Of a stretch of DNA of 47,043 nucleotides, positions 1-47,043 are shown in pieces. Source of the DNA: a bacterium. Lineage in GTDB: Bacteria; Margulisbacteria; Marinamargulisbacteria; JAHFDA01. The translations under genes were made by a program, and so were the position numbers. Numbering within the stretch: position 1 is the stretch's first letter; each line of letters starts with the position of its first letter. The DNA is taken from positions 1 to 47,043 of the forward strand of contig JAHFDA010000017.1 in assembly GCA_023249225.1 (NCBI GenBank), written 5' to 3'. The notes under the pieces were generated by a model. The model saw only the letters and a list, made by a program, of their open reading frames with translations, was not told where the DNA came from and did not search any database.

Positions 1-17
1 GGACTTATTAAGCCTGG

Positions 18-61
18 ATTCCCGCCGGAGCCTGCCCTCGACTGTGATCGGGGGCGGGAAT
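18..61. repeat. REP-like palindromic repeat at window edge
   Basis: Arms ATTCCCGCC (18-26) and GGCGGGAAT (53-61) are perfect inverted repeats around a 26-nt GC-rich centre. Arms of the form ATTCCCGC/GCGGGAAT are typical of short dispersed palindromes found between genes in many proteobacteria. No second copy occurs in this window, so dispersal cannot be shown here. Confidence 0.5.
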
Positions 62-223
62 GACGAACCTAAGGAAATTTTGTCTAACGGTACTATTGCT
101 GTTTTCGGACAGCCTGGCAACAACGTGGCACCGCTAAACGTGTTCCGGCCCTCTTCGGTGCAAATATTTCCGCGCCTTAAGCGCATCCACGCAGGTGGAC
201 AAGCGCCAAGAACTGAATTGAGT

Positions 224-1015
224 CTAATCGGACAAGCCAAAAACGACACCGTCAGGGCCGTAGCGATCAACAGGAGCGCCGTTGCCCCAGAGGTCGCGGT
301 GAACGTCACGACGACAAAAGCGGCTATTAGGACTTCTATCAATATTGCTTGGTACTACAACTGCTGCTTTAGGATATCGATTCTCGTCATAGTGCCCCAA
401 AAACTTTTCTGCAGTCCAGAACCAATAAACACCAAATTTATTGTGAAAGTTTTCCGCGTGCAGTTTTTCATACGCTATTCGGGAAGCACGCAGGTTTAAC
501 ATGCCCAGCGCATCGACCTTCGTCAAATTTTGTTCTTTGGCTTTGGCCACAACGGCGTCAAGAATTGCTTGGGTCATCGGCTTGTCCTGATTAACCAGCA
601 TGCCGAATTCATTGATCATGCTGGCCGCATCGAACTGCATACTTAAGCCAGCCGTCTGGTAAACAGACGTAAGGCTGTCTACTCCGAGATACGCCATCAG
701 TTCACGGGCCTTGAGTACAGTAATGCTGACCTTTTGTCCGTCAGGTAATTTAATCTGCCGCACTTCGCCAATTCTGTTTATCAATTCCAGTGCCGTCCTG
801 GGTGCTGCAATCCTGGGAGCAGTTTCAACGGCAGCCACAGGTGCCTGCGCCGGACGAGTGCTCGCAGCGTCCAAGGCAGTCAACCGGTCCAGCTCGGCTT
901 GCAAAGCGGCACGTACCGCCGGAGTAGCCGGGATTTTTAAGCGACTTCCAGATAATAGAACTTGGTCTTCGCTACCAAGCGCCAATGAAACTATCCTGAA
1001 AAGCATGTTGATCAT
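224..1015 (-). CDS. Unrecognised protein with uncertain C-terminus
   Basis: A 263-residue protein that I do not recognise. The start is well supported: an AAAGGGG ribosome binding site lies about 8 nt before the ATG. The N-terminal 20 residues are mildly hydrophobic, and an Ala/Pro-rich linker follows at about residues 45-75. The middle (75-200) looks like an ordinary soluble helical domain. The last 40 or so residues are Arg/Gly/Asp-rich and of lower quality. In the +1 frame an open, strongly hydrophobic reading frame begins near 342 and runs to the window edge, so the C-terminus may be altered by a frameshift or by repeat insertion. Confidence 0.5.
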   Translation of the reverse strand: MINMLFRIVSLALGSEDQVLLSGSRLKIPATPAVRAALQAELDRLTALDAASTRPAQAPVAAVETAPRIAAPRTALELINRIGEVRQIKLPDGQKVSITVLKARELMAYLGVDSLTSVYQTAGLSMQFDAASMINEFGMLVNQDKPMTQAILDAVVAKAKEQNLTKVDALGMLNLRASRIAYEKLHAENFHNKFGVYWFWTAEKFLGHYDENRYPKAAVVVPSNIDRSPNSRFCRRDVHRDLWGNGAPVDRYGPDGVVFGLSD

Positions 1016-1080
1016 AAATAACCCCTTTAGAATTGGTCTTTTAAGATTTATCGATAGGAATCGTGATTAATTTCAGGCAA

Positions 1081-1110
1081 TTTTTTACCGTTTTTTACCA
1101 TTTTACCGTT
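1081..1110. repeat. Three tandem ~10-bp TTTTACCG-type repeats
   Basis: Three successive units, TTTTTTACCG, TTTTTTACCA and TTTTACCG, lie between the stop of the membrane-protein gene ending at 1127 and the start of the gene at 1015, on the upstream side of the latter. The period is close to one helical turn, as expected for regulator sites on one DNA face. No function is shown. Confidence 0.4.
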
Positions 1111-1126
1111 AATAATATCGAGTAAT

Positions 1127-1972
1127 TTAGATTTTGGCGTTTTTAACTTTACGTTCTAGCACATAGTGTATTAAACCCATACCTGCCATGCTGGACAGGA
1201 TGACCACCGACATCACCTCCAGCCGGTGTTCGGCATCGTACAAGCCCGCCGATTCCATGAGCCAACCTGCCAAATACGCCAAACTAGACAGGCTAAATCG
1301 CATACTTGCCTGCACATGCCGGTATTGGTTGATATGCGTACGCTGGCCGCGCACTTCATCTTGTTTGTAATGCACAAACAAGGCTTCCATGCCGATCTGG
1401 GCACTCTGCATATCTGCCAAGACTCTAAACGAAAAATAGCCAACATAGGAAAGCACAAACCAAAATGGCAAGGCCGGTAAGGCCAGGGCTCCGGTGCTGG
1501 CCAGTAGGCTAAGCCCTAAACTGCCCACCGAAAGCATCAGGCAGTACACCGCGTACCGATGCTGACGCAACTGTCGCACCTGTGTCTGCGTCAGCGAAGC
1601 ATGCGCATCCTGCTCTACCTGAATTTCGTTAAACTGGCGCTGCAAAAGCGAAAAACCCACCAACGAAGGAATGATGCCACCCAATCCGCTGTGCACCCAC
1701 AAAATAAACGGCGTCAGCATATGCGCATCGGCGTAGCGCGAAATGTCTGCGCTGACAATGCCCAGCACACCACTGTTGAGCACCATGTTAACGTTCATCA
1801 TGATTTCAAACGCCAGCACTGTGGGACTGCGACGCATGGCATCGTAGTAAGTGCCAAAAGAATGACCGATGGTCTGAAAATAATTTAAGCGTTTAAAAGG
1901 CGGCTCGGAACGCTGGGCCACTTGTTTGAGACATAGCAGGCCGATCCGTGGCGGACGCTTCGTCGGCAGCAT
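1127..1972 (-). CDS. Polytopic membrane protein, paralogue of its upstream neighbour
   Basis: A 281-residue inner-membrane protein with about six hydrophobic stretches (roughly 55-75, 86-111, 139-160, 165-187, 226-240, 253-273) and a basic C-terminal tail. It aligns along most of its length with the next gene upstream. Shared elements include a TPF/TPYLLxVHSGL-type segment, a PSLVGFxLLQRQ motif near residue 105, an SxQIGxEAL motif followed by HxK, and a final VxHxxxERR-like end. Its ATG overlaps the TGA of that paralogue (TGATG), so the two are translationally coupled. No known family is recognised. The gene is the last of a unit beginning with birA. Confidence 0.75.
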   Translation of the reverse strand: MLPTKRPPRIGLLCLKQVAQRSEPPFKRLNYFQTIGHSFGTYYDAMRRSPTVLAFEIMMNVNMVLNSGVLGIVSADISRYADAHMLTPFILWVHSGLGGIIPSLVGFSLLQRQFNEIQVEQDAHASLTQTQVRQLRQHRYAVYCLMLSVGSLGLSLLASTGALALPALPFWFVLSYVGYFSFRVLADMQSAQIGMEALFVHYKQDEVRGQRTHINQYRHVQASMRFSLSSLAYLAGWLMESAGLYDAEHRLEVMSVVILSSMAGMGLIHYVLERKVKNAKI

Positions 1973-2904
1973 CAGACTGAATCTGGATGATCGGTGATCA
2001 GATAATCATCCATCTCCTGCATGGCTTTGATAATGCGCCGCTCAAAAAGCGCATGCACAACTCCGATCCCCAGTGTGGCAAACAGCACCAGACCCATGAT
2101 GACTGCATACGGATGCTCTAACTTGCTAAGCAGCAACTGCTCCGCCGCCCGGCCCAGCACAAACATCAGGGCAGATCCTATCAGAGAAACGGTGTACTCG
2201 ATGTGCCAGAACAAATTAATGTGCATTTCCTTACCCTTGCGTTCGTTGTCCTTAAAATGGTGCAACAAGGCTTCCTGGCCAATCTGTGAACTCTGGTGCA
2301 GGGCAATGACATCGAACGAATGAAAAGCAAGATACGACAGGATAAACCCAGCCCCCAGGAACGGAAGGCCCGACACAGCCCCCGTGCTGATCGAAAGACA
2401 GACCGCCAGGCTGGCCATGGACAATGCGATAAATGCCACTGAACGCCGGTGCAACTTAAGCTGCCGAGCCACGATTTCGTCGCGTGAATGCTCATGAAAT
2501 TTTTCGGTGCGAATGTCATTGACCTGACGTTGCAAAAGTGCAAAGCCCACCAACGAGGGCAAAAGACCCGCCAGACCACTGTGCACAAGCAGCAGATAAG
2601 GGGTCATCATGGCCGAATCGGCATAGTTAGAAATGTGTTCGCTCACCACCCCAAGCAAACTGTTGTTAAGCGCCAAAGAAAATAAGTTCAGCGCCTGATA
2701 GGCCATCACCGTGGGGCGACTTTGAACCGCCTCCCAATACAAACGAAAGGATGTCGTTACAATGTCCCCGTAACTTAAGTAGCGCGGCGGACCTATCTCG
2801 ACCACTTCGTCCGGCGCAGAAGGATCGGGAGGCTTGGCAAAGGCAAAATACAATTGCCCCTGTTCGTCACAAGCCACTTGTTTATATTTAAGGCTGCTCG
2901 GCAA
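1972..2904 (-). CDS. Polytopic membrane protein, paralogue of its downstream neighbour
   Basis: A 310-residue membrane protein with an N-terminal soluble part of about 60 residues rich in Pro/Asp, about six membrane segments and a charged C-terminal tail (residues 285-310). It carries the same PSLVGFALLQRQ, SSQIGQEALL and VVHALFERR signatures as the 281-residue protein downstream, so the pair arose by tandem duplication. Its first 17 nt overlap the end of birA, and it ends in a TGATG overlap with the paralogue. Function is unknown. The conserved SxQIGxEAL segment after the fourth hydrophobic stretch looks cytoplasmic and could be a functional motif. Confidence 0.75.
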   Translation of the reverse strand: MPSSLKYKQVACDEQGQLYFAFAKPPDPSAPDEVVEIGPPRYLSYGDIVTTSFRLYWEAVQSRPTVMAYQALNLFSLALNNSLLGVVSEHISNYADSAMMTPYLLLVHSGLAGLLPSLVGFALLQRQVNDIRTEKFHEHSRDEIVARQLKLHRRSVAFIALSMASLAVCLSISTGAVSGLPFLGAGFILSYLAFHSFDVIALHQSSQIGQEALLHHFKDNERKGKEMHINLFWHIEYTVSLIGSALMFVLGRAAEQLLLSKLEHPYAVIMGLVLFATLGIGVVHALFERRIIKAMQEMDDYLITDHPDSV

Positions 2905-3637
2905 GTAGTTCCCCTGCGGTAATGGTTTGCGTAAGGCCCTGTCTGTCTTGCACCAATAAAAAACCTTCTGGGCTAAGATCGATCGCCTGACCAGAAATCA
3001 CATGGCCCGGCCCATATTGTACGTTAACCCAAGTCCCCAGGGTGATATTGTGTTTTTTCCATTCCGAAAGGGTTAAAGCATGCGCTTTGTTCTGGAATTG
3101 CTGATACCTTTGCCATAGCGCCAGCCGCACCGCTTCGGCCACAGCTGGGAGATCATGCTTTTGACCGGTACACATCCGTAGCGACACTGCCCGCGCCCGG
3201 ATTTCGTCAGGGAAATCCGCCTGCAGAAAATTGACATTCACTCCGATCCCTAAAATGATGGCCCCGCTGCGTGCCTCCTGCTCCATGAGAATGCCACATA
3301 TTTTTTTGCCCTCAACATACACATCGTTGGGCCATTTAAGACCCGCTTCAATGCTGGAAATGTTCCGCAACACGTCATGAATCGCCAGACCCGCAAGCAG
3401 CGACAACAAGCCCGGACGTTCCATCGGCAAAGCCGGGCGCAACAGCACCGACATCCATAGGCCCCCTGGCTTTGAAAACCAAACCCGCGCAAAACGGCCC
3501 CGCCCGGCGCTTTGGGTTTGGGCAATGACAGTGCTGCCTTCGGAAGCTCCACTGCGGGCCAGTTCCATGGCGCGGTTTTGCGTAGAAGCAAGCTCGGTAT
3601 GTGATTCAACAAGTTCCAGGGGCCAACTCACACGCAT
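2888..3637 (-). CDS. birA: Biotin--[acetyl-CoA-carboxylase] ligase (BirA, no repressor domain)
   Basis: Activates biotin with ATP and transfers it to the biotin carboxyl carrier protein of acetyl-CoA carboxylase. At 249 residues it contains only the catalytic and C-terminal domains. The E. coli-type N-terminal helix-turn-helix is absent, so this is a group I, non-regulatory ligase. Visible motifs are the biotin/ATP loop AGRGRF near residues 47-52, GGLWMSVLLRP, the KWPND motif at about 101-105 and a KICGILMEQ segment. A GGAG ribosome binding site lies 8 nt before the ATG. The gene overlaps the following membrane-protein gene by 17 nt, so the three genes are likely one operon. Biotin regulation, if any, must come from elsewhere. 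Confidence 0.93.
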   Translation of the reverse strand: MRVSWPLELVESHTELASTQNRAMELARSGASEGSTVIAQTQSAGRGRFARVWFSKPGGLWMSVLLRPALPMERPGLLSLLAGLAIHDVLRNISSIEAGLKWPNDVYVEGKKICGILMEQEARSGAIILGIGVNVNFLQADFPDEIRARAVSLRMCTGQKHDLPAVAEAVRLALWQRYQQFQNKAHALTLSEWKKHNITLGTWVNVQYGPGHVISGQAIDLSPEGFLLVQDRQGLTQTITAGELLAEQP

Positions 3638-3670
3638 TATGTTACTCCAACGCCTGGGGGACTTTTGGCT

Positions 3671-4588
3671 TTAGCCCAGGCTGGCTAAAAAGCGTCGGCG
3701 CACTGCGTCCATGCCGGGAATGTCGCCCGTGCGGGCCTGATAAGCGCGCACCGGCATAACCGAAGAACCACGCAACAGGGCATACATTTCTTCAGGCCCG
3801 TGACCATGATGATTGGGTGTCGCATCTACCGCCATGCTAAATTCTTGTGCCCCCTCGTCTAGCGCATAGTCGATAGGCGCATTGGTCAAAAATTTGGTCA
3901 CCCCGTATGGAACCACCAAGGTGCCTTTGACAAATACATTCTGTCCAGACAGATCACAATGTGTTTTGACGCACACCGCTACGGCTTCGCGGTCGCGGTG
4001 CGTGCGTGCCATGCCTACCCATGGACCAAATGAAAAAACTTCTTCATTCCATAAACGCACAATTTCTGGAAAACGGTCGTCGCCTTCGGACAGCTCGCCG
4101 TAATGGGCGCCGGGTTCAATCACAAAAGTATCGCGCACGTGTGGCAGACTGGATATGAGAATTTTAAGCGGTTTATGCCGCTGGGCCCCGCCGCGCTGCG
4201 AAAGAAAATCGAGCAGCACAACCAGCGTGGAACGTTCACGCGGTGTATCTACCGCCGTTTCAACTGCTAAAAAGTTAAACAAAATGTTTTCAAACAGAGC
4301 ATTTCGCAATTTAAAACAAAATACTTGGAAATACCGTGTCTGTCCTAAAACCGAATGTCCCCAGGGTGTCACAAAATGCGCCAGCAACCACAAATGATCC
4401 ATGTTCAGCAAAAACCGCTGCGGAAGACGTTCGAGCAAGGCCTGCATGCGGTAATGATCCACTTCACGAGCTAAGGGAAAATCAAGCCCGACCTGCTGCT
4501 CAAGATTGATATATTGATCCAACTTATTAAGGTCTAGTTTTTGTTTGGGTAACGTTAATGCCACAACCCGATGGGTATAAATAAACAT
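3671..4588 (-). CDS. Unrecognised soluble protein, 305 aa
   Basis: I do not recognise this family. The protein has no signal peptide or membrane segment. The N-terminal half is helical and rich in aromatic residues and Leu (residues 40-125). The C-terminal half is mixed and contains an HHGHGPEE His-rich motif at about residues 257-264 and many conserved-looking Gly/Pro turns. It lies 33 bp upstream of birA on the same strand and may be the first gene of that transcript. It diverges from the ferredoxin gene at 4683 across a 94-bp AT-rich gap that must hold both promoters. A -10-like GATAAA lies 6 nt before its ATG. Confidence 0.7.
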   Translation of the reverse strand: MFIYTHRVVALTLPKQKLDLNKLDQYINLEQQVGLDFPLAREVDHYRMQALLERLPQRFLLNMDHLWLLAHFVTPWGHSVLGQTRYFQVFCFKLRNALFENILFNFLAVETAVDTPRERSTLVVLLDFLSQRGGAQRHKPLKILISSLPHVRDTFVIEPGAHYGELSEGDDRFPEIVRLWNEEVFSFGPWVGMARTHRDREAVAVCVKTHCDLSGQNVFVKGTLVVPYGVTKFLTNAPIDYALDEGAQEFSMAVDATPNHHGHGPEEMYALLRGSSVMPVRAYQARTGDIPGMDAVRRRFLASLG

Positions 4589-4682
4589 CTACTATTTATC
4601 GAATTCGATGTACTGGTATGTACCCAATTTTACTGTTGTAAAAACTCGAAACTGCCCCTAAAAAAAAACGATAGATAAATAC

Positions 4683-5078
4683 ATGCAACACCACTTTCAT
4701 TTACTCAAAACCATGGCCGTCAGAACCGATACCTGTACGGTCACTTACCGCTACCAAAAAGATGGTAGTGAATCGGTAGTAACTTTAGATGGAGAAAGCC
4801 TCCCAGAGAAACTACCCGAGCACAACTTGCTGATGCTTGCCCTGGATCATGGCATCAGCATTGCAACCGCCTGTGGTGGCCAGGGATCCTGTCATTTATG
4901 CAACGTGCAGATTCTTGAGGGTATGGCAGGCTTAAATCCGCCTGAAGATGATGAACTAGCCATGCTGCAAGGCGCCCAAGGAAATATTCGAGTGCTGCGC
5001 CTGGCTTGCCAGAGCCATCCCGATGGTTCACAGGACATTGTGGTATTGATCCCCGAAGATCCCTTTAAAATTTTATAA
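4683..5078 (+). CDS. 2Fe-2S ferredoxin
   Basis: A one-electron carrier with a beta-grasp [2Fe-2S] fold. Cluster ligands are visible as C64-x5-C70-x2-C73 (CGGQGSCHLC) with the fourth at C109 (RLACQ). The CGGxGxCxxC spacing matches NqrF-type and adrenodoxin-type domains rather than the Cx4CxxC of plant ferredoxins. No transmembrane anchor or flavin domain is attached, so the protein is a free ferredoxin. The start is uncertain: ATG 4683 and ATG 4713 both lack a good ribosome binding site, and the first ten residues are untypical of the fold, so 4713 is possible. A candidate redox partner is the ferredoxin-NADP reductase encoded at 12017; this is inference. Confidence 0.85.
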   Translation: MQHHFHLLKTMAVRTDTCTVTYRYQKDGSESVVTLDGESLPEKLPEHNLLMLALDHGISIATACGGQGSCHLCNVQILEGMAGLNPPEDDELAMLQGAQGNIRVLRLACQSHPDGSQDIVVLIPEDPFKIL

Positions 5079-5135
5079 TTCGCAACATCTAAATTAATTG
5101 AAACATTTCCCACAGGCCCCCGATAAGCCTGCATC

Positions 5136-5495
5136 ATGACGCGGGTGAAAATTAAATTGAGTGCCCCTGAACTGGTGCTGATCAATCGTATTCAAGAGTT
5201 TTTGCTGCGTTATAAAAACTATATGCGTTACGACCAGTACAGCCAAAATCTGGCCCGTTTATCGACGGCGCTGATGGAAAAAAATATCGGCGGGGTGCGG
5301 GTGGCTATACTTGGTTTTGGAAAATCAGACGTACACATTCCTTCGGCCATCGATTGCAGCGACGAAGAACACCTTTGCCGCAAACATGCCAATGAAATTT
5401 CAAAATTACTTGATCGCTTCAACCATGCTGCCGCCTTATCCCTGCCTTGGGATGCCCTTTCAGAAGTGGTCAACGAAATCAGCGCTACCGTTTAA
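5136..5495 (+). CDS. Unrecognised small protein, 119 aa
   Basis: A small soluble protein, largely helical, with no membrane segment. It has a short Gly-rich stretch near residues 52-62 and two Cys residues near residues 74-81. No family is recognised. It follows the ferredoxin gene by 57 bp on the same strand, with a weak 5-bp hairpin in the gap, and precedes the malate-synthase-like gene by about 108 bp of AT-rich DNA. It could be co-transcribed with the ferredoxin. Coding character is good: no competing frame is convincing and the codon use is like its neighbours. Confidence 0.6.
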   Translation: MTRVKIKLSAPELVLINRIQEFLLRYKNYMRYDQYSQNLARLSTALMEKNIGGVRVAILGFGKSDVHIPSAIDCSDEEHLCRKHANEISKLLDRFNHAAALSLPWDALSEVVNEISATV

Positions 5496-5537
5496 TATTA
5501 ATGATTATTTAGAACCTCTAATATCTAAAATATTAAT
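5494..5537. promoter_or_regulatory. AT-rich direct/inverted repeat before the malate synthase gene
   Basis: AATATTAAT occurs at 5494-5502 and again at 5529-5537, 35 bp apart. Between them TTTAGA (5508-5513) and TCTAAA (5524-5529) form an inverted repeat with a 10-bp gap. The nested arrangement upstream of the glyoxylate-shunt-like unit could be an operator. No matched regulator family is proposed. Confidence 0.3.
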
Positions 5538-5603
5538 TACACTAGATATAGAGCAATGTCGATAGATACTAAAGCAATCCAGAGAGCTGGATGGAGATTT
5601 TCA

Positions 5604-7571
5604 ATGTTCAAAAACTTAAAAATGCTTGCCGTGGCACCCGTCACCCGACCGATAGGTAGTACCGTGACACCAGAATATCAAACCGTTTTTGGCCTGACCT
5701 TTAAAAACGTTCCCGGCGCTGAACAACTTTTTACGCCAGAATTTGTTGCTGCGTTTACGCAGTTCAACAGTCGCTTTGCACAGCGCGTGCTCGACGCTCG
5801 CGTGGCCCGCGAAGCACTTAAGCAAAAAACGCTGACGGCCGTAGCTCAACGCGGTGTATCCGCCATTGCCGAAGTCATGAGCGAACATTTCCGCACCTGG
5901 AACGAAAGCGTTCCGGCAGATTACAAAATCCCAAAACTTCCTGCCGAGCTCTGCCAGCCCGGCATCCACATTTCCGGTCCCGTTGGCCAGGAAATGGGAC
6001 GCACGGCCATCAATGCCGTTAATCCTCCCGCTGATGACAAAAAAGGCATACAACTTGGCAAACGCGCCATCGGTTACCTGGACGACAACGAAGATTCCGC
6101 TGGCCATACCCTGCAAGACATGGTGAACTCGGCGCTGGTACGCCTGGCCATTGCCAAACGCGAACTTACGGTGAACAAAAAGGGTAAGGAATTTTCGATC
6201 AAGCCGGAGAATGACGAAAACGGAAAGCTGCCCTACTTTATGCATCGCGAACCTGGTTTGCAACTTGACGCCTACGACATGACGCTGAATGGTCAAAAAG
6301 TTTCAGGCACATTGTTGGGAACTTTTTTAACGTTTTATTATGCCGGGCGTGCACAGCATCAGCGTGGCGAAGGTATTTACTTTTACCTACCCAAGACCGA
6401 AGGGCCGGACGAAATGCTTTTATACCGCGATATGTTTGACGCGGTTAAAGAAATCATTCCGGGGCTAAGCAATGTCGTCATCAAGGCTGTGCCACTGATT
6501 GAATCCACGCCCAACGTATTCTGCCTCAAAGCCCTGATTTATGCCCTGGGTGACTACGCCGCCGGTCTGAACGCCGCGCGCTGGGATCTACAAGCCAGCT
6601 TTTTAGAATATTCGATGGCCGACGCCAATGCCATCTGGGCCGACCGTTTTGAAGTTGGCATCTGGGACGGCGATTGGATTACCGATGTGATGGACGCCAT
6701 TGTGGCCGCCTGCGACGAAACCAACGCCGTGGCCTTTGGCGGCATGGACGTGGAACTACCCTCCAATGATGAAAATATAAACGCCGCCAGCCGCGTGGCC
6801 ATCATCACCAAAAAAACCACCGAGGCCCTGCACGGCTACACCAACGCCTGGGCCGCGCACATTTACTTTGTGCCGGTATCGCAGGCCGTTTTTCAGATTG
6901 CTGGCCAGCTCCGCAGCGGCGCAACTCCCCCATATGAGGAATACGCCAAGGTGCTCACGTTAGCCGAATTTTCGGATGTACTGGCCAGACTCCAACCGCT
7001 GCGCAACTACCAACCCAAGAAACTTGCAGACTATCCGGTGCGTATCGAATTTGGCCGCGGCAAGGGCAACATCACCGTGGCCAATGGCACGGGCCGCAAC
7101 GCGCTAATGATTTTGCGCTACCTTGAAGGCTGGATGCAGGGCCGCGGCGCCGTGGGCATCAACGGCCTCGAGGACAAACCCGGCGACCGCAGTCCCAAGC
7201 TGATGGAGGACCTGGCCACCTTTCGCATGAGCGTGGCGCAACTGGCGCAACGCGTGCGTTTTAATGTTATTCCGTCCGATGCCCAGGACTTTCATCATTA
7301 CGCCATGCTGCGCAACCTATTCCAGGAAAAAAAGGCCTATATGATCGAAAAGTACCGGCCAGATTACGAAGCCGGAAAAATTTCGCAGGCCGATTGGGAC
7401 GCCGGCGTCAAACGCATGAACGCCTGCGTCGAAATTGCGCTGATCTGGATTCTAAATTACGCCTTCCGTTTTGATTACACCGTGCTTGGCAGTTACAGCC
7501 GGGCGCAGCTTACGATGCTGGCGCAAAACGGCGCTGATCAGCTGCACCGAAAACTGCGATTGATTAAATAA
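5604..7571 (+). CDS. Divergent malate synthase A-like protein
   Basis: Predicted to condense glyoxylate with acetyl-CoA to malate. It aligns segment by segment with malate synthase A but at low identity, and at 655 residues is over 100 longer than the usual 530 or so. Counting from the upstream ATG at 5556, the recognisable parts are ISGPV..M near 139, the DNEDSAG equivalent of DFEDS at 177-183, Arg231 for the RPR arginine, IYFYLPKTE, Glu316 (VETLP position), GLNAARWD with Asp344, AFGGM, and LMED with Asp552 at the catalytic-base position. The classical GLNxGRWDY signature is altered (Gly to Ala, Tyr to Leu). I chose ATG 5604 because GGAG precedes it by about 8 nt; ATG 5556 has no such site. 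The downstream partner is an isocitrate-lyase-like gene. Confidence 0.7.
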   Translation: MFKNLKMLAVAPVTRPIGSTVTPEYQTVFGLTFKNVPGAEQLFTPEFVAAFTQFNSRFAQRVLDARVAREALKQKTLTAVAQRGVSAIAEVMSEHFRTWNESVPADYKIPKLPAELCQPGIHISGPVGQEMGRTAINAVNPPADDKKGIQLGKRAIGYLDDNEDSAGHTLQDMVNSALVRLAIAKRELTVNKKGKEFSIKPENDENGKLPYFMHREPGLQLDAYDMTLNGQKVSGTLLGTFLTFYYAGRAQHQRGEGIYFYLPKTEGPDEMLLYRDMFDAVKEIIPGLSNVVIKAVPLIESTPNVFCLKALIYALGDYAAGLNAARWDLQASFLEYSMADANAIWADRFEVGIWDGDWITDVMDAIVAACDETNAVAFGGMDVELPSNDENINAASRVAIITKKTTEALHGYTNAWAAHIYFVPVSQAVFQIAGQLRSGATPPYEEYAKVLTLAEFSDVLARLQPLRNYQPKKLADYPVRIEFGRGKGNITVANGTGRNALMILRYLEGWMQGRGAVGINGLEDKPGDRSPKLMEDLATFRMSVAQLAQRVRFNVIPSDAQDFHHYAMLRNLFQEKKAYMIEKYRPDYEAGKISQADWDAGVKRMNACVEIALIWILNYAFRFDYTVLGSYSRAQLTMLAQNGADQLHRKLRLIK

Positions 7572-7583
7572 ATTAACGGAAAA

Positions 7584-7603
7584 ACGTCCGGGAACCGGGA
7601 CGT
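7584..7603 (+). other. Intercistronic hairpin
   Basis: ACGTCC and GGACGT form a stem with an 8-nt loop between the malate-synthase-like and lyase-like genes, followed by AAAAAA and then the ribosome binding site of the second gene. There is no U-tract, so it is more likely an mRNA stability or processing element than a terminator. Confidence 0.35.
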
Positions 7604-7637
7604 AAAAAACGGTTGAGAAATTTGAAAGGGGAAAAAT

Positions 7638-9158
7638 ATGATGTTCATCATTCTTCGTATCATTGCCGCGAGGGCAGAAAAATGGGTGCCGTTACCGTTG
7701 GCAAAGCTCTCTGACCACTATGCATTGGCGGTTAAGGAACGCTTTTACCGGGCCAACGCAACCGGAAATCCGGGCCACTTTGTACGTGGAGTGGGCGTAT
7801 CTTCGGCCCGCGACATTAAGGCCCTGCACGATGCCAACATTCAGGCTGAAAAAGATGGCCTTAAAGGTCTCGACTTTGCTTATTTTGGTGGCTACGAATT
7901 CTCGGGCCACTGCGGAAATGCCGATTTTGGTATCCAGCCGGTGCTTAAAATTATGCGCGCTGCCGCCGAGGTACGGGAAGGCGAAATGGCGGCATTGTTC
8001 GACATTTTTGAACAAACCAAAACCATGCGTGCCCGAATTCCAGTGGTGGTTGACGGCGAAACCCTGGATAACGACAGCTATCGCGCTATTGAGATCGGCC
8101 GGGCTGCTGTCCGTTACGGCCTTAATCTTCATATAGAAGATCAAAAGGGCAACGATGGTTTTAATATCTTCGGCAAAGGTCGTGGGTGCGGTAATTACGA
8201 AGGTCTAGATCCCACCAAAATAGCACCAAAAAACCTGGTGTTTGGCGAAACTCATCAAAACTCGCTGGCAGCATACGAACATGGTGTTCAAATGGAAATG
8301 AGCTATGACCCAGCCATTATTGCGCTGATGATGTTGCCTGTGCCCGCCCTGCTGGCAATACTCCGCACTGAACTGCCTTACCTGTCTGCACATTTCAAGA
8401 CTTATATCGACGCAATCGAAGCCAATCCAGATAACCACTCGGCTAAAGAAATGCTGCTGCGCAAGCTGTTTGCGCCTATGCGTATTGCCCGTTTCGACGA
8501 CCTGCGTGGTGAATTTCCGGATGGATCCGAGGGTTCAATGCACACGGCCGCTATTTCAGCCGCGCAAATTCAAGCCCAGGGTTTGGCAGATGTATTCTGG
8601 GTTGAGATGTCGCTACAGACCGCCGAAGATTGGCAAAAACAGGTACCTACGGTGGTAGCTCGATTCCGCCAGGAAGGCGCAACCCTGCCCATCATGACCA
8701 ACCTTAGCCCGAACGCTTTTGTGTACACAAAAGCCACAAAGGCTTTTGGAGTAAGGACATTTCTAGAGGCCGGATTACGCACTGCGGTTGAAGCTGCCGT
8801 ACGGGCGCGTGGCGGAAATGATTATTTAGTTACTGCCACCCTGGCACATTTGGACGCCGCGTTGTCGCCCAAGATGCATCCCATCAGTGAGTCCTTTCTG
8901 ACCGAATCTGGCATCTCTGGCGGCTTTTCAACCTTTGGTCCAGCTCAAGCCCAGGAGTTTGCCAATCTGGATTTCTTGCATGCATGGACACATGTGTACG
9001 GAGATTACTTCAGCGCGCTGCATGCCAGCCAGGCAGAAATTGCCGCAAGCAAGTCCGCAAAAGCCGGCCTTTTCTCCCCCTTGAGTCAAAACTCCCGCAC
9101 CCGGCCCTGGGAAGCGATGCGTGCGCTGGTTGCAGGCCGCCGGGCAGGAAAACTGTAG
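7638..9158 (+). CDS. Divergent isocitrate lyase superfamily protein
   Basis: A 506-residue protein with the ICL/PEP-mutase barrel pattern: GLKGLDFAYFGGY (the GLKAIYLSGWQ position), VVVDGET at 136-142 (usual VADAEAG), HIEDQ at 165-169, GRGCGN with Cys184 where isocitrate lyase has KKCGH, and a TNLSPNAF segment matching NCSPSFNW. The catalytic cysteine position is kept, but the KKCGHM signature and the following AARxxAD arginine helix are not. It is expected to cleave isocitrate to glyoxylate and succinate or a related 2-methyl or hydroxy-acid substrate. Its position 66 bp after a malate-synthase-like gene favours isocitrate. AAAGGGGA precedes the ATG (ATGATG; 7641 is also possible). The N-terminus is oddly hydrophobic. 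Confidence 0.65.
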   Translation: MMFIILRIIAARAEKWVPLPLAKLSDHYALAVKERFYRANATGNPGHFVRGVGVSSARDIKALHDANIQAEKDGLKGLDFAYFGGYEFSGHCGNADFGIQPVLKIMRAAAEVREGEMAALFDIFEQTKTMRARIPVVVDGETLDNDSYRAIEIGRAAVRYGLNLHIEDQKGNDGFNIFGKGRGCGNYEGLDPTKIAPKNLVFGETHQNSLAAYEHGVQMEMSYDPAIIALMMLPVPALLAILRTELPYLSAHFKTYIDAIEANPDNHSAKEMLLRKLFAPMRIARFDDLRGEFPDGSEGSMHTAAISAAQIQAQGLADVFWVEMSLQTAEDWQKQVPTVVARFRQEGATLPIMTNLSPNAFVYTKATKAFGVRTFLEAGLRTAVEAAVRARGGNDYLVTATLAHLDAALSPKMHPISESFLTESGISGGFSTFGPAQAQEFANLDFLHAWTHVYGDYFSALHASQAEIAASKSAKAGLFSPLSQNSRTRPWEAMRALVAGRRAGKL

Positions 9159-9180
9159 TCGCGGTTCATTGAACTTCTGT

Positions 9181-9212
9181 CCCCCGCCGATGGATCATTC
9201 TGTCGGCGGGGG
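9181..9212. terminator. Strong GC hairpin between convergent genes
   Basis: CCCCCGCCGA (9181-9190) pairs perfectly with TCGGCGGGGG (9203-9212) around a 12-nt loop, just after the lyase-like gene and just before the end of the minus-strand nucleotidyltransferase gene. Neither side has a U-tract, so it is a terminator-like or 3'-end protecting hairpin rather than a classical intrinsic terminator. Confidence 0.45.
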
Positions 9213-9215
9213 GGG

Positions 9216-9530
9216 TCATACGACCCTTAGCCCCTTGCGTCGGATTTGATCCAGAATGGGCGAAACCAGGTTATGCTTAAAATCGTGCGGCGTGGTTAGT
9301 AAAACGTCAAAGAGCGGCTCGATGGATCGGGCCATATGCTTGATATCAAGTTCAGTTTGTAATGTTTCGCCCTTGAAATCTTTTGAAACCACGCATACAT
9401 CGATGTCACTTTGGGGCAAGGCCTTGCCCCGGGCATGGGATCCAAAAAGATAGACCCCATCGATGCGGTATTTTTCACACAACACCTTGTGTAAACGCTT
9501 TATTTTATTTTTAATGCGCGTCGAAACCAT
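9216..9530 (-). CDS. MNT-type minimal nucleotidyltransferase
   Basis: A 104-residue pol-beta-fold nucleotidyltransferase. The signature GSHARG at residues 30-35 followed by SDIDV (Asp42, Asp44 as metal ligands) is intact, and a third acidic strand (FDVLL) is present near residue 74. Proteins of this family act with HEPN partners, in characterised pairs as antitoxins that AMPylate the toxin. It overlaps the upstream HEPN gene by 31 nt, which supports a two-gene module. It could also be an orphan substrate-transferring enzyme, but the pairing is typical. Confidence 0.85.
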   Translation of the reverse strand: MVSTRIKNKIKRLHKVLCEKYRIDGVYLFGSHARGKALPQSDIDVCVVSKDFKGETLQTELDIKHMARSIEPLFDVLLTTPHDFKHNLVSPILDQIRRKGLRVV

Positions 9531-9901
9531 TGCTTAAGCCTTTCTGCCGCTTGCAGCAGTATCTTGCATTCTTCACTGGTAATCTCATAGAGCGCCATCA
9601 CCTCATGGGGATACCGCGATTGAACATTAAACTTGTTAAGTCGTTCCAAAAGCTCTACGTCCTGCTTATCCGCTTCAACCGGAATTTTTCCAGCCAGATA
9701 AGCCAGGCCATGCACATACGGGGCATGATCCCTGGAAGTCAACACAATCAGCTCCTTTAAAAAAGTCTCCATGCTCAAATGCGCGTAAAACAAAGCGGCC
9801 GGATAGTCACCTAATTTAAAAAGCTTTTGCGATGTCACTTTATGCTTGATGGATAAGTCATGCCAGTAATCAGTTAGTTTTTTAAAGTCTTGCGGCGGCA
9901 T
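9500..9901 (-). CDS. HEPN-domain protein, partner of MNT
   Basis: A 133-residue all-helical protein of HEPN type. A helix reading YPAALFYAHLSMETFLKEL is the usual A.....E...K core, followed by a PYVHGLAYLA segment that matches the TH.L..L loop of the family. The ribonuclease motif Rx4-6H of toxic HEPN proteins is not evident; the nearest match, SRYPHE, has the wrong spacing, so nuclease activity is doubtful. A -10-like TAAAAT (9908-9913) lies 6 nt before the ATG with no Shine-Dalgarno, suggesting a leaderless start. Together with the overlapping MNT gene it forms a probable toxin-antitoxin or substrate-binding module. Confidence 0.75.
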   Translation of the reverse strand: MPPQDFKKLTDYWHDLSIKHKVTSQKLFKLGDYPAALFYAHLSMETFLKELIVLTSRDHAPYVHGLAYLAGKIPVEADKQDVELLERLNKFNVQSRYPHEVMALYEITSEECKILLQAAERLKQWFRRALKIK

Positions 9902-10002
9902 AAATATATTTTACAGTTATCTGATAAATCACTAGTCCGCATGAAACCAAAAGTCTATAAAAACCTATAAGTGATGCCCTTATACGTTCGATATTTACTT
10001 AA

Positions 10003-10794
10003 ATGCTTTCCTATAAAACACTGGCAACTACTGTTGAGCCCAGCCCAGCCCGACATCCTCTTGGTATCCGTGACCAGTTGGGGCATCTCCCTCAACGCCG
10101 CTGGGTGCAGTTTTTTTTGATCTCAGGCCTATTTTCGGCACTGACCTACACCCAGGGCCTGATCGACTTTAGCGAACACCGCAGCCTGACCCAGCTTGCC
10201 TCTGATTATCAAGAAAACCTAGAAAATTTTGGCACACAGTACTGGCATTGGCCGATGCTGCAAATTAACTGGATGCTTTTTTGCTTGTCACACCTGATCA
10301 ACGCCGGACGCAATGCGCTGACCGACCTGTCGGTATACGGCAGCGTGCCCCGTGCCGCACGCGAACGCTTTCCGTTACCGGTGCCGCTTGTGAATATTGA
10401 AAAAATGATCGAATCCGTCAATCAGGGTGCGCTGGCCATTGTGGCTTCGGTCAGCGGCAAGGCGCTGGCAGACGAGGTGGTACATCTTACCGACATGGAA
10501 ACCGGCACAGCCGTCGTCGCCACCTTTGTCATCACCTGCGTCATTGACGGCGCGTATTCATTGTCGATGCGCAAGTGGCGCGACCCCAAGGCCAAGGGGG
10601 CTATGTTGCGGCGTGAATTTTGGAACCCCATTGCGGCCAACCTGATTTTATCGCCCTTTCGTGCGCATCTGACTCCAGTGGTGTGGTACCTCTTAGGCAA
10701 AACTCTGCGAAACTTTTTCTACTTTCTTAATGAATTACATACCCAGCGTACGGCCATCTTAAAAAATGAACCGGAACACTATTTAACGCGATAA
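10003..10794 (+). CDS. Unrecognised membrane-associated protein, 263 aa
   Basis: A protein with several hydrophobic segments: about 35-52, 83-100 (WPMLQINWMLFCLSHLI), 143-158, 168-182 and 226-242. Basic loops lie between them. It resembles a small integral membrane protein with a cytoplasmic N-terminus. No family is recognised, and it does not share the motifs of the membrane pair at 1127-2904. It precedes the histone-deacetylase-family gene by 9 bp on the same strand, so the two are probably co-transcribed. Confidence 0.65.
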   Translation: MLSYKTLATTVEPSPARHPLGIRDQLGHLPQRRWVQFFLISGLFSALTYTQGLIDFSEHRSLTQLASDYQENLENFGTQYWHWPMLQINWMLFCLSHLINAGRNALTDLSVYGSVPRAARERFPLPVPLVNIEKMIESVNQGALAIVASVSGKALADEVVHLTDMETGTAVVATFVITCVIDGAYSLSMRKWRDPKAKGAMLRREFWNPIAANLILSPFRAHLTPVVWYLLGKTLRNFFYFLNELHTQRTAILKNEPEHYLTR

Positions 10795-10803
10795 GCCTCT
10801 GTC

Positions 10804-11916
10804 ATGCCTGCAGACTTGTTTTTGCGCCGTTGTGCCTTGGATGAGGGGCAGCTGATCCGCCGTCCGCACGTATTTCACGGGCGTCTGCCGGCGGGCGTGG
10901 CATATCCGCTGCGGCATGATGTGAACAGCGTAGAGGGCGTGGAGCCCTCGGCCCGCATTTTGCGCAGCGACTTGTTGCAGGTGCACCACGAACATTACCT
11001 CGACCGCCTGTGGCGGGGAGAACTCTCGTCGTATCACCGCTTGCTGGTGGGCAAATACGGCCTGCGCTTTGAGGCCGAACACAAGCTGGCGGTCATGGCG
11101 GCCGGATTTGAAGCGCTGCGCCATGCAGTGCGTTCCAGCGGTTTTGCCTTTAGTCTTACGGGCGGCATGCACCACGCTTTTGCAGGCCATGCCGAAGGTT
11201 ACTGCTTTGTAAACGACGTGGCAGTCATTATCGCCAAGGGGCGCAGGGAACTTGGATTGCGGCGCTTTTTGGTGATCGACCTCGACGCCCACCAAGGCAA
11301 CGGCACCGCGCATATTTTTCGGAATGATCCCGATGTATTTACGTTTTCGATGCATGTACGCAAAGCGGGCACGTATCCCTTTGCCCATACGCCACAGTTG
11401 CTGCGCACATTGCGAAACGAGAACCTTTTGCGGAGCATTCTCTTTAACGCCAAACTGGAAGCCCAGGAGGAATCCGCCGCAGAAGCGCTGGCCGAGCACG
11501 ATGAAACCATTCTGAAACAATATTTTCAAAGCCAACCCCAAGTCACGCAGACACTCGCAAACGCCTTGGATATCATAGCCAACGATGTGGCAGAACTCTC
11601 CAGCGTTTTTGTTCCGTCCGCCAGCCGCTGTGACCTGCATCTGCCACCGACCATGTCCGGACGATATTACGTCAATCTGCTGAATCAAAACCTAAAATCT
11701 ATTTTTACGACGCAGCCGGCCTTTGACGCTGCCATTTACCTGTGCGGCAGCGATGTTATGGAGGAGTTTGGCTACGGTTTGGACGTTCTGGCCGCGCGTG
11801 AGCAAACCCTGTATGCCTTGCTAAGGCAAATGAATATTCCCTACACCGTGATTTTTGCCGGCGGTTACGGACCGGAAGCCCACGCCGCCTTTCGCCAAGC
11901 CTTGCTTTTACATTAA
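10804..11916 (+). CDS. Histone deacetylase superfamily (acetoin utilisation/APAH-type) hydrolase
   Basis: A zinc-dependent amidohydrolase that in bacteria deacetylates polyamines, small amides or proteins. The catalytic set is complete: tandem His123-His124 in GGMHHA, the Zn ligands Asp161 and His163 in DLDAHQGNG, the third ligand Asp317 in GSD, and the catalytic Tyr of the terminal GGY motif. Core signatures HAEGYCFVND and FSMH are clear. The unusual part is about 80 extra helical, Gln/Glu-rich residues (roughly 192-275) between FSMH...TYPF and the CDLHLPPT strand, which is normally a short loop next to the active-site rim. The real substrate is unknown. The downstream FNR gene is separated by about 100 bp. 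Confidence 0.88.
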   Translation: MPADLFLRRCALDEGQLIRRPHVFHGRLPAGVAYPLRHDVNSVEGVEPSARILRSDLLQVHHEHYLDRLWRGELSSYHRLLVGKYGLRFEAEHKLAVMAAGFEALRHAVRSSGFAFSLTGGMHHAFAGHAEGYCFVNDVAVIIAKGRRELGLRRFLVIDLDAHQGNGTAHIFRNDPDVFTFSMHVRKAGTYPFAHTPQLLRTLRNENLLRSILFNAKLEAQEESAAEALAEHDETILKQYFQSQPQVTQTLANALDIIANDVAELSSVFVPSASRCDLHLPPTMSGRYYVNLLNQNLKSIFTTQPAFDAAIYLCGSDVMEEFGYGLDVLAAREQTLYALLRQMNIPYTVIFAGGYGPEAHAAFRQALLLH

Positions 11917-12016
11917 TACTATTAGTTTCTATTGCGCCCCCAGTGGGCTATCATGAACCATAATTTCTCAATACATGACCTGTGTGTGAACCGGGCATAA
12001 GGAGTTTGTGGTTTCG

Positions 12017-13030
12017 ATGCATTATGTAGCTGCTTTTCAAAAGGAATTGAGCGCCGCGCAACGCGTTCCGTTTGTTAATTTAAGATACAAGGTTAGCGCA
12101 CCCATAAAAGCAACCGTCCTTAGGAATCAACCACTGACCACCAGCCCCGATTCGGACGTGCGCCATGTGGTGCTCGACCTTGAGGGAACGGACTATACCT
12201 ACTGGCCCGGCCAGAGCGTGGGCGTGCTCCCGGGACACAACCCTTACGATGAAACGCCCCTGCTTGATCCGGATAAAGGCACTTTTCTCAAAGACCCCGC
12301 CACCCAAAAACCGCTCATCGATCCCAACACCGGTGGTCCGCACCGTCCCAAGCTGTACTCGATTGCGTCGTCGATGCTGTGCCCGGAACCGGGCTTCACG
12401 GGTCGGCGTACCCTGGCCATTGCCGTCAAGCGCGTCTTTGGCGATCACGAGCAAAAACCCGGTACGCCATTTAAAGGCATCTGCTCAAACTTTATCTGCG
12501 ACTTAAAACCCGGCGACCCGGTAAGCATCTTCGGCCCCAGCGGCAAACACTTTTTGTTACCGGAACACGAGCATGATTTTCATTATGTCTTTTTGGCCAC
12601 AGGCACGGGCATTGCGCCGTTTTTGTCGATGCTCGTAGAGCTCGACGCGTTGGGCGGCTTTCCAAAAGACCGGGACATTTGGCTTTTGTTCGGCGTGCGT
12701 CACAGCACTGAAATCCTGTACGATTCGGAATTCAAGATTTTGGCTGCAAAATATCCCAACTTTCACTACCACGTGGCCGTCAGCCGCGAAATGAAAAACG
12801 CCGATGGATCAAAAAAATACGTACAGCACTTGATGCTTGATCACCAGGCTGAGCTTTTTCCGCTACTCCAAAGCCACAGCACGCTCACCTATGTCTGCGG
12901 TCTCAAGGGCATGGAGGGTGGCATTGCCGAGTCCATTGCACAAATGGCCGTCGACGCCGGCTTCAGCGACAAGGTGCTGTCGCTCGACATGCTTAAGAAT
13001 GAACACCGGTATTTAGAGGAAGTTTATTAA
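12017..13030 (+). CDS. Plant-type ferredoxin--NADP+ reductase
   Basis: An FAD enzyme exchanging electrons between ferredoxin (or flavodoxin) and NADP(H). The order matches the plant/cyanobacterial FNR family: RHVVLDLEG, YWPGQSVGV, the FAD motif LYSIASS, a GICSNFICDLKPGD segment, the NADP motif ATGTGIAPFLSML, CGLKGMEGGI, and a C-terminal EVY that stacks on the flavin. An insertion of about 25 residues (TPLLDPDKG.. region) enlarges the FAD domain. AAGGAG lies at 11999-12004, so ATG 12017 (12 nt) fits better than GTG 12008 (3 nt), although the latter is possible. The stop overlaps the end of the convergent nnrE gene by 4 nt. The ferredoxin at 4683 is a plausible partner. Confidence 0.9.
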   Translation: MHYVAAFQKELSAAQRVPFVNLRYKVSAPIKATVLRNQPLTTSPDSDVRHVVLDLEGTDYTYWPGQSVGVLPGHNPYDETPLLDPDKGTFLKDPATQKPLIDPNTGGPHRPKLYSIASSMLCPEPGFTGRRTLAIAVKRVFGDHEQKPGTPFKGICSNFICDLKPGDPVSIFGPSGKHFLLPEHEHDFHYVFLATGTGIAPFLSMLVELDALGGFPKDRDIWLLFGVRHSTEILYDSEFKILAAKYPNFHYHVAVSREMKNADGSKKYVQHLMLDHQAELFPLLQSHSTLTYVCGLKGMEGGIAESIAQMAVDAGFSDKVLSLDMLKNEHRYLEEVY

Positions 13031-13680
13031 CTGCGAGTCGCCGACGGTATCCCAATATCCGCCACCGTCACTCGCCCCACATATTTTTTTGCTTTTGGAT
13101 TTTTAAAACCGGTCTTCGCAAACTGAAATGTCACGGTTTCCTGCGCCCGTACTGTGGCCGATGAGGGTTTTCCGCTGGTACCGTCGAGGCCCGAGGGAAT
13201 ATCGACGGCAAGCACGTAGGCACCCCGATCGCGGGCGGAATTAATGGCGTGGATCAAACGGTGGTAGGGCGGCCGCGGATTGCCACGGAAACCCGTACCG
13301 AGCAAGGCATCGACGACCACACATTTTGAAAGAAAACCGGTCATTTTTTTGGTTATCGGAATTTTCAAGCGCTTTGCAATGTCGTATTGCACACGCGCAT
13401 CGGCAGAAAGTTCATGCGGCAAAAATGGCAGCACCACCTGCACCGAAATGCAGAACTGCCGAAGCCAGCGCGCCACAACCAGACCATCACCGCCGTTATT
13501 GCCCTTGCCACAAAATATATATACGGGCACATGGTGACGTGTTTTTTTCTTGACCCGTTCCGCCACCGCCCGCCCCGCGTTTTCCATCAGCACCACACCA
13601 GGAATACCAACCGTATGGATGGCCCAGGCATCCACGCGGCGCATTTGCTCGGGCGATACGCAGCGCTCGAATGGCTTCAT
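13027..13680 (-). CDS. nnrE: NAD(P)H-hydrate epimerase
   Basis: Epimerises R- and S-NAD(P)HX, the damaged hydrated forms of NADH and NADPH, for repair. The YjeF_N fold is clear: MENAGRAVAE, then the phosphate-binding GKGNNGGDGLV motif, VVDALLGTGFRG with its catalytic Asp, and VDIPSGLDGTSG. The usual C-terminal dehydratase domain (NnrD) is absent, so dehydration would need a separate gene that is not in this window. A longer GTG reading begins at 13695, but ATG 13680 overlaps the stop of the upstream gene as ATGA, the usual coupled arrangement, and was preferred. Forms an operon with the SDR and glnD genes. Confidence 0.92.
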   Translation of the reverse strand: MKPFERCVSPEQMRRVDAWAIHTVGIPGVVLMENAGRAVAERVKKKTRHHVPVYIFCGKGNNGGDGLVVARWLRQFCISVQVVLPFLPHELSADARVQYDIAKRLKIPITKKMTGFLSKCVVVDALLGTGFRGNPRPPYHRLIHAINSARDRGAYVLAVDIPSGLDGTSGKPSSATVRAQETVTFQFAKTGFKNPKAKKYVGRVTVADIGIPSATRS

Positions 13681-14603
13681 AAATCTTTGACACAATCACC
13701 CAAGGTGGGATAACGCGAAACCACGCCCAGGTCTTCGGGCCGCGTCATGCGATGCCTAAAGTGGCGGTACTGCAAACAAAAACGGTCCCAAGGCATTAAT
13801 GATTTCGTCCGCCAAAGGATCAGACGCACCAATAACTCTGTCGGCAGGCGAATTTGAAACGGGGTCGTAAAACCCCAGGCTACTGCCATCTGCCGCAGCG
13901 CCTGCCCGGCAGTCATGGCCGTCTGTCCGATCACATATTCCTGGTATTGCTCCAGTGGTTTGGTGAGCAGGACACGGATCACAGCAGCCAGGTCATAAGC
14001 ATGAATATAATGGAAGCTGGCATCCAGACTAAAAAAACGCAGCCATCTAAGCCAGCGGCGGCCCGTGCGGATGCCTGCGCTCAAGTGTGCATAGGGGTGC
14101 TGTGGCCCCCCGCTAAAAACGGCCGTCGGAAACAAGGTCACGGTGCGTTCGTATAACGGGCTCTCGTGAAGGCGACGGTACATCTCAAACTTAGAACGTA
14201 TGTAATCACTGCCTGTTTTTCCGGCTTCCTTTAAGGGACGATTGTCAGAATTGAGGATGCTGGCGGTGGAAACATAGATCACTTTCTGGCAGCGGCCCGC
14301 AGCGGCCATGCGGAATAACTCGAGTGTAAAATCAACGTTGATCTCAAAAGCGGCCGTGCCGCTCCATCCAGCCGCAAGGTGCACCAGGACATCGGCTTGT
14401 TCAATCCAAGACCGTGCTTCGGCCAGACGATACAAGTCGCCCTGTACCAGCGTGACATTGGAATAGCGGTCTAGCGGTAAAAAAATCTTTTCGCGGTGCT
14501 TATAATAAGCCAGCACCTCGATGTCAGGTTGCTGGGCCAAGGCTTCCAGGACATAGTGACCCACGCAGCCGGTTGTTCCAGTGATCAATACTTTCATGTG
14601 CAA
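13677..14603 (-). CDS. NAD(P)-dependent epimerase/dehydratase (extended SDR)
   Basis: A 308-residue Rossmann protein with an N-terminal nucleotide motif GTTGCVG at residues 9-15, VLVHLAA at the fourth strand, and the catalytic Ser and YxxxK at SDYIRSK. Family members act on nucleotide sugars, flavonoid-like ketones or related carbonyls; the substrate here cannot be assigned. It starts directly after glnD (one base apart) and ends in an ATGA overlap with nnrE, so it is the middle gene of a three-gene unit. A second Met at residue 3 could be the start. Confidence 0.85.
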   Translation of the reverse strand: MHMKVLITGTTGCVGHYVLEALAQQPDIEVLAYYKHREKIFLPLDRYSNVTLVQGDLYRLAEARSWIEQADVLVHLAAGWSGTAAFEINVDFTLELFRMAAAGRCQKVIYVSTASILNSDNRPLKEAGKTGSDYIRSKFEMYRRLHESPLYERTVTLFPTAVFSGGPQHPYAHLSAGIRTGRRWLRWLRFFSLDASFHYIHAYDLAAVIRVLLTKPLEQYQEYVIGQTAMTAGQALRQMAVAWGFTTPFQIRLPTELLVRLILWRTKSLMPWDRFCLQYRHFRHRMTRPEDLGVVSRYPTLGDCVKDL

Positions 14604-17483
14604 TTACTGGTCAATGACATGGCGTAAATGTTTTTCGATGACAGCGAGGCGTTTTTCGTCGCTCACGGCCTTGCCCAGTCGGTCGGTCACATAAAAAGCA
14701 TCCATGGCCATGTTTCCTTCGGTACGGATACGCGCATAACTGATGTCAAGTTTTTCTTCGGTCAACACGTGGGCCACATGGTAAAGCAGGCCCAGACGGT
14801 CACTGGAATAAACCGAAACAATGGTACACCGGTTGGTCACAGTATTGTCGAAGCCAATTTCGGTCGGTACCTTGCCCGACTTACGCCGTCCTAATTTTAT
14901 CCGCAAATGGTTGTCTCGCTCTGATATCACCTTCTCAACCAGGCGCCGCAAACGTGCCAGCGTCAGTCCGGGCATATGCTTCTGCCGTTTGGGTCGATCA
15001 AGCCGAAATACGTCTACAATCACGCCATCGTTACGGGTATAAATTTGCACTTGGCGAATGTTAAAACCCAGGTATGAAAAGACACCCACCACGTGCGCCA
15101 AAAGGCCCATATAGGATCGTGCGGCCACCACCACCTCGTAATAGGTGGCCAAGTGATTGGGCTCGTAGATCACCAGACTTTTACGCTTGCTGTTTAAAAA
15201 AGCCTCAACCATACGGATATGCTGTGACAGATCAAAGGTCGTAAGATTGTGAAAGTAAATGTCTGGCATCTGCGCAATGTGATCAAGTACGTGTTTTTCA
15301 GGAATGTCTTTTTTAAGGATTTCAAGCACTTCGCGCCGCTTTTCGATCACCCGCTTGTGATTAAGCACATCAAACCCTTCGATCAGTTTCTTTTCTGTGT
15401 TTTCAAAAAGCAAGCGAATGGCGCCGGCATTGTATTTATCCCACACTTTCTGGGCCACGCTGCCCATATCGCAATAGGTCAAGATATAAAGCATGCGCAG
15501 ACGGTCGATACTGACCACTTCTTCGGCAAATGAAGATAAAAGATCGGAGCGACGCAAGTAATCCTGGCGGCATACGCCCGTCATACGCGTATGCAACTTA
15601 ATCAGCAGGTCTACCTTTTTGGCATCGCGTCCCACAATGCCCCAGCGTTCCAGATAACGTGCGGCAATAGCCCGACCTTCGCGGTGATGGTCATAGGGGT
15701 CTGTTTTGCCGATATCATGAAAGAGCAGCGCCAGCCACAACAGCAGCGGGTTCTTGATTTCTTCAAGTTCATTGACCATTTCGTAGATGTTTGGATCACG
15801 CAAAAATGGCACCAGTTGTAAAAGCGACGGTATGCCCGAATACTCAAGAATTTGGATAATGGCATTTAATTTATCAAGCGTACTCTCGACCGCCGCCGCC
15901 ACATTTTGCAGCGACTGTGAAAATAAAAGTGAACGCGGATGCCGAAAGACTTCGGCCATTTGCGTCAGCCCCTGGGCACCTTGCGCCTCATGCCCAAGCA
16001 AGTATTGTTCAAGCTGCCTAAAGGCCTCGGGATTAAGATCTTTTAAAAATGCCAGGGCCTCCTGCAATTCTTGGGTTTCAAACATTTTGACGTCCTGGGC
16101 TTCTTTTTCAAGGTCATAAAGATGCTGTAGGCGTTCAAGCGCCTGCAAAGTATGTTCCTGAACCGTGTAGCGATGGCGCGCATCCTGCACCAAACCGGTA
16201 ATGGCCTGCCACTCGGGCATAAAGGCCCCTAAAAAACCAGACTCCGACATCATGCGCAAAACGTCTGCGCTGCGGCCTTTTCCGGTGGTTGAAAAAACAG
16301 CCAAAAAAATTTGATTGTTGTGGCGATCTGCGCGATATGCATCGTCAATGTGTGGCAACGCCTGTTCAATACAGGCCAGAGTTACTGCCGATAGACGCAA
16401 GCCCTGTTGTTTGCACTGCTCAAACACCTTAAGCATGCGGTCTGGGTGGGCCACAAAAAACTTTGGATCGACGATATACATCACTTGATTGTTAATCTGG
16501 ATCGACGCACTAAAGAGGCTTTTTCCGCCTGGCGCCATGGCGCGTTCGATGATGCGCATGGAAATACTGTGCACATCCCACATATACCGGTATGTGTTAT
16601 TCATAAAAGGCAGCAGTGCTTGTCCAAAGGCCAGGGATATTTTTTGCTGCAAGTCACAGCTAAGCAGGTTCAAATCTTTTCCTCCGGCCTGAAAATGGAT
16701 CTCGGAACGTAACCACCATAGATAGGAAAGCGCATGTTTCAAACGTTGGGCTTCGTCTGGCCACAACACACCCCGTTCGGCAAAGGCATCGATGACGGCA
16801 TACGTATCCAGTTGATAAATTTCAAGCATGGGTTTGGCCACCCAGCAGGCAAAATGAAAATCGCGCAGACCGCCCAAACCATTTTTGACATCGGGCTCCT
16901 GTACGTAAACCGTTTCACCATGTTCTTTTTTGCGGAGCACAAGTTCCTGAAGATAGGCTTGATAAAACTGTTGGGGTTTTTGGCCAATGCTGCGCTTAAC
17001 TTTTTCCATGAAAAGATCGAATAATGCCTTTTCCCCACATAAAAAACGGGCCTCCAGCAACGCCGCCCGGGTTTTGACATCGTCTTGAATAAAGTTGTTG
17101 GCCGAATTGAGCGGGATAAACTGATATCCGATTTTAAGACCGGTATCATAAAACCAGTATTGAAATTTCTTCACAAACAAATCGGTACGCGCATCTCCGG
17201 CACGTTCAACCACCACCAATAGATCGATGTCTGAACCAGGGTTTAATTCTCCACGACCATAGCCCCCCACCGCCACCACTGCCGCCGGCAAGGGGGTGCC
17301 GATTTCAGGCTCCGCGCAGGTATGTTGAAAATAGTCTGCCACCCATCCATCGACAAACTGGCACAAGGCTCTGACCGTCTCGTAGCCATGCGCACCCGTT
17401 TGATGCGTCTTGCGAACCTCGGCGCGGGCACTTTCAATACGCTGGCAGAAGCCCTCTAACAGATCTTTTTTTTCTAAAAACAC
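14604..17483 (-). CDS. glnD: [Protein-PII] uridylyltransferase/uridylyl-removing enzyme
   Basis: The nitrogen sensor that uridylylates PII proteins when glutamine is low and removes UMP when it is high. The 959-residue protein has the full architecture: nucleotidyltransferase motif GGYGRGELNPGSDIDLLVV near residues 90-110, the GlnE/GlnD helical region, an HD phosphohydrolase site FHDIGK near 590, and two C-terminal ACT domains near 780-860 and 885-955. The start is GTG 17483. The hexamer TATACT lies 7 nt before it with no Shine-Dalgarno, suggesting a leaderless transcript. No PII or glutamine synthetase gene is nearby. Downstream are the SDR and nnrE genes on the same strand. Confidence 0.95.
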   Translation of the reverse strand: MFLEKKDLLEGFCQRIESARAEVRKTHQTGAHGYETVRALCQFVDGWVADYFQHTCAEPEIGTPLPAAVVAVGGYGRGELNPGSDIDLLVVVERAGDARTDLFVKKFQYWFYDTGLKIGYQFIPLNSANNFIQDDVKTRAALLEARFLCGEKALFDLFMEKVKRSIGQKPQQFYQAYLQELVLRKKEHGETVYVQEPDVKNGLGGLRDFHFACWVAKPMLEIYQLDTYAVIDAFAERGVLWPDEAQRLKHALSYLWWLRSEIHFQAGGKDLNLLSCDLQQKISLAFGQALLPFMNNTYRYMWDVHSISMRIIERAMAPGGKSLFSASIQINNQVMYIVDPKFFVAHPDRMLKVFEQCKQQGLRLSAVTLACIEQALPHIDDAYRADRHNNQIFLAVFSTTGKGRSADVLRMMSESGFLGAFMPEWQAITGLVQDARHRYTVQEHTLQALERLQHLYDLEKEAQDVKMFETQELQEALAFLKDLNPEAFRQLEQYLLGHEAQGAQGLTQMAEVFRHPRSLLFSQSLQNVAAAVESTLDKLNAIIQILEYSGIPSLLQLVPFLRDPNIYEMVNELEEIKNPLLLWLALLFHDIGKTDPYDHHREGRAIAARYLERWGIVGRDAKKVDLLIKLHTRMTGVCRQDYLRRSDLLSSFAEEVVSIDRLRMLYILTYCDMGSVAQKVWDKYNAGAIRLLFENTEKKLIEGFDVLNHKRVIEKRREVLEILKKDIPEKHVLDHIAQMPDIYFHNLTTFDLSQHIRMVEAFLNSKRKSLVIYEPNHLATYYEVVVAARSYMGLLAHVVGVFSYLGFNIRQVQIYTRNDGVIVDVFRLDRPKRQKHMPGLTLARLRRLVEKVISERDNHLRIKLGRRKSGKVPTEIGFDNTVTNRCTIVSVYSSDRLGLLYHVAHVLTEEKLDISYARIRTEGNMAMDAFYVTDRLGKAVSDEKRLAVIEKHLRHVIDQ

Positions 17484-17490
17484 TTTGTTT

Positions 17491-17496
17491 AGTATA
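17491..17496 (-). promoter_or_regulatory. -10 hexamer for leaderless glnD transcript
   Basis: TATACT on the minus strand (5 of 6 to TATAAT) ends 7 nt before the glnD GTG codon, so transcription would begin at about the start codon. No good -35 hexamer is seen at 16-18 bp. Confidence 0.4.
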
Positions 17497-17663
17497 CGAT
17501 TTGCCTTTCAGTAAATGGGCCTCAACCAGTGTCTATCAAAGTCTACATATCTAATTAATATTACTAACTATAAATTTTACATAAATTAGATTAAATAAAA
17601 TGAAATAAGTCTACTTTTTAATCGATATGTTACAGAATAGAGGTAGAAAGCCGAGTACACATC

Positions 17664-18041
17664 ATGGTGGAACAAAGAGCACGCCAGTATTTTGAAAATC
17701 CTGACATCCAAATTAAATTGGCTCCTTTGCGTCAAACAGATGAGCAAGGGCCCATCACCCTACGCTTGGTAATTGATAATCACCGTCTGGAATTTGTAGC
17801 TTATCCCAAAGAAAAAACCGGCAAGCGTCACACATCGATCTATTTATCTGACCTCGATGCTGATGTTTTGTTGGGATCCATCCGTTTCGACGCACAGCAC
17901 CCCATAGAACTTAAAGTGCACCACCCGCACGTACAACCTCTTTTTCTGCAGACTGTATTTGCGCAAATTAAGCAATACATTGTGAATCAACGACCCGACC
18001 TAAAGGATATTCCCAGCCTGCTCGACATTTTACCCGGCTGA
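17664..18041 (+). CDS. Unrecognised small protein upstream of parA-CBM48
   Basis: A 125-residue soluble protein, predominantly beta in the middle (LVIDNHRLEFVAY, TSIYLSDLDADVLLGSIRF) with a C-terminal helix. No family is recognised. It is preceded by a 180-bp AT-rich gap shared with divergent glnD, in which AAGTCTAC occurs twice (17539-17546, 17607-17614). It is followed by 187 bp before parA that carry their own promoter-like elements, so it is probably a separate transcript. Its position makes it a candidate accessory factor for the ParA system, by location only. Confidence 0.6.
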   Translation: MVEQRARQYFENPDIQIKLAPLRQTDEQGPITLRLVIDNHRLEFVAYPKEKTGKRHTSIYLSDLDADVLLGSIRFDAQHPIELKVHHPHVQPLFLQTVFAQIKQYIVNQRPDLKDIPSLLDILPG

Positions 18042-18145
18042 CACTTTCAAATATTTCGTAACTATTCAGCCCTACAATATTTCAAGATGACTCCGGAGTA
18101 TCGCTCCAGGTAGACTTCCAATTTTCTCCAAGAAAACAACACTAA

Positions 18146-18174
18146 TTGAATCTTGTAATACAACATGCTATTTT
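18146..18174 (+). promoter_or_regulatory. Sigma-70-like promoter for the parA-CBM48 operon
   Basis: TTGAAT (18146-18151) and TATTTT (18169-18174) are separated by exactly 17 bp, each matching 4 of 6 consensus positions. This would give a 5' leader of about 48 nt before ATG 18229. Confidence 0.45.
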
Positions 18175-18190
18175 TGTTTTAGTACAACAT
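18153..18190. promoter_or_regulatory. Possible operator: TTGTA-A-TACAA and repeated TACAACAT
   Basis: Inside the promoter spacer lies the perfect inverted repeat TTGTAATACAA (18153-18163). TACAACAT occurs at 18159-18166 and again at 18183-18190, 24 bp apart, flanking the -10 and start site. The arrangement suits an autorepressor, but no regulator is identified. Confidence 0.35.
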
Positions 18191-18228
18191 TCAATTTTAC
18201 TGCCAATACAATAAAAATGGAGGGATTC

Positions 18229-19293
18229 ATGGGAATTTTAGCAGTCATTAATCAAAAGGGCGGCTGCGGAAAGACCACCACCGCCATTAACTTGGCGGCT
18301 GCTCTTGCGTCCACACGCAAACGCATTTTACTGGTGGATCTCGATCCACAAGGCCATTGTGGTCTGGGTCTGGGTGTACACAAAGATCATCTCGAATATT
18401 CAATGGCCGATGTCATGGACAAGCGCATTGAACTTAAAAAAATTATCCGCAAAGTTGACCAGCACTTTTATCTGGCACCGGCCAACATTTATCTGGCTGG
18501 TTTCGAGCACCGCTTTTCGGGTCAGTCCGAACGCGAGAGCCAGCTTAAACAACGCCTGGATCCCTATATCAAAGAGTATGACTTTATTATCATTGATTGT
18601 CCGCCCAACTTAGGCTTGCTAACCATCAACGCCATGGTTGCCAGCCAAGCCATGATCGTTCCCCTTGAACTTAGCGCCTTTAGCTTAGACGGTGTCGCAC
18701 GTTTGCAACACATTGTGGATTTCTTAAGCAAGCACTTGGAATTTAAGAGCGAACATCGTCTGCTCGTCACCATGGACGACCGCAGCCGCCTGTCAAAGAA
18801 ACTGATCCGTCAGCTTGAAGTGGATTTTCCGAACAAGCTCTTGAGAAGCACCATTCGTAAAAATGTCAGCCTTAAGGAAGCTGCCCTGCAAGGCCAACAT
18901 GTGCTGGCTTACGATCCCGTTTCATTTGGCGCACGCGACCATCAGGCCCTGGCGCACGAAGTGCTTGATTGGCAATCCTATCCGGCCCTTCCCAAGCTCA
19001 CACAGGTCCATACACCCCCAGTGGAATTTCGTGAAATCTGCCTTAAGTTTTATGATCCCCGCGCCCAGCAGGTTAAAGTGGCCGGCGACTTTAACAATTG
19101 GAATGCCAGTCACGCTTATCAGCTGATGAGCCTGCAAAATGGGCATTTTGCCACCGTCATCCCCTTAAAACACGGCAGCTACCGTTACCGCTTTATCGTG
19201 GATGGACAATGGATCGAGGATCCCAGCAATCCACACAAAGCCGTCAATACCTACGGAAGCTTTGATTCGATCCTGACGGTAAATACGCCGTGA
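18229..19293 (+). CDS. ParA-family ATPase fused to an AMPK-beta-type glycogen-binding (CBM48) domain
   Basis: The first 250 or so residues are a ParA/Soj ATPase that should dimerise on ATP and bind DNA nonspecifically. They show the deviant Walker A KGGCGKTT (residues 10-17, signature Lys10), VDLDPQG, and Walker B IIIDCPP (121-126). After a Pro-rich linker, residues 268-354 form an AMPK-beta/CBM48 module: VAGDFNNWN, GSYRYRF, DGQWIEDPSNP and a terminal GSFDSILTV strand. The two sugar-stacking tryptophans of AMPK-beta are present (Trp291, Trp328), its Lys is replaced by Arg321, and its Asn by Asp/Ser. ATG 18229 was chosen because GGAGGG lies just before it and the protein then begins MGILAVINQ. 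No ParB or parS is seen nearby. The stop overlaps the next gene (GTGA). Confidence 0.93.
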   Translation: MGILAVINQKGGCGKTTTAINLAAALASTRKRILLVDLDPQGHCGLGLGVHKDHLEYSMADVMDKRIELKKIIRKVDQHFYLAPANIYLAGFEHRFSGQSERESQLKQRLDPYIKEYDFIIIDCPPNLGLLTINAMVASQAMIVPLELSAFSLDGVARLQHIVDFLSKHLEFKSEHRLLVTMDDRSRLSKKLIRQLEVDFPNKLLRSTIRKNVSLKEAALQGQHVLAYDPVSFGARDHQALAHEVLDWQSYPALPKLTQVHTPPVEFREICLKFYDPRAQQVKVAGDFNNWNASHAYQLMSLQNGHFATVIPLKHGSYRYRFIVDGQWIEDPSNPHKAVNTYGSFDSILTVNTP

Positions 19294-20171
19294 ATGCGGT
19301 CGCCCAGCAAAAGCTTGAAAAGCTTTTTTCTTTTTTCCTAACACGCAATCAGGAACAGGAGCGTGACCGCCTGGCATTTGAAAACGGTGACGCTCAAGTC
19401 ATCAAAAATCCTTTTCATGAGTTGTGCGATCCCGAACTTTTTTACGCCGGAAGCCAGCATGCCCGGATATTTGAAAGCCTGCGCCAGTGCTGCCTTGCGG
19501 GCCTGTCGCTGGGATCCGTCACCGGAGAAGTAGGCAGCGGAAAATCAATGCTCTGCCAGATGCTGCGCTGCCACCTAGACCCGGGCCGCATCACTCAATC
19601 CTACGTACTCGGGTTGTCGCGTATGAGTCCGGCTGCGTTTTTAAAAGCCGTGCTGCACGGGGTAGGTTACCGCATCCAAATTGTTGAAAAACGTTATGCG
19701 GCCAGCGATCTGTTCCATTTATTGGGCGAATACTGCCGGCAGTTACAAGCTTCGGAACAACGCCTGGTGATACTGATTGACGAAGCCCACCTGCTTTCAG
19801 CCGAAGCGCTGAAAGTGGTTAAAAGCATCAGTTGCCTAGAAAACCCACAGGACAAGTTGGCCAGCTGCCTTTTATTTGGCGAGCCTAATTTAAACGAACG
19901 CCTGGAACATGAAGTGTTTGCCTCACTCAAAAGCCGCTTTTACGTCCGTGAACACATAGACCCCTTGAGCATGGAGGAAACCCGCGCTTATATCACCCAC
20001 CGGCTGCATGCAGCCGGGTACCCATCCAATACTTTGATGGAAAGCGAATTACAGATGATTGCAGAGGAAAGTTGTGGCAACTGCCGGGACATTAACAAGC
20101 TGGCGTATGAAAGATTTAGGCTGCGTTATGCACCCCATCAGCCGTTTATAAATAGGGACGGGTTAGAATGA
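19290..20171 (+). CDS. ExeA/TniB-type AAA+ ATPase
   Basis: A 293-residue AAA+ ATPase of the ExeA/GspA class, with an N-terminal helical segment, the FHELCDPELFY entry motif typical of ExeA, Walker A GEVGSGKS (79-86), Walker B LVILIDEAH (159-167), a sensor-like LLFGEPNLN and a C-terminal lid helix ending NCRDINKLA. It lacks the membrane anchor and peptidoglycan-binding tail of ExeA. The GTG start overlaps the parA-CBM48 stop, so the two proteins are translationally coupled and probably work together. In related families such ATPases drive assembly or target loading of a partner. No secretin, pilus or transposase gene is present here, so those roles are not supported. Confidence 0.85.
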   Translation: MNAVAQQKLEKLFSFFLTRNQEQERDRLAFENGDAQVIKNPFHELCDPELFYAGSQHARIFESLRQCCLAGLSLGSVTGEVGSGKSMLCQMLRCHLDPGRITQSYVLGLSRMSPAAFLKAVLHGVGYRIQIVEKRYAASDLFHLLGEYCRQLQASEQRLVILIDEAHLLSAEALKVVKSISCLENPQDKLASCLLFGEPNLNERLEHEVFASLKSRFYVREHIDPLSMEETRAYITHRLHAAGYPSNTLMESELQMIAEESCGNCRDINKLAYERFRLRYAPHQPFINRDGLE

Positions 20172-20177
20172 TGTCCC

Positions 20178-20957
20178 GTGAGCACCCCATTACCGTCAAC
20201 ACTGCATCCTGGCCTGAAGCAAGACCCGTCAAAATTATCTAGCTTGACGCTGGGTTGTGTGCCCGAACAGCTTGGAAAAATGGCTTTGATTGTTCCCTTT
20301 TTAGGTTTGGAGTTGCTCAAACCACTTTTTACAAAAATCCAGCACGAATTTTGCGCCAAAGGTTTTTTTTCGGGTTTCACCGCTGCGCTCAATAATGTGC
20401 TTATCACTGTGCTGCGCAGTGGCATGGGCAGCGAGCGGGTCGTCGATGCCGCCCTGGCTTTACATGCCTGCGGCGTAGCACACATTGCCTTTGCGGGGAC
20501 TGCAGGAGCTTTGCATCCGGAGATACAACTGGGAGACCTTTGGATTCCCGATGCCTGCATCCAGGTAACGCTTGAGGACTTGCTTGAAAAAAATAACATT
20601 CAACTTAAAATGGAATTGAAACTGCCTCAAAACCTAACCCTGTTAAACCAATGGACTCCCTCTCCACACCGGGGCCTGCATGCGTCGCTTCCGTCTGTCC
20701 TGCTGCTTGATCAACACCGTGCCATGCAACTTAAAAACTTAAATGTCCAGGCGGTGGATCTTGAAGCGGCGCAGCTGGCTATGCTTGCCACCCATCTGGG
20801 ATTTAATCTAACCATTGCACTGACGGTTTCGGACCTGCCACTGACCCAGCCGTTGGGAAGCCTGACAGATGCTCAACGTAAACTTGTGTTGGATCAGCAC
20901 TTGCTGCATATCCGTGCAACGCTGGATGCCCTCATTCATGGGGAGTCTAGATCCTGA
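20178..20957 (+). CDS. Nucleoside phosphorylase/hydrolase (PNP/MTAN) superfamily protein
   Basis: A 259-residue member of the PNP-UDP fold family, which splits or phosphorolyses glycosidic bonds of nucleosides. Visible motifs are VLRSGMGSERVVDAA near 78-92, the Gly-rich FAGTAGAL (105-112) followed by QLGDLWIPD, the substrate-contact VDLE with Glu196, and VSD with Asp219, which is the catalytic Asp position in MTA/SAH nucleosidase. The first 30 residues and residues 125-165 are divergent, so the nucleoside is not assigned; futalosine or MTA/SAH-like substrates are possible. A GTG start lies 6 nt after the ATPase stop, placing it as the third gene of the ParA-CBM48 operon. Confidence 0.8.
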   Translation: MSTPLPSTLHPGLKQDPSKLSSLTLGCVPEQLGKMALIVPFLGLELLKPLFTKIQHEFCAKGFFSGFTAALNNVLITVLRSGMGSERVVDAALALHACGVAHIAFAGTAGALHPEIQLGDLWIPDACIQVTLEDLLEKNNIQLKMELKLPQNLTLLNQWTPSPHRGLHASLPSVLLLDQHRAMQLKNLNVQAVDLEAAQLAMLATHLGFNLTIALTVSDLPLTQPLGSLTDAQRKLVLDQHLLHIRATLDALIHGESRS

Positions 20958-20977
20958 TCATTTTAGTAGAGGATCTA
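20948..20977. terminator. Hairpin ending the ParA-CBM48 operon
   Basis: TAGATCCT (20948-20955) pairs perfectly with AGGATCTA (20970-20977) around a 14-nt loop, overlapping the stop codons of the convergent genes on each side. It is followed on the plus strand by TTCTTCC, a poor U-tract. It is a plausible bidirectional terminator. Confidence 0.45.
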
Positions 20978-21520
20978 TTCTTCCTGGCTCGCCGGCGGCG
21001 CGCCATCCTTTTGCAAATAGTATCGAATCGTTTGGGAGCTACGGAGCTTGTGAATTAAAAAGTAACCTGAAATGGCTAACGCCATGCCAGCCGTCACCGT
21101 TAGGCTAACGTCGCCATGAAACCACAAAATGCGCACCAAAGAATGGCCTGCCGCAATACCTCCGGCAACAATGCCGCAGCGCATTAAAGTTTTCTTTTCC
21201 TGTGGCGCAAGATCGGTACTGGAAGACCAGGCAAACGCCAGGATCTTGGCACCATAAAACGCTTCAATCACTTGCAAAGCCATAGAGGTATGCATGCCCA
21301 ATGTTTTTGACTCCAAAACCCCGGGGAAATATAAACCCTCAAATACTCCACCCAGAAAAACACTTTGCCTTATGAGCCGCTTCTGCAATGCCCACATTCT
21401 TTGTTGGGATGGCGACAGAACAGGCATGGAATCTGTCTGGGGTGCAGCAAAGGGATTGCTGCTGCGGTCGGATATGTGTCTGTGGATCATGGTATCTATC
21501 GGATTTGGGGGGCGAATCAT
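20975..21520 (-). CDS. Small membrane protein, 181 aa
   Basis: A protein with a Ser/Pro/Asp-rich N-terminal 45 residues and about four hydrophobic segments in the remainder (VFLGGVFEGLYF, VIEAFYGAKILAFAW, IVAGGIAAGHSLVRILWF, LTVTAGMALAISGYFLI), ending in a charged tail. No family is recognised. A longer GTG reading begins at 21580, but ATG 21520 was preferred because TAGGAGAG lies 11 nt upstream. It converges on the ParA-CBM48 operon, sharing its terminator hairpin, and diverges from the cupin-like gene at 21595. Confidence 0.6.
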   Translation of the reverse strand: MIRPPNPIDTMIHRHISDRSSNPFAAPQTDSMPVLSPSQQRMWALQKRLIRQSVFLGGVFEGLYFPGVLESKTLGMHTSMALQVIEAFYGAKILAFAWSSSTDLAPQEKKTLMRCGIVAGGIAAGHSLVRILWFHGDVSLTVTAGMALAISGYFLIHKLRSSQTIRYYLQKDGAPPASQEE

Positions 21521-21594
21521 CTCAAATATTTCTCTCCTAATCCAAGATCGAAAAAAAAGCATGTAGAAACGCCCTGCCACGGCGATAAACCCTT

Positions 21595-22296
21595 ATGCGT
21601 CTGGCCGACAAAAATATTGCTGTAGAAACTGGTCATTGGATCAGTCCTAACTTTCAAATTAGTTTTAAGGCGATCATCGAGTTTCTTGAACTCAAGCTTA
21701 AAAGCCACAGTGGCATTCATATGCACCCGGTGGGGTTTTTACAGGTACCGCTGATGTTTGACTATGAACGCCTGCCCAGCGGGGATAAATATTTTTTAAA
21801 TATTTGGAAACCGGCGTTTGTGCGCCCCTCTGATGACCGCCGCTTACATGACCATGTTTTCAATTTGCGCAGCCGCATTTTGTGGGGTGCCATTGAGAAT
21901 CATGTGTTCGAAGTTGTTGATCACACCAGAGGCAGCCACAAAATCATGCAAGCTGATTACGGTGGTGGGGCCAAAAGCCGTTTAGTGGATACAGGCCGAC
22001 AGGTGAACTTTCGGCTGGTAGATCGCCAAAGCTACCACCAGGGCGAGGAATATACTTTACCGATCGCAACTTTTCACGACAGCGTACTGTTGGAAGACTT
22101 TGCCATCACCCTGATGAAAAAGTTTGACATTGACCCTCACGCCCGCGCCCGCGTGGTGACGGTAGAAACCCTTGATGAGCATTTTATCGACCGCGAACAG
22201 TTTAACGAGGAACTGGCTTGGGCGGCTGTACAGGAAACTTTGCTGCGATTGAAATCACTTGCCGCCGCGCAAGCCAACCTTATCCTGCCAGTTTAA
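21595..22296 (+). CDS. Cupin-like protein
   Basis: A 233-residue protein whose centre follows the cupin pattern of small metal-binding dioxygenase-like folds: LHDHVFNLRSRILWG (two His three apart, near residues 84-86) with GAIENHVFEV, then about 60 residues later YHQGEEYTLPIATFHDSV giving a third His. This suggests a metal site, but a catalytic function cannot be given. The Asp/Glu/Arg-rich C-terminus is helical. It starts a three-gene plus-strand unit with a glycosyltransferase and a SpoIIAA-like protein. Confidence 0.6.
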   Translation: MRLADKNIAVETGHWISPNFQISFKAIIEFLELKLKSHSGIHMHPVGFLQVPLMFDYERLPSGDKYFLNIWKPAFVRPSDDRRLHDHVFNLRSRILWGAIENHVFEVVDHTRGSHKIMQADYGGGAKSRLVDTGRQVNFRLVDRQSYHQGEEYTLPIATFHDSVLLEDFAITLMKKFDIDPHARARVVTVETLDEHFIDREQFNEELAWAAVQETLLRLKSLAAAQANLILPV

Positions 22297-22307
22297 GATC
22301 AAACTCG

Positions 22308-23150
22308 ATGGATAGAATGGAAACTAAAATCTCGGTGATCATCCCCACCTTTAATCGAGCAAGCATGGTTCGGCGCGCCGTGGATTCGGTGCTCAAGCAA
22401 ACGTTTGCGGACTTTGAGCTGATCGTGGTGGACGATGGTTCCAGGGATGGAAGCCTGGAACAACTGACAAATCTCCCTGACCCACGCCTGCGTTGTGTCC
22501 GTCAAGAACACCAAGGTGTGAGCGCGGCCCGCAACCATGGCGTACATCTGGCGCAGGCAGACTGGATTGCCTTTTTAGATTCAGACGACGCGTGGCATCC
22601 AAAAAAACTCGAAAAGCAGTGGCAGTTTCATCAGGCGCATCCCGAACTTTTAATCAGCCAGACCGAAGATATTTGGATCCGCAATGGCAAACGCGTCAAC
22701 CCACACAAGAAGCACGCCAAAAAGTCGGGTCGGATATTTGTCGAGAGCCTGGAACTGTGCCTGATCTCGCCTTCGGCCGTGATGATGAATAAAACACTGT
22801 TTGAGTCTTTGGGTGGCTTTTGTGAAGACCTGCCCGCTTGCGAGGATTATGACCTGTGGCTGCGCCTGACACTAAATCATGCTGTGGGCTTAATTTCTGA
22901 AGGCTTGGTAACGCGTTACGCCGGGCACGCCGACCAGCTTTCGGAACAGTGTAAAGTGCTGGATCGCTACCGCATTAAAGCCCTTGAAAAAATTTTACCA
23001 TCCGTAAACGATCTTGCACTCCAGGCAAAAATCCGTGAAATTTTAGGCGACAAATGCACGATAATTAGTAAAGGCAGTTTAAAGCGAGGACGATTGCTTC
23101 AATGGCTACAGTACTATCAGAAGTCGAAACACTACGCATCGAGGTTGTAA
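22308..23150 (+). CDS. Family 2 glycosyltransferase
   Basis: A GT-A fold inverting glycosyltransferase that moves a sugar from a nucleotide donor to a cell-surface acceptor. The N-terminus gives the family pattern: ISVIIPTFNRASMVRRAVDS, LIVVDDGSRDGS, and the donor-binding DSDDAWHPKKLEKQ with its metal-binding Asp residues. A later CEDYDLWLRL is the ED box of the catalytic base. At about 280 residues it is of usual length for a soluble GT2. ATG 22308 follows the cupin-like gene by 11 bp; reading further upstream in frame overlaps that gene and was rejected. It overlaps the next gene by 49 nt. Sugar and acceptor are unknown. Confidence 0.9.
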   Translation: MDRMETKISVIIPTFNRASMVRRAVDSVLKQTFADFELIVVDDGSRDGSLEQLTNLPDPRLRCVRQEHQGVSAARNHGVHLAQADWIAFLDSDDAWHPKKLEKQWQFHQAHPELLISQTEDIWIRNGKRVNPHKKHAKKSGRIFVESLELCLISPSAVMMNKTLFESLGGFCEDLPACEDYDLWLRLTLNHAVGLISEGLVTRYAGHADQLSEQCKVLDRYRIKALEKILPSVNDLALQAKIREILGDKCTIISKGSLKRGRLLQWLQYYQKSKHYASRL

Positions 23151-23488
23151 AACCCGGTTATCTAAACGTTTATTATCCACCGATGTGTACCCCAAAAAGT
23201 CTGGATGAATTTTATCCGCGTTTTATTGAAATTTTAAAAGCTCAACCTGATAAATCCTGTGTCATTGGCGATTTTTCAGAAACCCAACGGGCACCCTTCA
23301 GCGCCGCTATTCGCGGTGTACATTGGATGCCGCAAACCAAACCTTACATGCGGCGGGTGGCTGGTTTTGGTTTTCATCCCCTTTTTGAAAATATCATCCG
23401 ATCCATACTTATCATGAGCGGACGCCAGGATATTCGCCTTTTTAAAACCCGCGCCGAAGCCGAAGCCTGGGCTTTTGAGGGTTTATGA
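23102..23488 (+). CDS. SpoIIAA/STAS-like small protein
   Basis: A 128-residue protein with the alternating strand-helix pattern of SpoIIAA-like (SEC14/STAS-related) proteins: LRIEVVKPGYLNVYY, a middle CVIGDFS strand, and the C-terminal DIRLFKTRAEAEAWAFEG, which matches the family ending in v.lF.t.eeA.aWL. Members bind small hydrophobic ligands or partner proteins; nothing more specific can be said. It begins inside the glycosyltransferase gene (49-nt overlap) with GAGGAC upstream, so it is translationally linked to it. Its end overlaps the convergent recQ gene by 6 nt. Confidence 0.6.
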   Translation: MATVLSEVETLRIEVVKPGYLNVYYPPMCTPKSLDEFYPRFIEILKAQPDKSCVIGDFSETQRAPFSAAIRGVHWMPQTKPYMRRVAGFGFHPLFENIIRSILIMSGRQDIRLFKTRAEAEAWAFEGL

Positions 23489-25309
23489 TCTGGCTAGATT
23501 TGGGGACACCACCGATTTTTTAAACCGTCCCGGATCAATGTTATTTTGCCGACAATGGTCTTGAATAACCTGCATGAACGCCGACCCATAATTTTTCAAC
23601 TTGGTCTGGCCAACGCCGTGAATGTTTAAGAATGTACCGTTTTCGGTGGGGTAATGCGCGCTCATGTCGAGCAAGGCCACATCGGTAAAGATGATATAGG
23701 GTGGCACGCCCTCTTGCGTGGCCAGGGAGCGGCGCAGCTGGCGCAGCTTTTGGAACAAACTGTTGTCCTGAACTTCGGGCGCGCTTTGCGGCCGACTTTC
23801 TTCGTACGATTTCTGTCTGATCAAAACCGGCTTCTGGCCCTTGAGCACCACCTCTGCCTGATCCCCCAGTGCCAATACCGGATATTCATCCTGGCTGACC
23901 CGCAGGATATTGAGGCCAATCAAGTTATGGATGAGATCACGTAGCTGCATTTTTGGAATTTGGGACAGCGTATTGTACGCCGCCAACTTGTCGTGCCTAT
24001 AATCCAGAATCTTTTTGGCCTTGGAGCCGACCAGCACGTCGATCACGTGGTTGATGCCAAAACGCGAACGCAGCGCCACCACGCCCGCAATAATTTTTTG
24101 CGCCACTTCGGTGCAGTCTTCTTTGGCGCCACCGTCGGCACATATATCGCAGGCACCACAGTTGTCCTGCCCCAGCGTTTCGGAAAAATACTGCAGCAAA
24201 AAGACGCGTCGGCAAACAGCACCCTGGCAGTAATTAAGCATTTCGTAGGTCTTGCGTTCCATTTCGGCACGCACCTGCATATCTTGGAGATCTTTTAAAA
24301 AGAACTGGTACAAGGCCACGTCAGCGTAGCTGAAAAAGCACATACATTCGGACGGCAAACCATCACGGCCGGCACGACCGGTTTCCTGATAGTAACGCTC
24401 GATGGTTTGCGGCATTTCAGCGTGAATGATGTAGCGGACGTCTGGCTTGTTGATGCCCATGCCAAAGGCCAGCGTGGCCACCATAATGTTGACCTGGTCG
24501 CGTATAAACGCTTCTTGATTTTGCTTGCGTTCGCCATCGGATAAACCGGCGTGATACTTGCAGACCCGCAGCCCCGCATTTGCAAGTACCTGCTGCAACT
24601 GGTCGGCGCTACGCTTGGTGGCCGTGTACACGATGCCAGATTGATCCGGAAACCGCCGAATGACTTCTAAAATCTGCGCCACAATGTTTTGGCGTGGCCG
24701 CACGTGATAGGTCAGGTTGCTGCGGTTGAAAGACCCCACAATTTTAGTGGCATGGGGTAACTGCAATTGCCGGATAATATCGGCCTGCACCCGATCGGTG
24801 GCCGTGGCCGTCAGGGCCAAAATGGCTTTGGAAGGAAACTCTTTTTTCAGCACATTGAGTTGCCGGTACTCTGGCCTAAACTGATGCCCCCACTGCGAAA
24901 TGCAGTGTGCCTCGTCCACCGCAAAAAAAGCCACGTCGATGCTGTGCAAAAACTGACGGAACTCTGGCATCATCAGCCGCTCTGGAGAAATGTACAGCAG
25001 CTTGTAGTCATAGATATGGGCTTTAATATCCTCGACCTCGTGCGGGCGCAAACTACTATTGATATAGGCCGCCGGCAGTCCCATGCGTTTGAGTTGGTCG
25101 ACCTGGTCTTTCATCAGCGCAATCAACGGCGAAATAACCACCGTGATTCCGGATTTGAGGTGGGCCGGCAACTGATAACACAGCGATTTTCCGGCCCCAG
25201 TCGGCAAAATCGCCAAAGTGTCTTGCCCGTTCATCAAAGCTTCGATAATAGACTTTTGGTGCGGACGGAACTCGTCGTGGCCGAAGACGGTTTTAAGAAC
25301 GGTATGCAT
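23483..25309 (-). CDS. recQ: ATP-dependent DNA helicase RecQ
   Basis: A 3'-5' helicase of the RecF pathway and replication-fork repair. The 608-residue protein has all parts: motif I LPTGAGKSLCYQLPA near 35-50, the DEAH box VDEAHCISQWGH near 135, motif VI ETGRAGRDG near 295, a zinc-binding cluster (CQGAVCRR...CGACDIC near 365-400), a winged-helix RQC region, and a C-terminal HRDC domain (about 515-590). Its ATG immediately follows the TAA of the KilA-N gene with no spacer and no ribosome binding site, so expression probably depends on that upstream gene. The first eight or so residues are short relative to E. coli RecQ but nothing is missing. Confidence 0.96.
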   Translation of the reverse strand: MHTVLKTVFGHDEFRPHQKSIIEALMNGQDTLAILPTGAGKSLCYQLPAHLKSGITVVISPLIALMKDQVDQLKRMGLPAAYINSSLRPHEVEDIKAHIYDYKLLYISPERLMMPEFRQFLHSIDVAFFAVDEAHCISQWGHQFRPEYRQLNVLKKEFPSKAILALTATATDRVQADIIRQLQLPHATKIVGSFNRSNLTYHVRPRQNIVAQILEVIRRFPDQSGIVYTATKRSADQLQQVLANAGLRVCKYHAGLSDGERKQNQEAFIRDQVNIMVATLAFGMGINKPDVRYIIHAEMPQTIERYYQETGRAGRDGLPSECMCFFSYADVALYQFFLKDLQDMQVRAEMERKTYEMLNYCQGAVCRRVFLLQYFSETLGQDNCGACDICADGGAKEDCTEVAQKIIAGVVALRSRFGINHVIDVLVGSKAKKILDYRHDKLAAYNTLSQIPKMQLRDLIHNLIGLNILRVSQDEYPVLALGDQAEVVLKGQKPVLIRQKSYEESRPQSAPEVQDNSLFQKLRQLRRSLATQEGVPPYIIFTDVALLDMSAHYPTENGTFLNIHGVGQTKLKNYGSAFMQVIQDHCRQNNIDPGRFKKSVVSPNLARS

Positions 25310-26122
25310 TTACTGGCCTGCTGCTTCGAGCTGTTTGATTTTTGTATCCGCTGTCAGCAGTTTCATTTGGTGAATGGCGATTTGGTTCAAGCGCCGAAGC
25401 CGCTCTGCTTGAGGCATCTTTTCCTGGATAAAAAGAGCATTCAGATTTTCCAGGTTCGAAAGGCACACGAGCTGTGACATATTGGCGTCGTCCCGAATGT
25501 TTCCCGTCTCGCCCGGATGGCCGCTGCGCCATTCCTTTGCAGTCATGCCAAACAAAGCCATGTTAAGCACATCCGCCTCCGAGGCATAAATGAGGTTTGT
25601 CTGCTGCTGGGTTAGTTCGGGCGGAATTAGATTTTCTTTGATCGCGTCAGTATGTATTCGGTAGTTGATCTTGGCCAGATTGCGGCGGATGTCCCAACCC
25701 ATTTGCTTATGCTCTACGTCTTTAAGTCGCTGGAACTCTTTTATAAGATAAATTTTGAACTCTGCGCTGATCCACATTCCAAATTCAAAGGCAATATCTT
25801 TATGGGCATAGGTGCCCCCATATCTTCCTGCAGTAGCTTTCAGTCCAATGGCATTGGTCTTTTCAGCCCACTCTTTAACGCTGATCTTGTAGCTGTTTAA
25901 ACCGACCTGACTTTTAATTACGGCAAATTCGCCATAATTAAAATTATGGTTATAAACTTTTTCCCAGATGCCGAGAAATTCCACGGTATTCCGGTTCCGC
26001 AACCAGTCTGAAACAAAAAAATCGCCGTCTTTGGCTTGGAGCATGTCTGTTAGAGAGATATAGTCGTTGTCATGCACTTTGATTAATGAAATCTCGGTAC
26101 CCCTTACATTTATTTTGACCAT
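25310..26122 (-). CDS. KilA-N domain protein
   Basis: A 270-residue protein with an N-terminal KilA-N DNA-binding domain: YISLTDML, DWLRNRNTVEFLGIWE, EWAEKTNAIGLKATAGRYGGTYAHKDIAFEFGMWISAEFKIYLIKEFQRLK. The C-terminal half has a helical region carrying an ALFGMTAKEWR motif common to chromosomal versions of this family. KilA-N proteins are phage or plasmid antirepressor-type regulators, often found in defence or accessory islands. It is directly joined to recQ and has its own promoter (-35 TAGACG, 17 bp, -10 TATTAT) only 9 nt before the ATG, indicating a leaderless start. Confidence 0.9.
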   Translation of the reverse strand: MVKINVRGTEISLIKVHDNDYISLTDMLQAKDGDFFVSDWLRNRNTVEFLGIWEKVYNHNFNYGEFAVIKSQVGLNSYKISVKEWAEKTNAIGLKATAGRYGGTYAHKDIAFEFGMWISAEFKIYLIKEFQRLKDVEHKQMGWDIRRNLAKINYRIHTDAIKENLIPPELTQQQTNLIYASEADVLNMALFGMTAKEWRSGHPGETGNIRDDANMSQLVCLSNLENLNALFIQEKMPQAERLRRLNQIAIHQMKLLTADTKIKQLEAAGQ

Positions 26123-26131
26123 GACGCCGAT

Positions 26132-26160
26132 ATAATATCTTTTCGCTTATTTTTCGTCTA
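26132..26160 (-). promoter_or_regulatory. Promoter for the KilA-N/recQ unit, leaderless
   Basis: On the minus strand TAGACG (26155-26160) and TATTAT (26132-26137) are 17 bp apart. The -10 ends 9 nt before the ATG, so the transcript would start within 1-3 nt of the start codon. Confidence 0.45.
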
Positions 26161-26209
26161 TCATGGAGTTCTAGAAATTCGCGTCTGGAAGACCGTAAAC
26201 CCGTTCCAC

Positions 26210-26578
26210 TTACTTCAATATCTTGCAGCCGGGCACCCGATTGAAATCAACGTCCTTGGTAAGCAACAAGGCCTTGTATTTGTATGCCGTTGCCAGCAAC
26301 AAGCTATCCGCCATAGCCAACCCGTACTTGATCGACAGATCTCCGGCATCCAGGCTGATTTGTTCGTCAACCATTTGTACAGACTGTTGCTTCATCAGGG
26401 CCACTGCCTGCAAAGCCAGATCTTCGGACTGCCTGGCGATGCGGCGGTACACTTCATAAATATTGATCACCGAAACAATGACCTTGCCAGAATTTTGCTT
26501 CAAATACCGCTCGCAATCATCGGCCAAGGCACCGCCAACAAAAATCTCAAGCCATGCCGAAGAATCGAGCAGTATCAC
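26210..26578 (-). CDS. vapC: VapC-like PIN-domain ribonuclease toxin
   Basis: A 122-residue PIN-domain protein. The acidic catalytic positions are present: Asp5 in LLDSSAW, Glu42 in NIYEVYR, the ADSLLLATA Asp near 91, and TKDVDF near 109-111. Such toxins cleave tRNA or rRNA and are neutralised by a DNA-binding antitoxin. It overlaps the upstream vapB gene by 4 nt, the standard coupled layout. The substrate RNA is not predictable. Confidence 0.9.
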   Translation of the reverse strand: MILLDSSAWLEIFVGGALADDCERYLKQNSGKVIVSVINIYEVYRRIARQSEDLALQAVALMKQQSVQMVDEQISLDAGDLSIKYGLAMADSLLLATAYKYKALLLTKDVDFNRVPGCKILK

Positions 26579-26787
26579 AAACTGCGATCACGCTTGTCGC
26601 GCAACGGAAACTTTTTATGCACATCTTTGATGAAACCCCGTAGTTTATCTACAGTTTTTTCAGGCACCAGATAGGCAATACCCCCTTTAAGAATCACCAC
26701 AATTTTTGACCCCGCTTTAATGGATAATGCCTCACGTACATCTTTGGGAATAACCACCTGATACTTGGGAGATACGGTTAATGCCAT
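26575..26787 (-). CDS. vapB: AbrB/SpoVT-type antitoxin, partner of VapC
   Basis: A 70-residue protein with an N-terminal swapped-hairpin AbrB domain (MALTVSPKYQVVIPKDVREAL, then GSKIVVILKGG) followed by a basic C-terminal tail that should wrap the PIN toxin. It probably represses its own operon. An AAGG-type site lies near the ATG. It is first in the two-gene vapBC unit. Confidence 0.9.
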   Translation of the reverse strand: MALTVSPKYQVVIPKDVREALSIKAGSKIVVILKGGIAYLVPEKTVDKLRGFIKDVHKKFPLRDKRDRSL

Positions 26788-26933
26788 GGCCTTATGTTAA
26801 ACAGTAATGGCATCGATGTCAATTTGGTTTAACCTGTTTGACCTGTTGCAGTTTTCCGCCAGAAACTGTGGCAGGTTTGGGGCTTGTTGCGGCGCTGATC
26901 CACTCCAGTGCTTTGTTGGTGTAAAATACCGAC

Positions 26934-27068
26934 ATGCTTGTTATAAGCATGTTTTATGGCCTCGTCATTTATTTGTATTACTATGACAATAAACAGCACC
27001 ATCTACCCCATGTCCATGTTGAATACCAGGATCAGCAGGCGGTATTCAAGCTTGATCCACTCAAATGA
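26934..27068 (+). pseudogene. DUF4160 protein with an internal deletion, 44 aa
   Basis: The first 35 residues match the start of DUF4160 proteins (an ISMFYG.VIY.Y pattern, then HHLPHVHVEYQ and AVF). The last six (KLDPLK) match the usual C-terminal PFKI.PL end, but the roughly 40 residues normally between are missing, including the helical core with its Trp residues. The stop overlaps the ATG of the DUF2442 gene (ATGA), so coupling is kept. A -10-like TAAAAT lies 6 nt before the ATG. Complete DUF4160/DUF2442 pairs behave like small two-gene modules; this copy is probably non-functional, though the gene is still open. Confidence 0.7.
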
Positions 27069-27295
27069 ACCCAAGAATTAAGGCCATTAAATCAATCAAT
27101 GGCTTTCAGCTCACATTGGAATTTTCCAATGGCGCAACCCGAACCTTCGATGCCAGCCCCTACTTAAATCATGGTGTATTTACCCGGCTCAAAGATCCAG
27201 TCCTTTTTAGTCAAGCCCGAGTAAATTACGGTACCGTCACCTGGCCCAATGAACTCGATATTTCTCCCGATACCATTTGGTTGGAATCGCGTTAA
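27065..27295 (+). CDS. DUF2442 domain protein
   Basis: A 76-residue protein of the DUF2442 family: a beta-rich N-terminal half (LTLEFSNGATRTFDASPYL), then FTRLKDPVLFSQARVNYGTVTWPNELDISPDTIW, the typical family ending. Its biochemical role is unknown. In many genomes it follows a DUF4160 gene, as here, and the pair is regarded as toxin-antitoxin-like. The start overlaps the end of the truncated DUF4160 frame. Confidence 0.88.
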   Translation: MNPRIKAIKSINGFQLTLEFSNGATRTFDASPYLNHGVFTRLKDPVLFSQARVNYGTVTWPNELDISPDTIWLESR

Positions 27296-27392
27296 GTCTC
27301 TTGCACCACACCGATCACTTCAGACAAGCCGATTTTTTTTCAAGCTGCGTATCTGGCTTATAATAAAAAATATGAATACACCTATTTAATTT

Positions 27393-27499
27393 ATGTAATA
27401 AAATAACGCATAAAAATAGAGTTTTTAACTTATATAAATAAAAAATTACTTTAAAATACTGAAGTTAATAATTATTATTAATGTAATAAAATAACGCAT
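27393..27499. repeat. 19-bp direct repeat pair upstream of fic
   Basis: ATGTAATAAAATAACGCAT occurs exactly at 27393-27411 and 27481-27499 (starts 88 bp apart), in the 236-bp AT-rich gap between the DUF2442 and fic genes. The second copy ends about 20 bp before the presumed fic -10. Candidate binding sites for a regulator, or footprints of a duplication. The rest of the gap holds nothing recognisable. Confidence 0.6.
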
Positions 27500-27518
27500 G
27501 TTTGTTTAAAAAAATGGG

Positions 27519-27524
27519 TATAAT
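27519..27524 (+). promoter_or_regulatory. -10 hexamer for leaderless fic transcript
   Basis: A perfect TATAAT ends 7 nt before ATG 27532. There is no Shine-Dalgarno and no convincing -35, so activation through the upstream repeats is possible. Confidence 0.45.
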
Positions 27525-27531
27525 CAAGCTT

Positions 27532-28686
27532 ATGTACCCGCTCTTTCCCAGAAAAATAGCCCCCGAACTTGAAACCTTAATAAATACTTTTTTAAAGGAA
27601 AGCACGGCGCTATCCAACCATTTAAGCAAAGATCTTGTGTTTGCCATTTCTGAATTTCTGGTGGACATCAACAGCTTCTACACCAATGCCATGGAAGGTA
27701 ATCCAAGCAAGATCAAAGACATCGAGGCTGCGCTGAATAAGGAACTGCTGTCTGATCGTACGCTGCGCAACTATCAAATTGAGCACATCGTGCACATACA
27801 GGTGCAGCAGGAACTGCTGCGCCGTCTGGCAGGCGAACCAACACTAAACATTTGCTCGCCAGAATTTTTGGCGTGGATACACCGTTCGTTTTATGAGCGC
27901 TTGCCCGAAGAGATGCAAGTGGCGCTAACGCTTGGTGACAAAAAAATTCCGGTGCTGCCCGGACAGTTTCGCGATCGGGGTGCGCGCGTGGGTCGGCACG
28001 ATGCGCCTGCCACTGCCGCAGAAATAGAGCGCCTGCTGGCCGACTTTTCGGCGCAGCTGAATCCGGACGGGCTGCAAGGCATGCAAAAATTTGTGGGCCT
28101 GGCAGCGTCTCATCATCGCTTGCTTTGGATACATCCTTTTCGGGACGGCAATGGTCGCGTTGCGCGGCTTTTTACGCTGGCCTATTTTGTAAAATGCGGG
28201 GTCAACCCCCATTTGTGGTCATTTTCACGCGGCCTGGCGCGGCAGCGGCAAACCTTTGACCATTATCTGGATCTTGCGGACCAGCCACGGGCGGATGATC
28301 TCGATGGACGGGGGTCGCTGTCAGAAAAAACTCTAGAAGCCTTTTGCAAGTACTTTTTTGAAATCAGTCTGGATCAGGTGCGTTATATGGCCGGCTGTCT
28401 GGAATTGCCTCAGTTTCAGACCCTGTATCAGCGCTATCTGCGCATCCTGCAGGCCGAAAAAAAGATCTCTGCCGGAGCCTATGCTGTGATGTGCCTGTTG
28501 ATAAAACTTGGTCGGCTGCCCAAGACAGATGTGCAACGAATCTGTGGCGTAAAGGATCGCCGTGCCTCGCAGCTGATCAAGCAGCTGGTGGCTGAAAAGC
28601 TGGTTTATGACGATGTGGCGCGCAGCGCCTTGCGTTTGCGTCTGACCTCGGATGCGGCGGCTATTGTTTTTCCGGGTTTGGTGTAG
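27532..28686 (+). CDS. Fic-family adenylyltransferase, class II
   Basis: A 384-residue Fic protein that transfers AMP (or another NMP) to a target hydroxyl. Counting from the first in-frame codon at 27502, the catalytic motif HPFRDGNGRVAR spans residues 211-222 and is complete, and the N-terminal inhibitory helix TNAMEGN (61-67, matching [S/T]xxxE[G/N]) makes it class II, self-inhibited. A C-terminal winged-helix-like region (LPKTDVQRICGVKDRRASQL) suggests DNA binding or autoregulation. I chose ATG 27532, 7 nt after TATAAT; ATG 27514 is possible. No separate antitoxin gene is needed. Confidence 0.92.
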   Translation: MYPLFPRKIAPELETLINTFLKESTALSNHLSKDLVFAISEFLVDINSFYTNAMEGNPSKIKDIEAALNKELLSDRTLRNYQIEHIVHIQVQQELLRRLAGEPTLNICSPEFLAWIHRSFYERLPEEMQVALTLGDKKIPVLPGQFRDRGARVGRHDAPATAAEIERLLADFSAQLNPDGLQGMQKFVGLAASHHRLLWIHPFRDGNGRVARLFTLAYFVKCGVNPHLWSFSRGLARQRQTFDHYLDLADQPRADDLDGRGSLSEKTLEAFCKYFFEISLDQVRYMAGCLELPQFQTLYQRYLRILQAEKKISAGAYAVMCLLIKLGRLPKTDVQRICGVKDRRASQLIKQLVAEKLVYDDVARSALRLRLTSDAAAIVFPGLV

Positions 28687-28762
28687 GGCTACACGTATCC
28701 GCTCGTCCATCGAATTTAACCCATGTGATCCTTGCCCCAAATTTCCGAAATATTGCCAAGCC

Positions 28763-29236
28763 ATGAAACTCAAAATTTCTGCCACCCGAACGCCAAAGTC
28801 ATGGCTAAGCGCCTTTACCGATGTTTCAAACCAGTTTCTTGAAATCCGTGCCAACGCCTTTATATTTTTAAACCAAACGTACACGCCGCTTTTAAGAGAT
28901 CTGGCGATATTGACAGGCAGTATTACCCTTCAGAAAACGTCGAATGAATCTCTTGACCTGATCTATGCTGCCCTTGAAATAACCCAGCAACTGCGCGTCG
29001 ACGCGCATGGATTTATCATCGCCTTAGATGAACTGCTTGGCACCATGCAGCATCCGCCCTTTAACTTAGCCCGTACACGTGACCGAAAGCACTATGACGC
29101 CATCGTCGAATTTCGGGACACTTTTACGGGCCTGCACACCATTTGTGGCAATACCATGGACACATTGGCTTCCCTAAAATCTATGTATGAACGCAAACTG
29201 GATTCCAGCACTGCGACACCACCCGACATCGATTGA
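28763..29236 (+). CDS. Unrecognised helical protein, 157 aa
   Basis: A soluble, mainly helical protein with no membrane segment. ATG 28763 gives a clean N-terminus (MKLKISATRTPKSW). An in-frame extension back to 28652 is Arg/Cys/Pro-rich, overlaps fic, and looks non-coding. No family is recognised. It follows fic by 76 bp and converges on nrdJ with a 10-bp gap. A short hairpin at 28681-28694 (GTGTAG/CTACAC) sits at the fic stop codon. Confidence 0.55.
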   Translation: MKLKISATRTPKSWLSAFTDVSNQFLEIRANAFIFLNQTYTPLLRDLAILTGSITLQKTSNESLDLIYAALEITQQLRVDAHGFIIALDELLGTMQHPPFNLARTRDRKHYDAIVEFRDTFTGLHTICGNTMDTLASLKSMYERKLDSSTATPPDID

Positions 29237-29246
29237 GTTCCCTACG

Positions 29247-32200
29247 CTACGAACATCCCATGCTATTGCCACAGTTCATGCACCGATAGCAAGAACCGTT
29301 ACGCACGGTCACGTGGCCGCAGCTGTCGCAAAAAGGCGCATCGCCCATAAGGGTGGACAGGTGGCTTGAGAGTTCTTCGGAACGCTGCAAAGACTTGTCT
29401 CCCGCAACGGCCATCACTTTGACCTTTTCAAGACTGGACGCCAGTACATGTACGTCTGGATTGGGCGTTACTTTGGGCTGCGCCGGTTTTTTGGAGAGGC
29501 CGGTATCTTCACTGGGCCTGGCGTCTTCGGGCTTGATCTGCACAAAGTCGGTACGACCCAGGTATTCAAAACCCAGCACTCTAAAGATTAAATCAACGAT
29601 GCTGGTGCAAAACTTGATATTGTCGTGTCCACTGACCGGACCCGACGGCTCAAAGCGTGTAAACGTAAACATGTCGACGTATTCATCGAGCGGAACCCCA
29701 TGCTGCAAACCCAGCGATACTGCCATGGCAAAACTGTTAAACATGCTGCGGATGGATGAACCTTCTTTAGCGATGTCGATAAAAATTTCACCCAGACTGC
29801 CGTCCTCATATTCGCCCGTACGCAAATAAAGTCTTGTGCTGGCTACCTTAAGCGCATAGGTAATGCCCCGGCGTTTTTTGGGCAACGAACGCCGATGCAA
29901 GCCTTGCGACCATACCTCGGCCTGGGTGATGGACTGAATTTCTTTTGCGGCGGCTTGTTTGGAATCGCCTTTTTCGTCTTCTTTTTTTGCGCCCGACGAG
30001 AGCGGCTGGCTAAGCTTGCAGCCATCACGATAGAGCGCCACCGCCTTAAGCCCCAGCTTCCAGGCATCCATGTAAATGGCTTGAATCTCGTCTACGGTGG
30101 CTTCGTGCGGCAGGTTGACGGTTTTGCTGATGGCACCCGAAATAAAAGGCTGCACGGCGGCCATCATGCGAATGTGGCCCATCGGCAGAATAAAACGTGT
30201 GCCATACTTGCCGCATTTGTTGGCACAGTCAAAGACCGGGTAGTCTTCGGCCTTAAGATGCGGCGCGCCTTCGACCGTGGCCATGCCGCAAATGATATTT
30301 TCGGCATGCTCAATTTGTTCGGGCGCAAAACCCAGCCAACGCAGCAAATTAAAAGCCGAATCGCTCCACTGTGCCTCGGACAAACCCAAACGCTTTAACG
30401 TACCCTCGCCCACAATCCACACCGAAAAAGCGCTGGCTAGATTAAAAGCCGCCGGCAAGGCGCTTTCAATTTTTGAAAGATCCTCGTCGCGCAGGCCTTT
30501 TTCGCGCAGACTTTCGGGATTGATAAAAGGTGCGCCAATTAAGCTAGCGGTGCCTTTGACATAGGTAATAATTTCGTCGATCTGTTCGGGTGAATAGCGC
30601 AGGTTTCTAAGTGCACGCGGCACCGATTGGTTAACAATTTTAAAGTAACCGCCACCCGCCAGTTTTTTAAATTTGGTCAGCGAAAAATCAGGCTCAACCC
30701 CGGTGGTGTCGCAATCCATCAGCAAGCCGATGGTACCGGTAGGCGCCAACACAGTGGCTTGGGCATTGCGGAAGCCATATTTTTGGCCTTCTTCGAGCAC
30801 TTCGTCCCACACGCGCTGGGCTGCTTTTAAAAGTTCAGCCGGGCAATAACCCGAATCAATTTTGCAGGCATGTTCGCGGTGTTTTTTCATGACATCCAAA
30901 AAGGGCTCACGGTTTGCGATATAGCCATTAAAAGATCCCTTGGCCAGGGCCAGCTCGGCCGATGTACGGTAAGCCGTACCGTTCATGATGGCTGTCATGG
31001 CCCCCGCCATGGCAAAGGCTGTTTCACTGTCGTAAGGCACGCCTTTCACCATGAGCAGGGTTCCCAGATTGGCATAACCTAATCCAAGTGGCCGGTAATC
31101 GTGACTGTTTTGCGCGATGGTCCGGGTGGGATAACTGGCAAAATCGACCAGAATTTCCTGGGCAATAAAAAAGATGCGACAGGCATGCTGAAAACCAGCA
31201 ATATCAAAATTTCCATCCTCATTTAAAAACAACATCAGGTTAATCGAAGCCAGATTACAGGCTGAATCGTCAAGAAACATGTACTCGCTGCAAGGGTTGC
31301 TGGCATTAATGCGGTTGGTGTTGGGGCAGGTATGCCAGTCATTGATAATGGTGTCAAACTGCACCCCCGGATCCGCACAGGCCCAGGCCGCATAGGCAAT
31401 TTGATCCCACAGCTCGCGGGCACGAAAGGTTTCGCACACCTTGTCGGTGGTACGCATGCGTGTCTGCCAGGCACCATCGTCTAACACTGCTTGCATAAAT
31501 GTGTTTGAAAGCCGTACTGAATTGTTGGCGTTTTGGCCCGCCACTGTATGGTAGGCCTCCCCGTTAAAATCGGCGCTGTAGCCGGCGGCAATCAAAGCGG
31601 CCACCTTGCGTTCTTCACGCACTTTCCAATTAATAAAATCCACAATTTCAGGGTGATCCATGTCAAGACACAGCATCTTGGCTGCACGGCGGGTGGTTCC
31701 GCCTGATTTAGTGGCCCCGGCTCCACGATCGAGCACCTCAAGAAAAGACATCAGACCCGAACTGGTACCGCCGCCACTTAATTTTTCTTGCCGCCCACGA
31801 ATGGCGCTAAAGTTGCTGCCGGTACCGGAACCATACTTGAACAACTTGGCTTCGTTTTTTGCCAAGTCAAAAATGCTCATGAGATCATCCTGTACTTTTT
31901 GAATAAAACAAGCGGAACACTGCGGGTGACTGTAAGCATCGCTGGTTTCATCAATGGCGTCCTTGGCAGGGTTCCAGTAATAATTGCCGCCGCTACCCTG
32001 CAGACCGTACACGTGCCCTAAACCACAGTTAAACCATACCGGAGAATTAAACGCACCCTTTTGATACAACAGCAAATGGGTCAGTTCATCTTCAAAAGCC
32101 TGGGCCTGGTCGGCCGATGAAAAATATTCGCCCAAATTTTCACCCGCCTGGCGAATGGTATGGGCCACACGGTAAACCACCTGACGCACCGAGGTTTCAT

Positions 32201-32480
32201 GACCGGGTTGGCCCGGCACACCCGCCTTACGAAAGTACTTGCTGACCACAATATCTGTTGCCAGCTGCGACCAGGCTTTGGGGACTTCGACATGATCCAT
32301 GCGAAATACCTCTGCCCCGTTGGTGTCACTGATCACCGAGCTGCGGTAATCCCATTCCACCGTGTCGTAAGGATTAACACCCACACGAGTAAAATGCCGC
32401 TTAATTATGAGGGGTTCCCGCCCTGATCTAGCGGCCTCAATAAGCTGTTTTTCTCCGGATTTATTGGTATTCTTTGCCAT
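29247..32480 (-). CDS. nrdJ: Adenosylcobalamin-dependent (class II) ribonucleotide reductase
   Basis: Reduces ribonucleotides to deoxyribonucleotides using a B12-generated thiyl radical, independent of oxygen. The 1077-residue protein shows the class II core: [21 protein letters not shown] near residue 395, [22 protein letters not shown] near 575, and a Cys-rich zinc-ribbon tail (CDSCG...[13 protein letters not shown]) near 1050-1077 that carries the redox thiols. No nrdAB or nrdDG genes lie in this window. A GGGGG-type site is 6 nt before the ATG. Upstream are putative NrdR boxes and a promoter. I saw no cobalamin riboswitch in the 260-bp leader. Confidence 0.95.
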   Translation of the reverse strand: [1077 protein letters not shown]

Positions 32481-32528
32481 ATTCCGCCCCCGTGGATGTA
32501 AAAATAAAAAAATCTATTTTGAAACAAA

Positions 32529-32575
32529 ACAACATATTTAGTGTTGTTTGAAACATTCTACCCGCTACATATGGT
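32529..32575 (-). promoter_or_regulatory. Putative NrdR box pair
   Basis: ACAACATATTTAGTGT (32529-32544) matches the NrdR consensus ACACWATATATWGTGT at 13 of 16 positions. A weaker ACCCGCTACATATGGT (32560-32575, 10 of 16) starts exactly 31 bp away, the usual three-turn spacing. They lie between the promoter and the nrdJ start, as for NrdR repression. Confidence 0.55.
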
Positions 32576-32600
32576 GGTGTGTATTTGAAAATTAAGAAAC

Positions 32601-32630
32601 GTTATATAAAATTTTATTAAAAATTTACAA
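32601..32630 (-). promoter_or_regulatory. Promoter for nrdJ
   Basis: On the minus strand TTGTAA (32625-32630) and TATAAC (32601-32606) are separated by 18 bp in AT-rich DNA, giving a leader of about 110 nt that contains the NrdR boxes. Nothing else is recognised in 32481-32741. Confidence 0.45.
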
Positions 32631-32741
32631 ACTTTTAGTATAAACAATAAAAGCACCCTAAATCACAGGCAGGCAGCAATTGTAACTAAGCGACTACGGT
32701 TTGAGAAGTTCCTGATGCTCCGAAAAAAATCATGAGCAAAA

Positions 32742-33251
32742 TTAAAGTTTGCTTAATTCAAACATGACTTCATTGCTTTCGACCACCACATCTTCTACCG
32801 CCATCAAGGCTTTGACGTTATACATGCCATCCGTAAAACGCTGACGCCCTTCGAGTAGTTCAGATAAATTCACCACCACGGTTTCGCTGGTTTCGGGTTT
32901 AAGCACAAATTCAGTAAATTGATGCTTGAATTTCACATCATCGGTGTTAGATAAAATACTGATTTCCCGCCCGTCTGCCCCGCCCTGACGGATGATAAAA
33001 CTAAAATAAGCCGACAGCGGCACTTGTGCGCAGACATGAAACTTAAGTTCGCGTCCACTTAAATTATGCAACGAAAGAATCACGCGCACCCCACCCGCCG
33101 CATACAAAAACTGCACATCGGGCGTTAGTTTAAGCCTGATCGGGTCATGAGCAACCACGCCACCAAATCCGCATAAAAGCAAGCTAACCGCCAAAAGACA
33201 GACTCCCAGCGGCTTAGCGCATTTAACCATTACCTCTATTTTAGATGGCAT
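32742..33251 (-). CDS. Secreted or periplasmic protein of unknown function, 169 aa
   Basis: An N-terminal signal peptide is clear: basic residues, then a hydrophobic core LGVCLLAVSLLLCGFGGVVA and likely cleavage near AHD. The rest is beta-rich with an Ig-like flavour (VRVILSLHNLSGRELKFHV, ETVVVNLSELLEG, MYNVKALMAV). The family is not recognised. It lies 9 bp after the 5'-nucleotidase-like gene and may share its transcript; a Met at residue 8 could be the start. Its pairing with a secreted barrel-like protein suggests a periplasmic accessory role, by context only. Confidence 0.65.
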   Translation of the reverse strand: MPSKIEVMVKCAKPLGVCLLAVSLLLCGFGGVVAHDPIRLKLTPDVQFLYAAGGVRVILSLHNLSGRELKFHVCAQVPLSAYFSFIIRQGGADGREISILSNTDDVKFKHQFTEFVLKPETSETVVVNLSELLEGRQRFTDGMYNVKALMAVEDVVVESNEVMFELSKL

Positions 33252-33260
33252 AAGGGCCCA

Positions 33261-35342
33261 TTAATATTCACCCCAATGAATAGGTAGGTTGATCCATAGT
33301 CCCACGCGCTGTGACAGACCTGCCTGGGCCTGGTAGCGGTTGGCTATGCGAAAGACCTGATATTCCAGGTCTGCGGGTATCCCTCCCAAGGCCAGTCCGT
33401 AATTAAATACCAGCTTAATTTCTTGTTCTTCAGTACCCGAAAGCGCCTGAAAAACACTGCCCTGCCAGTGCAGTTCACCCGCCTGTTGTTCCCACTGCAA
33501 GTGCGGACCCACATCGACCACATTGGGCACGCTGCTGCCCTGGCGATGGCTAAAACCCACACCCCAATGCACAGCCACCCCCGCATCTAAAAACTGGCTT
33601 GAAAACCCCAGCGTCAGACGCTTGAGAATATCATTGCTGTCACCCTCGGGATCCATGATGGCCGACTGGATGCTTAATCCGCCAAAGGGCAGCGTGTGTT
33701 GCGCATCACGCCGGATAGGCTCTACATCAAGGTCAAAGCGCAGGTCATTGGCCAGCACCTGCCCCCCCCATTGCGAAAAGTCAAAGAAAAATGCGTTCCG
33801 CAGTGCCACCTGCCCCACATAAAACTGGGGCTTAAAAGAAAACTGCACGCTGCCGCCGCTGCCCTGGTGACCACTAAGTTCGGACACGCCCGAAAAGGTT
33901 CCAGAAGCAATGGTGCGGCTTTGAAAGCGGGCCTTAAGTTCACCCTCGCCACGCATGTGATAAGGCTTGCGTATGCGTTCGTAAAACTCGGACGCCGTCT
34001 GCTGGCGTTTCTGTCCGATAAACTGCCGCATCAGGTGTTCCATGGTGTCTTCAACTAAATAGTGACTCGTATACTGCTTAAAACCGTTGTATCCGCCACC
34101 GCCATCGAACAGGTAACCCGTTGTGACCACCCAATATTCATCGTCGTCAAAAATGGGTATGCCTTCGACATAGCCTTCACGGTAGCCCACATAGAGCAGC
34201 TTATGCGGACCGTCGGATGCCTGGGCTGCCTGGGCCATGATTTGCTTAAGCACCCGTCCGGTATAACGTGCTGCCATCACGCGGTCTTCAAAAGGCAGGG
34301 CGCGCCTTAAATCGGCCAGAGTGACCGGGCCTGCTTTGGGAGTTTCACGCACAACTTTTTGCGGCAATACAGCCAGCGGAATCTGCGAAAAACTGGCCAT
34401 GGCTTTTAAGGCAAACTGCGAGAAATCAGACGCTTCTTCGGCCATCAATTCTCCCAGGTTGGGGGTGCTTTGGTAGTTATAGTCGGCCATGATGCTTTCG
34501 GAAAGCTGGCTCACCACCGGGTCACTTTCTTTAATTTGTGAGAGTAGCACCCGACGCACGGTCACGGGCAAGGCGCTGTTGTCTGGCAGCGTGAGATCGA
34601 GCAGCTCGCGGCCATAACGGCGGCTGCCAATCACCTGTTGCCCATCCTGCATGCTGGCGTCTTTAAAACCACGGTCATCGGCGCTTGAGAGCAATGACAC
34701 CACCGTATGCAATTGCGGAAACTGCTGCAGCAACGTGACGCAGCGGTCATACGGAATTTGCGCCAGCACCACCACCCGTTGCTGTGATTTTGGCGGGTTT
34801 TGGATGAGCAGGGTTTTAAGCGCCTCGGTCTCGGACAAAAAACGCAGACCAGACACATAGCCTTCTTTGACGTGCAGGGGCAGATCGGGCTGCACAATGC
34901 CATAGACACGCAGTTTGGGCCAATCGAGCTGCGAAAAGTTTTTATCTTTTTTCCAGACATTGCCGCCTTCGTATACATTTGAAAGCAGCCAGGGCCTGGG
35001 CTGGGCTTCGACAAAGCTGCGGCGCCAGGCAAAATCGTAACGGCCCGGCATATAACCGTCGATGCCAAGCGACATCAAAAGGCCCATGTGGCGCTCACCC
35101 TTAAACAACACCGCTTCGGGTTCGGGGCCGCTATGGTTGCCCCCGTCCAGCCAATAGACCGTTTCGCCTTGTTTACGCAGGGTATTTACATATGCACTGA
35201 CTTTAGCCCACAGTTGCTCGCCATTATCGAGGGTAAGCTTGCCATAGCTGTCATTGGTGATAATAAGGTGCGTGGCCGCCCCCAACGGAGTCCCGATCAG
35301 AAGCCAAAATACGAGAAATACCCAAAAAATGCGCGCAGACAT
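33261..35342 (-). CDS. Degenerate 5'-nucleotidase-like secreted protein with beta-barrel-like tail
   Basis: After a signal peptide (to about residue 23) comes a metallophosphatase domain followed by the 5'-nucleotidase C-terminal domain (PVTLADLRRALPFEDRVMAARYTG near 330, YWVVTTGYLFDGGGGYNGF near 405). The catalytic motifs are lost: TNDxHG is TNDSYG (His to Tyr33), GNHEFD is GRYDFA (100-105), and the later LSH and GHxH metal motifs are AQI and LSSA. It is therefore likely a pseudoenzyme. Residues about 470-693 alternate polar and aromatic residues in strand after strand (for example QFSFKPQFYVGQVALRN) and end GLWINLPIHWGEY, like a small outer-membrane barrel. Function is unknown. Confidence 0.75.
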   Translation of the reverse strand: MSARIFWVFLVFWLLIGTPLGAATHLIITNDSYGKLTLDNGEQLWAKVSAYVNTLRKQGETVYWLDGGNHSGPEPEAVLFKGERHMGLLMSLGIDGYMPGRYDFAWRRSFVEAQPRPWLLSNVYEGGNVWKKDKNFSQLDWPKLRVYGIVQPDLPLHVKEGYVSGLRFLSETEALKTLLIQNPPKSQQRVVVLAQIPYDRCVTLLQQFPQLHTVVSLLSSADDRGFKDASMQDGQQVIGSRRYGRELLDLTLPDNSALPVTVRRVLLSQIKESDPVVSQLSESIMADYNYQSTPNLGELMAEEASDFSQFALKAMASFSQIPLAVLPQKVVRETPKAGPVTLADLRRALPFEDRVMAARYTGRVLKQIMAQAAQASDGPHKLLYVGYREGYVEGIPIFDDDEYWVVTTGYLFDGGGGYNGFKQYTSHYLVEDTMEHLMRQFIGQKRQQTASEFYERIRKPYHMRGEGELKARFQSRTIASGTFSGVSELSGHQGSGGSVQFSFKPQFYVGQVALRNAFFFDFSQWGGQVLANDLRFDLDVEPIRRDAQHTLPFGGLSIQSAIMDPEGDSNDILKRLTLGFSSQFLDAGVAVHWGVGFSHRQGSSVPNVVDVGPHLQWEQQAGELHWQGSVFQALSGTEEQEIKLVFNYGLALGGIPADLEYQVFRIANRYQAQAGLSQRVGLWINLPIHWGEY

Positions 35343-35396
35343 CCCTTAAGATAAGGTAACAGATAGCTTGGATGAACTCCAAGAAAGTACCGTTTA

Positions 35397-36089
35397 CTAA
35401 ACCAGCCGTACCAAGTGCCGAGGCCTATGATTGTCGTACATGGCCCAGCCAGACGAAGTCACCAGCACTCTGGCTTTGGATGGGCCATAACGCATCAGTA
35501 GCTCTAAATTGGAAGCGCCCAAATAATCACGCAGGATTTTTTCGCTGGCGCGGGTAAAGGTATCGTCGCGCGGACTTAACATGCCATAAATGCCCCTGAA
35601 TCCACGCTCTTTTAAGTGTTCGGTAATCTTCTTCACCTGCCCTTCCACCAGGCAAGATTGTGTGCGCTGGTTATAGGCTTTGTCATCGTACAGGTGGCAC
35701 AATAAATACCAGCGTTCCTCGTTAAGCCCTTTAAGATACAAGGCTAAAACAGCACAGTTGTTTAGATCATCGGTGTAAATGTGATGCCCAGCCGATTCCG
35801 GAAAAAAAACCGCATGCCCCCAGTCAGGCTCATCGAGGTAAGCCACCTTGGGCAAAGATGTGGATCTATCCAAAAGAGAAACCGGTACTTTGGGCACATT
35901 AAAATGAACCGTGCGCAAGCTGTGTCGGCTGGCCACGCGTTCCAATGACATTCCGCCGCAATGCAAACGGTGCACGCGCACATGCTCGGATAAATCCTCT
36001 AGTAAATCGATGAGATGTTGCTGATCCCGGCTAAGATGACTGTCCCCGGCAAAACAAACCGCCAATTTTTTAAGCGAAAATCTGCTCAC
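35397..36089 (-). CDS. Unrecognised soluble protein, 230 aa
   Basis: An alpha/beta protein with no signal peptide or membrane segment. An N-terminal strand KLAVCFAGDSHLS resembles a Rossmann entry, and the middle carries LPKVAYLDEPDWGHAV and YLLCHLYDD. His and Asp residues are frequent, but no metal motif can be named. The GTG start is preceded immediately by TATATACT, so a leaderless or very short leader is possible. It lies downstream of the TPR-like gene on the same strand. Confidence 0.6.
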   Translation of the reverse strand: MSRFSLKKLAVCFAGDSHLSRDQQHLIDLLEDLSEHVRVHRLHCGGMSLERVASRHSLRTVHFNVPKVPVSLLDRSTSLPKVAYLDEPDWGHAVFFPESAGHHIYTDDLNNCAVLALYLKGLNEERWYLLCHLYDDKAYNQRTQSCLVEGQVKKITEHLKERGFRGIYGMLSPRDDTFTRASEKILRDYLGASNLELLMRYGPSKARVLVTSSGWAMYDNHRPRHLVRLV

Positions 36090-36157
36090 AGTATATATCG
36101 ACGGAAATCGAGTCTATTTTCCAGAAAAATTAAGGGGAATTTTGGCTCTCCCAAAAT

Positions 36158-37009
36158 TCAATGGCTGGCGGTGGTGACTAAGGCTTGAAGCTCCTGCCCA
36201 TAACCCCGTATGTCCGGATCCGCAGCGCCGGAAAATTGCTCAACAGCATGTTCTATAAATCCACGTTGATCCTCGTCTTGCAGAGCCTCATTTAAAAGAC
36301 CCAGTTCGGCGACTTGTCTTACCTGACGCATGAATGCATCCAGTTCACCAAAATTAAAATAGATGAGCGCCTGGATCATATAAAAACGGGTGACGCCGGG
36401 TAAAAGTTCAAAGCCCTTTTGAATGAGATATTCAGTGGCGATTCTTAAATCCTGGGTGGCCGGTTTTTGATCATTTAAAGATGTCAGCGTTACGCTGGCA
36501 ATAAAACCAGTGATGGCAGGCAGATAGTCTGCCGGATCAACCTCCAGTTTTTGCAGCGCCGCAATATGTACATCGATGGCGGCAAAATTGGTCTCGGCTG
36601 CGTTGATTGCCTGCACAATGCCCATTTCGTGCGCAATGACAATATCTGCTTTCTGCTCTTCAAGCCGGGCCGGATAACGTTGCAGCAAAAAGGCCGCCTC
36701 GGTGCCCGAAGTGACATAATCTTGTCCCGCAAAACATGCCAGCATCAGCAGGCGATGCGCCACATAAGAATCAGAATCAATCATCAATGACCTGTTCACA
36801 TATACTTGTGCCTCAGCGTAATCTTGTTGATTAAAAAAATACACTCCGGCCAGATATTGAACCGTGGAATGATTTGGATGATGCTGGGCTTCGCTCTGCA
36901 CAACCGCTGCATTTTTTTCTTGCATGGCTTTTTTAATGCGTTGCACCGGACCTTGCGAAAACAAGGGAATGTGTGGCGCGTGATGGCTGACAGATGATGT
37001 GGGTTCCAT
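36158..37009 (-). CDS. TPR-like helical repeat protein
   Basis: A 283-residue protein made of helical pairs consistent with tetratricopeptide repeats: VQYLAGVYFFNQQDYAEAQVYV, SYVAHRLLMLACFAGQDY, and ATEYLIQKGFELLPGVTRFYM with ALIYFNFGELDAFM. TPR proteins serve as protein-protein scaffolds. The partner is not apparent. ATG 37009 is favoured over the GTG at 37036, which would add a Cys/Trp-rich leader. It lies after ridA, but an intrinsic terminator separates them, so it is probably transcribed separately. Confidence 0.65.
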   Translation of the reverse strand: MEPTSSVSHHAPHIPLFSQGPVQRIKKAMQEKNAAVVQSEAQHHPNHSTVQYLAGVYFFNQQDYAEAQVYVNRSLMIDSDSYVAHRLLMLACFAGQDYVTSGTEAAFLLQRYPARLEEQKADIVIAHEMGIVQAINAAETNFAAIDVHIAALQKLEVDPADYLPAITGFIASVTLTSLNDQKPATQDLRIATEYLIQKGFELLPGVTRFYMIQALIYFNFGELDAFMRQVRQVAELGLLNEALQDEDQRGFIEHAVEQFSGAADPDIRGYGQELQALVTTASH

Positions 37010-37043
37010 GCAATATATCGCCAGACAAAACCACACATTTCAA

Positions 37044-37068
37044 CAAAAAAATGGCCTTAAGTTAAGGC
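37044..37068 (-). terminator. Intrinsic terminator after ridA
   Basis: On the minus strand GCCTTAA and TTAAGGC (37054-37068; effective stem GCCTT/AAGGC with a 5-nt loop) are followed at 37045-37051 by seven T residues. This is a classical rho-independent terminator placed right after the ridA stop codon. Confidence 0.7.
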
Positions 37069-37071
37069 GGG

Positions 37072-37482
37072 TCACATCCCGGCCGTAAATTCCATTTCGA
37101 TGCGGGCACCCAGGGGCAGTGCTTTAACAAAAACCATACTGCGCGCTGGCAGACTGCCTGCCTTGAACTGCACCTTGTAAGCCGCTGAAAACTCTCTGGC
37201 ATCCTCGGGATTAACCAGGTAGCAGTTGACGCGCAGCACTTGCTCGAGTGACGAGCCGCAGTGTTCAAGAATTTTGCACACATTCACAAATATATTTTGT
37301 GCCTCTGCACTGACGCTGCCCTGAAACAAAGTCTGGGTAGAAGCATCCCAGGGTACCTGACCCGCCAAAAACAAAAGGTGACCGTAGCGTACGGCCGTAG
37401 AATAAGGTCCGCCTGTCGCCGGCGTACCATCGATTTTTTCCCAGTGCTGGATCTGCACGTTACTCAAAATCCTTTCTGCCAA
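37072..37482 (-). CDS. ridA: RidA-family enamine/imine deaminase
   Basis: Hydrolyses reactive 2-aminoacrylate and other enamines released by PLP enzymes, protecting metabolism. The 136-residue protein carries the family marks: GPYSTAVRYG near 26-34, FLAGQVPWD, the NVCKILEHCGSSLEQVLRVN helix, and the C-terminal PARSMVFVKALPLGARIEMEFTAG, in which the Arg of PARS and the Glu of IEME are the active-site positions. The start is uncertain: a TTG at 37482 is open, with further TTG and GTG candidates just downstream near an AAAGGAT sequence. A strong terminator ends the gene. Confidence 0.92.
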   Translation of the reverse strand: MAERILSNVQIQHWEKIDGTPATGGPYSTAVRYGHLLFLAGQVPWDASTQTLFQGSVSAEAQNIFVNVCKILEHCGSSLEQVLRVNCYLVNPEDAREFSAAYKVQFKAGSLPARSMVFVKALPLGARIEMEFTAGM

Positions 37483-37535
37483 GACTTGCCTGTTTTAAAT
37501 TAGAATCTTAGCAATCTCGTCCGAGGAAAATAATT

Positions 37536-37615
37536 TAGCCCGCACTATTCATACTTTCTTGCAGCGGGCTCCCGTGTGGAAGTATCCGCTTCATATGCGT
37601 GAATAATCCGGGTTA
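37536..37615. repeat. Imperfect palindromic element (MITE/REP-like), about 80 bp
   Basis: The left arm starting TAGCCCGCACTATTCATAC (37536-37554) is complementary at 14 of 19 positions to the right arm GCGTGAATAATCCGGGTTA (37597-37615). An inner GCGGGCTCCCG hairpin sits near 37564. The right arm supplies the stop codon of the HicB-like gene. The layout resembles short non-autonomous palindromic elements, but only one copy is in the window. Confidence 0.5.
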
Positions 37616-37828
37616 GGCACTATCTAAATGTTGAACTGAAATGCTGGCCTGCGAAATCTGTTGGACATCCTGTGGCGAAGCATCTTCTAAATACAGTTCC
37701 AAAGCTTCTTGAAGATTTTTTAGGGCATCTTCATAACTTTCACCGAAGCTGGAAACTTCGACATTAAGACAACGGGCAACATAGTATTTGCCTTCTTTCC
37801 ATACCACACTAAAGTACTGCTGTCCCAT
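37613..37828 (-). CDS. HicB-like antitoxin, apparently without HicA
   Basis: A 71-residue protein with the partial RNase-H fold of HicB: YFSVVWKEGKYYVARCLNVEVSSFGESYEDALKNLQEALELYLED. HicB normally neutralises the HicA mRNA interferase. No hicA is present on either side: upstream are 36 bp and then mutL, downstream is a palindromic element whose right arm ends the gene. It also lacks the C-terminal DNA-binding domain of full HicB. A perfect TATAAT lies 12 nt before the ATG. It may be a remnant or a free regulator. Confidence 0.75.
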   Translation of the reverse strand: MGQQYFSVVWKEGKYYVARCLNVEVSSFGESYEDALKNLQEALELYLEDASPQDVQQISQASISVQHLDSA

Positions 37829-37840
37829 GGCTGTAATCAG

Positions 37841-37846
37841 ATTATA
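37841..37846 (-). promoter_or_regulatory. -10 hexamer for the HicB-like gene
   Basis: TATAAT on the minus strand, in the short gap after mutL, lies 12 nt before the ATG. A weak -35-like TAGACC overlaps the mutL stop region. Confidence 0.4.
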
Positions 37847-37864
37847 CCGCGTGTCCCGCAGGGT

Positions 37865-39649
37865 CTAGCGCCCGAACATGCGCCGGATGCGTTCGTTTGA
37901 AAATTGGAGCACAATCGGCCGCCCATGGGGACAGGTATAGGGGTTGGCGCTTTGTATTAAATCTGCAATCAGGCTGCGTGCGCCTGACAGGTCAATCGGA
38001 TCGCCGGCTTTAATAGCCCCCTTGCAACTCATCATGATCAGGATGTCGTCGCGCAACTGCTCGACATTGCCGCCACCACCCTTGCCAATGAGATCCGCAG
38101 CAAATTCTTTGAGCGCCGCCACATGGTCTGCCTTCTCCAAACCTGCCGGCACAGACCTAAGCAACAGGGCCGTCTCGCCAAAGTTCTCTAGCTCGTAACC
38201 AAAACCACGCAAGGCCTCGGCTTGATCCAGTAAGGCCAGCCGTTCCTCGGTGCCAAGTTCTATGACCAGCGGCGTTAAAAGCGTCTGGGTGCTGATTTGA
38301 TTTTGGGCCTGCGCGCGTTTAAAACGGTCATAGAGCACGCGCTCGTGCGCCACATGCTGGTCGATGAGCACCAGACCTTCTGCGCCTTCGGCGACGATAA
38401 AGGTATGATCCAGTTGAAAGCGCGGCTCCCACAGAATACTCTTTTCGTCCTCGCTGTTTTCTCTGTAATCGTTTTTGACCGTGAGCGCTGCCCCCTGCCC
38501 AAGCACCTCGGCATGCCACACATGATGATGCCCCTCGGTCCAGGCCGCTTGAGTTTGAAACAATGCCGGAGGACTCTGCGGCAAAGTTTGGTCAGGGGAT
38601 ACAAAGGTCTTGCGCGTGGCCAAAGCCGCCATTGAAAAACTATGCGGATCACTTTGCGCCAGTGCGCCCCGCACCACTTGTTTGACCACATCAAACACCA
38701 GCCCAGGCTGGGCAAACTTAACTTCGCGTTTGGCGGGATGCACATTGACATCAACTGACTCGGGCGGCAGGGTTATAAACAAGACCGCCAGCGGATAGCG
38801 TCCCTGGGGCATGGTGTCTTTGTAGGCTTGTTCGACCGACCGCGCCAACATGGGCACCCGCACAGCGCGTCCGTTGATGAAAAACGTTTGTCGGTCGCGG
38901 GCACTGCGATGGGCCGTGGGTTTGCTAACCCAACCGTGTACTGCTAACACCGCACCTTCGGCTGTTTGATAGGTCACAGGCAAAATATCTTCAATCACGC
39001 CGCGTCCGTATCGAGACACCAAGACATCGCGCCCCTGCCCGTTTCCGGCGCTCTGAAAGACCGCCTTGCCGTTATGAAGCAGATTAAAACGCGTCTGCGG
39101 ATAGGCCAGCGCCGCTTCTTGCACCACCGTCAGGCAATGTCCAAATTCGGTCGATACCTGTTTTAAATATTTTTTACGGGGCGGGACGTTATAGAACAAG
39201 GCTTCGACCGTCACACGCGTACCTGTGGCGCAACCCACGCGCTTTGATTCGGCCTGAACACCGCCTTCGAGTTTGATACGGGTGCCATATTTGGAGGGGG
39301 ATGTTTTGCTTTGGATACCCAGATGCGATACCGAGGCAATCGAAGCCAGAGCCTCGCCTCTAAATCCTAAAGTACGTACATTAAATAAATCCTCGACGCT
39401 ACTGATCTTGCTCGTCGCATGGCGCAACGCCGCGATCGGCAGATCCTCGGCATCCATGCCACAACCGTTGTCGGTCACCTCGATAAAAGCCATGCCACCT
39501 TCGTGCAGTTCGATATCCAATACGGTCGCGCCAGCATCCAAGCTGTTTTCGACCAGTTCCTTGATGACCGAAGCAGGCCGCTCGATCACCTCGCCAGCGG
39601 CAATTTGATTGCGTGTGACTTCATCCAACACCCGGATACGCCCAGCCAC
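37865..39649 (-). CDS. mutL: DNA mismatch repair protein MutL (endonuclease type)
   Basis: Couples MutS mismatch recognition to strand incision. The 594-residue protein has an N-terminal GHL ATPase: KELVENSLDAG (about 30-40), DNGCGMDAEDL, TLGFRGEALASI and the GTRVTVEALFYNVPPRKKYLK segment. The C-terminal domain keeps endonuclease motifs: DQHVAHERVLYD (close to DQHAx2Ex4E, final Glu as Asp), SCKGAIKAGD, and CPHGRP. So it probably nicks DNA itself, as in bacteria without MutH. I chose GTG 39649 because the protein then begins at AGRIRVLDEVTRNQIAAGEV and TATAAT lies 7 nt before it; the reading upstream is not MutL-like. Confidence 0.95.
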   Translation of the reverse strand: MAGRIRVLDEVTRNQIAAGEVIERPASVIKELVENSLDAGATVLDIELHEGGMAFIEVTDNGCGMDAEDLPIAALRHATSKISSVEDLFNVRTLGFRGEALASIASVSHLGIQSKTSPSKYGTRIKLEGGVQAESKRVGCATGTRVTVEALFYNVPPRKKYLKQVSTEFGHCLTVVQEAALAYPQTRFNLLHNGKAVFQSAGNGQGRDVLVSRYGRGVIEDILPVTYQTAEGAVLAVHGWVSKPTAHRSARDRQTFFINGRAVRVPMLARSVEQAYKDTMPQGRYPLAVLFITLPPESVDVNVHPAKREVKFAQPGLVFDVVKQVVRGALAQSDPHSFSMAALATRKTFVSPDQTLPQSPPALFQTQAAWTEGHHHVWHAEVLGQGAALTVKNDYRENSEDEKSILWEPRFQLDHTFIVAEGAEGLVLIDQHVAHERVLYDRFKRAQAQNQISTQTLLTPLVIELGTEERLALLDQAEALRGFGYELENFGETALLLRSVPAGLEKADHVAALKEFAADLIGKGGGGNVEQLRDDILIMMSCKGAIKAGDPIDLSGARSLIADLIQSANPYTCPHGRPIVLQFSNERIRRMFGR

Positions 39650-39656
39650 GAAAGGA

Positions 39657-39684
39657 ATTATACCGTTCAGAGGTAACGATCCAA
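39657..39684 (-). promoter_or_regulatory. Promoter for leaderless mutL transcript
   Basis: On the minus strand TTGGAT (39679-39684) and perfect TATAAT (39657-39662) are 16 bp apart. The -10 ends 7 nt before the GTG, so the transcript should begin at or next to the start codon. There is no Shine-Dalgarno. Confidence 0.55.
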
Positions 39685-39698
39685 AAGCCTGTGTTCGT

Positions 39699-39959
39699 TC
39701 AAAGCGTAATCCTACGCACCGGATCCAGGCGTTCTCGAATCCACATCTTGATAATCGCCTGCCTCGAGACATTAATCTTTACTGCCTCACGATCAAGCAT
39801 TTTGACCATCCATGATGGAAAATCGACGTTTACCCTTTGGACTACCGTTGCCTGTTCAAGGTCCAGATACTCGCTGATGTCTTCTCCGTTGACAAACTTC
39901 TCGTCAAATGAAGCTGCAGTAATCGCTTTAGTCTTCTTGCTTTTGGGTATGCTTCTCAT
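39699..39959 (-). CDS. brnA: BrnA-like antitoxin
   Basis: An 86-residue protein with a basic N-terminus and a C-terminal ribbon-helix-helix segment (QRVNVDFPSWMVKMLDREAVKINVSRQAIIKMWIRERL) typical of BrnA/CopG-type antitoxins, which bind the toxin and repress the operon. It overlaps brnT by 32 nt downstream, the usual brnT-brnA order. A palindromic operator candidate lies before brnT. Confidence 0.85.
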   Translation of the reverse strand: MRSIPKSKKTKAITAASFDEKFVNGEDISEYLDLEQATVVQRVNVDFPSWMVKMLDREAVKINVSRQAIIKMWIRERLDPVRRITL

Positions 39960-40212
39960 AAATTTTCTCCAATCTTTTATCTGCTCTGTGACAACTGATG
40001 AGTCTCGTAACCTCTCCCCTTATCGCAAAGATCGCGGCGTAACATTTGGTTGCAATCTTCGCAAGAATCAGAGATCGGGGTTCTCCCCGCACATGCTTGG
40101 CCGGGATGATGATATGCGTCACATCCCACAAACCTTGAGCCCATTCAAGGTCAACCCCGTGCCGCTCTTTATTAAGCTGGCTTTTTCTAGGGTCGTACTC
40201 GAAATGCTCCAT
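39928..40212 (-). CDS. brnT: BrnT-family toxin
   Basis: A 94-residue RelE-like ribonuclease toxin. The family start FEYDPRKSQLNKERHGVDLEWA matches FEWDP.K...N..KHGV.F..A, followed by EPRSLILAKI and the C-terminal RGEVTRLISCHRADKRLEKIYE with its catalytic-type Arg and His. The partner brnA overlaps downstream. TATACT ends 9 nt before the ATG, overlapping a perfect palindrome, so a near-leaderless, autorepressed transcript is likely. Confidence 0.88.
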   Translation of the reverse strand: MEHFEYDPRKSQLNKERHGVDLEWAQGLWDVTHIIIPAKHVRGEPRSLILAKIATKCYAAIFAIRGEVTRLISCHRADKRLEKIYEKHTQKQED

Positions 40213-40222
40213 CTATCAGATA

Positions 40223-40237
40223 GTATAAGTGTTATAC
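40223..40237. promoter_or_regulatory. Palindromic operator candidate for brnTA
   Basis: GTATAA-GTG-TTATAC is a perfect 6+3+6 inverted repeat overlapping the brnT -10 (AGTATA at 40222-40227). A ribbon-helix-helix antitoxin such as BrnA would be expected to bind such a site and shut off the operon. Confidence 0.5.
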
Positions 40238-40279
40238 CACAATAGCACCATGGCCCGCACTGACCCTGTGCTCTACTGT

Positions 40280-40309
40280 TTGACAGAGTTGGAGGCACCC
40301 GTGGGATAG
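40280..40309 (+). promoter_or_regulatory. Possible trxA promoter
   Basis: A perfect TTGACA (40280-40285) is followed 18 bp later by GGATAG (40304-40309), a moderate -10, in the gap between brnT and trxA. It would leave a leader of about 88 nt. Nothing else is recognised in that gap. Confidence 0.3.
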
Positions 40310-40403
40310 TCTAGGTGGACGGTTTACATATTTTATTGCACACTTTCTCATCCGGACTCGCAGTAAGAGCGTATGTATGTGTTAAAGACCAAGGAGGAAC
40401 AAA

Positions 40404-40721
40404 ATGGTAGCTGAAGTATCGCAAGCCAATTTTGATCAGGAAGTGCTTAAAAGCAGTCAGCCCGTTTTGGTTGATTTCTGGGCTCCCTGGTGCGCACCTT
40501 GCCGCGCGGTGGCTCCGGTGGTCGAAGCTGTGGCCAAGGAATATGATGGCAGATTGAAAGTCGTTAAGTGCAATACCGACGACAATCCCGACATTGCCGC
40601 CTCATACCACATTACCGGCATCCCCAACTTGATCATCTTTAAAGCGGGCCAGGTGGCTGACCAGATCGTAGGCTTTGTGCCACAGCCCGTGCTCTCGCAA
40701 AAAGTAAAGGCACACCTGTAA
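40404..40721 (+). CDS. trxA: Thioredoxin with a CAPC active site
   Basis: A small disulfide reductase reduced by TrxB. The 105-residue protein has the thioredoxin fold marks FWAPWCAPCRAVAP, the buried CNTDDNP strand-loop and the cis-Pro TGIPNLIIF. The active site is Cys30-Ala-Pro-Cys33 rather than the canonical CGPC, and the residue after the cis-Pro is Asn instead of Thr; both may shift redox potential or specificity. An ideal AAGGAGG lies 6 nt before the ATG. trxB follows by 52 bp, with a short hairpin (40721-40742) in between, so the two are likely co-transcribed. Confidence 0.95.
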   Translation: MVAEVSQANFDQEVLKSSQPVLVDFWAPWCAPCRAVAPVVEAVAKEYDGRLKVVKCNTDDNPDIAASYHITGIPNLIIFKAGQVADQIVGFVPQPVLSQKVKAHL

Positions 40722-40773
40722 AGACACGATTGATCGCGTCTTGCGATTCAGGCTTATCACATAGCGCGCTTCT

Positions 40774-41718
40774 ATGACAGAAATACATAACGTCCTTATC
40801 ATTGGCAGCGGCCCAGCGGGATATACCGCTGCCCTCTACGCCGCCCGCGCCAACTTAAAACCACTCATGATCACAGGCGTCGAGCAAGGCGGTCAGCTGA
40901 TGACCACCACCGATGTAGAAAACTATCCTGGATATCCCAAAGGCATCCTGGGTCCTGAAATGATGGAAGACTTTCGCAAGCAGGCCGAACGCTTTGGCAC
41001 CGAAATGATCTGGGGCAACGTGACCGCCGTCGACTTGTCGAAACGGCCCTTTAAAGTAAGCACCCAGGATGGGCAAACCTTTGAAGCCAAGGCGCTGATC
41101 ATCTCTACCGGCGCCAGCGCCAAATACCTGGGTTTGGAATCCGAAAAAAAATATCTCGGCCACGGCGTCAGCGCCTGCGCCACCTGTGATGGGGCCTTTT
41201 TTAAGAATAAAAATGTATACCTGGTGGGTGGTGGTGACACTGCCATGGAAGAAGCGCAGTTTTTGACGCGCTTCGCTAACACCGTCACGGTGGTACACCG
41301 TCGCGACAGCCTGCGTGCCAGCAAGATTATGCAGGATCGCGCCAAGGCCAACCCCAAGATCCAGTGGCTGTGGAACAGCAGCGTAACCGAAGTGCTAGGT
41401 CAAGATCAGCCGCACAAACAGGTGACCGGACTTAAAATTAAAAATGTGCAAACGGGGCAACCGACTCAAGTGCCCGCCGATGGCCTGTTTTTAGGCATCG
41501 GCCACGAACCCAATTCGCACTTGTTTAAAGGCCAGCTAGAAATGAACGCCGTGGGTTACATTATCACCAAAGATAAATCTACCTACACCAGCGTTCCTGG
41601 CGTCTTTGCCTGTGGCGATGTACAGGATCCGATTTATCGCCAGGCCGTCACTGCTGCGGGCAGCGGTTGTATGGCCGCAATCGATGCCGAACGTTGGTTA
41701 GAAACGCAGGCAGACTAG
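40774..41718 (+). CDS. trxB: Thioredoxin reductase
   Basis: An NADPH-dependent FAD flavoprotein that reduces thioredoxin. The 314-residue protein has the FAD motif GSGPAGYTAALYAARANL, the redox-active CATC in SACATCDGAFF, the NADPH motif GGGDTAMEEA, and the C-terminal FACGDVQD. It is of normal low-molecular-weight TrxB length. It lies directly after trxA and is convergent with dprA, whose stop is 7 bp away; a 5-bp hairpin spans the junction. Confidence 0.96.
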   Translation: MTEIHNVLIIGSGPAGYTAALYAARANLKPLMITGVEQGGQLMTTTDVENYPGYPKGILGPEMMEDFRKQAERFGTEMIWGNVTAVDLSKRPFKVSTQDGQTFEAKALIISTGASAKYLGLESEKKYLGHGVSACATCDGAFFKNKNVYLVGGGDTAMEEAQFLTRFANTVTVVHRRDSLRASKIMQDRAKANPKIQWLWNSSVTEVLGQDQPHKQVTGLKIKNVQTGQPTQVPADGLFLGIGHEPNSHLFKGQLEMNAVGYIITKDKSTYTSVPGVFACGDVQDPIYRQAVTAAGSGCMAAIDAERWLETQAD

Positions 41719-41725
41719 AAACCCT

Positions 41726-42913
41726 CTAGGCCCGCGAAAAACTACCGCCTTCGTGGCGCTGAATATAGCCTTGAATTTCTAGTACCGAAAGTTCCGCTGC
41801 CACTGTAGATGGCGGCAGAGCGGCACGCTTGCTCAATTTTTCGAGCGTCAACGCTTCACCCCCCAAAGCCTGCCAAAGACGCCTGCCTGGGTCGGAAACC
41901 GCCGTGTCATTGAGTGGATCACGAGCCGGAGCGGCCGCACGGAAAGGCTGTATCCCACCCACACCCTGGCTGGTTTCACCTACATACGAAAATTCGGCCA
42001 GAATATCGGCCACATCGATGACCAGTTTGGCGCCCTGCTGGATAAGCCGGTTGGTTCCGACGGATTGGCTGGCAAGTGGGCTGCCGGGCACAGCAAAGAC
42101 TTCGCGATTTTGCTCAAGCGCGTGCTTGGCCGTAATCAGCGCGCCGCTTTGCTCGCCAGCTTCGATGACCAGCGTGCCTACCGACAAACCAGAAATAATT
42201 CGGTTCCGGCGCGGATAGCTCCACGCGGTGCCGCGTTGCCCCAGAGGGTATTCAGAAATCACACAGCCTTTTTGGCATAGATCCTTGTAAAGCCGCGCGT
42301 GATTGGCGGGGTAAACCAGATCAACCCCGTGTCCCAGCACGGCCACCGTGCCCGCGCCGCTTTGCAGTGCCGCAACATGTGCCGCGCCATCGATGCCCGC
42401 CGCCATGCCACTGGTAATCACAAATTGGGCCGACCCCATTTGCTCGCATAACAATTTGGTGACGCGCAAACCGTTTTCGCTGGGACGGCGCGTGCCCACC
42501 ACCGCCAACTGCCGCTGGGTGAGCAGAGCTTGATCGCCCAGGCCAAAAAGAATAAAAGGCGGGTCGGCAATTTCTTTAAGCAGCGCCGGGTAAGCCGGGT
42601 TTTCCGGAATCAAGGTCCACACACCGCGTTTTTTAAGTTTTTCAATTTCTTTGATGGGATCTACGCCTTGCAGCGTTTTAAGCAACTCGGCTGCCTGTCC
42701 CGCTTCCCACGACAGGCGTAGATCCGCATTCCAGGCCTGGGCTGATTGCAAACAGATTTTTTCTGACGACCCAAAGCGTTCGTACAGCAAGCCAAAGCGG
42801 CGCGGCGTCATCTCTGGCAGCCGCGCAAGCAGCACTCTCCAGGCGCTTTCGTTTTGCGTGTCGGTGTCTAAGGCCAGCGGCGCAGCATCAGAAAGGGTGT
42901 CGGTTCGCATCAT
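41726..42913 (-). CDS. dprA: DNA-processing protein DprA
   Basis: Binds incoming single-stranded DNA during natural transformation and loads RecA. The 395-residue protein has an N-terminal SAM-like helical region, the Rossmann-type core (AVVGTRRPSENG, ITSGMAAGIDGAAH, AVLGHGVDLVYPANH, YPRRNRIISGLS, VIEAGEQSGALITA, VFAVPGSP) and a C-terminal winged helix (DTAVSDPGRRLWQALGG onward). It follows dxr by 15 bp on the same strand and is the last gene of the pyrH-to-dprA series. Other competence genes are not in the window. Confidence 0.94.
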   Translation of the reverse strand: MMRTDTLSDAAPLALDTDTQNESAWRVLLARLPEMTPRRFGLLYERFGSSEKICLQSAQAWNADLRLSWEAGQAAELLKTLQGVDPIKEIEKLKKRGVWTLIPENPAYPALLKEIADPPFILFGLGDQALLTQRQLAVVGTRRPSENGLRVTKLLCEQMGSAQFVITSGMAAGIDGAAHVAALQSGAGTVAVLGHGVDLVYPANHARLYKDLCQKGCVISEYPLGQRGTAWSYPRRNRIISGLSVGTLVIEAGEQSGALITAKHALEQNREVFAVPGSPLASQSVGTNRLIQQGAKLVIDVADILAEFSYVGETSQGVGGIQPFRAAAPARDPLNDTAVSDPGRRLWQALGGEALTLEKLSKRAALPPSTVAAELSVLEIQGYIQRHEGGSFSRA

Positions 42914-42928
42914 GTGGATCGGAAGAAC

Positions 42929-44092
42929 CTAAGTTTTTTGAAAGGCATCTGCTGCCAACTGGCGCGCCTCTTGATCGCAAGCCAAAATGTCTTCAAGGTT
43001 GGGCTCGGCCCTATAACTAGCCTGCATCAGCACTGCTTCAATTAAACGGGGTATATCGGTAAAGGCCAAACGGCCTTCGAGAAATTCGCGCACGGCTACT
43101 TCGTTGGCGGCATTCAGGGTGGCAGGCGCGCTGCCGCCCCGTCGCAGCGCCTGGTAGGCCAGCTCGAGACACGGAAAACGCCGCAAATCGGGTGCTTCAA
43201 AACTAAGTTGCTGCAGGTCTTCGAGTTTAAGGCGTGGCCAGGGCGCTTCGAGCCGTTTGGGATAGGTCAGGCAATATTGCAGCGGCAGGCGCATGTCTGG
43301 CAGCGCAAGCTGGGCCACCACATTGCCATCGCAAAACTCGACCATAGAATGCACAATGGACTGGCGGTGAATCCAGACTTCGATCTTTTCAGCTGCGATG
43401 CCAAACAAGTGATGGGCTTCGATGACCTCAAGGCCCTTGTTCATTAAGGTGGCGGAGTCGATGGTGATCTTGTCACCCATGGACCAATTGGGATGGCGCA
43501 GGGCTTCGGCGGGCGTGACACTGGCCAGTGATTCCTTGGACCGGTCGCGCAACGATCCCCCCGAGCCCGTGATCACCAGGCGGCGCACTTCGGCAAGCCC
43601 CTGTCCGCTGCGCAGACACTGATGCAAGGCAGCATGTTCAGAATCGACTGGCAAGATAGTGCTGCCGTTGGCATGGGCCGCACGCAATACCAGCGCACCG
43701 GCCGTCACCAGAACTTCTTTGTTGGCCAGCGCCACAGTTTTTCCGGCCGTCACAGCCGCCAGGGTTGGCCGCAATCCGCGTGCACCCACCATGGCTGAAA
43801 GCACCAGATCGACCTCGGGCAGGCTGGCGCAAAATACCGCACCAGCCTCTCCGGAAAGTACCTGAAGGTTTGGGGCCATAAACTCCAGGCGCAGTTCTGC
43901 CGCCAAGGCCTCATTGGCAACCGATACATAGCGGGGGCGGTAACAGCGAATCTGCGTCTTGAGTAGATTGATGTTCTTGCCCGCCACCAGGGCCTGTATC
44001 TTAAAATCATTTGGAAAGGCATCGACCACCTGCAAGGCCTGGGTGCCAATGGAACCGGTCGATCCAAGAATGCTAAGCTGGCGCACAGACAT
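42929..44092 (-). CDS. dxr: 1-deoxy-D-xylulose 5-phosphate reductoisomerase
   Basis: The second step of the MEP isoprenoid pathway, converting DXP to MEP with NADPH. The 387-residue protein has the nucleotide motif GSTGSIGTQALQVVD at residues 10-24, the metal and substrate segment PVDSEHAALHQCL, the flexible loop GSGGSLRD with NWSMGDKITIDSATLMNKGLEVIEAHHLF, and the C-terminal helical domain. All are typical and complete. Its usual neighbours cdsA and uppS are directly upstream. The product feeds undecaprenyl synthesis by UppS in the same cluster. Confidence 0.97.
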   Translation of the reverse strand: MSVRQLSILGSTGSIGTQALQVVDAFPNDFKIQALVAGKNINLLKTQIRCYRPRYVSVANEALAAELRLEFMAPNLQVLSGEAGAVFCASLPEVDLVLSAMVGARGLRPTLAAVTAGKTVALANKEVLVTAGALVLRAAHANGSTILPVDSEHAALHQCLRSGQGLAEVRRLVITGSGGSLRDRSKESLASVTPAEALRHPNWSMGDKITIDSATLMNKGLEVIEAHHLFGIAAEKIEVWIHRQSIVHSMVEFCDGNVVAQLALPDMRLPLQYCLTYPKRLEAPWPRLKLEDLQQLSFEAPDLRRFPCLELAYQALRRGGSAPATLNAANEVAVREFLEGRLAFTDIPRLIEAVLMQASYRAEPNLEDILACDQEARQLAADAFQKT

Positions 44093-44103
44093 GCACTGGA
44101 ATT

Positions 44104-44910
44104 TTAACCGCTTATCAGCAAGCGCACAAAGTAATAGGCGGCGGGAGCCAAAAAGATAAAACTATCCACCCGGTCATAGACACCGCCATGGCCCGGAAAA
44201 AGCGTGCCAGAATCCTTGACCTCGAACTTGCGTTTGACCAGCGATTCATGCAGGTCACCTAGCTGGGCCAGGGCACTGGCTAGCGCCCCAAAACCAAGCA
44301 ACTCATACCAGGCTACATCAAAAAACCATAGTCCCAGCAGCACTGCGGCCACCATGCTGCCTAAAAGGGCCCCAACGGCGCCTTCGATGGTCTTGCGCGG
44401 GCTCACGCTGGGAGCCAAAGGATGTTTGCCAAAACGCCGTCCTGTTAAGTACGCACTGGTATCGTTAACCCATACGATGCACAAAATCCATAAGGTCCAC
44501 ACCAGGCCCTGTGTCCCATCGCGCAGAAGCACCAGGTACAGGGCGCACACGCCAAACAAAAACACCGCACGCACGCACAGCGCCAGCGGATGCTTAAGCC
44601 AGTAGATGCGCTTTAACGCCAGTTCGGCCATATACCAGGCCATCCACAGAAAGACCGCACTGATCACTGCTGGATGCGACAACCAAGGCGAGAGATCCAC
44701 TCGCAAGGTGATCGCAAACAAAAGGCCTATGGTGAGCATGGCCAGAATCATCGCCGGCGTATGGTGCAGGGCCCCGGCCATGGCAAAAAGCTCGTAGGTG
44801 CAGAGCAGCATAAAAAGCGCCACACAGACTTTAAAAGAAAGCGCACCGTAAAACAGCACCGCTAAAAAAAGCGGTAAAACAAAAAATACGGTATAAAGTC
44901 GTTTTTTCAA
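44104..44910 (-). CDS. cdsA: Phosphatidate cytidylyltransferase
   Basis: Makes CDP-diacylglycerol from phosphatidate and CTP at the inner membrane, the branch point for phospholipids. The 268-residue protein has about seven or eight membrane spans. The C-terminal family signature is clear: SPRKTIEGAVG, GDLHESLVKRKFEVKDSGTLFPGHGGVYDRVDS with its Mg-binding Asp residues. Only 3 bp separate it from uppS, so they form one operon. Confidence 0.95.
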   Translation of the reverse strand: MKKRLYTVFFVLPLFLAVLFYGALSFKVCVALFMLLCTYELFAMAGALHHTPAMILAMLTIGLLFAITLRVDLSPWLSHPAVISAVFLWMAWYMAELALKRIYWLKHPLALCVRAVFLFGVCALYLVLLRDGTQGLVWTLWILCIVWVNDTSAYLTGRRFGKHPLAPSVSPRKTIEGAVGALLGSMVAAVLLGLWFFDVAWYELLGFGALASALAQLGDLHESLVKRKFEVKDSGTLFPGHGGVYDRVDSFIFLAPAAYYFVRLLISG

Positions 44911-44913
44911 GCG

Positions 44914-45654
44914 TTACGCTGCCCGGGCAATGCTTCCAAAGCTGTTGTCGATGCTGCCAAAACGCCGCTCGCGTGCACCAAACTCGTCGATGATTTGCTT
45001 AAGCAGGGCCGGCGTAAAGTCTGGCCAGTAAATGTCGGTAACCCAGATTTCGCTGTAGGCGATCTGCCACAGCAGATAGTTGCTGACCCGAAAGTTTCCG
45101 CCCGTGCGAATGAGAATATCGGGATCGGGAAGATCGGCGGTATACAAGTGGCCCGCCAGCATTTCTTCGGTAATTTGCTCTGGGTCTAAGCTGCCTTGCT
45201 TGACTTGAACAGCCAGGGCGCGGGCAGCGTCAACGATTTCGGCCCGGCTACCGTAGTTCATCATTAAGTTAAGCGTTAAAACCTGATTATGCTGGGTTTT
45301 TTCTTCGGCCTTGCGGATTTCGGCCTGAACGGACTGGGGCAAATCTTGAATCCGGCCCAAGAAACGCATGCGCACACCGTTACGGTTAAGCTCCGGAAGT
45401 TCCTGGCCAATCAGATGCTGCACAAATTTAAATAAAAAACTGACTTCACCTTCGGGTCGGGACCAGTTCTCGGTTGAAAAAACGTATACCGTTAGATAAC
45501 GTATACCCATCTCGCGACAAGCCTTGACGGTATTGCGCAGCGCCTCGGCGCCTTGTTTATGACCTGCGGCTCGCGGCAGACCACGCTCGCGGGCCCAGCG
45601 ACCATTGCCGTCCATGACAATGGCCACATGTTGCGGTACCGAAGTGGATGACAT
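44914..45654 (-). CDS. uppS: Undecaprenyl diphosphate synthase (cis-prenyltransferase)
   Basis: Extends farnesyl diphosphate with eight isopentenyl units to C55-PP, the lipid carrier for peptidoglycan. Motifs: IVMDGNGRWAR with the catalytic Asp, GHKQGAE, YVFSTENWSRPEGEV, and the C-terminal DPDILIRTGGNFRVSNYLLWQIAYSE. ATG 45654 was chosen: it follows the frr stop by one base, whereas the longer reading to 45714 overlaps frr and adds a Cys/Trp-rich leader. It sits in the conserved frr-uppS-cdsA-dxr order. Confidence 0.96.
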   Translation of the reverse strand: MSSTSVPQHVAIVMDGNGRWARERGLPRAAGHKQGAEALRNTVKACREMGIRYLTVYVFSTENWSRPEGEVSFLFKFVQHLIGQELPELNRNGVRMRFLGRIQDLPQSVQAEIRKAEEKTQHNQVLTLNLMMNYGSRAEIVDAARALAVQVKQGSLDPEQITEEMLAGHLYTADLPDPDILIRTGGNFRVSNYLLWQIAYSEIWVTDIYWPDFTPALLKQIIDEFGARERRFGSIDNSFGSIARAA

Positions 45655-45655
45655 G

Positions 45656-46201
45656 TTAAACCTGCAGAATATCCTGCTCCCGTTGCACCAGCACCTGATC
45701 GATCTGCGCCACAAAGCGATCAGTCACTTTTTGAACAGTCACTTGCTGACTACGCGAATCGTCGGCCGAAATTACCTTGTCTTTTTCTAGTTTTTTAAGC
45801 TTTTCAAGGCCATCACGGCGAATGTTGCGCACCGCCACGCGGCCATCTTCGGCATAGGCTTTGGCTACTTTTAAGAGTTCCTTGCGCCGTTCTTCCGAAA
45901 GCTCTGGCAGTGGCAGACGAATGATGGTGCCCTCGGTGCGTGGCGTAATACCCAAACCCGACGACTGCAGAGCCTTTTCGATGGACTGCACCGCGCCCTT
46001 GTCAAAAACCTGAAGCTGGATGGTGCGGGCTTCGGGTACCGATATCGAAGCCAACTGCTGTAAGGGCACTTCGCTGCCGTAATAATCGACCTTAAGCGGT
46101 TTAACCAGGTCGGCGCTGGCGCGTCCGGTGCGTATGCCCATTAAGTGTTGGCGCACCGATTCAACCGCTTTTTCCATTTTATGCTCAACATCTTTAATCA
46201 T
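45656..46201 (-). CDS. frr: Ribosome recycling factor
   Basis: With EF-G, splits post-termination ribosomes. The 181-residue protein is close to the usual 185. It has the three-helix/beta architecture: KMEKAVESVRQHLMGIRTGRAS at the N-terminus, VDYYGSEVPLQQLASISVPEARTIQL, ITPRTEGTIIRLPLPELSEERRKEL, and VRNIRRDGLEKLKK near residue 125. It lies 38 bp after pyrH and one base before uppS. Confidence 0.97.
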   Translation of the reverse strand: MIKDVEHKMEKAVESVRQHLMGIRTGRASADLVKPLKVDYYGSEVPLQQLASISVPEARTIQLQVFDKGAVQSIEKALQSSGLGITPRTEGTIIRLPLPELSEERRKELLKVAKAYAEDGRVAVRNIRRDGLEKLKKLEKDKVISADDSRSQQVTVQKVTDRFVAQIDQVLVQREQDILQV

Positions 46202-46239
46202 GCCTGCTCACCTCGTCAAAAAAATAACGCTTATGCCTG

Positions 46240-47004
46240 TCACGAATGCACCACGGTGCCCACCGTCTGGTCTAACAAAGCTCTTTTAATGTTGCCGGGT
46301 TCATCGAGTTTAAACACCACCACCGGAATCGCATTGTCCTGGGCCATGGAAAAGGCCGTGCTGTCCATCACTTGAAGGCGTTGCGCAAGAGCCTGCGTAT
46401 AGGTGATACGGTCAAACCTGACAGCATCCTTGTGTTTGAAGGGGTCTTTATCGTAGATACCATCTACCTTGGTGGCTTTAAATAGGACATCGGCTTTAAT
46501 TTCGGCGGCCCGCAAGGCCGCGGTGGTATCGGTCGTAAAATAAGGGTTGCCGGTACCGCCCACAAAAATAACCACACGGCCTTTTTCAAAATGCCGCAAA
46601 GCACGGTTAAGAATATACGGCTCTGCAATCTGATCCACGCGAATCGAACTCATCACCCGGGTAGGCACATTGGCACGCTCGAGGGCATCTTTAAGGGCCA
46701 CACCGTTCATGACGGTTGCCAGCATGCCACAATAATCTCCGGCCACACGATCCATACCGTTTTCGGCTGCGCTCTGCCCACGGAATATGTTGCCTCCACC
46801 GATCACAATGCCAAGTTGCACGCCCAGCTCAAAACCTTGTTTAATTTCGCTGGCCAAATAATCGAGCACCGTGGGATCAATGCCGTAGGCGCGTTTACCG
46901 AGCAAAGCTTCGCCACTTAGCTTAAGTAAGACGCGTTTATAGGGGCTGGCCACCTGTTTTAAGGCGCTTGCACTCACGGTTCCCAAGTATACACGGGCTG
47001 ACAC
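46240..47004 (-). CDS. pyrH: Uridylate kinase (UMP kinase)
   Basis: Phosphorylates UMP to UDP; hexameric bacterial type. Motifs: KRVLLKLSGEALLG, GIVIGGGNIFRG, the DYCGMLATVMNG segment, FVGGTGNPYFTTDTTAALRAAEI and KATKVDGIYDKDP. The protein normally begins about 4 residues before KRVLLKLSGE, so the true start may be the GTG at 46953 or 46977 rather than 47004. The frame is also open to the window edge at 47043. The neighbour upstream should be tsf or rpsB, which lies outside this window. Confidence 0.95.
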   Translation of the reverse strand: MSARVYLGTVSASALKQVASPYKRVLLKLSGEALLGKRAYGIDPTVLDYLASEIKQGFELGVQLGIVIGGGNIFRGQSAAENGMDRVAGDYCGMLATVMNGVALKDALERANVPTRVMSSIRVDQIAEPYILNRALRHFEKGRVVIFVGGTGNPYFTTDTTAALRAAEIKADVLFKATKVDGIYDKDPFKHKDAVRFDRITYTQALAQRLQVMDSTAFSMAQDNAIPVVVFKLDEPGNIKRALLDQTVGTVVHS

Positions 47005-47043
47005 GGCCTTGATAGCGTTTAACGCGTTCCAGACAGCGCCAGT

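Follow-up and report, generated by a model that had tools for sequence, protein, structure and literature searches.

What a ParA-type ATPase would do with a carbohydrate-binding domain of its own is the question raised by the locus described here, which lies in a bacterial stretch of 47,043 nucleotides that was analysed as a whole (the window). DNA, carboxysomes, chemoreceptors, flagella and divisomes are known cargoes of ParA/MinD ATPases. Dedicated spacing proteins serve PHB and polyphosphate granules. The literature searched contained no description of a machinery that positions glycogen, which also goes unmentioned in a 2025 review on the placement of organelles (PMC13052382). The initial annotation of the locus had proposed partitioning of glycogen granules or another glucan cargo, with the neighbouring AAA+ protein acting as a remodeller or activator in place of ParB.

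A complete ParA ATPase is joined to an AMPK-beta-type CBM48

P0001 is a complete ParA ATPase joined to an AMPK-beta-type CBM48 (Table 1), and the proposed architecture was borne out by Pfam scores over the cut-offs, both sugar-stacking tryptophans and the AlphaFold domains. The AAA_31 match covered residues 3-170 (E 1.4e-51), and the ParA domain matched ParA 8ray (E 7.5e-50) as well as H. pylori Soj. It is 35-41% identical to Soj/ParA, can be aligned with Soj along its whole length and shares its fold (TM 0.87-0.93, depending on the target) and Walker A' box. Residues K10, K15, T16, D39, P40 and Q41 were invariant, and the KGGxGKT motif, the signature lysine, the conserved region of the catalytic Asp and the fold place P0001 among the ParA/MinD deviant Walker A ATPases. 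Basic residues occur around positions 185-215 of the ParA domain.

The C-terminal part scored 53.5 bits against AMPK1_CBM (PF16561, residues 278-352, cut-off 26.8) and 34.3 bits against CBM_48 (cut-off 22.4). Both stacking tryptophans are present, W291 corresponding to AMPK W100 and W328 to AMPK W133, which are each required for glycogen binding in AMPK (PMC2642990). Relative to AMPK beta, the domain carries K126 to R and N150 to D, and it is fused to a bacterial ParA and not to kinase-complex sequences. Its identity as a carbohydrate-binding module rests on sequence, and the PDB structure search gave ParA matches only, among the matches listed. In the AlphaFold model, the ParA fold and the beta domain (residues 268-351) were confident, and the linker between them (residues 250-264) was of low confidence.

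The reading frame contains no internal stop or frameshift. Its start was assigned to the ATG at 18229, which is preceded by GGAGGG (alternative start, 18217); the start assigned earlier, 18146, is located inside an upstream inverted repeat and not in coding sequence. Neither arm of this repeat had another match in the whole 2.83-Mb genome, and as a single strand it folded only weakly better than shuffled sequences (z -1.27). It is a candidate operator of the operon. The GTGA overlap noted previously between the fusion gene and the AAA+ gene is real (19290-19293).

Table 1. Features of the fusion locus, in window coordinates
Feature	Position	Strand	Basis
22-nt inverted repeat, 5' leader of operon	18144-18196		Arms 18144-18165 and 18175-18196, 86% complementary, 9 nt apart
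P0001, ParA-CBM48 fusion, 354 aa	18229-19293	+	Pfam, AlphaFold, homologues
ParA ATPase domain of P0001, residues 1-247	18229-18969	+	AAA_31, Walker A' NQKGGCGKTT with signature Lys, DLDPQG motif
Flexible linker of P0001, residues 248-267	18970-19029	+	pLDDT <50 at residues 250-264
AMPK-beta-type CBM48 of P0001, residues 268-352	19030-19284	+	Pfam, conserved residues
P0002, ExeA-like AAA+ ATPase, 293 aa, partner candidate	19290-20171	+	Pfam, NCBIfam, homologues
N-terminal partner motif LEKLFSFFLT of P0002	19314-19343	+	Motif model
AAA_22 domain of P0002, residues 74-205	19509-19904	+	Pfam, E 2.1e-18
P0003, PNP_UDP_1 nucleosidase/phosphorylase-family protein	20178-20957	+	Pfam; probably outside the system

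The fusion recurs in several phyla and is separate from chromosomal Soj

Other genomes share the architecture: full-length homologues of the fusion were identified in one further family of this phylum, in Zixibacteria, Omnitrophota and Planctomycetota, and in one unclassified bacterium. Because the fusion is kept at full length in more than 20 other loci, a chance joining of ParA and CBM48 is excluded. The ParA domains of the fusions formed a single clade, separate from the chromosomal Soj of the phylum (support 100/100). The canonical ParA-ParB pair of the genome that contains the window is located elsewhere (contig C36), and P0001 is thus an additional ParA. In the literature searched, mostly outside subscription journals, no described system joining ParA with CBM48 or glycogen was found.

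Assignment to known types of locus was also evaluated. A plasmid or phage partition system was rejected: none of 72,556 plasmid records held a place covering 80% of the P0001 query, and no fusion was found on viral contigs, their matches being to the ParA part only (best, a 249-aa protein). Canonical ParABS was likewise rejected, as the neighbour of P0001 is an AAA_22 protein rather than a ParB (CTPase, HTH) and no convincing parS was found in the window; the one parS-like site in 47 kb has two mismatches, lies 9 kb away inside another gene, and compares with an expectation of 0.15 and with as many sites in 15 of 100 shuffles. P0001 exceeded the Pfam BcsQ cut-off and scored 72.2 bits against the BcsQ model TIGR03371, under its cut-off of 157.85; no bcs genes were present among the neighbours scanned. 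The locus had no match to PADLOC anti-phage defence models, and a defence island was rejected. The nucleosidase gene noted next to the pair, P0003, lacks homologues in all related fusion loci and was rejected as a component for this want of conservation.

Partner candidates of differing fold share an N-terminal motif

The nearest NCBIfam model for P0002 was TIGR03015 (XrtA/PEP-CTERM ATPase), with 114.2 bits against a cut-off of 324.5. P0002 is of the same AAA+ type as the ExeA-like/XrtA-PEP-CTERM ATPases, unlike which it falls under the cut-off, carries the N-terminal partner motif and is not seen in an XrtA or type II secretion context. A single-copy homologue of P0002 (31-35% identical) was found in every sampled genome of family f18 but G030, which is the sampled genome of that family without a group-B fusion. 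The pairing of the fusion with an AAA+ protein was kept in the group-B relatives; elsewhere, other phyla included, the gene behind the fusion encodes a protein with an FlhG/MinD-like or unrecognised fold. Since the AAA+ domain is not constant among the partners, a remodeller is not their common denominator, and the AAA+ domain as an essential remodeller was rejected as a common feature. The Zixibacteria partner matched FlhG/FleN over its length (E 1.2e-18) and, like FlhG, has a short N-terminal motif that could stimulate another NTPase. It differs in the motif itself (LEDISHLFLS and not DQAxxLR) and in a Walker A region without the KGG signature, and no flagellar context was present in the loci read.

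An N-terminal motif, approximately LEDISHLFLS, was common to the partners of differing fold. The motif model gave exactly one strong match per genome that had one, and it was always the gene that follows the fusion; three genomes with the fusion (G030, G077 and G083) had no strong match. In the genome of the window the best match was P0002 (E 4.0e-6), whose own row is part of the model. The model also found a Zixibacteria locus on which it had not been trained (G074, contig C50, E 3.4e-6), and a matrix trained solely on non-AAA+ partners placed all five AAA+ partners in the top 10 of 2725 untrained ORFs. These results suggest conservation of the partner gene in its role and not in its fold. 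ParA/MinD partners contact their ATPase by a charged N-terminal stretch, the remainder serving the cargo (PMC10241942), and the N-terminal peptide of ParB alone activates ParA (PMC12462528). The partner motif recalls such peptides, and the idea that the neighbour may stand in for ParB gains support from this shared, putatively activating stretch.

Glucan enzymes accompany the fusion in two lineages

In G036, the sole GT5-like match and the sole GH57 match of the genome lie directly behind the group-B fusion, the glycosyltransferase scoring under every NCBIfam glycogen-synthase cut-off. A GH57 branching enzyme is encoded three genes downstream of the fusion in Zixibacteria G075, and the same enzyme occurs behind the same intervening gene in G074. 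A complete glycogen operon, in which glgA exceeds its cut-off, is present in the genome of the window on a different contig from the fusion, and no glycogen gene adjoins the fusion in Planctomycetota. Glycogen synthesis genes were present in the carriers from the genome of the window, Zixibacteria and Planctomycetota, and were not common to all carriers: three fusion-bearing f18 genomes, G027 (95% complete), G039 (89%) and G045 (73%), had no match to GT5, GH57, GT35 or GH13. At least one relative that is 95% complete has two fusions and no match to these four enzyme families, so glycogen is not the universal cargo. The suggested co-occurrence with glg genes was accordingly found in some carriers and not in others, and the glucan cargo is favoured by synteny, with glycogen as a universal cargo rejected.

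On these grounds we give close to even confidence to the reading that P0001 is the ATPase, and P0002 its partner, in a chromosomal ParA/MinD-type system dedicated to an intracellular alpha-glucan, most likely glycogen. The same synteny fits equally a glucan-responsive switch, in which the CBM48 would sense glycogen and alter the ATP cycle of ParA, thereby controlling the partner or the adjacent glucan enzymes without a nucleoid gradient. Such a switch has precedents in AMPK, where this type of domain senses glycogen in a regulatory capacity besides serving as an anchor (PMC2642990), and in the N-terminal enhancer helix of FlhG, which stimulates a nucleotide-dependent dimer (PMC12826062) and is pertinent to the FlhG/FleN-like Zixibacteria partner. 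We regard it as rather unlikely, given that the partner motif resembles the ParA-activating peptides of positioning-system partners and that the ParA half of P0001 is nearest to Soj, a nucleoid-binding ParA.

Another reading is BcsQ-like: a machine for exopolysaccharide or envelope glycan would be spatially controlled, the CBM48 binding nascent glucan or a synthase and the ParA/AAA+ pair localising or gating the machine. This would account for the fusions in genomes without glycogen enzymes. GT2 genes occur near group-B fusions and, in the window, 3 kb from P0002, an SLBB gene precedes the L047 fusion, and the Pfam BcsQ score of P0001 and the best model for P0002 point the same way. The NCBIfam BcsQ and TIGR03015 scores are nevertheless far under their cut-offs, and the neighbours scanned included no recognised export, Wzx/Wzy or XrtA genes. 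In addition, alpha-glucan proteins are where CBM48/AMPK1_CBM domains are known to occur, and the enzymes linked to the fusion are of this glucan type too, which makes the explanation improbable.

The variation of the beta domain is relevant to whether it still binds sugar. Group-A paralogues carry W133 to Y or H, K126 to Q and N150 to Q, and group C retains only a remnant of the domain, the ParA part being kept in both. These changes, and the persistence of fusions without glycogen genes, would fit a protein-protein or dimerisation module in a ParA with an ordinary task, for instance the positioning of DNA or of the divisome; yet W100 and W133 are kept in the group-B proteins and are invariant over large distances across the window protein, Zixibacteria, Omnitrophota and Planctomycetota, which is unexpected of a decayed site, and P0001 has neither an adjoining ParB gene nor a convincing parS in the window, so that we consider this improbable as well.

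Discussion

A ParA/partner system acting on alpha-glucan is the best reading of the locus, from which we infer positioning. P0001 would dimerise on ATP and bind a matrix, most likely the nucleoid, as its family relative Soj does. By homology, conserved aromatic residues and synteny, the CBM48 would hold glycogen or a glucan-making complex on its flexible tether, and because it would grip the cargo directly, the cargo adaptor would be part of the ATPase and not of the partner. The P0002 motif may dock on the ParA dimer and, in the manner of the N-terminal peptides of ParB, MinE and McdB, trigger ATP hydrolysis and release, and the partner body (AAA+ here, FlhG/MinD-like elsewhere) could supply a second localisation or energy input. 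Glycogen granules, or the sites at which they are synthesised, would thereby be evenly spaced or partitioned.

This arrangement resembles ParABS in that the adjacent gene encodes a candidate partner with an N-terminal motif, and differs from it in the extra C-terminal CBM48, the lack of ParB or parS, the separation of its clade from the Soj of its own genome and the AAA+ or FlhG-like partner body. McdAB likewise combines an ATPase with a partner whose N-terminal stretch contacts it (PMC10241942), the contact being predicted here from the conserved motif, and serves a non-DNA cargo, as proposed here. Unlike McdAB, the cargo-binding domain is fused to the ATPase and microcompartment genes are absent; P0001 and McdA are approximately 23% identical by structure alignment. 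The proposed spacing of storage granules along the nucleoid is comparable to that of PHB and polyphosphate granules by PhaM, PhaF and AlgP, which are DNA-binding granule proteins without a ParA.

More tentatively, the fusions may represent an undescribed and widespread ParA class that carries a CBM48 cargo domain on the ATPase, exchanges unrelated partners through one activating motif and positions or partitions glycogen. The motif common to unrelated partner folds constitutes a separate prediction on how ParA-type ATPases recruit their activators, and is a handle for finding more such systems. The presence of the fusion beside glycogen-type enzymes in two lineages points to a system, as yet undescribed, for positioning or sensing storage sugar, and a ParA with a built-in glucan-binding domain in several phyla would make glycogen positioning directly testable.

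Results

P0001 combined a complete ParA ATPase (Pfam AAA_31, residues 3-170, E 1.4e-51) with a domain of the AMPK-beta/CBM48 type (AMPK1_CBM, residues 278-352, 53.5 bits versus a cut-off of 26.8), in agreement with the initial annotation. The C-terminal part also exceeded the Pfam cut-off for CBM_48, and no other AMPK1_CBM match was present in the 2.83-Mb host genome. The nearest solved structures were ParA/Soj proteins for the ParA part (8ray, E 7.5e-50; H. pylori Soj, E 6.2e-41) and AMPK beta subunits for the C-terminal part (2f15, E 7e-11). The AlphaFold model (input of 11 homologues, mean pLDDT 84) contained an unstructured linker (residues 250-264) and a confident beta domain (268-351), and its ParA half matched Soj with an rmsd of 1.6-1.7 in Foldseek. 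The tryptophans equivalent to W100 and W133 of AMPK beta are conserved in P0001 (W291 and W328). The GTGA overlap described earlier was present, the start of the AAA+ gene P0002 lying within the P0001 stop codon. The P0001 leader carries a 22-nt inverted repeat, a candidate private operator, whose arms are absent elsewhere in the genome.

Features of the window and of the related loci, with coordinates
Feature	Location	Strand	Description
P0001	window 18229-19293	+	354-aa ORF, ParA + CBM48
P0001/P0002 overlap	window 19290-19293		GTGA
Inverted repeat	window 18144-18196		22 nt, P0001 leader
Histone-deacetylase-family protein	window 10804-11916		Pfam Hist_deacetyl, E 4.4e-37
Fic/DOC-family protein	window 27502-28686		Pfam E 5.1e-15
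Glycogen operon (L202)	G000:C101:1-11932		host genome, separate contig
ParA paralogue group C	L043:8275-9303; L044:8278-9345		f18; C-terminal CBM48 a degenerate remnant only
SLBB-domain protein	L047:2130-2606		small, signal-like start
208-aa gene (about)	L048:7792-8415; L201:2-760		conserved, no Pfam match; Zixibacteria

P0001 is an additional ParA, because another contig of the host genome (C36) already bears a ParA and, behind it, a ParB with the typical N-terminus (GLGRGLDAII). A maximum-likelihood tree built from 48 ParA domains separated the fusion ParAs, together with one degenerate paralogue group, from all 23 Soj-type controls with a support of 100/100. A plain Soj identity was thus rejected on the basis of the separate C36 pair and the distinct fusion clade. 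A plasmid gene was likewise rejected, as none of the plasmid records searched contained the full architecture; matches on viral contigs covered the ParA part alone. The data are consistent with a single origin of the fusion, which is not proven since the tree was built without plasmid ParA, McdA and MinD outgroups.

Among the 74 genomes of the phylum searched, those with the fusion were the host genome and, from a second family (f18), seven of the eight that were sampled; the f18 genomes often carry two fusion paralogues, A and B. It was also identified in Zixibacteria (L047, L048), an unclassified bacterium (L049), an Omnitrophota MAG (L050) and Planctomycetota, including Phycisphaerae (L051-L057). 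The contigs were scanned with six short P0001 peptides, and therefore the true spread is probably wider. Deltaproteobacteria MAGs (L058-L061, L063) encode stand-alone CBM48 proteins, roughly 90-100 aa long, that were among the nearest non-fusion matches to the CBM of the window (44-46% identity).

The proposed pairing with an ExeA-type ATPase held in the window and in f18 group B, but not in Zixibacteria, L049 or Planctomycetota. The Zixibacteria partner is FlhG/FleN-like (E 1.2e-18 to 4rz2 over residues 40-308), with a Walker A region that reads without the KGG signature, and the partners of L049 and Planctomycetota had no Pfam match. Despite the differing folds, all partners share one short motif near the start: LEKLFSFFLT in P0002, IEDFSHLFLS, IEDFSSLFLS and LEDFADIFIS in f18, LEDISHLFLS in Zixibacteria, LREISHFFLS in L049, and LSEISHLFLS, LDALADLFLT and IDELADLYLT in Planctomycetota. 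When a matrix trained on the non-AAA+ partners only was run on the first 90 residues of each of 2725 ORFs, the five AAA+ partners (5/5, four of them non-independent f18 copies) ranked in the top ten untrained ORFs; this is supporting evidence and not a blind test, because the motif was first spotted by eye on both partner types. A ten-row profile gave one strong match (E 2e-3 or better) in 14 of 18 whole genomes, always the partner gene; the best of all remaining matches had an E of 0.03. No strong match was found with this profile in G030 (group A only), G077 or G083, and the G045 contig ends before the motif. Two of the strong matches lie meaningfully outside the training rows: that at G074:C50 marks a second Zixibacteria locus, where the fusion and its partner are accompanied by the same third gene, and that at G042:C116 is close to the trained f18 rows. 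The Zixibacteria partners start with KRLGKGLEDISHLFLS, which looks close to the ParB start of the host.

Glucan-type enzymes lie close to some of the fusions. In the f18 genome G036, which is 100% complete, the genes behind the group-B fusion on the same strand encode a GT4/GT5-type synthase and then a GH57 protein (34-nt gap, then 31-nt overlap, stop-to-stop ORFs); a GT2 comes next and, farther on, the AAA+ partner. The synthase and the GH57 protein are the sole GT5-family and GH57 matches of the genome. The synthase likely makes a glucan, which is not certain because its top score, to glgA_Coryne, was under the cut-off. In Zixibacteria G075, the partner, the 208-aa gene and a GH57 branching enzyme come in this order behind the fusion; the enzyme has a BE_C domain and scored 544 bits with the model for the Thermococcales branching enzyme. 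A 79% identical enzyme in G074 stands behind a 208-aa gene copy at a contig start; since this copy and that on C50 are slightly different, the link is one of synteny across contigs. By rough inference, the chance of such placement was about 0.3% for G036 and 1% for Zixibacteria, which is suggestive rather than decisive given that a dozen loci were inspected. The P0001 system does not adjoin the complete glycogen operon of the host, which comprises three GH57 genes (including branching enzyme and 4-alpha-glucanotransferase), a GalT-like gene, DUF4912, a nucleotidyltransferase-PGM fusion and glgA (452 bits versus a cut-off of 328). Given this operon, and a GT35 phosphorylase and GH13 enzyme besides, glycogen synthesis is to be expected in the organism.

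Co-occurrence with glucan-type genes held for G036, Zixibacteria and the host, and failed in G027 and G039, which have two fusions each (completeness 95% and 89%), and in G045 (73%), where no GT5, GH57, GT35 or GH13 match was found; these f18 fusions contradict glycogen as a universal cargo. Among these families, G033 had a GT5 match alone. The group A CBM has lost the equivalents of W133, K126 and N150, the group-B CBMs of G033 and G027 lack the N150-bearing stretch, and group C retains a remnant. The group-B CBM is intact in G036, beside the glucan genes, and, as an exception, in G039, though without them. Erosion of an ancestral glucan system in f18 fits these data; a ligand other than glucan is possible there.

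Discussion

ParA/MinD positioning and CBM48 are each known already, and domain databases probably show the two together. The literature searched contained no published account of a ParA with CBM48 or of a ParA-type system for glycogen, and glycogen goes unmentioned in a 2025 review on the positioning of organelles (PMC13052382).

The fusion and its partner are likely to form a functional pair. In ParA/MinD systems, an N-terminal stretch of the partner rich in charged residues contacts the ATPase and the remainder serves the cargo (PMC10241942); a conserved ParB N-terminal peptide with aliphatic and positive residues is sufficient to stimulate ParA (PMC12462528), and the FlhG N-terminal helix stimulates FlhF (PMC12826062). 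By analogy, the partner motif may bind the ParA-CBM48 protein. Glycogen binding by AMPK beta depends on each of several contact residues, W100 and W133 among them (PMC2642990), and on this likeness the window protein probably binds glucan.

Such binding could also serve glucan sensing or switching, which we regard as unlikely. A role in envelope polysaccharide is hinted at by the SLBB-domain protein directly upstream of one Zixibacteria fusion, suggestive of polysaccharide export in that copy, and is less probable still. That glucan is not involved at all, as the f18 genomes with no match to the four glucan enzyme families might suggest, is the least probable reading. We tentatively favour the positioning or partition of glycogen or of its synthesis sites. 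The ParA part would dimerise and bind the nucleoid in an ATP-dependent manner, as Soj does, the CBM48 would hold glucan as in AMPK beta, and the partner motif would activate the ATPase, with positioning as the outcome.
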